Source of the DNA: Pseudoips prasinana
Lineage: Eukaryota; Arthropoda; Insecta; Lepidoptera; Nolidae
DNA length: 64,000 nt
Assembly (NCBI GenBank): GCA_951640165.1
Contig: OX621234.1
Location: forward strand, 24,060,549-24,124,548
Reading direction: 5' to 3'
Positions 1 through 64,000 of the stretch are shown piece after piece. The stretch's first letter is position 1. Each line of letters begins with the position of its first letter. The notes beneath the pieces were generated by a model that saw only the letters and a program-made list of their open reading frames with translations, was not told where the DNA came from and made no database searches. The translations under genes were made by a program, and so were the position numbers.

Positions 1-37
1 CATAAATATTAGAGAAACCTAGAATAACAATTATAAC

Positions 38-250
38 CAGGCGCAGCTACTAAGACTGTCGGGTTTGATTCCTGCACAAAACAACTGTTTGTATGACTCA
101 TAAGTAGTTATTCCGAATCTGGGTGTAGGTGTTTCATGTCTTCAATTACATATAAATTTATAAAGGACTCTGCTACACGGGGATTAATTTTCCTAGTGTG
201 TGTTTCTGTAAATAGAGAAGAGACAGATTTATTAAACTAATACCTGTTTT
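38..250 (+). repeat. tRNA-derived SINE fragment
   Basis: The segment has a box-B-like GGGTTTGATTCCTG near 60, a body reading TCTGGGTGTA near 118 and a CCTAGTGTG tail near 193. I recognise this arrangement from lepidopteran SINEs. The box A half is not visible, so the copy looks 5'-truncated and diverged. The family name is not assigned. Confidence 0.45.
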
Positions 251-518
251 AAGTCAATGCAAGGCCCAAAACTCTTACTGAGTGACTCCGTCGTGTACTT
301 GCCCTGTTTTTAATAATATGACTCCAGTTTGATATGGAGGTATTTCCAAAACAAAAAATAGCTTAGGGCTCGAGATTGCCCTCCCCTATTGCCGACTCCT
401 GCCAGTCCGGCACAGCGACCACGCCCCAAACAGATCACTGCCTTCCCGGAGCTGCTTGTACATGGCGGCAGTGGAGGACACTTCTCACACTGCCACCACA
501 GCCCCGAGGGGAGTTGGG

Positions 519-783
519 CTAACGGCTGCCACCGCCGCCCCGACGCCATCTCCGTCTACGAGCGGGATCGGCTCGTTCGCGATCCCGCTCGGCGGCCGCC
601 TTCTGCAGCAAGACTGCCTCACAGAAGGAGACCACGGCGTTCCATTTGGTGGAGTCGCCAGTCAGCATCGCATACATGACTGCTGGCAAGGAAATATCCC
701 GTCCAATCTCAGCGACCAGGACTCGTCTCTCGGCCTCCTAAGCCGGGAACTCCTCCAGCGTATGCTGGGAAGAGTCCAGGTCA
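519..783 (-). pseudogene. C-terminal end of an R1-clade LINE ORF2
   Basis: Read leftward, the frame gives the residual zinc-knuckle end (QHTLEEFPA, where the usual Cys is Phe and the usual Trp codon is a stop). It continues with LVAEIGRDISLPAV, a WNAVVSFCEAV stretch and an Arg/Gly-rich tail ending at a TAG at 521-519. This order matches the C-terminus of R1/TRAS/SART-type retrotransposon ORF2 proteins. The block is visibly GC-rich in an AT-rich setting. The sequence down to about 360 is probably its 3' UTR. The copy is 5'-truncated and dead. Confidence 0.7.
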
Positions 784-1039
784 GCTTATCTATGACCTAC
801 AATGTATAGTCTATGATAATGGTGTTTTTTCATTTATTATTACACGTAGGCTTAATGAATATAATATGTTTATTTTGGAACAATAATGATAACAAATGAC
901 TTAATAAACATGTTGAAAAATTCCGAAATATTATTTTTTCAAACTATGTTAGGATTTGCAGTTTTTTATGATCATCTCTTCTTCTCTGACCGAATCGGAG
1001 ATGTTTGGTGTACCCTTAACCATCAAGAATACTATGACA
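784..1039. other. AT-rich spacer, nothing recognised
   Basis: No domain, repeat or RNA gene is visible. A 62-codon open frame at 886-1074 has no recognisable features and runs into the repeat that follows. Confidence 0.5.
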
Positions 1040-1131
1040 GTAAACGAGGCACAAGAGGTATGCAAAGATCATGACAAATCCAAATTCGTTGTCTCTACCT
1101 GATTGAAACAGGCGAGAGTCTACGTATTTAT
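1040..1131 (+). repeat. LINE-tail fragment (VCKDRDKW family)
   Basis: The encoded residues EVCKDHDKSKFVVSTY and the DNA match the tail of the leftward fragment at 30269-30505 over about 90 bases. That fragment reads [16 protein letters not shown]. This is a degenerate second copy of the same retrotransposon end, in the opposite orientation, with a small deletion in the SGKQA region. Confidence 0.5.
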
Positions 1132-1394
1132 GCATGCACATCAACACAATCTAGGGATATTGAACATTTCATTGATTATCTAGAAAACTATAAACATTTT
1201 GTTATGACTGTAAATGGAAGAATTAAAGATAATTTCATGGCCGATAATACAACACGATGCGATTTTGTTTTTCTAATTAATAAAAGTCTTAAATTAATTA
1301 AGCCATAGAAAATTACTGAGTGAACAAAAACATTTTATTCTTATAAAATTATTCAATCGAATTAAATGAATAAAAATCTTACCAAATCTGATAA

Positions 1395-2420
1395 TCAGTA
1401 ATCGGTATTTCCTCCTCTAACATTAATCACACAGCGGCAACGATTTTCCATACTTAAAATTAAGGTGTCAATGTCTTGCTGGGGTATGCAGTCCCAAGTT
1501 CTTTTTAAATGTTCGAAAAGTTGTTCTTCTGTTGTCAAGTTGGGCGGAAAATCCCTCAATGCTCTTCGCTGTAACATGTCCCAGGCGTGTTCAATTGGGT
1601 TTAAGTCTGGCGACTGTGGAGGCCAATCTAATACCTGAACATCGTGTTCTCGAAGGGCGGCCCTCACCAGCCGCGCTGTATGGGAAGGTGCATTGTCATG
1701 CATGAGCTGAAATTCTTGCCCCGTTAGGGCCCTGAGCGGGACAATGACACGTTCTACTACCTCCTCACGGTATCTATGGGCAGTCATGCTGCCCTGAATC
1801 CAAATGAGTTGGGTTCGTCCGCCGATTCGTATTCCTGCCCACACCATAATTGTCCCGCCTTGGTAAGAGTGGACCTCCTGTGGATGTCGGAGACGGCTGA
1901 CCCTGCCTGGAGTTCTCCAAACGCGTGTTCGTCTCGAATCTGGATGAAATCCATAGCGGGACTCATCAGTGAACAGCACCAATGACCATTGTTGATCACT
2001 CCATGTCAAATGTTCTTGAGCCCATAAAAGTCGCCTACCGCGATTGCCACGTCGCAGCGCTGGGACTCGTAGCGGTCTGCGAGCATGAAGACCAACTTCA
2101 TGCAGCCTCCTTCGCACGGTTTGGTCGCTCACCAGCAGCTGCTGACCCTCCTGGAGCCTTTGCACTAGTTGCATCGCTGTGATATTGGGTAGTCTTCTGG
2201 CGGTCATTTGGAGAAATCGATCCTGTCTCTGAGTGGTAACACGATATCTACCTATGTGCCGTTCTGCCACATCTCCAGTAGCGCGATAACGTGACCACAG
2301 CCTGGATACCACATTTTGGCTTGTGCCCAGAGACTCAGCAACGACGCGTTGAATAGCACCGTTTTGTAACATGCCAACTGCCCGTAACATTTCATCTCGA
2401 CTCAAATGATGGCGTGGCAT
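1395..2420 (-). CDS. Tc1-type DDE transposase, intact ORF
   Basis: This is a 341-codon uninterrupted frame from the ATG at 2420, giving MPRHHLSRDE. A further in-frame ATG lies at 2441. Tc1 transposases are normally about 340 aa. The N-terminus carries two helix-turn-helix-like segments for binding the inverted repeats. The catalytic triad is visible in LFTDES (D159), MHDNAPSH (D249) and NPIEH (E284), numbering from the upstream ATG. The spacing is DD34E, diagnostic of Tc1 rather than mariner (DD34D). The protein would cut and paste DNA at TA sites in the nucleus. I could not find convincing terminal inverted repeats within about 150 bp on either side. The gene is therefore intact, but the element's ends are not established and it may be immobile. 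Confidence 0.9.
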   Translation of the reverse strand: MPRHHLSRDEMLRAVGMLQNGAIQRVVAESLGTSQNVVSRLWSRYRATGDVAERHIGRYRVTTQRQDRFLQMTARRLPNITAMQLVQRLQEGQQLLVSDQTVRRRLHEVGLHARRPLRVPALRRGNRGRRLLWAQEHLTWSDQQWSLVLFTDESRYGFHPDSRRTRVWRTPGRVSRLRHPQEVHSYQGGTIMVWAGIRIGGRTQLIWIQGSMTAHRYREEVVERVIVPLRALTGQEFQLMHDNAPSHTARLVRAALREHDVQVLDWPPQSPDLNPIEHAWDMLQRRALRDFPPNLTTEEQLFEHLKRTWDCIPQQDIDTLILSMENRCRCVINVRGGNTDY

Positions 2421-2441
2421 GACGCTAAAAAGCTTACACAA

Positions 2442-3115
2442 CCAATTGAGAAAAGAAAATAAAACAATTTATCAGGTTTTCTTCAATTAACACGCAAAAA
2501 AAATTTTAATGCAACTTCTTGAAATTAGATACAACTCAAGATTGCGCTGTGCTTTGCGTGTTTTCATTTGTTTCTCATTTTAATTTTTAAATTTTGAATA
2601 AAGAATAGACAAGGTTTAAATCTGTAAATAAACTTTTTAAGGAAACTAAATAGGTTTTAAACAATAAAGCCATGTTTGATTTCAAAATAACGTATCCCTA
2701 GACTTTGTTGATGTGTGTATATGTATCTGTACTTCTGCAAAAAATATTTTACATATATTGTACAACGAAACTACATAATAAAACACAAGTTTGATACAAA
2801 ATTCAAAATATGCACATATCAGCATATATCTTGGAAGAATATTAGGTAACTTTATTATATTATGTATGATGCGCACTCGTATGTTTCTTGCCGCAAATAT
2901 TGAACCCCATCTTAACGTTTACGAGCGGCCCTAACATAACAAATTATTATGCTTTCCAAGCCTCTAGAAAATGTATCAAGTTTTATTAGTTGGTGTCACT
3001 GTAAGTCTTAAAATATCCCGTAATGTTATTAAGATCACTCACCTAAAGTTTGTTTTGTTTGATCATTGTAATAGAATGTGACATAACTGCGGAAATAGTT
3101 GTAAAATTCTCCACG
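2442..3115. other. AT-rich spacer, nothing recognised
   Basis: The first 100 bases may belong to the Tc1-type element's non-coding end. The rest shows no supported gene or repeat. Confidence 0.4.
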
Positions 3116-3117
3116 GT

Positions 3118-3400
3118 ATGCTGAGAAAAGCTTCTATTTGTAAAGTCGATGAAACGAGTACACTTGACATCAAGCGTGCCAAGCGGACCCAACAGAATCT
3201 AAGGTTAAAACGTTGAATGGATGGAGATCAGTAAACTGCGCAACGGGGCATATAACGAATAGATTCACTCAGAAGTTTCAATAGTAATCTATAAATCCTC
3301 ATAGTGGCTTTTTCAGTACGCTGAGAAAAGCTTCTTTTTGTAAAGTCGATGAAACTAGTACGCTTGGCATCAAGCGATACCCCACAGGATCTAAGGTTAG
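3118..3400. repeat. Local direct duplication
   Basis: A segment of about 58 bases starting CTGAGAAAAGCTTCT at 3120 recurs at about 3321 with few substitutions (both read TTTGTAAAGTCGATGAAAC). The period is about 200 bases. The intervening part (GTTAAAACGTTGAATGGATG at about 3204) recurs at about 4950, so this is part of a dispersed repeat rather than unique DNA. Confidence 0.6.
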
Positions 3401-4211
3401 TTCCCTGGATATCTACCACAAGCGCACTATATTTTATTGCTTAGCAAAGTTTTGTTTAGTTAATGTACGCAATAGTTCAGACCACTGCCGGAATGGGCTA
3501 TTTATTTTAATGTGCGTTGCTTTATATATTTTATATCATGTGACCATCAAAATATAAATTTTAGGTAAAACACCGATCATCAAAATCACATTTTTTTGTA
3601 AAACACCGACCCAACGCGCTATAATTCGTAGAAAGATATAGATTCTGAGAACAAGTCAGGCTCATATAATTAGGATTCCGTACTAATTTAATATTTGGTA
3701 GGGAACCCTATTTGGGTATAATGGTGGTAGTGGTAGTTCTCATTAAAATAAATTGTGAATATATATATAAATAATAAATTATTAAATTTAATTCACATAA
3801 AATTACTTCAGAATATAATTCGCAGATTTCTAAGCTAGGTTAAAATATGTAAGGTAAAGATTTAAGCTGGGTTAATATTACAGAAATCAGATACACTGAC
3901 TTCTGTATTTTTCGTTTATCTAATGACTAGTTTAGCTGGTAGGGCCAGAGATAGACTGTGGTTCTACGCTTCATTTAGATAGGACGACTTAGCTATGTTG
4001 ATTTTAGGTTGCGGATCAACAACAAAGAGAAGTGCATTGTAAACGCAATAAGCATCGGACGCTTTAGTGGTATTGTCGAAACAAACCAGATCTGCCTCTT
4101 TGTGTTTTACATAGGGCCTACAATGGTTTAGTATTTTTAAGTACTTTGGTTTCTGGCATCTGGTTATAATTCAAGGTGGTGCGAGCAGAACATTTATTTC
4201 ATATTGTAAAT

Positions 4212-4475
4212 TCAAAGTTGGACAGGCCTAATGGCGAGGTTGGCAAATGCTTGCTTTTCATGCCGGAGGTCGTGGGTTGGATTCCCACCCAGGACAGATA
4301 TTTTTGTGCATGAACATGTCTGCTTGTCCTGAGTCTGGGTGTAATTTATCTATATAAGTTTGTCTTTACAAAAGAAACGTGGTATATCAGTTATCTGGTT
4401 TCCATAGTAAAAGCGTTGCTTAGTTTGAGTTCAGATGGCCGTGCGTAAATAATGTCCTAGGATACTATCATTATT
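4212..4475 (+). repeat. tRNA-derived SINE
   Basis: It starts GGCGAGGTTGGCAAATGCTT, with a box-B-like GGGTTGGATTCCCACC, then GTCCTGAGTCTGGGTGTA and a 3' part TGTCCTAGGATACTATC. A second copy of the same family lies at 45885-46545, where it is split by a Helitron. The body (AGTTTGAGTTCAGATGGCC) is shared by both copies. Confidence 0.75.
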
Positions 4476-4944
4476 TATCCATCGCCTAATGATAGAGTTG
4501 TTCAAACACTTATCGGACCATGGAGGATATTTTGGCCCTTTGGGCGCACTAACAGAAATGGCGGTATAAATATCAGACAATCCATTACAATAAAGTTTTA
4601 CCCTTCATGAAATAATAAAATTCCAGCAAAACAATTATTCAAGTGAAATCGAACGCTTACGTCGTCTGTTTTGTAGTGGTTTGGTTGTGGTGGGTATCTA
4701 CCGATATTTAATCATTGGCATGAGGGCAATATCGTATATTGGTAATGATATGAAGAGTCGTAACAGCAGGATCTTCACAAGGTGACTTGTTAGTTAAGAT
4801 AAAATATGATGCACGACCATATTGGGATCGTTTCTAATTTGATTTTGATTTTATTTATGTTAAATAAATAATTTGTTGCTTTATTCGTGCTCGATAAGTC
4901 GCAGTCATGGTTTCTATAACTTAGTTTGAAATCACTTAAAAGTA

Positions 4945-5065
4945 GTAGGTTAAAACGTTGAATGGATGGACATAAGTAAACCGCGCAACGGGTGGACCGT
5001 TGCGCTATGTTCGATGATGAATAGATTTACTCAGAAGCTGCAATTGTAACCCATAAGTTTTTGCA
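4945..5065 (+). repeat. Second copy of the 3.2-kb dispersed repeat
   Basis: GGTTAAAACGTTGAATGGAT is shared with about 3203, followed by matching GTAAACCGCGCAACGGG and ATAGATTTACTCAGAAG blocks. This copy holds extra sequence with a short internal inverted repeat (GCGCAACGG / CCGTTGCGC). Confidence 0.6.
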
Positions 5066-6280
5066 GTGTTTTTTTTTTTCATTTTTAGATGTTAAGATTC
5101 CTTTCTTATCTTATTTTTGATACCCGTCGTTAACTATTTTATATATTGTACATCTACTATCAAATAGTCCCGAGCTCGTAACAGAATCAATAAGCCAAGT
5201 TATAGTTAACTAGAACTATTGAAAGTCTAACACGTGCGTTATGATTTAAGAAAAAATAATACATTTAACAAAACACTTTAAAGTTTTCACAAAAAAAATG
5301 TACTGAATCTACCAATTTCCTCATAAAGATTCGACCTATTCTTGGCCTTCAGTCTAGCGGTAGCGTGTAATGTCATGTTGGAACTTATGTACTGTTTGCA
5401 CTTTCTATGGCGTAATGTGTAAGTCTTTTACTAAAATTAGCTGCCTGGTTGAAACTTCTTTGTCCTCATTGAGATTGGCAGCCACAGCCGCCATATTCAC
5501 GCCATTCTTTGCAAGTCCTGTGGTTGCAGTGTGTTCGAGTCGGGCATGTAAGCGCCGAAACGTTTCCTGGTCGGTGCCAGACGATTAGGAAATTGGCGAC
5601 GCAATTCATGCTGCGCTAATCGGTCGGAGAGATTAACTTAAGTTAATATCGTCAATTATATAACAATAAATGCCAGACAATTACAATGTCTGCGTGAAAC
5701 TGAAAAGAATTGCATCGATTAACGTCGACATCACTTAACACGTGAAGAGATGATGAGAAAATGTTACCAACGCAATGTTACAACCTGGTTCCAGGAAATG
5801 TTCTGTGACTATCACAAAGCATCATAAGCTGCCTCTGGACAAACTATCGTTTCATAGTCAGCATAGCCGAGTAACATGGAGAACAATCTCTTAAAACCAC
5901 TCGCAGACAAGACCGGTGCATCAAAAATACTGTTCGACGTAATCGTTATTAAACAATATATAAATGTCTTACTGCAAAGATAGTAGAGACTTGTGATAGA
6001 CTTCTGCGCTCCTTCTAAGTTTAATATAAAAGTTTTAAGAGTATCACCAGTTATTACACTACTTTGTCCTCGTTGAAGTATTGCAAAAATATATATCCGT
6101 GTGGGTGAACGCTTTTAAACAAGACATCTAATATTTTTAGAAAACAAATATACCTCTAACATCTAAATAATGACTTTCATACTTTTTAATACAATTTAAT
6201 TGATAATTATTACGGACAATTTAACGGCGTAGCGATTATATATCATCAAATAAAGTACACATCTCCATTGTGGGAATCTT
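5066..6280. other. Spacer with no supported gene
   Basis: A short tRNA-like string (GTCTAGCGGTAGCG near 5351) suggests an old SINE head, but no box B lies at the right distance. A GC-richer stretch at 5470-5600 has an open frame without recognisable domains. Nothing else is supported. Confidence 0.35.
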
Positions 6281-6282
6281 AT

Positions 6283-6342
6283 GGACAGGCTTTTGTCCAG
6301 CAGTGGACATAATTCCGTTGACATGATGATGATAATAGACCA
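6283..6342 (+). repeat. RTE/SINE 3' tail fragment
   Basis: CTTTTGTCCAGCAGTGGACA followed by ATGATGATGATAATAG matches the 3' tail of the RTE-type LINE at 49345-49400 and of the repeat at 46790-46868. Confidence 0.6.
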
Positions 6343-7670
6343 TCATAATTACTTATCGTGTTTTATAATCTCCATTATTTATAAAATCATTATAAGAATT
6401 ACGTTTTATATTATTTTTGGTTTGATAAAGTAAAATTTTAATGTATGTATAAATGATTTAATCATATTGGTAATATTTGAATTTGGTGTGTTACAAGAAA
6501 AATAAAAACTATTGTAAATTAGTATAGATGGCGATGTAATATTCGTAAAGTACTCTGATTAATTGTTACTAACCACACTGAATTGTGGTTTGAACCCGAA
6601 GGGACGGCTTTATGGCATGAACTAGTAAGATTGTGTTATTTGATGATTTCAGCCCTCGTCAACCTTGGTGGACATCTTTTACAGATCCTTGAAATAGTGA
6701 CTGTAACATCAACTTTAATACAATCTAAATGATAAAAGTAAACTCAAGTCTTGCGGAGTGATGTAAATGCATTGACATACGCATAACGCAATTATGTCAT
6801 AGGTTTAATAAGTTAAATCTTTTCTTTCATTTCTGATCCCTTGTTATTCCTTGTTTTCAAGCTATTGGGCGCAACATTTTAAATTTGTCAAGAAAGAAAC
6901 GTCGCAATTATGCATCTTTTAGAAAAGTAGCAGATACTACGTATATGATTATTTTATTTTGTAGAACTAAAAAAATTGAGGGGTCTAGCTGTATCTTGTC
7001 TGCACATTGTTATTTTAGGAGCACATGAAATAAAATTTATTCAAACTCAAAGATTAATACAAGGTGTAATATAAACTATCGATGTAACTTAAGACGCTTG
7101 ATTTGTTTATGAACCTCAACAACATCAAGAAAATAAACAATGAAAATATTAAATTTTCCTTAATATACAAGTAGTGTTGGACATCGTTAACATCTTGTAA
7201 ATATATTACTTAATTAATAATACTTTAAATAAAATTACGACAAAATCTTTGATGAGCGTGGTTTAATTTGTGAACTATTTGGTTGCGTCTAGATTATTTC
7301 CGTTAGATGTATTTAAATTCACATTACATAGTGATTTTTTTACTCCTTTCTTCACCAAAATTGGTTATTTTTTTTTACAAACAAGAATCTTTAAAGAGTA
7401 ATATTTTTTTTTTAAATATGTTGTTATCAAAACAATGGCAGAACTAGGGAAATTATTAACGGTATAGCCGAGGCATTTACAATCATTCATCTCGGTTTAT
7501 CGATAATATGAGAACAATAATTAAAAACTATATTTGTATGATTATAACCCGATGTAGATAGATTGATAAAACCAATCTAAGTGAGTCATAAGAAGCAGGT
7601 TAGCTGCATTCACATTAATAATTAAATATGTCAGTGGTCGAAGTTACATCCTTAAAGTATATACATATGT
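6343..7670. other. AT-rich spacer, nothing recognised
   Basis: No open frame with recognisable features, no RNA gene and no clear repeat is visible. Confidence 0.45.
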
Positions 7671-7673
7671 ATA

Positions 7674-8004
7674 TAGCTATGCCCCGCGTTTTCATTCGCG
7701 TTAAAGTAGTTTTCGCATAAAAAAGTAACAAACATGCATCCATACATCTGTACTCACAAACTTTCGCATTTATAATATTAGTAGGATGTGTACCTACAGC
7801 GGTTTTGGCAGTGCACGCCGGAATAGCTCGCAGATGGTAGATTTATTCCTAATGAATATATAAAATGTGTTATTCTTATGTATACGATTTATTATTGTAA
7901 AGTTTCATTAAAATCGATTCAATAGTTTTTACGTGGAAGAGTAACAAACATCCATCCATCCATTCATACTACCAAACTTTCACGTTTATAATATTAGTAG
8001 GATA
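7674..8004 (-). mobile_element. Short non-autonomous Helitron pieces
   Basis: Read leftward, the segment ends GGGGCATAGCT, a variant of the usual GGGCACAGCTAGT Helitron 3' end, at about 7674. It carries CCTACTAATATTATAAA 5'-end-like blocks at about 7774-7790 and again at about 7987-8003. The two 5'-like blocks imply two overlapping or nested copies. A related insertion, in the other orientation, lies at 46021-46430. Such elements encode no protein. Confidence 0.6.
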
Positions 8005-8189
8005 GATATACAACATGTAACTTAATTAACGCACATCCTGAAAATAGTTTGTTCAGAATGGTTTACTGAATCGATTTATATCATTTTTAATATAGGTATT
8101 TTTTTTTCAAAATAATTAAAACTACGGAAATTATTGTCATATTAACCCTATACAGTCAAAATTAATTGAGATGGACCGTATGTCAAATA

Positions 8190-8465
8190 AATTAAATAAA
8201 ATAAAAAATAAAAAAGGTTTTTATTCACGTAGACTTTAAAAAAGCGCTTGTAAATAGTCAGAACATGTTTGTAGTTATATAGTTGTAAACATTAGATATT
8301 ATTTCTAGTAACATAGATATTTAGGTACATCTTGTATGAAAACATTTAAAAAAATTATTTTATTACAGAAATGATATTTAGCTAGCTCGTATCAAGTTAT
8401 TGTCAAGAGATTATGTTTAATTATCTAGTTTAAGTCTAATATTTTTACTACATATTGTCAAGACT
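8190..8465 (-). repeat. LINE 3'-end copy (family of 54.0-54.7 kb)
   Basis: About 270 bases are nearly identical to 54020-54290 and related to 59487-59705. Shared blocks include CACGTAGACTTTAAAAAAGC and GATATTTAGCTAGCT. Read leftward the segment ends in a run of AATAAA-like repeats, as a retrotransposon 3' end does. It is therefore a severely 5'-truncated LINE insertion. Confidence 0.7.
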
Positions 8466-10318
8466 TTTAATAAGTTTTATTCGTATTCATACAAATTCCA
8501 TCATTCAACACAAAATAAAGAAAATTGCAATTATTATTATTTAATTAGTAAATAACAATGCATATACATGTTAAATTAAAAATTCAGTGTATGTATTATG
8601 ATCACAACATAATATTCTAATTGGGGTGTCTGAGGGTGTGTGTTAATTACGTTACATGTTGTATATGGCGATTTTTAATCATTGTTAAAATATGCTTTAA
8701 AATATAATATTCAGCTTTTTTTAAAAATATCGAGTGAATTAACATCCTTAACGTCATCCAAATTGTATGTTTAGTTGTGCCCCCAAATAGTTTATTCTAA
8801 TTCCTGTTTTGCCTTTTGTTGTGAAAGTTATTTGTGAGTGAATGCGTTTCTGAATTAATTTGTACATTGGTTGGTATGGGTTTTTGGATATTCATGAGTT
8901 TCATTTTTTTGGATATACATAGTTATGAATAGTGTTAAGTAGTCATAATTTTTATTTTGTAATATTTGAAGCAGTTTTATATTAGTATTAGCTGCACGAC
9001 CTCACATTTCAATAAGTTACGGTGAAGTTTTACTTAGCTATTTTATATTAAAAAGCGGGTTTTGGTTTGGAATGCATCTAGCCATTGTATGTGATGTAGT
9101 GATCCCACTAGAGAAGACAGTTTGTTACTTATATTATCTATGTGTGCGTTCCATGTCGGTGTTGAATAAGTATGATTGTATCATTTTATACGCTGTTGCA
9201 GTTATGCCAATACTAGATAACCTTTTTAATAGCAATTTGTGATATACAGATGAAAACTCAATTTCCAATATGCCTTTGATATATATCAGTTTTAATTTCC
9301 GTTAGCAACTCTATACTCCACTAAGTGTATGAAATCCAAACTAGTTATGATATAAAAGTCGATTTTTGTCATGTATTAGTCTGATATATAAGATGTTTTC
9401 CAATAATTTAAACCGTACGTGAAAATCTGAAGCAAGGCGGTAATTCCCCAGATATAATTTTATTCCATTTCTACATATAGCAGTATTTTGTTGTTAAGTT
9501 AACCTTTCTGTTCTTTTTATTTCTATGCTGAAATTATTTTTTCAGCTAACGATATTTTTGCTGAGTAGAAGTTAAATTTAAATTTACAAGCCATTTATCA
9601 GCAAGGCATTCACCTTGTTGCAGAATAATATTTTCACAATGTGTGGGGATCGAAGCATACTTTGATTTTACGGTTCTTCGTGGAATTGTGTCTCCCACTT
9701 ATAAAGATATTGCAATTATTATTATTATTATAATTCTCTCATGACACTTTCAGTATTGTTGAGGGTTTATTCATCACCCGGTACATACTTTTTCACTTAG
9801 GTCAGTCCTGATTCCATGACTTCTATTTTCTTAGTAGTATTATTTTGACCCACCAGATCCAATATTTAAGTATTCATGTTATTCTGTCTGTATATCATTA
9901 TAACATTGTGAAATTGGTTATGTTTTTTTTGTAATTTGATTTTATTTATTTACCTTAATTAAAACAGTAAAAATTCGTGTGCGCAATTATAGGACTATTC
10001 TAGGTGTTTGGAAGTGATGTGCTGCTGCATGATGTCTTCCGTCTGTTTTCTTTAATCAGTTCATGGCCCACTACGAGTGGGTGCTGAATTTTTTTTTCTC
10101 ATGACTTAGACCACGCAACAATAACGAAGTTAAAAAGAAATATAGGAGGTCTCTTTTACCCGTGGAGGTGAATTGGGTTGCTGATTCGTCGTATGCTTCG
10201 TTCCTCATCGAATTGCACGTTGATAATATTGTCCGAAGCGCAGGACACTTATTGACGTTACATATACTGGAAACATACAGTGCTTATTTTGATAATGCTC
10301 TACAAATAATTTTTAAAC
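8466..10318. other. AT-rich spacer up to the Polinton
   Basis: I see no gene, RNA or recognisable repeat here. It forms the left flank of the integration site. Confidence 0.45.
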
Positions 10319-10324
10319 AGTAAC
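10319..10324. repeat. Left target-site duplication (AGTAAC)
   Basis: AGTAAC at 10319-10324 is repeated exactly at 25485-25490, immediately outside the element's two ends. Polintons characteristically make 6-bp duplications. The perfect match argues for a relatively recent, unrearranged insertion. Confidence 0.93.
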
Positions 10325-10500
10325 AGTAGTATATTATTGGGCATTCTATACCACTATCGGCAAGTTGCTCGGCGAGTGCGCCTCGCTGCCGATAGTGGTA
10401 TAGAATGCCCAATAATTGATAATCGACTCGCCTTTCCACTCGACCGATAAACTCGACCGAGACAGTACATTTTGCTGCGTACTTGATGAGCAACGATGAT
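10325..10500 (+). repeat. Left terminal inverted repeat with terminal hairpin
   Basis: Positions 10325-10420 match the reverse complement of the right end almost perfectly, then similarity becomes patchy. Within it, 10333-10362 and 10387-10416 are exact 30-bp reverse complements around a 24-nt loop (10363-10386, 17 G/C). Part of the loop can pair again (GCGAG at 10372-10376 with CTCGC at 10382-10386). Downstream, ACTCGACCG occurs twice (10438-10446, 10451-10459). The terminal repeat is where protein-primed replication and integrase cleavage are expected to act. Confidence 0.93.
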
Positions 10501-10722
10501 CATCCATCAACTCTCCGTTTACTTACTCTCTAGTGTATAACTGTATACAACCAATGATCATGCGAGTTTGCTATCGCTCTGAAGGGTGGTACAGAATGCT
10601 TAGTAATGAACAATCCACTCGATCAATGACCAGTAACGCAAAAGAGGTTGTGGTAAGTTTATAAATGTTAACGTACTATATACATTCACTCATTTTTAAT
10701 CGGTTCATTTCCAACAGTAATC
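10501..10722 (+). promoter_or_regulatory. Left subterminal region and ATPase leader
   Basis: It contains diverged pieces matching the right arm in inverted orientation (AACTCTCCGTTTACTTACT near 10509). There is also an AT-rich stretch with TATA-like strings about 50-70 bases before the ATPase ATG (TTTATAAATG near 10659, CTATATACATTC near 10677). A promoter here is an inference from position. Confidence 0.4.
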
Positions 10723-11409
10723 ATGAAATTTGTAAAACAACCGCAATCGCTGCATGTTGATACAGTCTGCGATGATATTTGTAAGACTAGTTTTCGTCAT
10801 GGGGAATTATTACCTAACTCAGTACGATGTATCATTTGTGGTCCATCTAATTGTGGAAAAACCAATTTATTAATTGGCCTTCTTATACACGAAAATGGAT
10901 TAAGATTTGAAAATGTTTATGTTTATTCAAAAACTCTGCACCAACCTAAGTACATTTTCTTAGAAAGAGTTTTGCAACGGGTTCCCGGTATTTCCCTCCA
11001 GAAATATCAGGGAAATGAGGAAGTACTAAGCGTTCAGGACGCAAAACCCAACTCCGTGATTATTTTTGATGATGTTGCTTGTGAAAATCAAAATAACATG
11101 CGTGATTATTTTGCAATGGGAAGACACAAATGCATAGATTGTTTTTATCTGAACCAAACATATAGTAAAATCCCCAAGCAGTTAGTAAGAGATAATGCGA
11201 ACTTAATCATACTTTTTAAACAAGATGAAATTAATTTACGGCATATTTATGAAGAACATGTCAACACTGATATGACATGGATTGAATTTCGTGAAATGTG
11301 TTCGAAAATATGGAGTGAACCTTTCAATTATGTAGTGATTAATAAGGATTACTCCAAAAATAAAGGATGTTATAGAAATAAATTTGACACTTTTGTTGTC
11401 TTTGATTAA
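10723..11409 (+). CDS. Genome-packaging ATPase (FtsK/HerA, A32-like)
   Basis: This is a 228-aa protein. Walker A is GPSNCGKT (residues 40-47) and Walker B is VIIFDD (112-117), followed by the polar FYLNQTYSKIP segment typical of Polinton and poxvirus-A32-like packaging ATPases. The family drives DNA into preformed capsids by ATP hydrolysis. The length is normal for Polintons and the frame is intact. It is the leftmost gene, read inward from the left terminal repeat. ATTAAA overlapping the stop codon could serve as a poly(A) signal. The start ATG at 10723 is the first in frame after an AT-rich leader, and the N-terminus before Walker A is of the usual length. Confidence 0.95.
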   Translation: MKFVKQPQSLHVDTVCDDICKTSFRHGELLPNSVRCIICGPSNCGKTNLLIGLLIHENGLRFENVYVYSKTLHQPKYIFLERVLQRVPGISLQKYQGNEEVLSVQDAKPNSVIIFDDVACENQNNMRDYFAMGRHKCIDCFYLNQTYSKIPKQLVRDNANLIILFKQDEINLRHIYEEHVNTDMTWIEFREMCSKIWSEPFNYVVINKDYSKNKGCYRNKFDTFVVFD

Positions 11410-11492
11410 AAATATTTATATTTAAGAGTGTTACCCTCGCGATATTATTATTCTTCAGACATCGCTTAATCAATCACGAACTTTTTGTTACT

Positions 11493-12395
11493 ATGGAAAA
11501 ATCACTGAAAAGACAAATTGTTGAGGCTGCAGATGCTGTTAAGAAGAAGGTGCGAAAGATGAGAGATGCTGAGCTTAACAATCAGCAAGTACTGGAATCA
11601 GTTTTCAAGCCGGTAACAGAACCACTCAACCAAATTGCTAATGTCAGTAAGCAGGCTTGTGTTCCGCATAATATAGAAAATGAAGAAACCGAAGTTCCGT
11701 TTATCGATAAAACTTTGCAAAAAGAACCCACAATTAGTAAAGGAACCAATGATAATAACGACAATGAAGACGAATATGAATCTGATATCGAAAGTGACTC
11801 TTCGTACAAATCATTAGTTGAAAACAACCAAGGTATTGATTCATCATCCTGGTCACTGTCCTCAGAAGCTCTGACCGATATTCCGTTTGGTGTCAGAAAA
11901 GAGGGCGGAAAATTGATGTTAGGTTCTGCTCGTATAACGATCAGTGATGAGTATATCATCGTAGCTGGACGCAAATACCGAAATACGCCTGGTTTAAAAC
12001 AGTTGCTGTTGAAAAAGAATGTCGATTTAAGCTTGGTTACAGAGAGTGATATGAAACATTATAAGTCGATGCTACTTGACACAAACGCACATCGACGGGA
12101 CTATGAGCCCAGTAAACCAATCAAAAGTAATAAAGGACAAAAATATTTGCAAATTATTAAGCCTCTATTCCAACTACGAAGTACAATTCAGGACCACCAA
12201 ACGAAAGGAAAAGGACTACCCTTTACAAAAATGTGGAAGAAAAATGTTGATTTTGTTTATTGGGACGATCCAAATGAATTGGTAGATAGGTTAAAATTAC
12301 TAATTGCATCTCGAGATGCTGGTAACACAGGATTAGATAATGAAATTATATCTATCATTGAAGAATTGCGTGAAAGTAAAGTTATAAATAAATAA
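11493..12395 (+). CDS. DUF8207-like Polinton protein
   Basis: This is a 300-aa protein. The N-terminal 50 residues are a charged, probably helical segment. Residues about 65-115 are acidic and Ser/Asn-rich, likely disordered. The conserved block at about 131-225 (FGVRKEGGKLMLG, DEYIIVAGRKYRNTPGL, NAHRRDYEP) matches the domain I know as DUF8207 from insect and cnidarian Maverick-like elements. Its function is unknown to me. Its constant place between packaging ATPase and fibre/integrase suggests a virion or packaging role, which is inference. The stop lies within overlapping AATAAA motifs (12389-12400), probably the poly(A) signal. The frame is intact. Confidence 0.8.
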   Translation: MEKSLKRQIVEAADAVKKKVRKMRDAELNNQQVLESVFKPVTEPLNQIANVSKQACVPHNIENEETEVPFIDKTLQKEPTISKGTNDNNDNEDEYESDIESDSSYKSLVENNQGIDSSSWSLSSEALTDIPFGVRKEGGKLMLGSARITISDEYIIVAGRKYRNTPGLKQLLLKKNVDLSLVTESDMKHYKSMLLDTNAHRRDYEPSKPIKSNKGQKYLQIIKPLFQLRSTIQDHQTKGKGLPFTKMWKKNVDFVYWDDPNELVDRLKLLIASRDAGNTGLDNEIISIIEELRESKVINK

Positions 12396-12451
12396 ATATT
12401 TTAAAATGTGTTTATTTTATTATCAGCTTCTCGATACAATACACCTTAAAT

Positions 12452-12886
12452 ATGAACGTAGACAAATTCGGACACTACATTCACAAAAGAATGCGTTTAT
12501 CAGAGTTATTTGAGTTTAATGAGAACGCATTGTTAAAATTAGAAAACGGAGATTTTGATTTAAAAACATCAAGATTAAGAGGAGTCCGATCTCCAGTAGA
12601 AGCAGGCGATGCTGTGAACAAGGATTATGTAGATCGATTGAATGCTAACATGTTAAAAGAATTAAATAACCTGACCGTGAACAAGGATTACGTAGATCGA
12701 TTGAATGCTAATATGTTAAAAGAATTTAATAACATGATTGGTTCATTGCGCTCTCAAATCATAAAAGACACAAAGGACACAGTTCAGGCTACTTTAAAAG
12801 CAAAGATACCTGAGATTTCAACTCATTTGGAAGATAAGTTTTATACCCAAGCAGAGGTAGATAAATTACTACAAAAAACTCCGTAA
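12452..12886 (+). CDS. Fibre-like coiled-coil protein with duplicated repeat
   Basis: This is a 144-aa protein. After an N-terminal MNVDKFGHYIHKR segment comes a motif of the tail-fibre type (RLRGVRSPVEAGDAVNKDYVD), then a long helical, probably trimeric coiled-coil region. A 21-residue block beginning VNKDYVDRLNANMLKE occurs twice in tandem. It is encoded by a 63-nt direct repeat at 12614-12676 and 12677-12739, with only a few substitutions. The resemblance to phage tail fibres is to the short DAVNKxYVD motif only. A spike attached to the penton is plausible but unproven. Its stop TAA (12884-12886) overlaps the integrase ATG (12886-12888) as TAATG, suggesting coupled translation. Confidence 0.75.
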   Translation: MNVDKFGHYIHKRMRLSELFEFNENALLKLENGDFDLKTSRLRGVRSPVEAGDAVNKDYVDRLNANMLKELNNLTVNKDYVDRLNANMLKEFNNMIGSLRSQIIKDTKDTVQATLKAKIPEISTHLEDKFYTQAEVDKLLQKTP

Positions 12887-13821
12887 TGGCAAAACAGCAA
12901 ATTGTTAATGAAATACATAAAGCAGCACGAAGAAATTTCGTTAGACGTCCTGTCATTCTAAAGGGGATCGATGACTTGTGGCAAGCTGATCTGATGGACA
13001 TGCAAAATCTAAGAAAATATAATAAAGGTCATAATTACATTTTAGTGGTGATTGACTGCTTCTCAAAGTACGCTTGGGCAGAGCCATTAAAATCAAAAAA
13101 TAAACTTGATGTTACTCATGCATTTAAACGAATACTGATTAACAGCAATCGCAAACCGGTTAATTTACAAACTGATATGGGAACAGAATTTTATAACAAC
13201 TCATTTCAAACGCTTATGAAGACTTACAATGTTAACCATTACTCAACGTTTTCTACTAAAAAAGCTTCGATCGTAGAGCGACTGATTAAAACTCTTAAAA
13301 ATAAAATATATAAATATTTTAGTCTGAACGGAAACTATATGTGGTTAGGTATACCGTTAGAGGTTACGTTAAAGATATATAACAACACAAAACATCGTAC
13401 CATTAAATTTAAACCAATTGAAGTAAATAAATCTTGCGAGTCTGTTATAAAAGAAAATATTAAAAAAGCCTTAAATCATGTAACCGTCCGTAGAAAACCT
13501 AAGTTCAAAGTAGGTGACTTTGTTCGTATCAGTAAATACAAACACCATTTTGAAAAAGGTTATACACCTAATTGGTCAACTGAAATATTTACTATAAAAA
13601 AAATTAATCATACCATACCAGTAACATATCATATACAAGATCAGCGAAAGCAAGCCATAATGGGAACATTTTACGAGCAAGAACTTCAGAAATCTTACTA
13701 TCCTGGTATTTATTTGATAGAAAGGGTTTTAAAAAGAAAAGGATCAAAAATGTTTGTGAAATGGTTGGGTCTAAACAACGAAGAAAATAGTTGGATCGAG
13801 AAAACTGCAATAGTGGATTAA
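12886..13821 (+). CDS. Retrovirus-type DDE integrase with chromodomain
   Basis: This is a 311-aa protein. The catalytic core has D35 (LWQADLMDM), D97 (LQTDMGTEF) and E131 (SIVERLIK), an rve-type triad. The C-terminus (about 270-311, IYLIERVLKRKG...WLGLNNEENSWI) is a chromodomain-like module that could bind histone marks and steer integration. The N-terminal segment (EIHKAARRNFVRRPV) is the usual insect Maverick start, and no HHCC zinc finger is visible. It would process the terminal inverted repeats and join them to host DNA, making the 6-bp staggered cut seen as the AGTAAC duplication. It starts inside the fibre gene's stop codon (TAATG). The frame is intact. Confidence 0.95.
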   Translation: MAKQQIVNEIHKAARRNFVRRPVILKGIDDLWQADLMDMQNLRKYNKGHNYILVVIDCFSKYAWAEPLKSKNKLDVTHAFKRILINSNRKPVNLQTDMGTEFYNNSFQTLMKTYNVNHYSTFSTKKASIVERLIKTLKNKIYKYFSLNGNYMWLGIPLEVTLKIYNNTKHRTIKFKPIEVNKSCESVIKENIKKALNHVTVRRKPKFKVGDFVRISKYKHHFEKGYTPNWSTEIFTIKKINHTIPVTYHIQDQRKQAIMGTFYEQELQKSYYPGIYLIERVLKRKGSKMFVKWLGLNNEENSWIEKTAIVD

Positions 13822-13874
13822 AATAATTATATAACGATTACTTTTGCATCATTTCTCTCATTACACATTAGACA

Positions 13875-14603
13875 ATGCAAGGAGGTGAACTTGTTAATAC
13901 CTTAATTAATAATCTACCGTTCGAACTTCATTTACCCGGCTACAATTATTGCGGTCCCGGAACTAAATTGCAGAAACGTTTATTACGAGGTGACCGAGGT
14001 GTAAATAAGCTAGACGAAGCTTGTATGCATCACGACATTGCATATGCAGACCATACAGACTTACCCAATCGCCACAAAGCTGATTTGCAACTACTAAATA
14101 TGGCTAAACAAAGACTTAAATCGAGCGATGCTGGGAAAGGTGAAAAACTTAGTTCATGGTTAGTGAGCAAAGTTATGAAAGCCAAACTGAAATCTGGTTC
14201 TGGCATTAAAACGTTTAAAAGTTTCGTGTCAAAAATAAAAGCAAAAATAAAGAAACTGAATCCAAAGGACAGTAAAGCTTTAATTAACGCTGCTTACTCA
14301 GCAGCAAAAAAAATAATCCCATGCATTCAGAAAATTCGAGTGCCGCGAGTGATACCCTTACCAAAGACTGGAGGTATTCTACCTTTAATCCCAATTTTTG
14401 CGGGTTTATCAGCTTTAGGAACTTTAGCTGGTGGTGCGGCTGGTATTGCAAAAACTGTTAACGATTACAAAGCAGGTCAGCAAAATTTGCGAGAAACACA
14501 ACGACATAATAAGGCTATGGAGTCTTTAAAGTTAGGTCAGGGCTTGTACATTAAGTCACATAAAAATGGTAATGGTTTATTCATTAAGTCTTCAAAAAAC
14601 TGA
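13875..14603 (+). CDS. PLA2-domain minor virion protein
   Basis: This is a 242-aa protein. Residues 23-30 (YNYCGPGT) form a phospholipase A2 calcium loop and residues 50-57 (CMHHDIAY) hold the catalytic His53-Asp54 pair. The layout is like the PLA2 of parvovirus VP1 and adintoviruses. A Lys-rich linker follows, then a Gly/Ala-rich hydrophobic stretch (about 167-192) that may insert in membranes, then a C-terminus with two GLYIK/GLFIK repeats. Known PLA2 virion proteins breach endosomal membranes during entry. That role is inferred here. The last sense codons are a slippery A AAA AAC followed at once by TGA, so part of the product may continue into the protease frame (see 14594). Confidence 0.88.
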   Translation: MQGGELVNTLINNLPFELHLPGYNYCGPGTKLQKRLLRGDRGVNKLDEACMHHDIAYADHTDLPNRHKADLQLLNMAKQRLKSSDAGKGEKLSSWLVSKVMKAKLKSGSGIKTFKSFVSKIKAKIKKLNPKDSKALINAAYSAAKKIIPCIQKIRVPRVIPLPKTGGILPLIPIFAGLSALGTLAGGAAGIAKTVNDYKAGQQNLRETQRHNKAMESLKLGQGLYIKSHKNGNGLFIKSSKN

Positions 14604-14680
14604 AAAATAAGCTACCTAATCGTCCTCTCACTAATATAGACATCCAAAGGTATGCACGCAACATCCCTCACTTTCGAGGA
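14594..14680 (+). promoter_or_regulatory. Candidate -1 ribosomal frameshift signal
   Basis: A AAA AAC at 14594-14600 is in the X XXY YYZ register of the PLA2 frame (TCA AAA AAC TGA), the same heptamer type used between gag and pro in several retroviruses. A -1 slip bypasses the TGA and enters the frame that continues unbroken into the protease. After a 10-nt spacer, GCTACCT (14611-14617) can pair with AGGTA-T-GC (14648-14655, one bulge). Loop bases TCCTC (14623-14627) can pair with GAGGA (14676-14680), a possible pseudoknot. The heptamer and frames are directly visible. The structure is a weak hand-drawn prediction. Confidence 0.65.
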
Positions 14681-14962
14681 GTATACATGAAGGATCAGTT
14701 ACCAAGGACGCCAAAACGGGTTGAATGTGGTGTTGTTAACTTGGCCGACTCTAAGAACGAAGGCACGCATTGGGTAGCTTATGTAAAAGTATGCAATTAT
14801 TGTGAATATTTTGATAGCTTTGGAGATTTAAAACCTCCAATGGAATTAATGCGATATTTTAAGAATTGTAATGTTTTTTATAATTATACAAGATATCAGA
14901 AATTCAACACTGTAAATTGTGGACACTTATGTTTAGAATATCTATGGAATTTTTGGAAATAA
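14600..14962 (+). CDS. Adenain-like cysteine protease
   Basis: The catalytic elements are GTHWV (His), FDSFG (Asp) and NCGHLCL (nucleophile Cys), in the order of adenovirus protease. The family matures capsid proteins. The first ATG is at 14687, which gives only 91 aa. The same frame is open upstream from a stop near 14585, and residues directly before that Met (IPHFRGVY) look like the conserved N-terminal strand of adenain. The gene therefore probably begins before any ATG, through a -1 shift from the PLA2 gene at 14600, giving about 120 protease residues. A non-AUG start or an ATG start with a shortened enzyme are the alternatives. AATAAA overlaps the stop (14957-14962). Confidence 0.88.
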   Translation: MKNKLPNRPLTNIDIQRYARNIPHFRGVYMKDQLPRTPKRVECGVVNLADSKNEGTHWVAYVKVCNYCEYFDSFGDLKPPMELMRYFKNCNVFYNYTRYQKFNTVNCGHLCLEYLWNFWK

Positions 14963-15007
14963 AACGTATAAAACTTATGCTTTTCTTTTATTTGAATCAT
15001 TTGCAAG

Positions 15008-15682
15008 ATGTCACTCACATTATCGATAACTGGAAACTCGTCAACTTTATCTACTTACTATCCTAACACGTTGCAACTATATGAACAGTATGAGTGTGCC
15101 TTATTGCATTTCGCAACATTTAATTCTATTCCAAACATTGACAAAACGAATAATAAGTTCTATTATGGTTCTAACGAAGTTATTGAAATACCTGACGGCA
15201 CCTATGAATTGCAAGATATTAATGATTATTTAAAATCTGAAATGAAAGATGCATCAATCAAACTACAGTGCAATAACAATACTTTAAAAGCTGCTGTATA
15301 TTGTACAAAAGACATAAATTTTAATAAAGAAGGTACGTTTAGGAATTTGTTAGGGTTTAATAAGCAGATCTTAAAAGCAAATAAATGGCATGTATCGCAC
15401 TTTCCAGTCAACATTTTACCTACAACAGTGATCAGGATCGAATGTGATATTGTAAGCGGCTCGTACACAAACGGAGAACCCAGTCACATTATCCACGAAT
15501 TTGCTCTCAACGTGCCTCCCGGATATAGAATTATAGAAATCCCGAAAAACGCGATATACTTTCCAATTAACCAAAACAACATTAGCTGTATACATATCAG
15601 GCTGTTAGATATAAATAACCGCTTAATCAATTTGCGCGGTGAAGAAGTGCAGCTGTATTTGCATCTCAGAAGAAAAAAATGA
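15008..15682 (+). CDS. Penton-like minor capsid protein
   Basis: This is a 224-aa protein. The FATFNSIPNIDKTNNKFYY block (residues 37-55), followed by IEIPDGTYELQDINDYL, is the signature of Polinton penton proteins, which fold as a single jelly roll and occupy capsid vertices. The length is typical and the frame is intact. It follows the protease with about 45 bases between them, holding an AT-rich leader. Its stop codon overlaps the ATG of the next small gene (ATGA at 15679-15682). The late capsid genes therefore seem to be translated from one mRNA by termination-reinitiation, although separate transcripts are not excluded. Confidence 0.9.
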   Translation: MSLTLSITGNSSTLSTYYPNTLQLYEQYECALLHFATFNSIPNIDKTNNKFYYGSNEVIEIPDGTYELQDINDYLKSEMKDASIKLQCNNNTLKAAVYCTKDINFNKEGTFRNLLGFNKQILKANKWHVSHFPVNILPTTVIRIECDIVSGSYTNGEPSHIIHEFALNVPPGYRIIEIPKNAIYFPINQNNISCIHIRLLDINNRLINLRGEEVQLYLHLRRKK

Positions 15683-15828
15683 TTGACTACAATAAATATA
15701 TGCATCAACAAATCAAAAATATCAGTCCCGCTCAAGCTTTCAACCAAATAAGAGCTCGCTCTAAGAAGAAAATTAAATTAACTAAAGAAAACAAGGCATT
15801 TCTCAAAGCGATCGGTTTGCTAAAATGA
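15679..15828 (+). CDS. 49-aa basic protein between penton and capsid genes
   Basis: This short frame encodes a 49-residue, Lys/Arg-rich protein. It starts MIDYNKYMHQQ, has a basic RARSKKKIK centre and ends LTKENKAFLKAIGLLK. It shares four bases with the gene on each side: ATGA at 15679-15682 (penton stop) and ATGA at 15825-15828 (MCP start). That fixes its reading frame and argues strongly that it is translated. The C-terminal LTKENKxFLKxxGL pattern recalls small conserved Polinton proteins. A DNA-binding core protein or capsid cement is plausible from size and charge, but the function is unknown. It is easily missed because of its length. Confidence 0.8.
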   Translation: MIDYNKYMHQQIKNISPAQAFNQIRARSKKKIKLTKENKAFLKAIGLLK

Positions 15829-17039
15829 ATATCTTAGACGTTTTATCTGCTCCGACTTATGACAACACTGTTGAAGGAATCGAATTTCATTCTTACAAGC
15901 CCTACGTAACTAGTTTCAATAGAAACGATGAAATCCGCATACCTATTAACCAACAGGACTTGTATATACTTCCCTCAGCTAGTACCTTGTATTTGGAAGG
16001 AACTGTTGTCGTAAGTAAAAAGGATATGAAAGAGAAAGCCACTAGTGTTAATTTTACGAATAATGCTCTACTCTACTTATTCCAAGATATAAGATATGAG
16101 CTGAATGGAGTGGAAATTGATAGAATAAAAAACGCTGGCATAACTACCACCATGAAATCGTTAATATCAATGAGTGAAGGTGAATCAAAGATAGCCAATG
16201 CATGGGGCTGGAATATCGATGGAATAAAAAATATTAATGGGGGTAGTTTTTCTGCTTCTATACCCCTCTGTAACATTATCGGTTTTGCAGAAGATTTCAA
16301 GAAAGTCGTGATAAATAGTAGGCACGAACTGATATTGCTACGAAGTAACACTAATCTGAATGCTGTGAAACTTAACACCGGGGAATTTGTAGACGACGTT
16401 CAGATAAATAAAATCATCTGGCGTGTACCGCATGTTAAAGTATCCGACAAAGAAAAAATAAGTTTGCTAAAACTGTTAGAAAAAGATCGACCACTCCAGA
16501 TGATATTCAGAAATTGGGATCTGTACGAATATCCAGCTTTACCTAAAACTACAAAACATACCTGGTCTATCAAAACTTCCTCACAAATAGAGAAACCAAG
16601 ATACATAATTATAGGTCTACAAACAAATAGAAAAAACAATTCAAGTTCTGATATGTCCCAGTTCGATCACTGTCATGTTCGTGACGTTAGAGTATACTTA
16701 AACTCAACTTACTTCCCGTATGAAAACCTAAATGTCAGCTTCGCGAATAACAGAATCGCTTTATTATACGAGCAATACATCAGATTTCAACAGTCTTATT
16801 ACGGACGTCGCTCGGAACCCTTATTAAGTGAGAAACAATTCAAAGATTTGGCGCCGCTATTTGTCATAGATTGCTCTAGACAAGCTGATAATGTAAAGAC
16901 AGGTCCTATTGTGGATGTAAGAGTGGAAATTGAGAGTGATTCCGATATACCAGATCAAACTTCTGCATACTGTCTTATATTGAACGACTGCATAATTGAG
17001 TACAAGCCATTGAGTAATACTGTGAGAAAAATATCATGA
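15825..17039 (+). CDS. MCP: Major capsid protein (double jelly roll)
   Basis: This is a 404-aa protein. The N-terminal strands (YKPYVTSFNRNDEIRIPINQ), the LLYLFQDIRYELNGVEID segment and the WGWN and QMIFRNWDLYEYP blocks match hexon-like major capsid proteins of insect Mavericks/adintoviruses. These assemble as trimers into an icosahedral shell. Polinton MCPs range upward from about this length, so this is a short but complete version. The start ATG overlaps the preceding 49-aa gene's stop, and its own TGA (17037-17039) overlaps the next ATG. The frame is intact. Assignment rests on motif pattern and gene order. A structure prediction would settle the fold. Confidence 0.88.
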   Translation: MNILDVLSAPTYDNTVEGIEFHSYKPYVTSFNRNDEIRIPINQQDLYILPSASTLYLEGTVVVSKKDMKEKATSVNFTNNALLYLFQDIRYELNGVEIDRIKNAGITTTMKSLISMSEGESKIANAWGWNIDGIKNINGGSFSASIPLCNIIGFAEDFKKVVINSRHELILLRSNTNLNAVKLNTGEFVDDVQINKIIWRVPHVKVSDKEKISLLKLLEKDRPLQMIFRNWDLYEYPALPKTTKHTWSIKTSSQIEKPRYIIIGLQTNRKNNSSSDMSQFDHCHVRDVRVYLNSTYFPYENLNVSFANNRIALLYEQYIRFQQSYYGRRSEPLLSEKQFKDLAPLFVIDCSRQADNVKTGPIVDVRVEIESDSDIPDQTSAYCLILNDCIIEYKPLSNTVRKIS

Positions 17040-17512
17040 ATCCGAATACTATTATTTTAGATGTTCAAGGGTTTAAAGACCTGAACAATAATTTTATAAT
17101 AAAAGAATTAGCTTTTGCAAGTCGTGATTATACGCAAACATTTTTAATAAAACCGCCATACTTGTTTAAATACTTAACAAGTGACGAAAAGAGACAAGTT
17201 AAATGGTTGGAAAGAAATAGAGGTATTTATTGGAATGAAGGATATATTGACTATAGAGAATTTCGGCGTATAATCGTTCCATATCTAGAAAATAAGGAAA
17301 TTATTGTAAATGGTTTGGAGAAGGTGAATTGGATAAAGGAACTGTGTGTGAATTGTAAAGTATCAGACCTTGGTACAGAACAATGTCTTAGTTTCTCTGT
17401 TTTGCATAAAAAATACTGTGAAGGAAGATCTAATTTTAATTGTAATAAACATCTAAAGCAATGTGCTCTTAAAAATGTGCTTTGTTTAAGGAAATATTTA
17501 GAATGGGTATAA
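17036..17512 (+). CDS. Cys-rich Polinton protein, function unknown
   Basis: This is a 158-aa protein starting MNPNTIILDVQGFKDLNNNF, followed by IIKELAF and a PPYLFKYL segment. This N-terminal pattern recurs in insect Maverick proteins and is faintly nuclease-like (D-GF-K), but I cannot assign a fold. The last 60 residues hold seven Cys and a few His, possibly a zinc-binding or disulfide-bonded tail. The ATG overlaps the MCP stop (ATGA at 17036-17039), so it is the last gene of the four-gene coupled block. An AATAAA at 17566-17571 probably ends the late transcript. The frame is intact. Confidence 0.7.
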   Translation: MNPNTIILDVQGFKDLNNNFIIKELAFASRDYTQTFLIKPPYLFKYLTSDEKRQVKWLERNRGIYWNEGYIDYREFRRIIVPYLENKEIIVNGLEKVNWIKELCVNCKVSDLGTEQCLSFSVLHKKYCEGRSNFNCNKHLKQCALKNVLCLRKYLEWV

Positions 17513-17565
17513 ATGTATGTACTCATATGTGTAATGTATTTAGATTATTGGTTTTAAGGTTTTTA

Positions 17566-17600
17566 AATAAAAATCAAAATAATGTAAATTTGCTTTTATT
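17566..17600. terminator. Convergent poly(A) signals
   Basis: AATAAA on the + strand (17566-17571) serves the late block. AATAAA on the - strand (17595-17600 as TTTATT) serves the leftward spliced gene. The two 3' ends therefore abut or overlap by a few tens of bases between converging transcription units. Confidence 0.6.
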
Positions 17601-17704
17601 TTGTTAAACACCCCCACGCTACTCCACAAATAACACAACCTAATACAAAATTAAATAAAAACATCATAATGAAAATACAAATATTAACTACTTTACAAAA
17701 ATGG

Positions 17705-18298
17705 TTAATAAAAGTCAGTACCTATTAAAGATTTTGATATTTTCTTAACTAAAGACTCAGTTTCGTCCATAACACTGTCGATGGGATCTTGAACAATATA
17801 TTGAGCGTTTATAATAACGTTTTCACTGTCACTATCACTGTCTATGGTTTGAGGATTGTTGTTACACAGATCTACCACTGAAATTTTTATTAACTTAATC
17901 CCTTTTCGATGTAGTCGACTCATAACGAAGGATTTTGTAGGATTTTGCTTTATCGATTTTTCCCTGCACCGTTGTTTTGGTTTTTTATCTTTCGTGACTT
18001 GTTTGCTTTGCCCGGGTTCACTGCGAAACATCTCGGAGAATCCCTCGTAAGGATTCTGAGCATACTGGCTGAATACAATCTCGGTGTCAGAATTCTGGAA
18101 CAAAATATAAACACAATTTATACCACTATTCCGCTAGTATAGCGTTTTAATTGGGTTTTCAATCGAGAAAGTCTAGATTTACTTTAGATTAGTGACAAAA
18201 GGCTCTGGAAAAATGCAACACAACACAGCTGCGAACACAATCTCTAATTATAAAACAATCATAAAAAAACGAATTAAAAATATTTTACTCACCGACAT
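17705..18298 (-). CDS. Two-exon 131-aa gene, function unknown
   Basis: The long open frame (down from 18103) has no ATG at its head. Just upstream in reading order is TATATTTTGTTCCAG, a good 3' splice site ending at 18095, and farther up ATG TCG GTGAGT at 18298-18287, a consensus 5' splice site. Joining 18298-18293 to 18094-17705 removes a 198-nt intron in phase 0 and gives 131 aa starting MSNSDTEIVF. The middle is basic (KDKKPKQRCREKS) and a Ser-Asp run (DSDSDSEN) follows, suggesting a nuclear regulatory or DNA-binding protein. That role is inference only. It lies between the late genes and PolB. I do not recognise a family. Confidence 0.72.
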
Positions 18299-18678
18299 GA
18301 TAACTTTTGATGGAAGTTAAAAAAATATTAAACAGGTGTTCGCGCCGAATAATATTTCGTAAATGATGACAAAATAACTAAATAATTACAAGTCATACTA
18401 ATATTGTCAACTAAGCGTTTGTGTCTCAAGACTAAGGCCAATGAACTGCAACGTAGGTAACACTTATACAATGACAAACAACGCCTTGTAAGCATGTTAC
18501 TTAATCGTAAAACGTTAGTTATTCGAAAATCAACCTTATGATGCATGGTATTTTAGGTGCATAGTGAGATAACTGCAATCAGTGTTAACTTTGTTTACTG
18601 ATTTTAAAAGTGTAATGATATTTTGAAATAAACAGGATTTCAGAAATAAAACAAGTCAATAATTATAATAATTCACAC
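18299..18678 (-). promoter_or_regulatory. Spacer between PolB and the two-exon gene
   Basis: AT-rich sequence without a supported ORF. It must hold the promoter of the leftward two-exon gene. I see no convincing TATA box. Confidence 0.35.
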
Positions 18679-18713
18679 TTTATTTCATTTTTTGTATAAT
18701 ATTAACATTTATT
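18679..18713 (-). terminator. PolB poly(A) signals
   Basis: On the leftward strand AATAAA occurs at 18684-18679 and at 18713-18708, about 50-85 bases beyond the PolB stop at 18764. Either could end the mRNA. Confidence 0.55.
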
Positions 18714-18763
18714 ATTTCCTAAAACTAAACTATGAGTAGGTAACACTTAACTTAAAATTATGA

Positions 18764-21700
18764 TCAAAGTAATTCATTCTTAAAAATAAATGCATGCCCC
18801 CAGGCTCGGGTTGATATTTGATCCACAGATATCGATCGTTTGTCATCATTTCTAGATAAAGCAACTTTGTTGACAGTCCGAGTAAATATTTCGTGCTTTA
18901 TTGATTTAAACATATTATTTTTTCTCCGGATTACTCCACCATTAAATAAAATGGTTTCATAGTCTGATAAGTTTAAATCCCTGACCACGCATGATTTTAC
19001 TCCTTTTGCTTTTTTAATGATACTATTAGGGGTTCTTATAGAGTAAAGTTTCGATCTCAAACCAACAAAATCAGTAATATATTTTCCTCCCATTTCATCT
19101 TTAAAGAGACCGGGAACCTTTTTATTTTTTAGCGGTATCTGTAAATCATTTGTGATTTCATAGTTACTGCTGTCAAAATATTGTAAAAAATTATATTTCA
19201 AATCATTGTAAAAATCGTTGGTGTATATTTTATAGACAAAGGAATCGGTATCTGTGTAACATAGCTGCACTCGATCTTTATAAAAAGGCTTTACAATATT
19301 GTAATGAAAGTAATACATGTGTGCTTTTGAAAGTTCTAATACAGCGAAACCTATGTATATAGGTTTATCTAAAATAATTTGATCAGGTTTCATTTGTATT
19401 GCAACTAAATTTTCTGATAAAATAGATGCACTGTGGAAATAGGGGTTGGCTATAAGTTTCTCAGCGGATATAAATTTCTTAGTTCGATTGGACTGATCGC
19501 ACCATTGATTAACTAAATGTACGGTTACTCTATTTTCAGTATTTTCTAATGTTTTTCCAAAAACACTGTTATTTAATAACTTAAAAAAGTCTTGTTCGAA
19601 GGAACTTTTTGCTTTCTGTCTTAATTGAGTATTTAACTCTATGTACTGTTTTAAATATGGACTCTGTCTAAAAGTAATTGCTCTATGAATTTTACGTAAT
19701 ATTAAACCATGTTCTAAACATTTTTTTAAATGAACGTAGTGAATCACATAGTTGTACTTATTATACAAATTTGCTATTAATTTCTTTGTTTTACCTCCCG
19801 GGGGTACACATTTTTCGGGACAAAATGGTAAGTCATTATGGTCATTATGTAAATGCTCGGGATACAATAGATCGACTTCTAATATGAAGCCCCAGTTTGC
19901 GTTATCCTCTATAGTGGTAACATTAAAATTTGCTAATTCGTTATCACTTAAAAATCTGAAACTAGAGTATGGTAAATACTGACACATGCTAAAACCGTAA
20001 AGATTATTACAATCTAAATATACTATGAAACTCTCAGGTTGTGATGGATTATATTCAGGCATGTATTTGTGATTGGCTCTAGCATGCCGATGGGAACACA
20101 TGCACAAACCGCCGCGTATACCGCTTTGTATCATTCTGATGATAGCTAAGTCCGACACGAGTTCTAACTGAACGCCCGTTTTTAGCAACATTGCATCGAA
20201 AGATAAACTAGGTGCAGTAATGTAAAACGCCGGGTCAAGACTGTAATATTGTTTACAGGTTTTCCGAAAATTTTGAAATATGTCTGTTAACAAAAGCACA
20301 TCCGTTTTTAAGTATAGATCCGTATACTCGCCGAGGTTATTAATATTGAATTCAGCCCAAACAGCCTGTGCGTGATTATAATCCTCATCTGTAATGTCTT
20401 CGTTAGTCAAATAATTATAAAAATTACCCTTAGACGGCAATGATTTTTGATCGTAACATTTCCAATTGGTCATGTAATCATAAGGATATATACCTTTTCT
20501 TGTCAATAAATTAAACTGTCTGTCTTTAGAAAAATGAAATCGAAGATTAACAAAATCTTCCACCTGCAATGTTTTAGCGAGCTTGTCTAAACTTGTCCCT
20601 AAAAAGTTGAATGAATCTAAAAATCTTATACAAATAAACTCATTATCAGCAATAGGAATAAATTTGGTGAATGCGACGTATTTTTCTTTAGTCTTAGGGA
20701 TTATTTTAATTGGACCTGGAATTTCGCCTAACTTTTTTATAAATAAATGACAATCGTACCCGGATAAATTGTGAAAAAATATTGGTATAAATTTTGGTAC
20801 TTTATGTTGCAAATTACAGTGTCGATGTGCTGCACCTCGATACAGGCCTGTAATATGACAATGATCTCTTACTTTATCGGTCAAGAGTAAATTGTCGCAA
20901 ATATGACACCTAACGGCACGTTTGAACTCTAGAGAATTGTCATCAGTGAATATCATAGGCTCGCTTTTGGATATAATCTGATGTATTTGTTTTACATCCT
21001 CAGTAAGAAAATTTATAAATTTTGAAACACAATCATTGCCGCGATAACTTCTATAGCCTTCAACGCTATCATTTTTATTTGATGACACGACATTGTAAGC
21101 GAATGCAGCCGGCACGTGGCGTTTAGAGTATGACGTATTAGCGGTGTTGAAATCATCGTCGGAAATGGGTTCAAGTAACGTTTCGAAATCAGCGTATATG
21201 ACGAATGGAATGTTTTGTTTCCTATCATAATTTTTAAATTTTAAAAATGAACCTTGTTCTGGTAAAACTGTGACGATCCCCCCACACAAGTGGGATTCAA
21301 TTTGACTAAGCGTTGGAAAAAACAATAAACAAGTTTCACAGAAATATAGTTTACCATGATGTTTGGTCATCTGATTTCTAACTAAACGAGATAAATCTTT
21401 GATAAGACAGTAATGAGAATTATTATTGTTTTCTATAAACAGTAGATGGATACTTTTATTAGACTTATTATTCAACGTTTTATAAAGCGGTCCAATAATT
21501 GTCTTCTCGTTTTTTAAACCATACACATATATATTAACAGAAGGATTATTTTTCTCAAAGATAGCTATGTCCGAAAATGTGATTGGAAATGTCAAATTAT
21601 TAACATTCAAAACATCCTGAAAGCGGGGATAAGACGAAATCCTATCGGGATGTCTATTTGTGGGGTACAATGCCGCCACAACACACCACAAAAAGCAATA

Positions 21701-22303
21701 CTCATCATTGTTCCGAATATTCAAACAAGCTCTTTTACTTTTTATGAATTTCGGCAAAGTTAAAAATTTAGATCCGCTGAGAGGTTGATATTTATTAATA
21801 TTTAATTCTAAATGTGAATTGCATAAAAAAGTCCAACCACTATCCCTTTCCTCAAATTCTTCAATTTTTTTTAGTAGTAAATCAATAGTTAGTTTATAAA
21901 TAGAATCAAAATCGTAATTAAAATGTGTAATAATGTTGTTTGTACGGAATGATTTTATTTCTTGTTGATCATTTTTATACATAAGAAACGAAGCAAACAG
22001 TTCAAAATTTATTTTGACAGAGGTGTGTTTCTCTATTGAATTGTCTATTAAATGTTTGACTTGTGTACTAATACTTTTGAGAAACACCTCAGGAAAACTA
22101 TGTATTTGTTCACCTGTCGCTATGATTTTGTAACTTTTGATTCGTTCTTTAAAAGAAGAATTAATAATTACAACATTATCATACATAGGGTTAGAACTAT
22201 TGTTTTTATGTACATTGCTACGTAAATGACCAGACCATCGACGATTGTCTACAAATACTTTACAATCAGAGCAGTGAGGCATTATATTATTGTTTGAAAT
22301 CAA
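18764..22303 (-). CDS. PolB: Protein-primed family B DNA polymerase
   Basis: This is an 1179-aa protein. The N-terminus has a C2H2-type finger (C11, C14, H26, H32) and a second Cys/His cluster at about 322-340. The exonuclease has ExoI YADFET (D372, E374) and HNLSGYD (N512, D517). A Cys/His motif at 466-496 (CHIC...DHCHITG...HRHC) resembles an endonuclease-VII/HNH-like insertion common in Polinton PolBs. Polymerase motifs are A YLDCNNLYG (D764), B LLNNSVFGKT (909-918) and C YTDTDS (D1018, D1020). The spacing between A and B fits the TPR insertions of protein-primed enzymes. It would copy the element from its terminal repeats using a protein primer. Alternative start: Met8. The frame is fully intact, transcribed leftward opposite to the late genes. 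Confidence 0.97.
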   Translation of the reverse strand: MISNNNIMPHCSDCKVFVDNRRWSGHLRSNVHKNNSSNPMYDNVVIINSSFKERIKSYKIIATGEQIHSFPEVFLKSISTQVKHLIDNSIEKHTSVKINFELFASFLMYKNDQQEIKSFRTNNIITHFNYDFDSIYKLTIDLLLKKIEEFEERDSGWTFLCNSHLELNINKYQPLSGSKFLTLPKFIKSKRACLNIRNNDEYCFLWCVVAALYPTNRHPDRISSYPRFQDVLNVNNLTFPITFSDIAIFEKNNPSVNIYVYGLKNEKTIIGPLYKTLNNKSNKSIHLLFIENNNNSHYCLIKDLSRLVRNQMTKHHGKLYFCETCLLFFPTLSQIESHLCGGIVTVLPEQGSFLKFKNYDRKQNIPFVIYADFETLLEPISDDDFNTANTSYSKRHVPAAFAYNVVSSNKNDSVEGYRSYRGNDCVSKFINFLTEDVKQIHQIISKSEPMIFTDDNSLEFKRAVRCHICDNLLLTDKVRDHCHITGLYRGAAHRHCNLQHKVPKFIPIFFHNLSGYDCHLFIKKLGEIPGPIKIIPKTKEKYVAFTKFIPIADNEFICIRFLDSFNFLGTSLDKLAKTLQVEDFVNLRFHFSKDRQFNLLTRKGIYPYDYMTNWKCYDQKSLPSKGNFYNYLTNEDITDEDYNHAQAVWAEFNINNLGEYTDLYLKTDVLLLTDIFQNFRKTCKQYYSLDPAFYITAPSLSFDAMLLKTGVQLELVSDLAIIRMIQSGIRGGLCMCSHRHARANHKYMPEYNPSQPESFIVYLDCNNLYGFSMCQYLPYSSFRFLSDNELANFNVTTIEDNANWGFILEVDLLYPEHLHNDHNDLPFCPEKCVPPGGKTKKLIANLYNKYNYVIHYVHLKKCLEHGLILRKIHRAITFRQSPYLKQYIELNTQLRQKAKSSFEQDFFKLLNNSVFGKTLENTENRVTVHLVNQWCDQSNRTKKFISAEKLIANPYFHSASILSENLVAIQMKPDQIILDKPIYIGFAVLELSKAHMYYFHYNIVKPFYKDRVQLCYTDTDSFVYKIYTNDFYNDLKYNFLQYFDSSNYEITNDLQIPLKNKKVPGLFKDEMGGKYITDFVGLRSKLYSIRTPNSIIKKAKGVKSCVVRDLNLSDYETILFNGGVIRRKNNMFKSIKHEIFTRTVNKVALSRNDDKRSISVDQISTRAWGHAFIFKNELL

Positions 22304-22457
22304 AGAACACTTGAAATTATTAGTTCAATAAATTTGGATTAGATAATACTTACAACTAATATTCACCGTCTTAGGTATACCAGACAAAATATTTTATATA
22401 ATTAGTACAACTTGGTCAGGACAATTTTACGCTGATTTCAAGATCCTTGTGTAATTT
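22304..22457 (-). promoter_or_regulatory. PolB upstream region
   Basis: AT-rich leader directly before PolB in reading order, expected to hold its promoter. No clear TATA or initiator could be chosen by eye. Confidence 0.35.
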
Positions 22458-22947
22458 TTCACAGGCAAGTCGGTAATTATGTTTAGGCAGGATGTATCTG
22501 AAATAATAAAAAAAAAAAAAAAAAAAATGGATGCATTAGGTACATAATCTGATTAGGTGAGATTAATGGTATATTCTGGGAAGAAAAATATATTTCATAA
22601 TTACCTGCAAAATATGAAACTATGTATACATAAGAGTACGTGTATCTGCGTGGTCCAAATATGTAGATATACTTCAAGTAATTTAATAATTCTTCACAGG
22701 CAAGTCAGTAATTAATATTATGTTTAGGCAGAATGTATCTGAAACTAAAAAAATGGTTTATTGGTACCGATGAAGAATTAGGTAAAAAGCTGTAAATTCT
22801 AGAATGAAAAATAGTCATAATTATTGTAATGTTCTAAATAGTTATCGTATTATTGTTGTGTTATATTTGATAATTACCTGCACAATATGAAATGGTTCAT
22901 ACATAAGATTATGTATTTGCGTGATCCAAATATGTATGTATATTTCA
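22458..22947. repeat. Imperfect tandem duplication upstream of PolB
   Basis: TTCACAGGCAAGTC at 22458 recurs at 22693 (period about 235). Matching follow-on blocks are TATGTTTAGGCAG, ATGTATCTGAAA, AATTACCTGCA, ATACATAAGA and CCAAATATGTA. The first copy holds a long A-run (about 22507-22526). The copies have diverged by many indels. They may be duplicated leader or replication signals. Confidence 0.7.
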
Positions 22948-23620
22948 GCACCCCGATATAACGAACACAGTTGCTCCAGTAGCTGAAATTGTTGTTGTTT
23001 CTGGTGTGAGATCAATTAAATATTTATTTATAATAATTAACTTGATTGTACTGTAACAGTTTAGAAAGGTGCTCGCTCCGAGAGACTTTGAGGTAATAAA
23101 TAATATTTTAGGGATTTTTTTTGTTTTCTTTTTTGTCTACAAAGCAGAAAAATATTTCATCATAAAAGTTGTTATTGTCTAATTGTTACACGTGTGCTAA
23201 ACATAATTATTTATTCCGCAATCACAATAATCAGCTATTTTGGTTAGGGTTGGTAACAACTTGGTAGGCATTCAAATATACAAATTTCACACAATGCACT
23301 TAATCGATTAAAATATATCATAGTATGTCGATAGACGACATGACGATGACGATATCATATAACGTTCATGGTTTCGTCATGCCCGTTACCGTAGTTACAG
23401 GAATTATATTATCTATTTATTTTAGGAAATCTAGAGAAGTACGCGGTAGACGGCAGTAAGTTCATTTTTTCTACACGAAACCTAAATGTAGATGATGAAA
23501 TAATTACCTTGGAAACATTTATTTACTTCTTTAAAATAATAAAATCTATCTGGTTTGTGGCGATTCCGTTCACGCTATCGTTTGGTCAGCCCTAGCTTAT
23601 TTCGCTGCATCGACATTCGA
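22948..23620. other. Non-coding right-centre spacer
   Basis: No supported protein. A possible short exon-like piece at about 23427-23455 sits between TTTATTTTAG and GTAAGTTC, but I cannot connect it to a reading frame. Confidence 0.35.
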
Positions 23621-23625
23621 TACAG

Positions 23626-23632
23626 TATAAAA
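23626..23632 (+). promoter_or_regulatory. TATA box of the three-exon gene
   Basis: TATAAAA at 23626-23632 is placed to start transcription near 23655-23660. The following 275 bases up to the 5' splice site contain no ATG until the AT|G split codon, as expected of a 5' UTR exon. Confidence 0.5.
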
Positions 23633-23931
23633 TTTTCCAACGCGTATAATACGACTATAGAAAAAAAGTTACTTTAACAAAGCAATACCGGATTGATTGT
23701 AGTGGATTTAACATTCCTAACTTATAATTCGATTTTAACTTATAAGCCACAAGTTTTTCTGTTCGGTACAAAGTTTTCGCAGTCTGCAAGTGCAACGAAG
23801 TGCTCTTGTATAATCGGTCTACAAACACTCCGTGTCGCCTACAATATCAGTGACGGCATTGTCGATAGCCATCCGCTGCTGTCACCACCAGCCAAGTCAT
23901 CAAACCGAGTGGAACTTCTGATCGGAAAATA

Positions 23932-24960
23932 ATGTAAGTCTGATAAAATAGTCGGTTCGTTTTCATGGATCACACTTGTGATTAGCCTGTCATTTATAAC
24001 TACATATATTTGTTTGTGAGCGCGTTACTTCACAGATCACCCGATCTGTACATAGTTAGCTCAGTCTCAGTGCTATCCCATTTAAATATTAGAGAACCAG
24101 TGTTTGCCCGAACACTTGTGTCCTATAGTATGTCCAGCGCAATGGACATTACTCCATTGGATTAATTAATAATAATTGTGTGACTACATTTCCTCTATCT
24201 TTATTTCAGGTCAGACTCTGAGTGTGATTACTCGCAAGCATCGATCACTGGACACAAAGTGAAGGCCAGACGCAATCCGTCTGCAGACAGCAATGGGAAA
24301 CGCAAGATGCAGTCACAAACAACAACCGTAACTCGTAGCAGGTGAATAATATTTTGAATTTATTATCTCCTAGTTCTGATTAAATTAAAATAGTAAAGTA
24401 GTACGTTTCCACTAATTGAATTATAATAGTGCAATTTGCATAAGTATTCCATTCGCTGATTAGTTACTTGTAATATTTTCTACAGAAATATCCGTGGTGC
24501 CGTTCATAAAATATTATGCGATTGTGTGCGCTGCTTACACACCGTTGTTATTTTTTGTTTGCCCCTGCATCTCTCGTTGTAAACATTAACTAATAACAGT
24601 TTTCGTTATTATTTCAGTAAAAAAACCAACACTGACATGGACATATTCGGCATCAGTAAAAACCGCGACATCCCACACAAAGAACATTCATCGGATCACC
24701 TAACTTCATTCTTTGTGAACCGCGTAGCCAGCGGCTGTGAGCGCCGAGCAACGAGCACCGACGGAGAGTACTACATCGACTGCAAGGTGTACAAGGCTGA
24801 CGACGCTCGCCTCACCGACTCCGCCGAGCTGTGGAAGAAAGCGCTCGTCCGAATCAAGTTCCAGACCGACGCGGACTCTCCTCAGTGGCGAAAACTACAA
24901 GAGCTCGTGCGTGCGGCTGATATTTTGTTTCCAGACAAACCAACATTTTATGATAATTAA
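23932..24960 (+). CDS. Three-exon gene with splice-made start codon, 158 aa
   Basis: Exon 1 is an ATG-free leader ending AATAAT|GTAAGT (23933). Exon 2 is 24210-24341 (TTATTTCAG| before, AG|GTGAAT after). Exon 3 starts at 24618 (TTATTTCAG|). Joining exons 1 and 2 creates AT+G, an ATG at 23932-23933/24210, which opens a frame that continues in register through both junctions to the TAA at 24960. The product starts MSDSECDYSQ, has a basic middle and an acidic/aromatic C-terminal domain (HLTSFFVNRVASGCERR, LWKKALVRIKFQTD). In unspliced RNA the same ATG is followed at once by TAA. Exon 3 is visibly GC-richer than the rest of the element. No family is recognised. ATTAAA overlaps the stop (24956-24961). 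Confidence 0.7.
24085..24170 (+). repeat. SINE-like fragment inside intron 1
   Basis: TTTGCCCGAACACTTGTG followed by TATAGTATGTCC resembles the 3' part of the SINE at 47122-47490 (TTTGCGCACACACTTGTG...TATAATATGTCC). If real, host repeat DNA lies inside the viral element. Confidence 0.4.
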
Positions 24961-24961
24961 A

Positions 24962-25300
24962 CCAAGTACCTAAGTTACAGTTGTTTATTATTTACAGTAA
25001 CAACCCGTTAACGCTTTAGTCACAAGCTTTGGTTTGTTACAATCATCGGTCACCATCACTCTCGCTCGACATTCTGTTAACAGCGAATACAAACTCGAGT
25101 GATCGGTCGAGTGCAGTAAGTAAACGGAGAGTCGAGTTGATAGTTGACAGTTCATCGTTCTCCGAAACGCCGCATACTGGTCAGACGTATGGAATATAGT
25201 GGTAAGGAGTAAGTTACTAGTCAATGGTCGAGTAAAGCTCATCCAGTACGCGACAAAATGAACTGTCTCGTTCGAGTGTATCGGACGAGTTGAGTGGCGA
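24962..25300. repeat. Right subterminal region with CGGTCGAGT repeats
   Basis: CGGTCGAGT (the complement of ACTCGACCG in the left arm) occurs at 25104-25112 and 25363-25371, with a variant at 25225-25233. AGTAAGTAAACGGAGAGT near 25115 is the inverted counterpart of the left arm near 10512. So the inverted repeat extends inward as a patchwork of about 400 bases. Confidence 0.6.
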
Positions 25301-25484
25301 GTCGAGTATCGATTTGCTCGAATTATCGTTCCAAATCAAGTTCTCAGTACAATGTACTGTCTCGGTCGAGTGGAGAGGCGAGTAGATTATCAATTATTGG
25401 GCATTCTATACCACTATCGGCAGCGAGGCGCACTCGCCGAGCAACTTGCCGATAGTGGTATAGAATGCCCAATAATATACTACT
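25301..25484 (-). repeat. Right terminal inverted repeat with terminal hairpin
   Basis: 25393-25422 and 25447-25476 are exact 30-bp reverse complements with a 24-nt loop (25423-25446). The loop is the exact reverse complement of the left loop, so both ends have the same hairpin in the same orientation relative to the element. The element ends ATACTACT at 25484, the inverse of the left AGTAGTAT. Confidence 0.93.
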
Positions 25485-25490
25485 AGTAAC
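25485..25490. repeat. Right target-site duplication (AGTAAC)
   Basis: Exact copy of 10319-10324. Together they define the element's boundaries. Confidence 0.93.
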
Positions 25491-27149
25491 CAAACATTAG
25501 TCCACTTAGTGCGAGTCATTTATCATCATATTTTATAATGCATGTTTTACGCAAGCATCTAATCTGAAACACCAGCGCCGAGATAATAGCGAGGGGACTA
25601 CTTTCACCACACATGTAGTCAAAACATAAAAAAACTTTATAAGTCTTACATGCAATAATTAAAAGTCCTTTGATATTCGTAGTATAAAATATTAACGTCA
25701 ATGTCTCAAAAATGTTTGTCTATTCAAGGAGCACGGCAGTACTCTCGACTAATTTTAACTTATTAAGGTCAGACTTAAAAGCTGGTAATGTAATAATAGG
25801 TGAGTGTAGCGAGCTTTATTCACACCTCCCTACTCATTAGTTTGTATACTAATTCAACCTTGTAATATCTTTTATATAATAGTCGCCGTATATCCGCGCG
25901 TCGAATCTTAATAAAATTGTTTTAAAGTTGCCAGAATACTAAAAAGACCGGCATTTAAATTTTTTCTTGTTTATGAATCAAACGATTTCGAAATCGCGAC
26001 CGGGGGAACAATAATTACCGCTATTATACTTTTGATTTTGCCCTATCATTATCTAAATCGAGTCGTCTTGTAACTTGTCTCCGTGCTCGGAATCAAAAGA
26101 ACCAGTGGTATTCGAACTGAAATAGCCGGTGCGTGGTTTCAAACCGCGTACCTCTAGATTTCTCTAATTTATTATGTCTCTGGGTGGTAACCCGTATGGG
26201 TATAATAATTTACATAATCTCGTTAATGTATAATAATTCATATACCCTCAAAAAATTGACCGCATTGATAAATTATGTTATTAAGGATTTTTGGAGGTTT
26301 AAACTTCTGAGTGATGTTATATCACTCAGATGTATCACTGTATTTGTTCTATAATATTCAATGAATCCATAATAATTCCCTTAGATAAAAAAACAGAAAC
26401 TGTTTTGTAATTGATTCGACCTGACACATGAACTTAAATTTTATTATGCTTATTTCACCGTCTCTAACTCCTAGTTTCAAATCTAGCTAGCTAGCTACCT
26501 AGCTAGTAAATATAATATAAATGAAAATAAAATGTCTAATGTAGTTAATGTAATGAATAGTGACTACAAGTAACAAATAAGATATACTTAGGTATATTTA
26601 TTTTATTACTAAAGTGATTCTTTTGAGGAATCTTAATTTTAGAGTATGTCTATCGCTTCTTACTTTACTTATGATTAAAAATGTCAAACATTTGCATGAT
26701 TTGCGTTTGCTATCTTAATTTTTTACAATCCCTCTCTTTGTCTTAAAAAAATGTTATTTCCGTTACATATTTAACACTGTGGTTACCCTCTATGACCTCT
26801 TTTCATAAGTCCATAGTGTAATCCAAATTTCAAAGTACGGGTATCAGTTAAAAAGTAAAGAAATCTATTAACCCTTATCTCCGAATGTCGTGATGCAAAA
26901 ACTGTGACTGTCAATCTAATACGGGCGTGTGACCCGTATCAAATTGACAGACACAGCATCTAGTCAATTAATACAATAAATAACAAACTGAGCAATTCCA
27001 TAAACTATTATTTTCAGGTAACAAATTAAATCAAGTTAATATTAATTAAACAAGGTTTTATAAATTCCTTTGCAAACATTTTATCTTTGGAATAAAATGT
27101 CCGATCTCCGTGATATCCGGATATCTTTATCCGCCAATGATAAATAATT
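25491..27149. other. Spacer with minor repeats only
   Basis: No gene is supported. There is a short CTAG-type microsatellite (about 26484-26506). A hairpin at about 26908-26950 pairs CTGTCAAT and ATACGGG with ATTGACAG and CCCGTAT. Confidence 0.4.
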
Positions 27150-27450
27150 TGATTACTATTATTGTTTCGTATAGTTATAGATTCGTCATGTCTGTCTGTC
27201 CATCTGTATGTCACAGCCGCTTTTTTCGGAAACTATAAGAGCTCTACTATTGAAACATGGTAAGTAGATGTATTCTGTGAAACGTATTAAGATTTGCACA
27301 CAAAAATAGAAAAAGGCACATACATTTTTGGGGTTCCTTATACATAGAACTGAAACTCAAAAATGTTTTCTTCATCGAACCCATGCTTGTGGGGTATCTA
27401 TAGATAGTTCTTTAAAAATGATATTGAGGTTTCTAATTTTTTTTTCTATC
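27150..27450 (+). repeat. Dispersed lepidopteran-type repeat fragment
   Basis: CATGTCTGTCTGTCCATCTG, CACAGCCGCTTTTTTCGGAA and GATGTATTCTGTGAAACG, then TGGGGTTCC, ACTGAAACTCAAAAATG and GGGGTATCTATAGATAG, follow an order I know from a very common moth/butterfly repeat. I cannot name its class. Confidence 0.4.
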
Positions 27451-28560
27451 CCTGTTAGCGAGCCTCAAGCTCCGTTGATGATTAATCAGCTCTTGCTGAA
27501 CGTGATCTTCTTCTTGATTATAATTTCATTACACAGAAATATACCTAAAAACTATACTTATAATTATGAACAAAATGCACAAATTATTAGTAAGTGCTGC
27601 AGTTAAAAATATATTACATACTAGTCTTTCGACTAAAAAACAAAGATAATCAATAATAATTATATTATCAACAAAAAAATAGCCCTATTTTAAATTAATT
27701 ATTTTTTTTATATTTATTACTATTTTCCTTCATTAAGAATACTTGCTTGGCTTGAATTTAGATTTAAGGCAAAGTATAAATCTAAATTCAAACCAAAGTC
27801 TTAATTATAGAAGAAATACAAAAAACTATGGTTTAATGCCAATCCTAACCCACTTAACCTAATAAGTAGGTACTTACTTAAAATAAATATATAATTATAT
27901 ATAAGTTTTAAAGAACGAACATACAATTTCGAAAAAAATCTCATGCTGAAAAGATTTGTCTTATAAAATACTTTGATATTTAAACAATTTATAATATATT
28001 TATTTATTTATCGTAACATACTTATAAGTACGGATTAAGTTGTCACACCCAAAAGCATGTTTTTATCCATTATTATTTCCTCTCTAGAGAGCTCCGATAA
28101 ACGCGTCCGATCGCTGCTAACAATAAAGTGCTTAAGGATAAGCACGTTTTTTTTAACATGACGAATACAGTTATCCTAGGAGACTTTCACTGCTTCACCG
28201 GGCTGCCTTCGACGCGATATTTATTGGCACGCACCGCCGGCCGGGCCAGTACAGCCGCACTGCTGTGTCCCTGCATTTCAAATTTGTAATATCTACAAAA
28301 TATTCATATAAATAATAAAATATTATATCTATGAAATATTCATTTAAATTACATGCTGTAAGGGGCCATATAGATCTTTATTAAATCGACAAAGTATTTA
28401 AATTAAAATAAAATATAAGGATAAAAATGGTTATTGTGGGTTATCCTTAAGAGATAGACATATACCATCGCGGACTTGTTTTTGACTTGTTTAAGGTGTA
28501 CAATAGTGTAGAACTTTATTTTGATTTATCTGGCGGGGTTCAGCCAGCGATTGTAATGTA
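27451..28560. other. Spacer with a 13-bp inverted repeat
   Basis: GAATTTAGATTTA (27754-27766) pairs perfectly with TAAATCTAAATTC (27777-27789). A GC-richer patch at 28180-28270 has no recognisable coding pattern. Nothing else is supported. Confidence 0.35.
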
Positions 28561-28790
28561 AGACCAAAAAAATTTTTTTATTCAGACTTTACATTAGAAG
28601 CCTCAAAATTTATCAGTGTTTCTCTGCAATATTATGCATGTATTATACATATAAACCTTCCTCTTGAATCACTCCATCTATTAAAAAACTGTTTCGAAAT
28701 CCGTTGAGTAGTTTTAAAGATTTAAACATTATATAGGGACGGACAGCGACAGCGGCTTTGTTTTATTCTATGAAGTGATAAAAGAAAAAG
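28561..28790 (+). repeat. Dispersed repeat fragment
   Basis: TAAACCTTCCTCTTGAATCA, then CCGTTGAGTAGTTTTAAAGA, then AGGGACGGACAGCG and TTTGTTTTATTCTATG, is an order of blocks common in lepidopteran introns. Probably a transposon 3' end; class not assigned. Confidence 0.4.
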
Positions 28791-28860
28791 TTACAAAAAT
28801 GACACTTTTGACCATAACATATTTTTTTTAACTTTAAATTAATTTTTATTACTATTTTAG

Positions 28861-29125
28861 GCCACGTAGTATCATCCTTATGTTTTGGAGTTGCTGGTGG
28901 AGCAACTTTGGACGGCGCCTTTCAGTGGCTAGTTGCGAGAGTGGAACATCAACTGAACCTGATTTGCCATCGGATTCACTCAATCTTAATATTCATGGAG
29001 CTCTCCTTCGCGAACTAGGATCTTCAAGTCAAGTTTTTACTGAACTTTATCATAATCACGCTCAATTACTTCTTCACCTGCATTATCTAGCACATGCAGA
29101 CACCTTTCCACTAGTGAATTATTAA
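28861..29125 (+). CDS. Orphan terminal-exon-like ORF
   Basis: A good 3' splice site (TTACTATTTTAG ending at 28860) precedes an open frame that runs from the acceptor to a TAA at 29123-29125, ending HADTFPLVNY. The residues (SVASCESGTSTEPDLPSDSL, then HGALLRELGSSSQVFTELYH) look like real protein and base composition rises, but I recognise no domain. It could be the last exon of a host gene lying to the left, a pseudo-exon, or chance. No clear AATAAA follows within 80 bases. A second open frame across the same DNA (HVVSSLCFGVAGGATLDGAF) is hydrophobic and also plausible. Confidence 0.3.
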
Positions 29126-29514
29126 TTATGTAATCGGATATATAAATCTGTAGAAAATACTAAGATACGAAAAAATATACCTTTAACAATTGGGAACCAA
29201 TATAAATAATAATAGCTTAATATACACATATAATAGATTCATATACATTTATTATTAATACGTAGAGAATATAATAAAAGCGTTATAAATTGATAATATA
29301 CCAAAAGTTACATACCTGAATTTAGTACACCAATACACGCGCGGACTACTTTAGTAGACCAGTTTTGGCTCAAAATTGCTTCTGAGTAAGTACGCGCTGG
29401 GTTGGTCCTGAGATCCTGAGGTTATAAAAATATACCAGACGAGGCTTACCTGTAATCACTAGTTTCTAGCGCGCTAAACTAAAAAGTTATCGCAAAAAGA
29501 GTTTTCCTGGTCTA
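29126..29514. other. AT-rich spacer, nothing recognised
   Basis: No supported feature. Confidence 0.35.
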
Positions 29515-29830
29515 GTGTTAATTACTGAGTCCCTATGGGCATCTAAAATCGGTTCCTATCCAACATCGGACCCTGATTACTGTTTAGCCCTAAAGTACTC
29601 GTCAAGATGGATCACACTATTCCAAACGCGATAGGGTTGTATTGTTTAACTACCTAGGTAGTTCCTATGGCCAACTTCCAGCGCCATCATCAGCCCCTGG
29701 TTATCATCAGCACCGAAGTACTCGACAAGGCGAATCATACGAGCCCAAACTTCGCGGGTTGGTGACATTTAATTACTGAGTTCCTATGGCCATCTTCCAG
29801 CTCATCATCAGATCAGCCCCATGTCATAAT
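29515..29830. repeat. Degenerate tandem repeat of about 120 bp
   Basis: Blocks recur in order: TAATTACTGAGT, then CCTATGG and CATC, then AGCCC, AAGTACTCG and AATCATACGA / GATCACACTA, then AAAC..GCG. They span about 2.5 units. The unit resembles a common lepidopteran dispersed repeat. Confidence 0.5.
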
Positions 29831-30239
29831 AATTTTTCACTGTCATTCAAATATATTTTATTATATTTTTCAGCTTAATTGGTTACCGGGAAGTGGATCA
29901 AATTTTGCTTGCAAGATTTGATCACAGACACATACCAGCAGGAGAAACTAAAAAAAGCTTCTAATAAGTGAGTCTGTACAATTCACATACTCGTACGACA
30001 GAAGTGAAACTTCGGAAAAGTTGCCTACAAGAGAATGGGATAAATATAATATGTAGAGTAAAAGGAGTTTTACGACAAATTAAAAGTTTATTATATTATA
30101 AAAATTACCCAGCTTTACTTTAGCTTTTATTATTTTAATGTTAAATGCAAACATATCATTTCATATATTTATGTATGTGTATTAAGATGTATTATAACAC
30201 TTATAATTCGATTTTTTTATTTATACCTCTCAAGGTATA
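29831..30239. other. AT-rich spacer, nothing recognised
   Basis: No supported feature. Confidence 0.35.
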
Positions 30240-30511
30240 AATAAAAAATATTACATACATACATAGACTCACGCCTGTTTCCCAGAGGGGTAGGCAGAGA
30301 CAACGGATTTCCATTTGTCACGATCTTTGCATACTTCTTTTGCCTCGATCACTGTCATTACATTCTTCATACATGCTCGCCGGTTTAGGGTACTTCTGAC
30401 CTGCCCTTTCTTGAGAACATCTCCAATTTGGTCAGGGAATGTTCGACGTGGTCTTCCCCTTCCGGTTGTCCCATTCACACAGGCCAGGTATACTTCTTTT
30501 GTCAATAAAAA
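30240..30511 (-). pseudogene. C-terminal fragment of a non-LTR retrotransposon
   Basis: The leftward frame (30505-30269) reads [20 protein letters not shown], then STLNRRACM and [20 protein letters not shown], ending in a stop. This is a C-terminus repeatedly found on retrotransposon-derived ORFs in Lepidoptera. Only about 78 residues survive, without RT motifs. A second, more decayed copy lies at 1040-1131 on the other strand. Confidence 0.6.
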
Positions 30512-30889
30512 ATATTGCTCAAATTAAAACAGGATATATTAGCTGAATGTTCTTAATGTATAACAAAACATTGGCTGATAGTTTGCACATATTTTATTGG
30601 ATTATTTTGACGTTTTATTGTATCTAGTTATTGCATAATGCTTAATGCTATTTTTTATATTGAGCGCCGTTTTCTCATATTTACGATTATAAGTATAAAT
30701 GTATGATTAATTTTACAATTTTGGAATATTTGATTTCTTAGATTTTCTTGCACATTACTAAAGTTTAATACCCTAGACTTGAGAGAAAGAGTCATGCTGT
30801 CTTCCACCACTACGAACAAGTTGGTTTTAGGGCTCGCCTATAGATATTTTACATAAAAAAAGATTTATTTAAATTGATTAATGACGTCC
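30512..30889. other. AT-rich spacer, nothing recognised
   Basis: No supported feature. Confidence 0.35.
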
Positions 30890-31020
30890 ACTTATGGGCA
30901 AAGGTATCCATAAAGATTTCCACAATGAATTTGTGTCCATAATTTGGAGGGATATGCCAAAATCACCACGTTTAGCAGAAGGATTGGCTGTCGCAGTATG
31001 ATAATCATATTTTCTTATAC
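30890..31020 (-). repeat. Dispersed repeat (TCATACTGCGATCGCC family)
   Basis: Leftward ATCATACTGCGACAGCCAAT, then AACGTGGTGATTTTGGCATA matches the blocks at 36475-36620 and 38125-38285. A partial copy fused to the tail of the LINE at 31021-33720. Confidence 0.6.
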
Positions 31021-33720
31021 AACTTAGTTGGCAAACAAGCATACGGCCCACATGATGGTAATTGGTCACCGTAGCCTATGAACGCTTGCAACACAATAGG
31101 CATCATTAGCGCGTTGCCGACACTTTAGAAACTTTATAACTCCCTTTTTGAAGGGCCCCATGCTGTAGTCTCTTGGAAAAACCGTAACAGGGAGTTCATT
31201 CCACAACCTCAACGTACGTGGGAGGAAGTTTCACGGATGTGAGGATGAACTCCCTGTTTGTGGCGAGAGGTGCGATGGTAGAAGGTAACCGTGGACATCA
31301 AATCAAATAATTCCTCTGAACACATCCCATGATATAGACGGTACAACACACAGAGAGAGACAAAGTCTCTCCTCAGGCTTAAGGGTTCAATATGTCTATA
31401 TAGCACAAGCTTCTTTCCTGCCAGTTTTGCTGTTGTTATCTAGGTAGCCACGGAATTATACGCCACTAGAGATATCTACACCAAGGATCCCAAGCTTCAC
31501 AGAGATGGACAGGGCTGCGTTTTGGAATTGTGGAGCTACAGCAAATGGGGTTTTCTTGAAATAAAGAAATTTATTCAGCACTTGGGTATTAACATACACT
31601 TGTACTTGTCAAGCTCACAATGCACTACATACACATAGTCGAATACAGTATAAAAATTACACATAGTTAATTAGTCCGTCCGTACGGTCTGTTTTCTCAG
31701 ACATATTTTCTTAAATCCTAAAATAAATAACAAGTTACTAATCTATTATTTTGAAATTTAGTTGTACTATATTAAAATTAAAGAATTGAAGGCAATGAGC
31801 ATTTGGCTAGCGCAGAAGGCTCTTAACCAGTAGCTTAAATCGGAAAAGACTAATACCTGAGGCCACCCTATTGGGGTTCGGGCCACAGTTTAGGGGGCGG
31901 CTGAAGCAAAAGGATAGAATTCTAAGAGAGGGTGTGATCAGTTGCACGGGATCACCGATGATGCGTTAAGGGGCCAAAGCGATCCTCGCCGCTGAGGAAC
32001 CTACCCTAGCTAACCTGCGGCTTTCTCTTAGCGGTGAACACGCAAACTTGTCTCTTGGAGGGGTTAAATTGGACTAAATTAAGTCGTACCCAATCGGTAA
32101 CTCTGTTTAGAGTGCATTCGATTTCAGACACAAGCTTTACACGACTTTCCTCTATGGGTCGAGAGATATTGGCATGGCTTGTGTACCCGGTGCTGTCATC
32201 CCCATAGCAATGAATGATTCCTATGGATAAAATATCATTGATAGGCAGCAATAACAGCGTGGGAACAAGACCTTATGGAAAGCCAGCGTTGTAGTCCATG
32301 CTATCCGAGCAGCTGCCATCTATAACGGCTTTTATTTATTTATTAATTTTATGTTTCTGTTGGACAAAAAACTGGCAATCCATGTGCATAATCCCTCAGG
32401 AAGACCGTATGCTGGCAACTACGATAGAAGACTCCGGTGCGAGACTTAATCAAACGCCTTCGCCATGTCTCGGTTGATAGCCAATGCCTTACTTTGACTC
32501 TCAATGGCCAATGCCCATCGGTGTGTGAGATACGCTAGAAGATCACCAGCTGAGCGACCGTGGCGAAATACATATTGGCGGTCGCTAATCAGATTGCGTT
32601 CCTCTAGGTATCTCAGGCTAGTTGTTGATGATGCGCTCCATCACTTTGGAGAGTAGGAAGGTTATAGCGATAGGCCTGTAGTTTGATGGGTATCATCTAT
32701 CGCCCTTTTTGGACACGGGGTGAACGAGAGCGGTCTTTGACTAGAAGAGATAGAAAGTGTGAAGAGGCGTGTTAATACAGGACACAGTTCAAGGGCTCAC
32801 TGCCTTAACACCACCGCAGATATGCCGTCTCGCCCGCTCGTTTTATGAATATCTAGAGACCGCAATGCCCACCGGACCTCCTGTTGAGTTATGGAGATTT
32901 CCGGCATAGCGATACCACACCATGGTAGAGTGGATGGTACAGCGTCACCTTCATTCAAAGTCGAGTTTGAGCCAAAGAGAGTTCCCAAGATATCGGCTTT
33001 CTCTTTAGCACTATAGGCCAAGTTACCATCCGGGTTCTGGAGTGGTGGCAAAAACGATTGAAAAATTTTTTCCTCGCCAGCTTTGGCAAGTGACCAGAAG
33101 GCTCTACTCCTGGAGGGATAGTTCCCTAGTCGGCCACCAATTCTGACGACAAAGTTGATTTTGCTCTGACAATTGCTTTCTTACTAGACATCGAAGTAGC
33201 GTTCAATTTCCGTTTCACATCAGCGATATTGGAATCTTTAGTAGCAAGTGGCGTGGTCTAACCGTCATATGCAGAAAGCTTTGTCTTTTAGTCTCTCTGC
33301 TGGACTTATTAAACCACGGCCGCTTTTTAAACCCCACAGTGGCCACTAGCCGGTTAGGAATGTAAAATTCCCTCCCCAATATAATCGCTTAGGCCACAGC
33401 AGTTGTGGAGGATTCTGCATGGGTAAGATCGATCCCAACCTGCTGTCTTGTAGTGCCACACACGGCGCCAACCAGTTTGCCGGAGAGAGTCCGGCCGCTT
33501 ACTTGGCACACATGTCCGGATAAGCCAGTGGTCTTAAGAACCTGAAAGTGCATCCACTGAGATCGAATAACCGTCCAGACGTGTGGTCAGCAGAAGGTCT
33601 AGCAAGGAGCTTGTATGGTTCTCAATGTCGGGAATTTTTGTAGGAGTATCGACGAGAATTCATACGCCAGAACAAATTCATGAGCAGACCTTTCACTCTA
33701 CTAGGGCACTGAGGTACTGC
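31021..33720 (-). pseudogene. Degenerate Jockey/CR1-like LINE ORF2
   Basis: Leftward pieces in several frames, in order: a pre-RT segment (LPPLQNPDGNLAY-like, ending DIHKTSGRDGI, 33051-32797), the RT active site region (NDILSIGIIHCYGDDS, where YGDD replaces YADD, 32251-32006) with WVRLNLVQFNPSK, the C-terminal domain (EPLSLRRDFVSLCVLYRLYH, 31406-31209) and the last part WNELPVTVFPRDYSMGPF (about 31195-31140). Stops and frameshifts between them show the copy is dead. The 3' tail (CCAATTACCATCATGTGGGC) is shared with the fragment at 48975-49095. An endonuclease domain is not visible, so it is 5'-truncated. Confidence 0.8.
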
Positions 33721-33727
33721 GTAGTCG

Positions 33728-34330
33728 GTGGACCGAGATCCGAGTCACTCAATGTGGTGTGAATTAAAGTCTCCTAGATCACTAGCTCCGTGGAAGGGTC
33801 AAGAAAGTAAACTTTTTAAACGCTCTAAATTAACATTGTTGGACATCCAAACTTTGAATGGGGACTTTTACAAAACAAGTATTAAAAAAGATAAAGATGT
33901 ATTTCTTCTTAAACATTGTTCTGTAAAGAAAAGTCAAAGACGGCGCCCAAGAGTTTGTGTACGCAAAGCTACAGAACGTACAATTCGGCTCTTTGCTCGA
34001 CGGAGAGATTCTTTTAAATTGCTAAGAGTGTGCCAAAAAACTTTTTTGAGTATTTTGAATATCACAGTGTATAAGATCAGAAGGGTAGCAAAAACATATG
34101 CCATTAACGGGTCGGTAGTTCAAAGAACGAGTGGTGGCAACCATACGTCTTTTAAAAACAGAAACAAGCTTAGAGCTGTCATATCTTTTATTGAGAAATT
34201 TCAATGCCTTGAATCGCATTACTGCAGGTTGACAGTTAATATAAAGTATGTACTGATAGTAAATACTTTCTATTACACAGAGAGACGCTACTGCTTGTAC
34301 CCTGATAGATATTCCTTCTGGATAACTTAA
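33728..34330 (+). pseudogene. N-terminal part of an insect transposon-encoded protein
   Basis: A 200-codon open frame. From about residue 90 it reads LRVCQKTFLSILNITVYKIR, then VVQRTSGGNHTSFKN and a segment ending FIEKFQCLESHYCR. This is the N-terminal layout of a widespread, unnamed insect protein family usually encoded by transposable elements. After SHYCR similarity is lost and the frame ends, so the catalytic part is missing. The first 25 residues probably belong to the neighbouring LINE. The superfamily is not assigned. It lies just before two hairpin repeats (34373, 34559). Confidence 0.5.
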
Positions 34331-34372
34331 ACGCCCCCCACGAGATGATATGGAGTGGCAATAGTCTATGCC

Positions 34373-34432
34373 GTGCAAATATGTGATGAAATAAATGCTG
34401 TGTCGCGCATTTATTTCATCACATATTTGCAC
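34373..34432. repeat. Perfect 25-bp inverted repeat
   Basis: 34373-34397 and 34408-34432 are exact reverse complements around a 10-nt spacer. DNA cruciform or RNA hairpin possible. Confidence 0.9.
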
Positions 34433-34558
34433 ACAATTAAATACACTAGATTCTAATGGGCAATGGTCAACTGTAGGAAAATAACATAGCTTCATTAACA
34501 TAATTAGATTAGAGGTTAGCTTAATTTGCGTTTTTACTGAAAAGTGAGCCTTCCTGCT

Positions 34559-34600
34559 GACCATAGTATTGAAAAGATCTACTTTTTTAATACTATGGTC
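34559..34600. repeat. 12-bp inverted repeat
   Basis: GACCATAGTATT (34559-34570) pairs exactly with AATACTATGGTC (34589-34600); pairing continues imperfectly inward. Confidence 0.8.
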
Positions 34601-34619
34601 TGTACGCTTAAATCACGTG

Positions 34620-34800
34620 TAGGGTTAGAAAAGCCTCTTTTTTGGTAAGGCATGGGGAATGCATGCCATCCGCAAAGTGTTTGCCGGTGGGTATGTCGGA
34701 CTCGCACCGACTAAACCTAACCCGATGTAGACGTTTCTTGGCGCGTGATAAGGGGAGGCCCGGGAACGCGGGTATGTTGCCCCAGTGCGAAGGTTAGTAC
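34620..34800 (-). repeat. R1-type LINE 3' UTR fragment
   Basis: Leftward GGTTAGGTTTAGTCGGTGCG, then GTCCGACATACCCACCGG, resembles the LINE 3' UTR at 63850-64000 (GTTTTAGTCGGTACACCGG, then GCCCGACATACCC). GC-rich, no coding potential. Confidence 0.55.
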
Positions 34801-36474
34801 AACCTACAAAATATGGTTAAATACTAAATACAAGCAAACATTTAAAATAATGTATTAAAATAAAACTGATAGTCTAAGCAAATAAACGATTTCTTTGCTA
34901 AGATTTTTCAACCCTTACATAAATCAGTAAATTTTTCATGTTACGACTAGAAGTAAGGAATTATATTCTGTAATAATAACAATCGCATTATAAAAATAAA
35001 TAAGTTAAGAATACATCGTATGATGATGAAGATGATGTACAATCGACAAAAATGATGTATTTTGTATTGAATAAATACATGATATATAGTATATTGAAGG
35101 AAACTTAGATAAAATTATGTGCATATTTTTTCAATTAAAGATCACTGTCAATAAAGCTATCCACTATATCCGGTATAGAGATACTTGGGACTCGAAAACA
35201 AGGTTGACCATCAGGCAACAGTCAAAGTCGGTATACCATACCATAGAGGTGGTATGGTGTGGCGACTTTGACCGTTGTAATACTCGTTGAAAACTTTCAA
35301 ATCAAGAAGGATAATTCGTTTTGAAGGATTTCTATTACATTTTAGCGGGTGACATTGCATCTCGGGCGATAGTTCAATGCCCGCGGCGGACTTGTAATCA
35401 ATGAATCTGCATTATTAAGAAGAGGTACGTCTCTATTTTGGGTACTTAGTTATGCTAGACGCCACGGCTTCATTCCGTATCGAGTATAGGTTCGTTTGAT
35501 GCAATTGTACTTACGAGTTAACAAATAATATTATGAAACAGTCACGAATATGAACGGTTTCAAACGATGTATTATTATTATTAGTATTATAGGTGTTAAG
35601 ATAGACTAAGAGTGCAGAGTGTTAGAGTAGAGGCAGAGAAAAAATGTCACAAACTAATAACCATTTAAATTTTGGAAAATATATGAAATGGTGATAAGCA
35701 ACTAATCTACGCGTTCACTTACCACTTCAACTACAGAACACTGAGATTAACAGTGGCTCAGGGAGCCCTCTTCGCGAGCTTACCTAAGCGAGCACAGAAG
35801 CTAACTAAGAGGTTTAAAAGAAATGTAAGCTGCCTAGAGAAAAGTTAAGAAAAAATACATATGGTGTTCGAAAAGCGGGAAACAGTAGTAAGAAAAAGCA
35901 ATTTACTTTACACAGCAAGGAAAAGTAGTCTCAGCCAGAATTGGCAACCCAGCATAGGCAACTAATATAGGCAACTTGATTGATAGTTTTAAAAGTATTT
36001 AATACGCGTATCTACGATGTCATCAAAACGTAAATGTGAGCCAAACTAATAATATATATATTGTATAAAGACTGCTATTAAGAAGTAAGAGAAAAGTTAT
36101 ATATGGTAAAAAATTTAGTCAAATGCTTATCACAACAAGAGACATACGGAACCAGACATTTGTGTATTTAACCTGCCCTGGTTCGTTCTTCTGATAACAG
36201 ACTTCTTCAGTGCCCCTCTCATCATTCTAATTTCATTCACTCTCCTTTCTTCGTACAATCCATTCTTCTTTGGAATTCCCTTACACCGGAAATCAGGACG
36301 GCAAAGAGTCGATACTCGTTTAAAAAGAAAACTCGCGCATATTTTTAAAATATAGATAATATCATATTAGAGTTGTATTATTTATTGTACAAATTATTTT
36401 TGCTATTTATATATATTAGTTCATATATTTTATAGAATGTAAGTATATATAGGGAATATCTACCAGAGGACGGG
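34801..36474. other. Spacer with one long hairpin
   Basis: GTCAAAGTCG and ACCATACCA arms (35221-35243) pair with TGGTATGGT and CGACTTTGAC (35250-35272), leaving a 4-base mismatch. A GATGATGAAGATGATG microsatellite is near 35021. No gene is supported. Confidence 0.4.
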
Positions 36475-36622
36475 AAGCAGCTTCCTTCTGAGTACTACGA
36501 CCATCATACTGCGATCGCCAACCCGCCTGCCAAGCGTGGCGATTATGGCATATCCCCTCAAGATGATTCTTGAGGGAGGCTTGTCCAGCAGTGGACTTAT
36601 TTAAGCTGTAATGATGAAGTAT
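36475..36622 (+). repeat. Dispersed repeat (TCATACTGCGATCGCC family)
   Basis: GAGTACTACGACCATCATAC, then GCGATCGCCAACCCGCCTGC and ATGGCATATCCCC, ends in GCTTGTCCAGCAGTGGACTT like the RTE 3' tail. Copies also at 38125-38285 and, partial, at 30890-31020. Confidence 0.7.
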
Positions 36623-36789
36623 ATATATATCTAATTAATTTATGTACCTTATATATCTTCTCACCTACAATATTTTTACACTTTAGTGCACCTACCATGC
36701 TTTCTCTGCATCATCCATCCATCCACCATAAAGGTTGACTGGTAGAGAATGCCTTTGGCATTAAATCGGCCTTTGTACAATAATATAAT

Positions 36790-37040
36790 AATAATATATA
36801 GAGACAATGTCACACAGATCATCCTAGCCCCAAACTAAGCAAAGCTTGTACTATGGGTACCAGGCGACGATATACATACGTAATGACGATATAAATACTT
36901 AAATACATAGAAAACATCCATGACTCAGAAACAAATATTCGTGCTCATCACACAAATATTTGCACTTACCGGGATTCGAACCCAGGACCACCAGCTTCGA
37001 AGGCAGGAGCACTACCAACCAGGCTACGGTGACCGTCCAT
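36790..37040 (-). repeat. tRNA-derived SINE, leftward
   Basis: Leftward it has box A (TAGCCTGGTTGG, 37026-37015), box B (GGTTCGAATCC, 36982-36972), then TTTGTGTGATGAGCACGAAT and ending TAGTTTGGGGCTAGGATGAT. Both Pol III promoter boxes are at normal spacing, so this is a well-preserved SINE. Confidence 0.8.
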
Positions 37041-38124
37041 GCAAGAAGAATTAAGAAAATACTGTCCATCGGCGGTATATTGAACAGATTTTGGCAGTGG
37101 AATAGGTAGAAAGTCATCAAATCCCAGTTTCAACACGAATGAAACCAATAATTGAATTCTAAGGTTAACCTCTTGATTCAACATGCTGTCTAAAATTGAA
37201 GTTGGTGGATCAAATAATAGTATAGATGTTATTGCAACAAGCACGAATATTTTAATTCAGGAGTAGTATAAACTCTCGTTATCAAAATCGTAAATGATTT
37301 TCAGGTAAATAATTCCGCATATTTACTACACCGTGAAGTAACTATTTTAAGAACTAATACATCCCCGTCGGATACTAGGGAAGGTCGCTGTCCCGGGGAG
37401 AAACGGTTATATTGCTAGGATGTCTGATGTTTTAGTTGTTTACATGGTCTATTTTATCTTCAACCGATTCATTTTAAACGTCCTTTAGTAAAAATAAACT
37501 TTCATTATCAAGTGATAACTTAACACTAGGTAATAAGGTCTCAGCTCGAATATTTGTAGTAAATAAAATATCCGTAGCAGCAATTGTTTATAAAAGCCCA
37601 CCGTCAGACAGTTTCCGGTCTTCAAACTGATCACTTTCTTTTGCATGATTAGTGCGAAAATAGCTTAACTTTACCATTCCTATTATATTTAAACTTGCCG
37701 CTATGGTTTTTATGTGATCATGAGGCCCTGAGAGGAGCGGTATTTTTTCAAAAAAGGAGTCAAAATTACTACATGCGAAGGACACGAATAGCATATTTTA
37801 AGAATTTTAAAATTAGTGAACAGACTTGAGTCTTTTTCTATTTCTATGAATCCCGTTGCTAAATAAGCGATAATTAATTTGACTATATTTGTGCTCATTA
37901 AACTAAAACTTTTCTTATAGAGTAATTCAAAAACAAATAAGACAAGGAAATCTGTTCCCAGAAAAGTAAGTTTTATGACTACAAATATAAAGTTCAATTA
38001 CAAATGGTCTAGAATTGATGTTTACTGCAATATTATTGTTAGTTACTTTTTTAACACTTTTTTAAATAATAAATATGAAATGCGCTTCCATTTTGTTGCG
38101 TTAGTGCAGAAAAGAGTGACCTGT
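37041..38124. other. Spacer, nothing recognised
   Basis: Several short open frames, none with recognisable features. Confidence 0.4.
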
Positions 38125-38290
38125 GATAGACCAGAGGACGGGCGGCAGGTTCTTTCTGAGTACTATGACCATCATACTGCGATCGCGAACCCGTCTGCCA
38201 AGCGTGACGAATATGGCATATCCCCCCATGATGATTCTTGGGGGAGGCTTTGTCCACCAGCAGACTTCTTACAGCTGTTATGATAGGCCT
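38125..38290 (+). repeat. Dispersed repeat (TCATACTGCGATCGCC family)
   Basis: CAGAGGACGGGCGGCAGGTT, then ACCATCATACTGCGATCGCG, then GGAGGCTTTGTCCACCAGCA. Close to the copy at 36475-36622. Confidence 0.7.
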
Positions 38291-41200
38291 GTTGAACAGC
38301 TGTAAGAACCTTGCAAAACCTTGGTACGACTTTACTACTAAAATTGCACCGGTCTGGTTTTTGGATTTTAGGATTTCAAAAATATCTTTGAATAATTTCT
38401 GTGATTAATTATCGAGTTAAACTTATTTCATAAAGTACACACAAAATCAACCACCAAGTGGTTCACAAAACTTTTACCTCACATCAAAGGGTAGACGGCT
38501 TAAAGTGGAACAGCTCCGTTTTGTTTGCAGTATATGAATAGCTGATGTGCCCTGTGATGCCTTAAAAATTTTCGAATTGTCTTCGTTTCTATCTTAGTTC
38601 TATTTTTAATGACATTTATCCTTCTGTTTCTGTAAAGTTTCTCATGACAACAAGAAAGATTGAGTTTGTATTTTTCTTAAGGTTCCCTTTTAAAACCCTT
38701 AGATTAAGAATTCGTACTAGTCTTCCATTCGACAATATCTTACGATATTTGACATATTTTAAAGAAAGAATACGTTATTGCTAACCGACAATTTTGTCCG
38801 CAATGTTAAATTAATATGAAACAAAAACCATCGTTCATATACTCGTAATGTAACTTAACGCGCGATTGCCCGCCCACACGCCGTTGTGAGCACCGGCTCA
38901 CTCTACTTGTATTTTTATATTCTTTAGAAAACATGCAAAAATGTTCATAAGATAGGTATTTGAAACACCATGGAATAATTTTAAACCACTCGTATTTATA
39001 CACTTCTATATACTTATACTTATAGAGATTAACAAAAAATATAAATTATAAGTGTATTTTAAAATATAAATTTAATTGTGTTAACTTGTTATAACTTTAC
39101 TTGAGTAACTTAACTCGATTGTGTCAAAGTAGCGAAAGAAAAGCGTCTCAGATATCGACGAAAAATGTGGCCTTGCAAAAGCTAAAGTAGACTTAACTTT
39201 ATAACCAACACGACCGGTTTGGAATATAAATTAAAGTATATAAGAATTATGTAAAGCTATCAATGATCTTACACTTTATTATTTCCCTTTTCACGTTAAT
39301 TTTAAAGAAGACCAAGCACACATGTTTTTACAGAACCTAATATACCTAAGCATAGAAAAGAATTTTATTTCTTACAAAACCTTCTATTTGGTTAACATTC
39401 AACGCAGGTTTCACTTAATTACGATACGATGTTCATCAACTATTAAGAAAATAAATAAATTACGTTTACAATAGACTTATCAGGGCACTTTTAAAAACTT
39501 TACATGCATATCACCCTACGGATGCGATAGTTTATAATAAAAGTCTTGGAATCAAATCCTACTTTGTTTGGCTTGTATAAAATTTAAATAATTAATAAAT
39601 TACGAAAATAAGATAGAAAAGAAAACATCTGATAAGGTTTTCTTCCAGATCACTGTTTATGTACATTATACTTAACAATAAATGTTAAATAAGAAACACA
39701 TTACACGCCTAAAGAAAGTATTCTGCAATTTCAAAAGTTTAAAAATAACAAAAAGTAAAGTAAGCGTATTAAATTTCAAAGGAGCGTGTCCCCTAGTTTG
39801 TTCAGTATGATAATTTACTTGTAATAAAAAGCTTAGGGCACAGCTAAGGTGTGGGTATAATGAGACTTCGGCAAAGATCGATCGCAGACGGAGCTCAATG
39901 CGGTAGACCTACCAATTTTGCAAACAACTCACTATTTCAAGGTGAACACTACATGAACGTTTTTACGTTGAAATTGTTCAATGTCAAAACGACCGCAGAA
40001 GTAAATTGGTCAGAATATTAAGGTCGGTTCTCACGCAGACCCGATTATTTCGTATTTCGACACGCCACAGATTAACTTTCAGTTAGCCCTACGTTGTAGT
40101 ACATACGCGATTTTTCAGTTTTGTGCTTAACCTACACACACTATAATATAGAAAAACAAGTCAAAAGCGAATCGGACTCTACTAGCAATGATTATATTTC
40201 TTGATCATATAATGTTATTTAGTAATTCATTAAACACTAAAAGCTGACAAGTTCGTTTTTAAATGCCTGAAATCCCTTAAAAATAATAGTAGGTATTCGT
40301 GACTAATAAATTGACGAGTTACTATGACTAATTTCTAGTTAGTAATAAATAGGGACAAAAACTATAGCCTCTGTTAGTAATTTACAAAAATATTAAATCT
40401 AAAATAACAAATTGATTGAATTTCTTTACCACCACTGCACCATTCCACGCGAATTTGCACAGCAGCAATTTCAATAATCGAAGTCCAGCCTGACTGCAAT
40501 AATGGTCGGAATACTGTTTGAGCTTGCCCGCACTCTTCGCACTAAGGATGCACATCTTTTGCGGACAGTAGTAAAAACAATTTACTCGCGCTCCAACGAA
40601 AATTCCTGAAGCAGGGCAGCCCCAACACCACCCTCAACGGTGAATGCATTATCGTATTGGATACGGAGATCATTGTAAGCTTTTTGGTAGATCTATTTCC
40701 AATGATTTCCAATAGGCTCTGAATAGGGATTTTATTAATTATTTGAGCACATCAAGTAAACTTGTGGGCTAACATGTTCGCGCTCACTGATAACGCCCTC
40801 CGCTCCCTCTCCATGTCATCATTGTCCCCAAGATAAGGGGTTATAATATACGCCAAACATTAAAATTACTACTTATATACTTGTAAAATAATATAAATCA
40901 TTTATAAATCAACATCTACTAAAACGGATAAAACGCGTTAGGGAAGAAGAAGAATGCACTTAATATCTCACCTATTTGGATGAAAACTAGAAAACAAATG
41001 ATTAGATGCGAAATTTTAGCATGTTGACTTTGCAGAATGGCACCCGATTGAAAGTTACATAACTGCAGACCTATTTTATAAAAGCGCAGGTGCTGACAGA
41101 ATCCGGGGCAGAGGGAACGCGTTTCTTTTGCGCATACTGTCCAAATAATTTCCCATTTCTATTCAAGCGCGTTCGGTTCCCTGTAAGCATCTACATTACT

Positions 41201-41694
41201 ATAAGAAAGTACAAAAACAGATCCATCACACCGCAACAAGTAAAGGTTGTTGTTACAAGGTAATAGTAAGTAACTCGTACGAATAAGTGCATACAAAAAC
41301 TATTTATCTGTATATGACTTTTATAATTGTTTATTGGTGCTGAGATGATTATGTACATAAGCCAGTTCTTGGAAATGCCTATTCTGTCCTGGGACCAATC
41401 TTGAATGCGAGACTAAATCACGAGACCTAAATGCCAGAAAAATAAATAATACAATACAAAGTTAAATTTTGTTGATAATCATTTACAATATTTATTTCAT
41501 TCTTTTTGCAATTTAACTTTCAAGTATTTATAAATGTTAACGGCTTTACGCTAATATAAACATTTTATTTACTGGCGGTTTCAATCAAATTTCAATGATT
41601 TTGGTCACGGCATAGTTGGCTTTGTAGTTTAAAAATGTATTGTATCCGTCTCTAGGTTCAGCATTGATTCCCTAAAAACGACAATTTTTTTCAT
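38291..41694. other. Long spacer, nothing recognised
   Basis: About 3.4 kb, AT-rich. I see no ORF with domains, no RNA gene and no repeat I can name. It may be intron or intergenic host DNA. Confidence 0.4.
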
Positions 41695-41830
41695 ACTGGT
41701 CTGGTGGTCCAGTGGTTAATGACCCTGTCTACTTAGCTAGAGGTCGTCGCTTCGATTCCTAATCGAGGCAAATCTTTATGTGAAGAACACGATTATTTAA
41801 TCTGTGTCTCTAATAAAAATTATTGACACT
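41695..41830 (+). repeat. tRNA-derived SINE head
   Basis: Box A-like TGGTCCAGTGG (near 41706) and box B-like GCTTCGATTCCTA (near 41750), then AGAACACGATTATTTAATCT and GTGTCTCTAAT. The rest of the SINE is missing. Confidence 0.6.
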
Positions 41831-42168
41831 CTTTAGTAGCGCTGTCATACATTTAGATTTCCTATGGAACCCTATCCATGCGATATTTTTTATAAACTTA
41901 ATTTTAAACTAATTATGTTTGAAACATTCTTGGTTTCTTGTATCAGAAAACAAGGACATTATAGTTGGTATTACCTATATAAATAGATATTAAAAAGTAG
42001 AACTCTGAAAATGTCTCAGTTTCATAAAGACAATGTAGGTATTGAATGTTACCAGAAATGAGAAATGAGAAAATATAAAATTTTATTTATTGACATATAC
42101 ACATATGATCAAAAATAATAGCACCATCGTAAGTAAATTTAAATTAATAAATGTGCAGAAATTACATC

Positions 42169-42342
42169 AAACTACCGGCGATCATTAAAATGTTGTAATT
42201 TCTTACTTTACTAGTTTTAATATAATATTCAGATATTCGTTATTTCCATTTGGTAAGTCAAATGAAAATAACGAATATCAGAATATTATATTGAAACTAG
42301 TAAACTAAGAAATTACAACATTTTAATGATCGCCGGTAGTTT
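42169..42342. repeat. Long near-perfect palindrome (84-bp arms)
   Basis: Arms 42169-42252 and 42259-42342 are 84 bases each with about four mismatches, separated by GTAAGT. Such a structure could be a hairpin-type MITE or encode a long hairpin RNA. No protein and no clear target duplication are visible. Confidence 0.93.
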
Positions 42343-42789
42343 GTATCTCAGAGTGCTATGAATATCAGAGTGCAAAAATATGTAAAAAAGTCAAAAGAAC
42401 TAAAGTCCGAGTATAGAATACTTTTATTGAAAATAATGTAAACAAGAGTATCCCGTCTACAAATTCATTCTTTATTTTCCCCTACATCAGTAGTAGTATC
42501 CAAGTCCGGAAGCCTTATCGTACCTGTAAGTACTTATGAAGGGAAAAATAAACACTAAAATATTTAGGCGAGAATTTTTTCTTCCTTAACTGTTATATTA
42601 TTCATGAATTTATACTAGAATTAATAATAGACTATACAAGTCAACAAAATCATTAATGCTGTCTTTATATATAATAACTATATCGTCGTTTCTCTTTTTG
42701 TGCATCAACAAGTTGTTAATGCAAAGAAGGTATGATACAGCGGAAAAAAAGTATTTATTTATAACTAATCATAATCAACAATGATCAAC

Positions 42790-43690
42790 CATGAAACTTA
42801 TATATGAGTTTTAATATGAGAATGAGTCTGAATTCGAGTGTGAGTTTTATTGTCTTGTGCGATGTTGAGTATAAATATGAGCATGGGTTTGAGTAAGATT
42901 TATGAACGTACGTAATGAGTGCAATAGTAAAGTAACTAATAAATAAAGTATGAACATTATTGTTAAACTGACTATGAGCTTTAGGATGATGATTTAAGTA
43001 TGAGGTTGAGTATGATTTTTAATATGAGTTGATATATATATAATGTATGATTAATTATATTTCTAGTTAATGTATAGTTAGTTTAAATTTAAGTAATTTC
43101 ATAAAAAGTATTTATTTGAAGACATGTTTAACTTTAATTAAAAGTTTAAGATTTCAAACAAACTTTAAAATTGAGTTGGAGTACAAGTTCAATTACAAGT
43201 TAGAGTATAAATTTATAACTTCTTTGAGTCGAAATATTTATACTATATATTAGTATGGCTTTATGAAGTAGAACTGCAACGTACGCGCTGACTGGTATAA
43301 TTAATATACCCATTCAGTCTTAATTAAGAATACATCACAATAAACAAATTTATATTCGAACTCTAAGTTCGAATATTACTTTTAGTATTAATTTAAATAT
43401 ACGTTTAAATATAAGTTCTAGTATTAGTACAAATATTGATACAACTAATAATAATCAACAACTATCAGACTATTTAGTGTGGTAAAAATAATTTAAGTTT
43501 AAATAAGTATGCATTATGACAAAGATACCAATTTAGCGAAAATAATATTTTAAAAAACTTTACCAGATGTAATATAACTCTACATTTCATACTCAAATAC
43601 GAACCATTCTCCATACTCGAACTCAAACTCATTAAAGTAATAATCAACCTCATACTCGAACTCAATGTGAAGCTCATTAAACTTAAACGT
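42790..43690. repeat. Cryptic GAGTATGA-type simple repeat
   Basis: At 42790-43040 and 43160-43210 the strings ATGAGT, GAGTATGA and TTGAGTATGA recur irregularly. At 43580-43690 the complementary strings (CATACTCGAACTCAA) recur. This gives an inverted arrangement of degenerate simple sequence with no coding pattern. Confidence 0.5.
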
Positions 43691-44128
43691 ATACTTTTAA
43701 TCTCATTCCTAAGCTTATGCAGAAATTCACTTATCAGTGCAATACGAATAAATTTCTAGAAATTATATTAATATCTGAAATCCATATAAACCTCCAGCCA
43801 GCACAGTTTGTGTACACCTTGTTTACACACCACATGAAACACTAGTGCCATTTGATTGGACAATTATGAAAACAGTTCATTTCACCTGTCGTGATTGACA
43901 TTATTGAGTTGACAGCTGACGGAAGTACATATTATTTGTTGATTTAAGAGAAATGAATGTTCAAAGGGAATAATATCGATTTATTTTGCAATATATGGTG
44001 AATAAAATGTAAATAAAATAAAATTAGGTAATGATATCATAATAAGAGATGTTTAGGTGAGAAATATATTTCAAGATGATACTTGAATAGTTTCTTAATT
44101 TACAGATATAATTAAATACATTAAAACC
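43691..44128. other. Spacer, nothing recognised
   Basis: AT-rich, no supported feature. Confidence 0.35.
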
Positions 44129-44132
44129 TCAC

Positions 44133-44329
44133 CTTTTTCTTGGCTTACGTCGAGGTCGCCGGCGTTCGCCTTCCAATTCGTTCTCGAGGCCTCGCCGACG
44201 CGGGCCCGATGCTCCCCGACGTCGCTCCAGCTTGCGGTCTTGCTGGGCCTCGCGGATTGCTTCCACTACGGCCACTCTTGGCACGCAGTCATCCTCCTCA
44301 ATAGGTTTCGGTGTCTGCGGTGCGCCCAT
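44133..44329 (-). CDS. Candidate first coding exon of a host gene
   Basis: Leftward frame from ATG at 44329 (MGAPQTPKPIEEDDCVPRVA, then VVEAIREAQQDRKLERRRGA) to a consensus 5' splice site AAAAAG|GTGAGG at 44133/44132. That is 65 codons plus two bases, highly charged, ending in a Lys/Arg-rich stretch. The frame is also open upstream (residues IRDNISSWVLWWRQRHLR) to a TGA near 44410, so an earlier exon may splice in. The DNA is GC- and CpG-rich, unlike everything around it except LINE fragments, and no transposon motif is present. I do not recognise the protein. The next exon is not found within the window. Confidence 0.4.
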
Positions 44330-44399
44330 CCGAAGATGGCGTTGACGCCACCACAGCACCCACGAACTGATGTTGTCGCGAATCTTGATATTGAACGCA

Positions 44400-45020
44400 C
44401 CAGCGGCAAATCAACTTCAGCGGCGTCACGTCCACTGGATCTATTTACGATCGGAACGTGTCAGACCCGGTCGGCGTTTTCTTAAAACTAACTTACGCAC
44501 TAACGGCAGGCTCAGCTGGCAGTGAAAGCGGTCGTGAAGCGATGATTGGTGAACTCAGCAATTGCTCTTTCATCACGGGTGACGTCGAACGGAATCATGT
44601 CCACGTACGGTTCGTACACAAGCATAAGCATTCGATTACACTACGGTATGTTAACCTAAACTTATAGATAGTTGGCAGGAATGTAACGGCAGTATTGGTG
44701 CTTGTTTCTACATTATTTTTAAGTATCGCCACCCGGGTGTTTTGGCGTAGCCATGGCGACGGCTTGGCTGTTGTCGGTGTTCGCGGGTGTCGACATGACG
44801 GGTGCGCGCGGTATGGTGAGCGGTGCAAGCGTGCCGCGCGATGGCTCGTGGCGTCACTCAACAGATGTCGGGTTGGGTAGGTTACGTAATATAGTGCGTA
44901 CCGAGCGCGCGGCGTGTGTGCGCGACGACGCTGAACGCGCGAGTGCCGCGGAGCCTCCACTCGACTGGAAGCGACACCCCCACCCCCTAAACCGCCCGAC
45001 ACCCCCACACTACCTGTAGC
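44400..45020. promoter_or_regulatory. CpG-rich block, possible promoter
   Basis: About 600 bases dense in CG, including runs such as GTACCGAGCGCGCGGCGTGT. On the + strand a strong start context GTAGCCATGGCG (ATG at 44753) opens a hydrophobic MATAWLLSVFAGV that reaches a GTGAGC 5' splice-like site near 44815. This could be a bidirectional promoter with a small + strand first exon. It is inference from composition and context only. Confidence 0.3.
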
Positions 45021-45884
45021 CGACCTATTGTCCTTACCCAATATTTTTTGGTCACAATGTTCTCATAATACTACTTTTTAACTCCTTGTTGTCATGTACT
45101 GCAGTGACAACAAATGCTTTTATATTTTATAATAGCTTTAATATTCTGTAAAATCAAATCGGGTCCGAAGGAGTATTCTATTGAGTATTTTAATTTTAGC
45201 TAGATTTGTGCTAAGGTGTCATTTTACTACAAGAGTTTCAGTTTTTTTACTAATTTATTATTATTTTTTTTAAATCGTAATAATATCATAACATATATTT
45301 TTTTTCATCAATACATGTTGTGCTTCCTATATATTAGATTTCAGATCACATCTACCAAGACACATATGCAGTTGCTGCATAGAGCTATATAGTGACCAAT
45401 GTCCAATTTTAGAATATTAGCCAAAATGTGAAATTTTATTCAGTGTAGTTTCAGTAGTAAATTTAAGTTATATAAAAATTTAAGGCATTTACACGAATAA
45501 TTTTACTCTGTAGACATGCACGTGTGGACAATTAAATTCCTTACCATCTCTATAGCTTCGCCGTAGTAGGATAATGAGAACGAGTCGGTGGTAGCGACTA
45601 GCGAGAGTAGGCCGTAATGTTTTTATTAGGTCAGACGTGGGGTCTCAAGGTCGCACAGTGAACAGCCACTTCGATTTAGTTTACGAGTACTCTTAACAGT
45701 CAGACATGTGTATAATATTGGACGCAATGCGTAAAATTAAATTTACTAAATTTGTAATTTGGTCTTCATCTGGATGTTTGAGAGACACGAAGTTCCTTTT
45801 TTAATGTAAATAATAAAAACTAAAGATTAACTATCGACCATTTTTATAGTTTAGAGCAGCCGATAAATACGCGCCAATAAAAAC
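45021..45884. other. Spacer, nothing recognised
   Basis: AT-rich with homopolymer runs; no supported feature. Confidence 0.35.
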
Positions 45885-46545
45885 GGGCCGAATGGCGAGG
45901 TTGGTAAAAACTTGCCTTTCACGCCGCAGGCACGCACCTATATAGGATAGGTTCGATTCCCAACCAGGACAGATATTTGTGTTGATGAACACGTCCGTTT
46001 ATCCTGAGTCTGCGTGTAACCGTTACTAATATTATAAATGCGATAGTAACTGTCTGTCTGTCGCTCTTTCACGCCAAAACCAGAACTCTAACATAAAATT
46101 TGGTAAAATTTTGAGCCTAAGAAAGGGCATAGGCTACTTTTTAATGCGAAAAAGGGTTGAAACGGGGTGAAAAGTTGTAAGGAAGTATCGTAATTTTGGA
46201 GCTGAAAGCTTGAAAATTATTTTTAGGCTGTTGATTCGATATAAATATATATTATTTTCAAGGGTGTAAAATAACAACAAGGAATAGGGTATGAAAGTTT
46301 GTATGGAAATATGTCAGGTTTATGTGAATGTTTTATAAGTTTGAGACAAGGGACACAATATTAAATATATTCTGATGTAACATTTAGAGTCATTACACAA
46401 TGTGAGGATGAACAAACGGGCACAGCTAGTTATCTATATAAGTACCTTGGTATTTACAGAACAAAAAAAGCTATACTACAAGCTCTGCTTAGTTTGGGAT
46501 CAGATCAGACAGAAATCCGTGTGTGATTAATGTCCCAGGATATTA
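45885..46545 (+). repeat. tRNA-derived SINE split by a Helitron
   Basis: The left part (45885-46020) starts GGGCCGAATGGCGAGGTTGG and reaches GAGTCTGCGTGTAAC. The right part (46431-46545) resumes TATCTATATAAGTA and continues to TTAGTTTGGGATCAGA and TGTCCCAGGATATTA. Both match the uninterrupted copy at 4212-4475. Confidence 0.8.
46021..46430 (+). mobile_element. Non-autonomous Helitron inserted in the SINE
   Basis: It starts near TACTAATATTATAAATGCGA and ends GGGCACAGCTAGT, the usual lepidopteran short-Helitron ends. It lies exactly where the SINE is interrupted, with no target duplication, as expected for Helitrons. Non-coding. Confidence 0.75.
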
Positions 46546-46782
46546 TTACATTACATTAAGATAGTCTAGTAGCGTGTTCTGTCATATCATTTAAAAGCTT
46601 TTAAGGCATTTTAAATAGACCTTAAAGAAAGTCTTATGATCTTATTTAAGAAATCCTGAATAAATATTGTCAATTAATTCATGACTACAGAATTTATTTA
46701 ATCAAGACCAGTGGCTTTGAATTTAATAAAAATATCTTGAGACTGCTGCTATAACTAACTATATAACTGCTGAATAGAGCAA

Positions 46783-46868
46783 GACCGGCAATTGTGGAGA
46801 TCTTTGGGGAAGCCTTTGTCCAGCAGTGGACTTCTTTCGGCTAATATGATGATGATGATGATGATGAT
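46783..46868 (+). repeat. RTE-type 3' tail with (ATG)n
   Basis: GGGGAAGCCTTTGTCCAGCA, then GTGGACTTCTTTCGGC and seven ATG units. Matches the 3' end of the RTE LINE at 49345-49400 in inverse orientation. Confidence 0.75.
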
Positions 46869-47060
46869 CTTGGGACAACTAACATACTTCCATTCTCAAA
46901 CTGGGCAAATCCTGTACTATAGCAATAATACAACTGATAAACTTATGTATATATTTACACTAAGACACAGAACTAATCATCGTGTTCATCACAAAAGATT
47001 TGTCACGACCTCTGGCTCTGCAGGTAGGGTCACTAATCACTAGATCAGACCACAACAGAC
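46869..47060 (-). repeat. Degenerate SINE, leftward
   Basis: The order (CAAACTGGGCAAATCCTGTA, then CGTGTTCATCACAAAAGATT, then a decayed box B region) parallels the leftward SINE at 36790-37040. Confidence 0.45.
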
Positions 47061-47121
47061 CAGTCAGTGTCAGTCAATAAGCTGTTACAATTACTATTCG
47101 CGTGTGAGATATTGCGAAATT

Positions 47122-47490
47122 GACTGCCTCGTTGGTCTAGTGGTAGCGTGTTCAACCGCAGTAAATGAGGTCCTGGGTTCAAAGTCCGGGTCGGGCCAAA
47201 AAGTGATTTTGGGATTTTTCCGTAAAAATAATTTTCTCAGTATCAGCCCGAAGTCTAGAAGTTGGAAGTATTACATCCGCGTGCCTCGGAGAGCACGTAA
47301 AGTCATCGGTTCTTTAATCTCTTTCTGGTCGTGTCGCTAGTCGTCCCATCGGATTGGAGTGATGGAATAGAAAGTGCCCCTGAGTTTGCGCACACACTTG
47401 TGCACTATAATATGTCCTGCTTAATTAGCTAATCTGCATTGAGAATGGCCACCGTGGCCGAAATTCGGCCGGGAAGACATCATCATAATT
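47122..47490 (+). repeat. tRNA-derived SINE, well preserved
   Basis: Box A TGGTCTAGTGG (47133-47143) and box B GGTTCAAAGTCC (47176-47187) are intact Pol III promoter elements. The body includes AGTGATTTTGGGATTTTTCC and TGGCCACCGTGGCCG, with a CATCATCATAA tail. It could still be transcribed. Confidence 0.85.
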
Positions 47491-48974
47491 GCCAAATTTA
47501 CGTGGAGTAAATAATAATATTGATTATTTATTTTAGTTGTAATTAATGTGTTAATGAATGTTATTTAAAATTATATAATAACACTATACAATAAGAATTT
47601 ACAATTTTCATTATTTAAAAGTGTACAAATCGAAAACAAACAAGTTGTTGTAACACATCATAACTGGTAGTCAGAGGTGGGGCAGAGTAGAGTTGTTTGT
47701 CACAGTGTATTTAACTGTTTGACTGCCGCGATGACATAACAATATTTTTTTTATTGTTTGAACTCCGTGCGCCGTCCGGTGGCAGACAAAGGGTTAAATA
47801 GCGAGCGCTGCCTTTAGAGGGGCACTTTTGTCCGAGACTTGAGGAGAATGTTGCTCTACCCCCCGTCGGTTCTATCTGACTCTGAGTACCTGCATTATTA
47901 CAGATAAGTATGTTGTTATAACTGTCCTTATTTATATTTTTACATTACAAAATAAATTATTTTATTAAATTAATATATGTTCGTTGATCTACACTGATAT
48001 TTTGTGTTTTATAAACAAAAACGACATATTTAAATAAATATTTATTTTAGCTATGAAGTTTTATTTTATGTTTTCATATGACTCGCGCGCGCTGCTTGTA
48101 ATGAGGAACTTAAATTAATGCATCATAAACGAAGAAGAAAAGTCATAATTCATTCATCAAACATTATTTAATTAACTCAAAATATACTAATTTATTTTCT
48201 ATATATTTTTTTAAATATGAGACTGCTGCGAGTGTTGAAAAATAATACTCAAAAATATTGTAGGTATATTTTTAAAAAATGTAGGAATTTAATAGAACTT
48301 AATTTAGACGCAACTGTTCTAAGTTCTTAACTTTATCGTATAACTTTATAATATGCCTACATATACGTTAAAGTTACCTGGTAATAGATTTAATTATTAT
48401 TTATAATTAGAGAGGTTCTTGTAAAATGTTAGACCATAGTGTCAATTTTATGATGAAGGGTAGCATTTAAGCTAAGGATAACATTTTTACATCATCTTCT
48501 CCACAATATCAGGTAATTAACATCATCATCAACATTGTTCTGAGTTAAGTAGTAGAGTGTTTTTGTTGGAGACAACGTCCGCCGTGGCTCAGTTTTTATA
48601 TAACCTGCTTGATCCCTATTGTTCTTGGATTTGATCAACGCGCAAGGCAAATATTTGTGTTGTGTACTGTCCACTATCCGATTCTAAATTGTAGCGGTCA
48701 TTTAAATAAGGATCATAAATAATATCAGATTTAAATTACCTACTTTATTATTTTTGATTTTGTAAAGGAAATAAACGGTTATATATTTGGACAAAGTAGC
48801 TAAATGTGGACCAACAATCGGTAGGTTAGACATGCCCTACCAACTCTATTTAAATATATGTAAGTTTGCCAAACATTTACAAAATATGACATATGTTATT
48901 AAGACCAATAACTTAAATTACGTGGTATTCAATAATAACAATGGAAACCTTCCAGAAGCAAGCATATTCCTTTC
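47491..48974. other. Spacer, nothing recognised
   Basis: AT-rich; no supported gene or named repeat. Confidence 0.35.
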
Positions 48975-49095
48975 TTAAACGCCGGAATTGCACACGCCCT
49001 GGTATCGCGACTATCCATGGGCAGCAGCGATCACTTGCTATCAGGTGAACCACTTGTTTGTTCACCTTGCTATTCACTAATAGAAAAAAAAATAA
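48975..49095 (+). repeat. LINE 3'-tail fragment
   Basis: GCCGGAATTGCACACGCCCT, then CCATGGGCAGCAGCGATCAC and TATCAGGTGAACCA with an A-rich end. Same tail type as the LINE at 31021-33720, opposite orientation. Confidence 0.6.
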
Positions 49096-49344
49096 GTTTA
49101 TCAATCCGATCGCATAATAGAGTATCTTTTGTATGATTTCTACCTTGTATGTGAACAGTTCATTGACAATTATTTAATTCTTCAGTGGAAAATATCTTTG
49201 GAGTGGTTTAAGTATTAACTTTGTTTAAATCAGTGGTAAATAGAAGTACCTTTCATCCTTACATTATTACGAGAAAAAAATTAAAAGAGCACACCCCATA
49301 TATGTACATGGTGGTATGATCCAATATAAATACAGTAAATTTAA

Positions 49345-50165
49345 ATTGATCATCATCATATCAGCCAAAAGACGTCCACCGCTGGACAAAGGCCTCCCGC
49401 AAAGATCTTCACAATTGCCGGTCTTGCGCTATTCGCATCCATCGGTTCCAGCGACCCGCACCAGTTTATCGGTCCATCTTGTTGAGGGCCTGTCCACGCT
49501 GCGTCTTCCGGTTCATGGTCGCCATTCTAGAACCTTTTTACCCCAACAACCGTCGGTTTTACGAGCAATGTGCCCCGCCCACTTCAGCTTAGCAATTCGT
49601 CGGGTTATGATTTCAACACTTCTGATTCGATCTCGCAGGAAAACTCCGAGCATAGCCATCTCCATTGCTTTTTGAGTGATCCTGAGCCTTTTTATAAAGT
49701 CCATCGTAAGCGACCATGTCTCTGTTCCGTAAGTCAACACTTTGCAACCCACACTGGTCGAAGACTTTCGAGTTGAGACACTGCGGTATTTTGGACGAGA
49801 AGTTGTTACGTAGTTTCCCGAACGCTGCTCAGCTGAGTTGGATTCTACGATTCAATTGAGTGAGTGCAATATGAAGCTTCGACATGATGTTCATCTTATC
49901 CATGTTTATTTCCAGACCCACTTGTCGAGAAATTTTTCTGAGGTCATCGAGCATTGTACCGAGATCTTCTTAGGTCTAATATGTCATCGCCGAGTCAAAG
50001 GTGAGTGATGCACTCGCAATTGAGATTGATGCCAAAGCCTTTCCAGTCCAGAAGCTTTTTTCGGAGATATAACCACTCCATGTCTCACGCGTCGCTGCAA
50101 TTTGATAGGTTTCGAGTTCTGGCCCTGGAGCTGCACTGACAAAGTGACGTTTTGATACAAACATA
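49345..50165 (-). pseudogene. RTE-clade LINE 3' fragment
   Basis: Leftward pieces in order: an RT segment with the core RRVRHGVVISPK and WKGFGINLNCECITHL (about 50110-49985), a LRKISRQVGLEINMDKMNIM-like stretch (about 49960-49880), then LTYGTETWSLTMDFIKRLRI, QKAMEMAMLGVFLRDRI and IAKLKWAGHIARKTDG (49752-49513). These are the RT end and C-terminal domain of RTE-type elements. Frameshifts and stops are present. The 3' UTR ends in a GGCTGATATGATGATG tail at about 49345, which is shared with several short repeats in the window. Confidence 0.8.
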
Positions 50166-50204
50166 ATAATATACTACCTTTTTTTTGTAAATTCATACTG
50201 TTAT

Positions 50205-52636
50205 ATTTGTACTAATACTACTTATATAAAATTATACTTATATAAATTAGGAGTAATATCAAAACATTCATGATAGACTCCTGAATATTACAGATACCAT
50301 TAAAATATATTTCGTATTTTTATAACATGTTAATTTTAAACATACAAGGAATAAGATAATAATATAAAAACTTGCCAATTACATACATTTTTAACTTATA
50401 TACCTCTTACTTACCAACATACTCTGTTGTAATTTAATTTCTAATTTAATTTATTAAGTTACAAATAAGTAGTCCCAAGCTGGAATCTGTATCACTTGTA
50501 CTGCTGCAGCTTCATGAAGTGATGATTGTTTATATTTTAACATTTAGGTCGAATATCAAAATTAACATGATGATTCCCTGAATCGAATGTCACAGAAACC
50601 AAATAAAGTACTTTTCTTGTTTTCACAAGCTGGCTATTTTACTTTTACTATTTCATAATAAAACTTGCAAGGCATATTATTATATAAACAGATGTCATGG
50701 TTAAACAATAACACTTATATAAAATTATACTAAGCAATTTGTTTCATCATTATTTTTAAATTTACAAGTTATTTTCGAGAGTCAATACTTCAACTTAGTA
50801 AAATAAAATAGGTCATGTTCTGCAAACTCGCATTTATTACATCGTTGTATTTGTACAGCTTCAGTTTCATAAAGTGATATGTCTGTAAGCTTACAGTAAC
50901 ATTTAGGTCGAACATCATAATTAACATGATGATTCCCTGAATATCACAGAAACTTCATCTTAGTTTTTAAATTTACTGGCTATTTTACTTTATACTATTT
51001 ACTATAAAAACGTGTAAGACATATTTTAAACGTGTAAAACAAAGTTCACTGTTAAACAATAATACTTATTTAAAACTGCAGTTGTACAAATACAACTATG
51101 TTATAAATGAGAATTTGCAAAACATGACCTATGTTCTGCAAATTCACATTTATTACATAGTTGTATTTGTACAGCTGCAATTTCATGAAGTGGTGTGTCT
51201 TTTAAGATTTTGCACTATTTAGGATTAATATCAAAATATTCATGATAGACCCCTGAATATAACGGAAACCATTAAAATATATTTCGTATTTTTAGAACAT
51301 GTTAATTTTAAACCTACAAGGAACAAGTTAATAATAAAAACACATTACAATTACATTTTAAACTCATGTACCTCTTACTTACCAACGTGCTCTGATGTAA
51401 TTTTCTTTATAATCTAATTTATTTATATACAAATAAATAGTCCAAAGCAATATAAAAATTATACTTAGCAATTTGTTTCATCTTTATTACTTATTTTACA
51501 AATTGTTTTCGAGAGTCAATACTTCGCCTAGGTAAAATAAAATAGGTCATGTTCTGCAAACTCGCATTTATTACATAGTTGTATTTGTACAGCTGCAGTT
51601 TCATGAACTGATATGTGTGTAAGGATTTTGCACCATTTAGGATTAATATCAAAATATTCATGATAGACTCCTGAATATTACAGAAACCATTAAAAATATA
51701 TTTCGTATTTTTATAAAACGTCAATTTTAAACCTTCAAGGAAAAAGTTAATAAAATATACACATGCCAATTACATTTTAACCTATGTATCTCTTACTTTC
51801 CAACATAGTTCGTTGTAATTTCCTTTCTAATCTAATTTATTTAGTAAGAAATAAGTGGTCACCGGCTGGAAGCTGCAACACTTATACTACTGTATCTTAA
51901 CAAAGTGATGATTATTCTATAAGATTACTATAACATTTAGGTCGAACATCATAATTAACATGATGATTTCCTGAATGCCAAAAAAACTAAATGAACTATT
52001 TTTCTTGACTTTACAAACTGGCTCTTTTACTTTTTACTATCTACTTGTAAAACTTGCAAGGCATATAATTATATAAACAAATTTCGCCGTTAAACAATTC
52101 TAATTATATAAAATTATACTAAGCACTTTGTTTCATCTTTATTACTTAGTTTAAAAGTTGTTTTCAAGAGTCAATACTTCACCTTAGTAAAATAAAATAG
52201 TTCATGTTCTGCAAACTCGCATTTATTACATAGTTGTATTTGTAGAGCTACAGTTTCATGAAGTGATGTGTCTTTTAAGATTTTCTACTATTTAGGATTA
52301 ATATCAAAATATTCATGATAGACTGCTGAATATTACAGAAACCATTAAAAATGTATTTCTTTTTTTATAACATGTTAATTTTAAACCTACAAGGAACCAG
52401 ATAATAATAAAAATACATGCCAATTACATTTTAAACTTTGTAACTCTTACTTACCAATTTACTCTGATGTAATTTCCTTTCTAATTTGAATGTTTTTGTA
52501 ACAAATGAGTGATGCATCTTCATGAAGTGATCATTGTTCTATAAGGTTGCTATAACATTTAGGCCTATTATCATAATTGACATGATGATTCCCTGAATTT
52601 TGACATTTAGGGAATCATCATGTTATATATCATATA
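50205..52636. repeat. Satellite array, block 1
   Basis: Recurring strings such as TCATGATAGACTCCTGAATA, ATTAACATGATGATTCCCTG and CTTGCAAGGCATATTATTAT occur at intervals of several hundred bases. This block mixes the main unit with the extra module (CTGCAAACTCGCATTTATTA, at about 50822, 51558 and 52209). Copies differ by roughly one base in ten and by deletions. Non-coding. Confidence 0.85.
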
Positions 52637-53924
52637 TTAGGTCTTTACCTATGAAATTGCCGTTCTGCAGTACTGGCCATTTCAAATCAAAATAATTTTT
52701 GTTTGGCTAAGAATTCTAATTTCAAATTAATTTTATTTTAAAAACATGGATTCTTTTTTCCAAAAGTGGTCATTTCTTTATTGATTAGTGTTACATTTTC
52801 ATCGCATTTCAATCTTTTTCGTCATCATGGATACGTTAAAAATTCGAGTAATTATGGAATATGAGTACCGTCGTGGCAGCAACGCGGCACAAGCGGCACG
52901 CAACATCAACGACGTTTACGGAGCTAACACTACAAACCAACGCACCACCTGTTATTGGTTTGCTCGCTTCCGTTCTGGAAATTTCGACCTGAAAAATGAA
53001 CCTCGCGGTCGTCCGAAGACTTTGGTCGACAATGACGAATTAAAGGCGGTTGTGGAAGCTGATGATACACAATCTACGGCTGAATTAGCAGCAGCTTTCG
53101 ACGTTAGCGTCAAAACAATATTGGTCCATTTGCGTCAAATTGGCAAGGTAAAAAAGCTTGACAAATGGGTGCCCCACGAACTCAATGATCGCCAGCGCGA
53201 AGTACGCGTCGAGACGTGCCTTGCACTGCTCAACAGACACACAAATGAAGGAATTTTGAACCGCATTGTTACCTGCGATGAAAAATGGATTCTGTTTGAT
53301 AACCGCAAGCGCTCAGCAAGTTGGTTGGATCCTGGTTCAGCACCTAAACAATGCCCTAAACGAAAACTTACCCCTAGAAAAGTGATGGTCACTGTTTGGT
53401 GGTCTAGCGCCGGTGTGATTCATCACAGCTTCTTACCAAACGGGGTGAGCATTACTGCAGATGTGTACTGTGAAGAACTGAGCACAATGATGGAGAAGCT
53501 GGCGCATCTCCAACCAGCATTGGTCAATCGCTCGTCTCCGCTGCTCCTGCACGACAACGCGCGACCTCATACTGCACAGCAGACGGTCTCCAAGTTGCAA
53601 GAACTGGGGTTGGAAGCTCTCCGTCATCCGCCCTACTCACCAGACCTTGCGCCTACAGACTACTACTTTTTCCAGAATTTGGATAACTTCTTGGCGGGAA
53701 AAAAATTCAATACCCGAGAGGCAGTACAAAATGCCTTTGAAGAATTTGTTGCCTCCCGTCCAGCTGATTTCTTTAAGAAGGGCATCAATAAACTGCCACT
53801 GCGATGGCAAAGATGCATTGATTGCATGGGTGATTACTTCGATTAATACAAATAAAAAAATTCATGAAAAAAATTCGTTTAAATTTTTTCATACAAAACG
53901 GCAATTTCATAGGTAAAGACCTAT
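52637..53924 (+). mobile_element. Complete mariner element (cecropia type)
   Basis: 26-bp perfect terminal inverted repeats: 52639-52664 and 53897-53922. They enclose a single intact transposase gene. Total length about 1.29 kb is normal for mariner. The flanks are TA-rich, but the exact TA duplication is ambiguous. Inserted in the satellite array. Confidence 0.92.
52827..53846 (+). CDS. Mariner transposase, intact
   Basis: This is 339 aa from the ATG at 52827 (MDTLKIRVIMEYEYRRG); typical mariner transposases are about 345 aa. N-terminal paired-type helix-turn-helix domains are followed by the WVPHEL motif, then the DD34D catalytic triad in TCDEKW (D151), LHDNARPH (D243) and YSPDLAPTDYYFF (D278), all three Asp present. 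The protein binds the 26-bp inverted repeats and moves the element by cut-and-paste into TA sites. No stop or frameshift is visible, so it may be active or only recently silent. The frame extends 13 codons upstream without a better start. Confidence 0.95.
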   Translation: MDTLKIRVIMEYEYRRGSNAAQAARNINDVYGANTTNQRTTCYWFARFRSGNFDLKNEPRGRPKTLVDNDELKAVVEADDTQSTAELAAAFDVSVKTILVHLRQIGKVKKLDKWVPHELNDRQREVRVETCLALLNRHTNEGILNRIVTCDEKWILFDNRKRSASWLDPGSAPKQCPKRKLTPRKVMVTVWWSSAGVIHHSFLPNGVSITADVYCEELSTMMEKLAHLQPALVNRSSPLLLHDNARPHTAQQTVSKLQELGLEALRHPPYSPDLAPTDYYFFQNLDNFLAGKKFNTREAVQNAFEEFVASRPADFFKKGINKLPLRWQRCIDCMGDYFD

Positions 53925-54009
53925 TATTTATGAAACCAAACAAAACCATCCATTAAAAAAATCTACGTAATTAACGATACTAAATATTAATATTAATTGT
54001 CACAAAATG
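53925..54009. other. Short spacer between mariner and LINE
   Basis: AT-rich; no supported feature. Confidence 0.35.
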
Positions 54010-55905
54010 TCAATATTATTAAATAAATAAAATAAATAAAAAAGGTTTTTATTCACGTAGACTTTAAAAAAGCGCTTGTAAATAGTCAGAACATGTTTGT
54101 AGTAATATAGTTGTATAAATTAGATATTATTTCTAGTAACATAGATATTTAGGTACATCTTGTATGAAAACATTTATAAAATTTATTTTATTACAGAAAT
54201 GATATTTAGCTAGCTTGTATCAAGTTATTGTCAAGAGATTATGTTTAATTATCTAGTTTAAGTCTAATATTTTTACTACATATTGTTAATGGTTCTGTCT
54301 ATATTAAAGGTATTATTATTATGACGGACCTTGTGTTAATAACGACGGTCGCGCTTTAATGCTACCACCGGATCCAATGCGCCCCAACTGAGAAGACCCA
54401 GCGAAACAAACTCAGTGGGTTCATCTACTACCGGTTTCAACACGACCCGGTTGAGACGGTCCGGCGAAACATACTCAAGCGGGCATGAACACGGGATTTG
54501 GTCCAATTAGAGTAATTATTTAGTAGGCAAACACAATATATGCTCGATCGGTTGTCTGAATGCTTATTATTTTAGATTATATTTAGGTATACAAAAGAAA
54601 AACTTCGAAACAATAACATTATTCATTTTGAGACAGAGTCAATAATTTTAAATTAAGTATATGATAGCAATCATTTACAGATAGTTCACGTAACACAGCA
54701 GATCAGTCATGTCTATATGGCTACAAGATCTCCAGCGAGCAATGTGCAGGTAGGAAGTGAGAGCCAGACGTCTTTGTCATCAATGTACTCTTTAGTGGTG
54801 TAATAACCCCTAGCCATAAGTACACGTTTAATATGTGTTTCAAAACTTGTGTTAGGCAGATCAGTAATTTGAGTAGGAAGCTTGTTATAAAACCTAATAC
54901 AATTTCCTAAAAATGATTTATTAGTTTTGCTTACTCTAAAGCCTGGCATGGCTAGTTTGTTTTTATTCCTAGTATTTATATTATGCAGTTCACTTTTCTT
55001 TTTATAATTATGAATATTTTTTCTAACAAACATTATATTCTGATATATATATTCCGATGGCACAGTAAGTATATTTATTTCTTTAAACAAATTTCGCAAA
55101 TAATCGCGACTGCCTAAACCATAAATGGCTCTGACTGCTCTTTTCTGCAATACAAAAATAGTACCTATGTCAGCCGCCGAACCCCACAGCAGAATGCCAT
55201 ACGACATAATGCTATGAAAGTACGCGAAATACACTAATCTAGCAGTTTGTTCATCTGACAAATGCCTTATTTTCCAGACAGCATAGGAAGCCAAACTTAA
55301 TTTACCTGCTAACTTTTCAATCTGAGGACCCCATTGCAATTTTGAATCAAGTGTCAATCCTAAAAATACGGTCGATGGGACTAAATCTAATATTTTCGCA
55401 TTAAGTGCAACTGTTGGTACAATTTGAGTCACATTCGGCAATGAGAACCTGATGCATTTAGTTTTCCCTGCATTTAACAAGAGATTATTTGCCGAAAACC
55501 ATTCTGATATAAAGCTGAGTGTTTTATTATGCTCAATAAGATCTTTATCCTTTCTATTTACTTTAAATATGAGCGACGTATCATCAGCGAACAAAACTAT
55601 CTCTGATACTTTCTCTACCAGATAAGGGAGATCATTTATATAAACTAGAAATAAAAATGGGCCCAATATAGACCCCTGGGGCACCCCCTTTTCACAGGAT
55701 GACGTGCCGAAGTGACACCGCCTATCGAAACCATCTGTTGTCGCCCCGATAAATAGGACATCACAAGATCAAGAGATGTGCCAGATATTCCATAGTACTT
55801 CAGTTTAACAACGAGCGTACGATGATCAACGCAATCGAAAGCCTTAGAGAGATCACAGAAAACTCCCAGCGCATCCTGTGATCCCTCCCAAGCCTCCAAT
55901 ATTGA
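54010..55905 (-). pseudogene. Jockey-like LINE copy 1, RT frameshifted
   Basis: Leftward: DALGVFCDLSKAFDCVDHRT (55899 on), then at about 55684 a one-base frameshift inside the stretch that should read through to PQGSILGPFLFLVYINDLP. The active site VLFADDTS and the C-terminal domain to 54713 (GFRVSKTNKSFLGNCIRFYN, then KEYIDDKDVW) follow. The 3' UTR runs to about 54010 and ends in AATAA-type repeats. About 320 codons downstream of the frameshift are still open, so this is a young but dead, 5'-truncated copy. The 54020-54290 part recurs at 8190 and 59487. Confidence 0.88.
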
Positions 55906-57275
55906 CCTAATTAATGTGCAACCTGCATTTTGTTATAATCGGCTTGGTAAACACCAAGCAAAAAAATATGTTTCATAGTCAATTTAAAGTTATCACATGG
56001 CAAGTTAAGCAAGGTGATGGGTATTTTATTATAAAAACGTACACCTAGCCCCACAAAAGATCCGTGTACCCTGTGTAGACAGTGCGAATTTAAACACAGT
56101 TTGTGTATATTTCGTGTGTTATTTTGGTGCACATCACTTATCTTTTCTAACAAGTGCAAACTTTTTCGAACTTGCAATAGATGTATTGTGATGCAACTAT
56201 TAAGATGTCTATGTCCTAGAAAATTTCCCTAAGAGAGGTCCGAGTGCCAATTTTATATATAGCTCGAACTGCTCTCTTCTGGAGGATGAATATGGTTTGT
56301 ATATCAGCACCTTTACCCCACAAAAGTATACCGTGTGACATAAGACTATCAAAATAGCTAAAACACACTAATCTGAAGGTCTCAACATCCGTGAGTTGCC
56401 TAACTTTCCTGAAGGCATAGGCTGCGAGCTTAATTTACTAGCCAGACAAGCAATATGAGCACCCCACTGTAACTTCTTATCTAAAGTAATACCGAGAAAT
56501 ACAGTAGATTCTACAGTGTGTAATATTTCGCTGTTGATAATAATATTTAGGCTAAGATTTCTAACATTTAGCGTGGTAAATTCAACACATTTTGTTTTGT
56601 TAGAATTCAAAATGTGAACCATTTTGTAGCTATAGTAACGGCATTATTTATGTCGTCGAAGTTATCTTTATTTCTATCCTCTTTAAATATTAAAGAAGTA
56701 TCGTCTACGAATAAAACAACGTTGCATATATTTTCCAAATAGTATGGCAAGTCATTCATATATACAAAGGAATAAGAAGGTGCCCAGAATAGAGCCTTGT
56801 CGCCCACCTATTTTCACAAACACATTTGGAGACGAAAAATCTCCAAAACGTCCACGCATTGCTGTCGACTATTTAAGAGAAGACTATTTTACTATTTGTA
56901 AGAACATAATATATGAAGAGCCTCACTGCGCACTCCATAGGGATGAAGTTTTACGAAAAGTGTTTTATATAAAGTGTTTTCGATTGCGTAGACAATTGAA
57001 TACTTTGAGAGGTCACAGAAAACCCCTATAGCGTTCTGTGACCTCTCCCAGGCATCAAATATGTGATTTATTAAAGCGACTCCAGCATCAGTGGTAGATC
57101 GCCTTTTTGTAAATCTGAACTGATCCGCATCCAGAAAGTTATGAAATTTAAAATATCTTATTCATTGATTAAGCATAATTTTCTCGAAAATTATACTAAA
57201 TGCTGGTAATATTGAAATCTGTCTATAATTTGAATTCGGATAAAGGTACAATTTTGCTATACTTCATTAGAATAA
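55906..57275 (-). pseudogene. Jockey-like LINE copy 2, decayed
   Basis: It lies directly upstream (leftward order) of copy 1 and is related but not identical. RT fragment VYMNDLPYYLENICNVVLFV with FVDD in place of FADD (56807-56607), then NSNKTKCVEFTTLNVRNLSL and VFLGITLDKKLQWGAHIA (56622-56368), then the C-terminal GSFVGLGVRFYNKIPITLLN (56177-55911). Several frameshifts. Its 3' end is cut at the junction with copy 1. Confidence 0.82.
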
Positions 57276-57875
57276 GGAAAAGTACGAGTGTCAATACACT
57301 TAAACTTTGCAAGGCTTATTATTATATAAACAAATTTCACGATTAAACAATAATACTTATATAAAATTATACTTATACATATTTAGAATTAATATCAAAA
57401 CATTCATGATAGAATTCTGGATATTACAGCAACCATTAAAAATATATTTCGTATTATAATAACATGTTAATTTTAAACCTTCAAGGAACAAGATAAGAAT
57501 AAAGACACATGCCGATTACATTTTAAACTTATGTGCCTCTTACTTACCAACATACTCTGATGTTATTTCCTCTCGAATTTAATTTACTTGGTAACAAATA
57601 AGTGGTCCCAATCTGCATCACTTGTACTGCTGCATCTTCGGGAAGTGATGATTGTTCAATAAGGTTATTTTAACATTTAGGTCGATTATCATAATTAACA
57701 TGATGATTCTCTGAATGGCAAAGAAAGCAAATAAACTATTTTTTTTGTTTTAAAAACTAGCTATATTACTATTTACTAGTTAAACTTGCAAGGCATATTA
57801 CTATATTAACAAATTTCACGGTTAAATAATAATACTTATATTTAATAATACTAATTTGTTTCATCTTAATTTTCA

Positions 57876-57928
57876 AATTTACATGTTCTTTTCGAGAGTT
57901 ATTGACTCTCGAAAAGAACATGTAAATT
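57876..57928. repeat. Perfect 24-bp inverted repeat in the satellite
   Basis: 57876-57899 and 57905-57928 are exact reverse complements with a 5-nt loop, centred on the module's TTTTCGAGAGT. It looks like a snap-back of normal satellite sequence. Confidence 0.9.
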
Positions 57929-59486
57929 CACCTTAGTAAAATAAAATAGTTAATTTTCTGCAAACTCGCATGTATTACATAGTTGTATGTGCACAGCTGC
58001 ACTTTCATGAAGTAATTTGTCTTGTAAGATTTTCTACTATTTAGAATTAAAATCAAAATATTCATGATAGACTGCTGAATATTACAGAAACCATTTAAAA
58101 ATATAACTCGTATTTTTATAATATGTTAATTTTAAACCTAAAAGAAACCAGATAATAATATAACTACATACATTTTAAACTTATGTAACTGTTACTTACC
58201 AACATACTCTGATGTAATTTCCTTTCTAATTTGATTTTTTTTGTTACAAATAAGTGGTCCCAAGCTAGAATCTGCATCACTTGTTCTGCTGCATCTTCAT
58301 GAAGTGATGATTGTTCTATAAGGTTACTATAACATTTAGGTCCATTATCATAATTAACATGATGATTCCCTGAATGTCAAAGAAACCAAATAAACTATTT
58401 TTCTTGCTTTAATAAGCTGGCTATTTAACTTTTTACTATTAATAGTAAAACTTGCAAGGCATGTTATTATAAACAAATTACGCGGTTAAACAATTATACT
58501 TATATATATTACGATTAATATCAAAACATTCATGAGAGTCACCTGAATATAACAGAAGCCATTAAAAATATATTTCGTATTTTCATAACATGTTAATTGT
58601 AAACCTACAAGGAACACGACAATAATAAAAACATATGCCAATTACATTTTAAACTTATGTCCCTCTTACTTACCACTGTACTCTTATGTAATTTCCTCGT
58701 AAATTTAATTTATTAAGTTACAAATAAGTGGTCCCAAGCTAGAATCTGCATCACTTGTTCTGCTGCATCTTCATGAAGTGATGATTGTTCTATAAGGTTA
58801 CTATAACATTTAGGTCCATTATCATAATTAACATGATGATTCCCTGAATGTCAAAGAAACCTAATAAACTATTTTTCTTGCTTTAATAAGCTGGCTATTT
58901 AACTTTTTACTATTACTAGTAAAACTTGCAAGGCATATTATTATATAAACAAATTACGTGGTTAAACAATTATACTTATATATATTACGATTAATATCAA
59001 AACATTCATGAGAGTCACCTGAATATAACAGAAGCCATTAAAAATATATTTCGTATTTTCATAACATGTTAATGTTAAACCTACAAGGAACACGACAATA
59101 TTAACAACATATGCCAATTACATTTTAAACTTATGTCCCTCTTACTTACCACTGTACTCTTATGTAATTTCCTCTCTAATTTAATTTATTAAGTTACAAA
59201 TAAGTGGTCCCAAGCTGGAATCTGCATCACTTGTACTGCTGTATCTTCATGAAATGATGATTGTTCTATAAGGTTTCTATAACATTTAGGTCTATTATCA
59301 TAATTAACATGATAATTCCCCGAATGTCACGGAAACCAAATAAAGTACTTTTCTTGTTTTTACAAGCTGGCTATTTTACTTTTTACTATTTACTAGTAAA
59401 ACTTGCAAGGCATATTATTATATAAACAAATTTCACGGTTAAACAATAACACTTATATAAAATTATACTATGCAATTTGTTTAAAA

Positions 59487-59705
59487 TAAAATAAAATAAA
59501 AAAGATTTATACACGTAGACTTTAAAAAAGCGCTTGTTAATAGTCAGAACATGTTTATAGTAATACAGTTATTATTTCTAGTTACTTATTACCGATATTT
59601 AGATACACGGAATGTTAAAACATTTAATTTTAAACAATGTATTTTATAACAGTAGTGATATTTAGCTAGCTTGTATTAAGTTAATGTCAAGAAAATATAA
59701 ATTTA
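59487..59705 (-). repeat. LINE 3'-end copy in the satellite
   Basis: AAAAAAGATTTATACACGTA then GACTTTAAAAAAGCGCTTGT and TATTTAGCTAGCTTGTATTA. Third copy of the 8190/54020 family; more diverged. Confidence 0.7.
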
Positions 59706-59759
59706 AATAATTAAACCTAAACATAATCGTTTAGGTTTAATTATTGAAATTTATATTTT
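59692..59759. repeat. 31-bp near-perfect inverted repeat
   Basis: 59692-59722 pairs with 59729-59759 with one mismatch and a 6-nt loop. It lies at the inner edge of the LINE 3'-end copy. Confidence 0.88.
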
Positions 59760-60629
59760 ACTACATTTCATCTTTATTACTTAGTTTACAAGTTGTTTTC
59801 GAGAGTCAATATTTAAACTTAGTAAAATAAAATAGTTCATGTTCTGCAAACTCGCATTTATTACATAGTTGTATCTGTACAGCTGCAGTTTAATGAAGTG
59901 ATGTGTATTTTAAGATTTTCTACTATTTAGAATTAATGTCAAAATATTCATATTACTGTGATGTAATATTACAGAAACCATTCAAAATATATTTCTTATT
60001 TTTATAACATGTTAATTTTAAATTTACAAGGAAGCAGATAATAATAAAAACACATGCCAATTACATTTTAAACTTATGTAACTCTTACTTACCAACATTC
60101 TCTGGTGTAATTTCCTTTCTAATATGATTTTTTTAGTCACAAATAAGTGGTCCCAAGCTGGAATCTGCATCACTTGTTCTGCTGCATCTTCGTGAAGTGA
60201 TGATGGTTCTATAAGGTAACTATAACATTTAGGTCCATTATCATAATTAACATGATGATTCCCTGAATGTCTAAGAAACCAAATAAACATTTTTGTTTTT
60301 GTTTTTAAAAACTGGCTCTTTTACTTTTTACTATTTACTAGTAAAACTTGCAAGGCATATTACCATATGAACATATTTCACGGTTAAACAATAATTCTCA
60401 TATAAAATTATACTAAGCAATTTGTTTCATATTTATTTTTAAATTTACAAGTTGTTTTCGAGAGTCAAAGCTTCACCTTAGTAAAATAAATAGATCATGT
60501 TCTGCAAACTCGCATTTATTACATAGATGTATTTGTACAGCTGCAGTTCATTAAGTGATGTGTCTTTTAAATTATAATAATATATATATTCATGTTACTC
60601 TGATGTCATTTACTTTCTAATTAATTTAT

Positions 60630-61320
60630 TAAAGTGGCCCGATGGTATGACGTTGATCCCTTGGAGTCGTGGGAGACCTCTGGTATGGGACGCAACTTGT
60701 GTGGATACACTGGCTCCCTCCCACCTTCAAGTAAGTTCGCGTTCAGGCGGTGCTGTAGCGGAGGCTGCTGAGAACTCGAAACGGAGTAAATATGCTGCCA
60801 TAGGTGATGGCTATATATTTATTCCATTTGGCGTCGTAACAATGGGTCCCTGGGGCCCAGAAGCACGGTCCTTTGTCAAGGAGTTGTCCAAACGACTTAT
60901 AGAGCACTCTGGTGATCAAAGAGCTGGCACGTACCTCGGCCAACGCATAAGCCTTGCGATCCAAAGAGGTAACGTCGCTAGCTTTTTGGGCACCTTACCG
61001 GCAGATGGTGACTTGAAAGCGGTTTTTTATCTATAAGTTATTCTTTTATTTGTAATTTAGTATTTTTACTTTAAGTTTATAATGATAGTTTTAGTTTGTA
61101 CGTAGTTTTATTCTATTTCCAATATCTATGTTAGTATAGTTTTAATTTATTTATTACATTTATAGTTAGTTATTTTTTAGTGATTTCTGTATTTTCCTTT
61201 ACTAATATTAATTTGTAAATTTAAACGTATAGTATGCATATATAATCTATGTTAAATGATTATTTATATATTAAATAAATTAAATAATTTTATTTAAAAA
61301 AAAAACAAAAAAAAAAATTA
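60630..61320 (+). pseudogene. 5'-truncated LINE with poly(A) tail
   Basis: The frame 60647-61036 reads MTLIPWSRGRPLVWDATCVD, then TLAPSHLQVSSRSG, then IFIPFGVVTMGPWGPEARSF, ending LGTLPADGDLKAVFYL and a stop. This C-terminal segment is widespread on arthropod non-LTR retrotransposons. The open D and E/K-like residues in WSRGRPLVWD suggest a nuclease-like fold, but I cannot prove it. A 3' UTR and an A-rich tail (61290-61318) follow. Repeated TTATTAA-like bases flank both sides (near 60632 and 61319), consistent with a target duplication in the satellite. It is a 129-codon remnant. Confidence 0.7.
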
Positions 61321-61592
61321 TTAACAAATAAGTGGTCCCAAACTGGAATCTGCATCACTTGTACTGCTGCATCATCATGAAATGATGATTATTCTATAAG
61401 GTAACTATAACATTAAGGTCTGTTATCATTATTAACATGATGATTCCCTGAATGTCAAAGAAACCAAATAAACAATTTTCTGGTTTTCATGAACTGGCTA
61501 TTTAACTTTTTACTATTTACTAGTAAAACTTGCAAGGCATATTATTATATAAACAAATTTCACGTTTAAACAATAATACTTATATATCTTGT
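61320..61592. repeat. Satellite array, block 3
   Basis: It resumes with ACAAATAAGTGGTCCCAAAC and runs through CTTGCAAGGCATATTATTAT to ACAATAATACTTATATA. It continues the unit interrupted by the LINE at 60630-61320. Confidence 0.85.
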
Positions 61593-63822
61593 TTGGGGTG
61601 TACTTGTGTACAGCACTTCGACCCTTCAGGATCTTTTGTACTATCCCCCACTGGTTGTATTTTATCCCTAGAGCCCTGATTGAAGTCTGCACATAATCCA
61701 GTATGCTTCTTAGAGGTAGATCTTTGTAGTTACCTGGTTCTGTATATGCCAGCCCCAGGATTGCCTTTCTGTATCTTGCCAATGCATTAATATTCTTTTT
61801 AATTAATTTTAAATTAATTTTCTTCCTCATAGTTCCTGCAGATCGGGCTATTCGACAGTCCCAGTTTGTGTAGGTGGTAGTTGGTGCCGTAGTGGCCCGT
61901 GAATACTGCTACTATTAGTTGTAGCTAGTTTCTGCTGTATTTCCAAAGCTTTTTGGACCACCTCTTGTCTACTCCTTTCATGAGTTGTTTGGAGTGTTTT
62001 AGTTCCTCCCCTTACTGACGGTATACCGTGGCCCTTTGTTTAGGTCTATCAGGAGTTTGTCCATAACCAGGTACCACAGTAGCGGTGATATGACTCCGCC
62101 TTGTTGCATTCTCTGGTTGTCGTTGTATATCTGATGTCCCCGAGCAGTGACTGCAGTTGCCGTCCTTTCAAAATGTTGTCTATCCATCTGCATAGAGTGG
62201 GTACTATGCTATGGTTAGTGGCGGCATTTTGTATAGTATTAAATGCCGTGTTGTCAAAAGCACCTTCAATACCTAGAAATGCCGCAAGGCATATTTCTTT
62301 GTTTTCTAAGGCTGCTTCCGCCTTTTTCACTACATGGTGTAGGGCTGTCGCTGTACATTTCCCTGCCTGATACGCATTTTGTTGCCGGTGTAGAGGAAAT
62401 CTCTTCAGTGGCCCTTGCCTAATGTGTGTGTCTACCAGTTTATCCAGTGATTTGAGAAAAAAATATGTGAGGCTTATCCGTCTATACGATTTTGGTGATT
62501 CATAGTCCGACTTTCCCGGTTTCGGGATGTAGACTACCTTAAATTGTCTCCATGCTTGGGGAGTTTACCCAAAGGCTATACAGGCTCTGTACAGCCTACA
62601 TAGGTGTAGGTTTAGTACGTTATTCACTTTTTGTAATACGATAGGATATATTCCATCCGGGCCAGGCGATTTGAATGGTTTAAAGTTGCTTATGGCCCAA
62701 TTTACCTTGGTCTCATTAATGATTTTCTTAGCAGTATCCTAATCTGCCTTGGTTGTGCGCCTTTCCGCATCTTCATGGCTAATTGGGATTTGTCGCTCCA
62801 TGGTTTTCTGTGTCGCAGAGCCTAGGAAGTGGATTTTAAACATGACGTCTAGTGTCTCCTCATCAGAATCTGTTAGTGTCCCGTCAGCTTTCCTTATAAC
62901 GGATAATGGGTTCACTCTGGCAGTGGCCAGGGCTTTCGTGAGTCTCAGACATTGTGGAATGCTGCCTATTTCCTGGCAGTGATTCCTCCATGCACGCCTT
63001 TTTGCCTTTCTGACGGCTTTGTTATATTCTGTGAGCTTTCTAGTATACAGTTCAAAGTTTTTGTGGCTATAGCTAGATTGAATATTACTCTAGTTTCCTT
63101 CTTGAGCCTGATTAGCTCAGGCGTCCGCCAGGGTATCCTTTTAGCCTTGGACGTATTCTCGGGACAGTTGTCTCTACATGCTTTGAACAATTCGTGCTGC
63201 CTCATATTCTATGTCTATGGCTGAAGTCAGCTTACCTTTCGGATCGCCTAGTTCCACCTTCAGGTCCCTTAAGTACATGGGCCAGTTAATGTGTCTAGGG
63301 TTACGTCGTTGTACAGACTCCCTTTTTATTCGTGTTCTGTACTTGAAGCAAATGTACCTATGGTCCGATAAGGATATCTCATTAAGAACATTCCATTCTT
63401 CTATAAGTTGTTGGCTCTATTCGTTGCTAGGGTTATGTCGATAACTTCAGCTCTCTTTGCGTTAACAAATGTTGTCCTGTTACCAAAATTAATTAATTGG
63501 AGCGGGGCGCTTACCAGATAGTCCAGTAGTTTCTCTCCACTTTTATTTATGTTTGTGCTGCCCCAAATGATGTGGTGTGCATTCGCGTCGCAGCCGATTT
63601 TGAGGTCTACATCATTTGCATTGCAGTTGTTCACGAGTTCCCTTAACTTCGGAGAAGCTGGTTCTTCTGCTTCCTAGGGTAGGTAGGCAGAGGCTATACA
63701 GATAGTCCTCCGACCTACCCCCTCTTTTAGTATGATTTTGACAGCTATCAGGTCTCTGTAACAGAAATTGTGTAAGGCAATTGTATCTAAGTCATTGATT
63801 TGGCCCTTGTATATATAGGGTT
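61593..63822 (-). pseudogene. Degenerate LINE with endonuclease and RT
   Basis: Leftward order: endonuclease start YIQGQINDLDTIALHNF and GRRTICIASAYLP (63800-63660), endonuclease core LKIGCDANAHHIIWGSTNIN and DITLAT (63634-63401), linker IPWRTPELIRLKKETRVIFN (63205-62966), RT core KEICLAAFLGIEGAFDNTAF and CRWIDNILKGRQLQ (62330-62049), GGVISPLLWYLVMDKLLIDL (62193-61999), C-terminal remnant to 61600. FLGIEGAFD carries Gly for the usual first RT Asp. Stops and frameshifts are many. The clade is uncertain (I/Jockey superfamily by the AP-endonuclease and IEGAFDN motif). Confidence 0.8.
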
Positions 63823-64000
63823 CCTTTTTTTTTTTTTTTTTTTTTTTTACGTGGGGAAATCCTTTACGGATCCCTGCCGCTGGGCAAGCGACAGGGTATG
63901 TCGGGCTCCGAGTAGATTACCGGTGTACCGACTAAAACCCCACGGTGTTTCTACAACTACCTTTAGTCCAGGCCACGGGATTCGCGTGAGCATTCACCGC
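63823..64000 (-). repeat. R1-type LINE 3' UTR with poly(A)
   Basis: Leftward, GTTTTAGTCGGTACACCGGT, then CCCGACATACCCTGTCGCTT, then GATTTCCCCACGT and about 26 A residues (63848-63823 read as T). The tail ends inside the endonuclease start of the next LINE, so it is a later insertion. It runs off the window edge. Confidence 0.75.

What the first reader, a model, noticed from the sequence alone, without database searches (positions are those of the whole stretch)
14585..14690. Gag-pro-style -1 frameshift between PLA2 virion protein and protease in a Polinton
A AAA AAC (14594-14600) sits in exact X XXY YYZ register immediately before the PLA2 TGA. The -1 frame entered there is open from a stop near 14585 into the adenain-like protease, and its residues before the first ATG (14687) look like the conserved protease N-terminus. 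The frame has no ATG in that stretch. The same heptamer is used for retroviral protease expression. Delivering protease as a minor virion-protein fusion would put it inside capsids at low copy. I know of no description of this in Polintons.
Basis: partly seen in the sequence, partly recalled or inferred. Interest (0 to 1): 0.9.

Follow-up and report, generated by a model that had tools for sequence, protein, structure and literature searches.

The report
Frameshift makes a transposon's capsid protease
A virus-like transposon in an insect genome seems to make its capsid protease only when ribosomes slip back one base at the end of the preceding virion gene, at a slippery site followed by a long RNA stem, much as retroviruses make theirs.

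Summary
Confirmed and strengthened. The window holds a ~15 kb Polinton. Its PLA2 virion gene ends in A AAA AAC TGA (14594-14603), exactly in X XXY YYZ register. The adenain-fold protease lies in the -1 frame, with no ATG before residue 34, although residues from about 12 on align with the start of adenain and residues 9-33 are under purifying selection. In 89 copies (35 distinct junctions, five subfamilies, one genome) the heptamer is kept in register in 88, a PLA2 stop follows in 89, and no -1 frame ATG lies between the upstream stop and the heptamer. In relatives known only as proteins, Lys-Asn near the PLA2 C-terminus is kept in 120 of 120 and 61 of 65 (listed hits). New here: a 10-14 bp stem starting 6-10 nt after the heptamer and closing a loop of about 150 nt; its 3' arm encodes HWVAY with the catalytic His. 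It is the strongest stem in 11 of 11 loci tested and stronger than synonymous codons predict. Conserved splice acceptors, CUG starts or a simple indel do not explain this. Best explanation: programmed -1 frameshifting delivers the protease as a PLA2 extension. No translation data exist here. Prior art: a 2024 preprint suspects hexon-adenain frameshifts in adintoviruses.

The parts
10325..10500 (.). left terminal inverted repeat of the Polinton
   Evidence: arms 10325-10447 / 25362-25484, 98% complementary, plus 10451-10500 / 25322-25371, 84%
25322..25484 (.). right terminal inverted repeat
13875..14603 (+). PLA2 virion protein gene (242 aa, stop TGA)
   Evidence: Pfam PF08398 E 3.4e-14
14594..14600 (+). 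slippery heptamer A AAA AAC in X XXY YYZ register of the PLA2 frame
   Evidence: in register in 88 of 89 loci
14601..14603 (+). PLA2 stop codon TGA, immediately after the heptamer
14588..14962 (+). -1 frame encoding the adenain-fold cysteine protease (124 codons and stop, no ATG before residue 34)
14687..14689 (+). first ATG of the -1 frame (residue 34); starting here would drop the part that aligns with the first 25 or so residues of adenain
   Evidence: alignment ranges
14607..14620 (+). 5' arm of the predicted stimulatory stem, 6 nt after the heptamer
14769..14782 (+). 3' arm of the stem; encodes HWVAY with the catalytic His
14621..14768 (+). 148-nt loop closed by the stem, inside the protease gene

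Best explanation
It is a programmed -1 ribosomal frameshift cassette. Most ribosomes end the PLA2 virion protein at the TGA after A AAA AAC. A minority, paused by a 10-14 bp stem that begins 6-10 nt downstream and closes a loop of about 150 nt, slip back one base on A AAA AAC and continue in the -1 frame. They make PLA2 carrying the adenain-type protease as a C-terminal extension, so the protease enters assembly as a minor domain of a structural protein, like retroviral Gag-Pro. Shown: heptamer, register, stop, absence of a -1 frame ATG, selection on the -1 frame before the first ATG, predicted fold of the protease including that part, the predicted stem and its codon-level excess. Inferred: that frameshifting occurs, its frequency, the role of the stem, packaging of the fusion, and release by self-cleavage, perhaps at the conserved G.GL motifs of the PLA2 tail.
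For: Register, stop and open -1 frame. Of 89 loci: heptamer in register in 88, a stop directly after it (after ATAAAAC in L010) in 89, no -1 frame ATG between the upstream stop and the heptamer in 89. PLA2 relatives as proteins: K-N at or within two residues of the C-terminus in 120 of 120 (the rows listed, of 2414 hits) and near it in 61 of 65 (protease-free rows new); the residue before K-N can have an NNA codon in 181 of 181, whereas the residue one further up cannot in 25 of 120 and 24 of 61. Stem: strongest stem in 11 of 11 loci tested; 0 of 914 control positions as strong; P 0.0005-0.0055 for the energy against synonymous codons in each of 7 representatives; in the minimum free energy fold of 7 of 7, pair probability 0.999 or more; pair 14610-14779 is A-U in the window's subfamily and G-C in C, D and E. 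Residues 11-13 onward align with adenain from residue 1 or 2. Natural one-frame PLA2-protease ORFs exist: P0246 and P0258 carry PF08398 and protease sequence.
Against: No translation, peptide or reporter data. All DNA comes from one genome; other species are known only as predicted proteins. The subfamilies share ancestry, so the tests are not independent; the only two-sided compensatory change in the stem core may be one event, and that pair is broken in subfamily B. Against synonymous codons the weaker measures give P 0.004-0.04 (length of run) and 0.0004-0.035 (number of pairs). In one search the best control came within about 1.2 kcal/mol of the observed stem in two representatives (window, L036). 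The excess of the whole 182-nt domain over shuffles is modest in some (z -1.5 to -4.4), and subfamily B, whose unbroken core starts at +10, failed a test limited to starts 5-9. Folding only 90 nt gave no clear excess in 7 of 8. The codon argument before K-N is not unique to that position: four residues up fails in only 8 of 120, and three residues up in only 1 of 61. K-K-L in the protease frame and K-N in the PLA2 frame together fix six of the seven heptamer bases at the protein level. Some relatives, such as the adenain of Bos-associated insect adintovirus (P0096), are annotated with their own Met start.
Confidence: 0.88

Rival explanations
1. The protease starts at its own AUG (14687) and the -1 frame before it is untranslated.
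For: An ATG at residue 34 exists. Gene callers start 19 of 31 contig-matched relatives at the equivalent Met (my count from its printout; bacterial start rules).
Against: Residues 9-33 evolve with pN 0.07-0.28 while pS is 0.29-0.99 across 21 pairs of representatives; several of them are invariant or nearly so; the region aligns with adenain's first residues. The K-N before the PLA2 stop stays unexplained.
Confidence: 0.04
2. Splicing or a non-AUG start supplies the N-terminus of the protease.
For: Subfamily A has a CTG just after the slip and an AG before CTA; such elements are probably transcribed in the nucleus (general knowledge).
Against: The subfamily C representative has no AG between its -1 frame stop and the LP codons; CTG is CTA in C, D and E; no near-cognate codon is shared by all seven representatives. 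The heptamer and stem stay unexplained.
Confidence: 0.03
3. Transcriptional slippage on the A-run, rather than the ribosome, mixes the frames.
For: The run is A6 to A8. P0083 looks like a one-frame relative of P0264 that departs at the A-run.
Against: A6 in subfamilies A and B is short. The last base is C in all 88 intact copies although AAT and TTR would be synonymous. Slippage needs neither the C nor a stem 6-10 nt downstream.
Confidence: 0.04
4. The heptamer is a by-product of overlapping protein constraint (K-N in PLA2, K-K-L in the protease), with no slip.
For: Together the two peptides fix six of the seven bases.
Against: Many Met-start relatives and most one-frame relatives lack K-K-L (P0258 and P0083 do have it). 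An overlap without a start codon still needs a way into the second frame.
Confidence: 0.02

Closest known systems
Retroviral gag-pro -1 frameshift signals using A AAA AAC (MMTV, BLV, HTLV; recalled, not from a call)
   Same: Same heptamer class, slip at the end of a structural gene, protease made as a minor extension, downstream RNA structure.
   Different: A dsDNA element; the structural protein is a PLA2 virion protein; the protease is an adenain-fold cysteine protease; the stem is long-range with a loop of about 150 nt and its 3' arm lies in the protease coding sequence.
Suspected adintovirus penton and hexon-adenain ('Hexain') frameshifts (PMC11071296; section 16 read in full; passages)
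   Same: Related elements, -1 frame, one case with adenain as the downstream product.
   Different: There KnotInFrame is named for the penton case, and a similar relationship is stated for hexon-adenain; PLA2-adenain is not named in what I saw. Here the signal is conserved across subfamilies and has a stem.
Spodoptera frugiperda Maverick 1 and 2 (PMC5803895; section 11 part 1 of 2 and passages)
   Same: Nine ORFs including ATP, INT, CAP (PLA2), PRO and POLB, in the same order in its tables; a Spodoptera CAP (P0133) is 86% identical to the window's PLA2 and also ends in K-N.
   Different: CAP and PRO are treated there as separate ORFs; no frameshift between them appears in the passages seen.
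Adenovirus protease (adenain)
   Different: About 80 residues shorter than the 202-205-residue chains. Adenain is translated from late L3 mRNA along with pre-pVI and hexon (PMC8537868, passage); that it has its own start is recalled.
One-frame PLA2-protease fusions (P0246, P0258)
   Same: The same two domains in one polypeptide.
   Different: No frame change is needed.

Membership tests
Programmed -1 ribosomal frameshift signal | X XXY YYZ heptamer in the zero frame | tested here: met
   A AAA AAC 14594-14600; in register in 88 of 89 loci
Programmed -1 ribosomal frameshift signal | downstream RNA structure after a 5-9 nt spacer | tested here: met
   predicted only: 6 nt in the window, 9 nt to the core in C, D and E; subfamily B core at 10 nt, outside the range unless pairs below a mismatch count
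Programmed -1 ribosomal frameshift signal | -1 ORF without its own start codon, under selection | tested here: met
Programmed -1 ribosomal frameshift signal | frameshift product detected | not testable with these tools
   needs a reporter, profiling or mass spectrometry
Polinton/Maverick | terminal inverted repeats | tested here: met
Polinton/Maverick | rve integrase with chromodomain | tested here: met
   rve E 3.1e-12; Chromo E 0.003, below its cut-off
Polinton/Maverick | double jelly-roll major capsid protein | tested here: met
   PF21738 E 1e-109
Polinton/Maverick | A32-like packaging ATPase | tested here: met
   PF04665 E 9.3e-06, above its cut-off
Polinton/Maverick | protein-primed DNA polymerase B | tested here: inconclusive
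   1172-aa ORF at 18764-22282 (-); Pfam at E 0.01 gave only Endonuclease_7 (E 0.0013) and no polymerase family. Sf Maverick POLB is 1162 aa and also had a weak endonuclease VII match, beside a polymerase match
Adenain-type protease | adenain fold | tested here: met
Adenain-type protease | catalytic His, Cys and Gln | tested here: met
   H61, C111, Q104 invariant; roles assigned by recall of adenain
Retroviral gag-pro cassette | aspartic protease downstream of Gag | tested here: not met
   the downstream protein has the cysteine protease fold; it works like a gag-pro cassette but is not one

The most novel reading that the evidence does not exclude
Insect Polintons of several orders share an ancient -1 frameshift cassette in which the maturation protease can be made only as a C-terminal extension of the PLA2 membrane-penetration protein. 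The RNA stem that drives the slip is built from codons of the protease itself, the 3' arm being the codons around its catalytic histidine. Polintons would thus have converged on the Gag-Pro solution for loading protease into capsids.
Probability: 0.6. Interest if true: 0.85.

Novelty: new variant of a known kind. Interest (0 to 1): 0.76.

Why it matters
Programmed -1 frameshifting for protease delivery is a hallmark of retroviruses (general knowledge). A conserved case in integrating dsDNA elements would show that the same assembly problem has the same translational answer there. It offers a testable handle on whether Polintons still make virions: fusion peptides or -1 frame footprints would be direct evidence that a virion programme is expressed. 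It also means that Polinton proteases called from the internal Met, or as separate ORFs, may be misannotated.

Tried and rejected
Indel artefact: rejected, since the layout recurs in five subfamilies. Own AUG, splicing, CUG start: see rivals. Local hairpin only: folding 90 nt after the heptamer gave z between -1.6 and +1.1 in 7 of 8 loci and -3.5 in one; the signal appeared only when partners up to 370 nt downstream were allowed. A competing 7-bp stem in subfamily B is weaker. Codon identity inside the arms (48 of 71) against elsewhere (186 of 394), over pairs of 5 representatives, points the same way but is weak and not independent. A test restricted to stems starting 5-9 nt after the heptamer was passed by 6 of 7 representatives and failed by L014.

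DNA from other species: the search for related loci with the protease and with A1 found no relative in viral contigs or, with A1, in genome contigs; with the PLA2 alignment A3 it found one distant contig, L089 (32% identity, not pursued), in viral contigs and none in genome contigs. Literature: ten searches. The only statement on frameshifting in such elements that I saw was in PMC11071296; no paper on a PLA2-adenain frameshift was seen in those listings or passages. Of PMC11071308, PMC8363768, PMC8537868 and PMC12567637 only passages were seen; the frameshifts in the last two concern other viruses. The adintovirus paper PMC8502044 is not held, so it was not checked; other listed papers were not opened.

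Full report
What is there. The element lies between inverted repeats at 10325-10500 and 25322-25484. Genes on the + strand are an A32-like ATPase, two ORFs without a Pfam family above cut-off, an rve integrase, the PLA2 protein, the protease, an ORF without a Pfam match in the place where a penton is expected, the double jelly-roll capsid protein and a 158-aa ORF, with a 1172-aa ORF on the other strand. PMC5803895 describes eight small tandem ORFs and a large one in Spodoptera frugiperda Mavericks, with CAP (PLA2) and PRO among them. The genome has 1.126 Gb in 56 contigs; 150 of 298 first-look candidates for the protease were scored and all 150 matched, so copy counts are lower bounds.

Conservation in DNA. 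I examined 89 of the 150 matches: the window, 8 that came and 80 that I chose from all score levels. They hold 35 distinct 210-nt junctions and fall into subfamilies A (the window's), B (protease 82-83% identical, fragments lower), C (59-62%), D and E (56-58%). The heptamer is in register in 88; 87 were found so, and L020, which that call misplaced because of an indel in its protease; L010 reads ATAAAAC. A stop follows directly in 89 (TGA 60 and TAA 28, TGA in L020). No -1 frame ATG lies between the upstream stop and the heptamer in any; in 4 copies of subfamily E an ATG lies inside ...DIMKY, after the conserved start. Across the 21 pairs of 7 representatives, synonymous differences per site in residues 9-33 are 0.29-0.99 and nonsynonymous 0.07-0.28, which points to translation of this stretch in the -1 frame. 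The last heptamer base is C in all 88 intact copies although AAC/AAT and CTN/TTR would be synonymous in the two frames.

Conservation in proteins. Of the 120 PLA2 relatives listed (2414 hits in all), 115 end in K-N and 5 have one or two residues more. Of 113 proteins new, 65 lack the protease motif used as a filter; several are named as proteins of beetles. Of these 61 have K-N near the end, in 56 followed by Y, F, S or C; four do not (P0322, P0332, P0342, P0354; P0322 runs on into protease-like sequence). The residue before K-N has a codon that can end in A in 181 of 181; one position further up this fails in 25 of 120 and 24 of 61, three up of K-N in 32 of 120 and 1 of 61, four up in 8 of 120 and 5 of 61, so the first set supports the point better than the second. 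This is what a conserved A AAA AAY predicts. DNA of these relatives was not available.

The stem. In 11 of 11 loci of all five subfamilies the strongest helix starting within 20 nt of the heptamer pairs 14607-14620 (window numbering) with 14769-14782. It has 14 pairs in the window, 10-11 unbroken pairs elsewhere, and duplex energies of -15.0 to -18.4 kcal/mol. It closes 148 nt in the window and up to 150 nt elsewhere. It is in the minimum free energy fold of 195 nt with probability 0.999 or more in 7 of 7 representatives. The arms encode (K/R)LP(N/K) and HWVAY. When the codons of both arms were redrawn among synonyms by the element's usage, energies as good arose with P 0.0005-0.0055 per representative; runs as long with P 0.004-0.04; as many pairs with P 0.0004-0.035. 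A 16-nt arm at the same distance from 914 other positions never did as well, though the best control came within about 1.2 kcal/mol in the window and L036. Rare codons carry the pairing: CGG (7% of Arg) in C, D and E, and CTA/CTG (12% and 9% of Leu) in all seven representatives; one copy, L024, has TTA. Pair 14610-14779 is A-U in A, G-C in C, D and E, and broken in B; pairs 14613-14776, 14614-14775 and 14617-14772 change through G-U. Limits: with starts restricted to 5-9 nt subfamily B fails, the domain z-scores are -1.5 to -4.4, and shared ancestry makes the P values non-independent.

Alternatives. The subfamily C representative has no AG between its -1 frame stop and the LP codons, so no in-frame splice acceptor can add this part; the CTG of A and B is CTA in C, D and E; no near-cognate codon is shared by all seven. 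A simple indel is excluded by recurrence. Transcriptional slippage on A6-A8 cannot be excluded but explains neither the C nor the stem.

Function. One-frame PLA2-protease ORFs in other elements (P0246 and P0258 with a Pfam PLA2 domain; others) show that the fusion is a workable protein. In the window's lineage the frameshift would make it a minor product beside free PLA2. The last 40 residues of the PLA2 protein carry one or two G.GL motifs in 120 of 120 relatives (two in 103); among ten ORFs of this element G.GL occurs otherwise only once, in ORF2. These could be cleavage sites, because adenain favours G-containing sites (recalled); this is untested.

Known or new. The mechanism is a known kind. 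Its use here is, as far as the ten searches listed under Tried and rejected show, undescribed, apart from the remark in PMC11071296 on penton and hexon-adenain frames; the first adintovirus paper could not be checked. I rate it a new variant of a known kind.

Noticed in passing
window 12884-12888 and 17036-17039: Neighbouring genes overlap as TAATG (ORF3 stop / integrase start) and ATGA (ORF8 start / capsid protein stop), suggesting coupled translation on a polycistronic mRNA.
   Followed up: no
window 14535-14590 and ORF2 residue 239: G.GL motifs in the PLA2 tail (residues 221 and 232) and once in ORF2 (KGKGLPF), none in the other ORFs checked; possible cleavage sites of the protease.
   Followed up: partly
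P0283: A protein without a Pfam match has the same kind of protease sequence in one frame at its C-terminus, so other upstream proteins may also be joined to the protease.
   Followed up: no
window 18764-22282 (-): The polymerase-sized ORF matches only Pfam Endonuclease_7 weakly (E 0.0013) at the threshold used.
   Followed up: no
window 12614-12737: ORF3 holds a 61-nt direct repeat with 63-nt spacing, 93% identical, an in-frame duplication of VNKDYVDRLNANMLKE.
   Followed up: no
window 1395-2420 (-): Intact 341-aa ORF that looks like a DDE transposase of the Tc1/mariner type (recalled resemblance, not tested).
   Followed up: no
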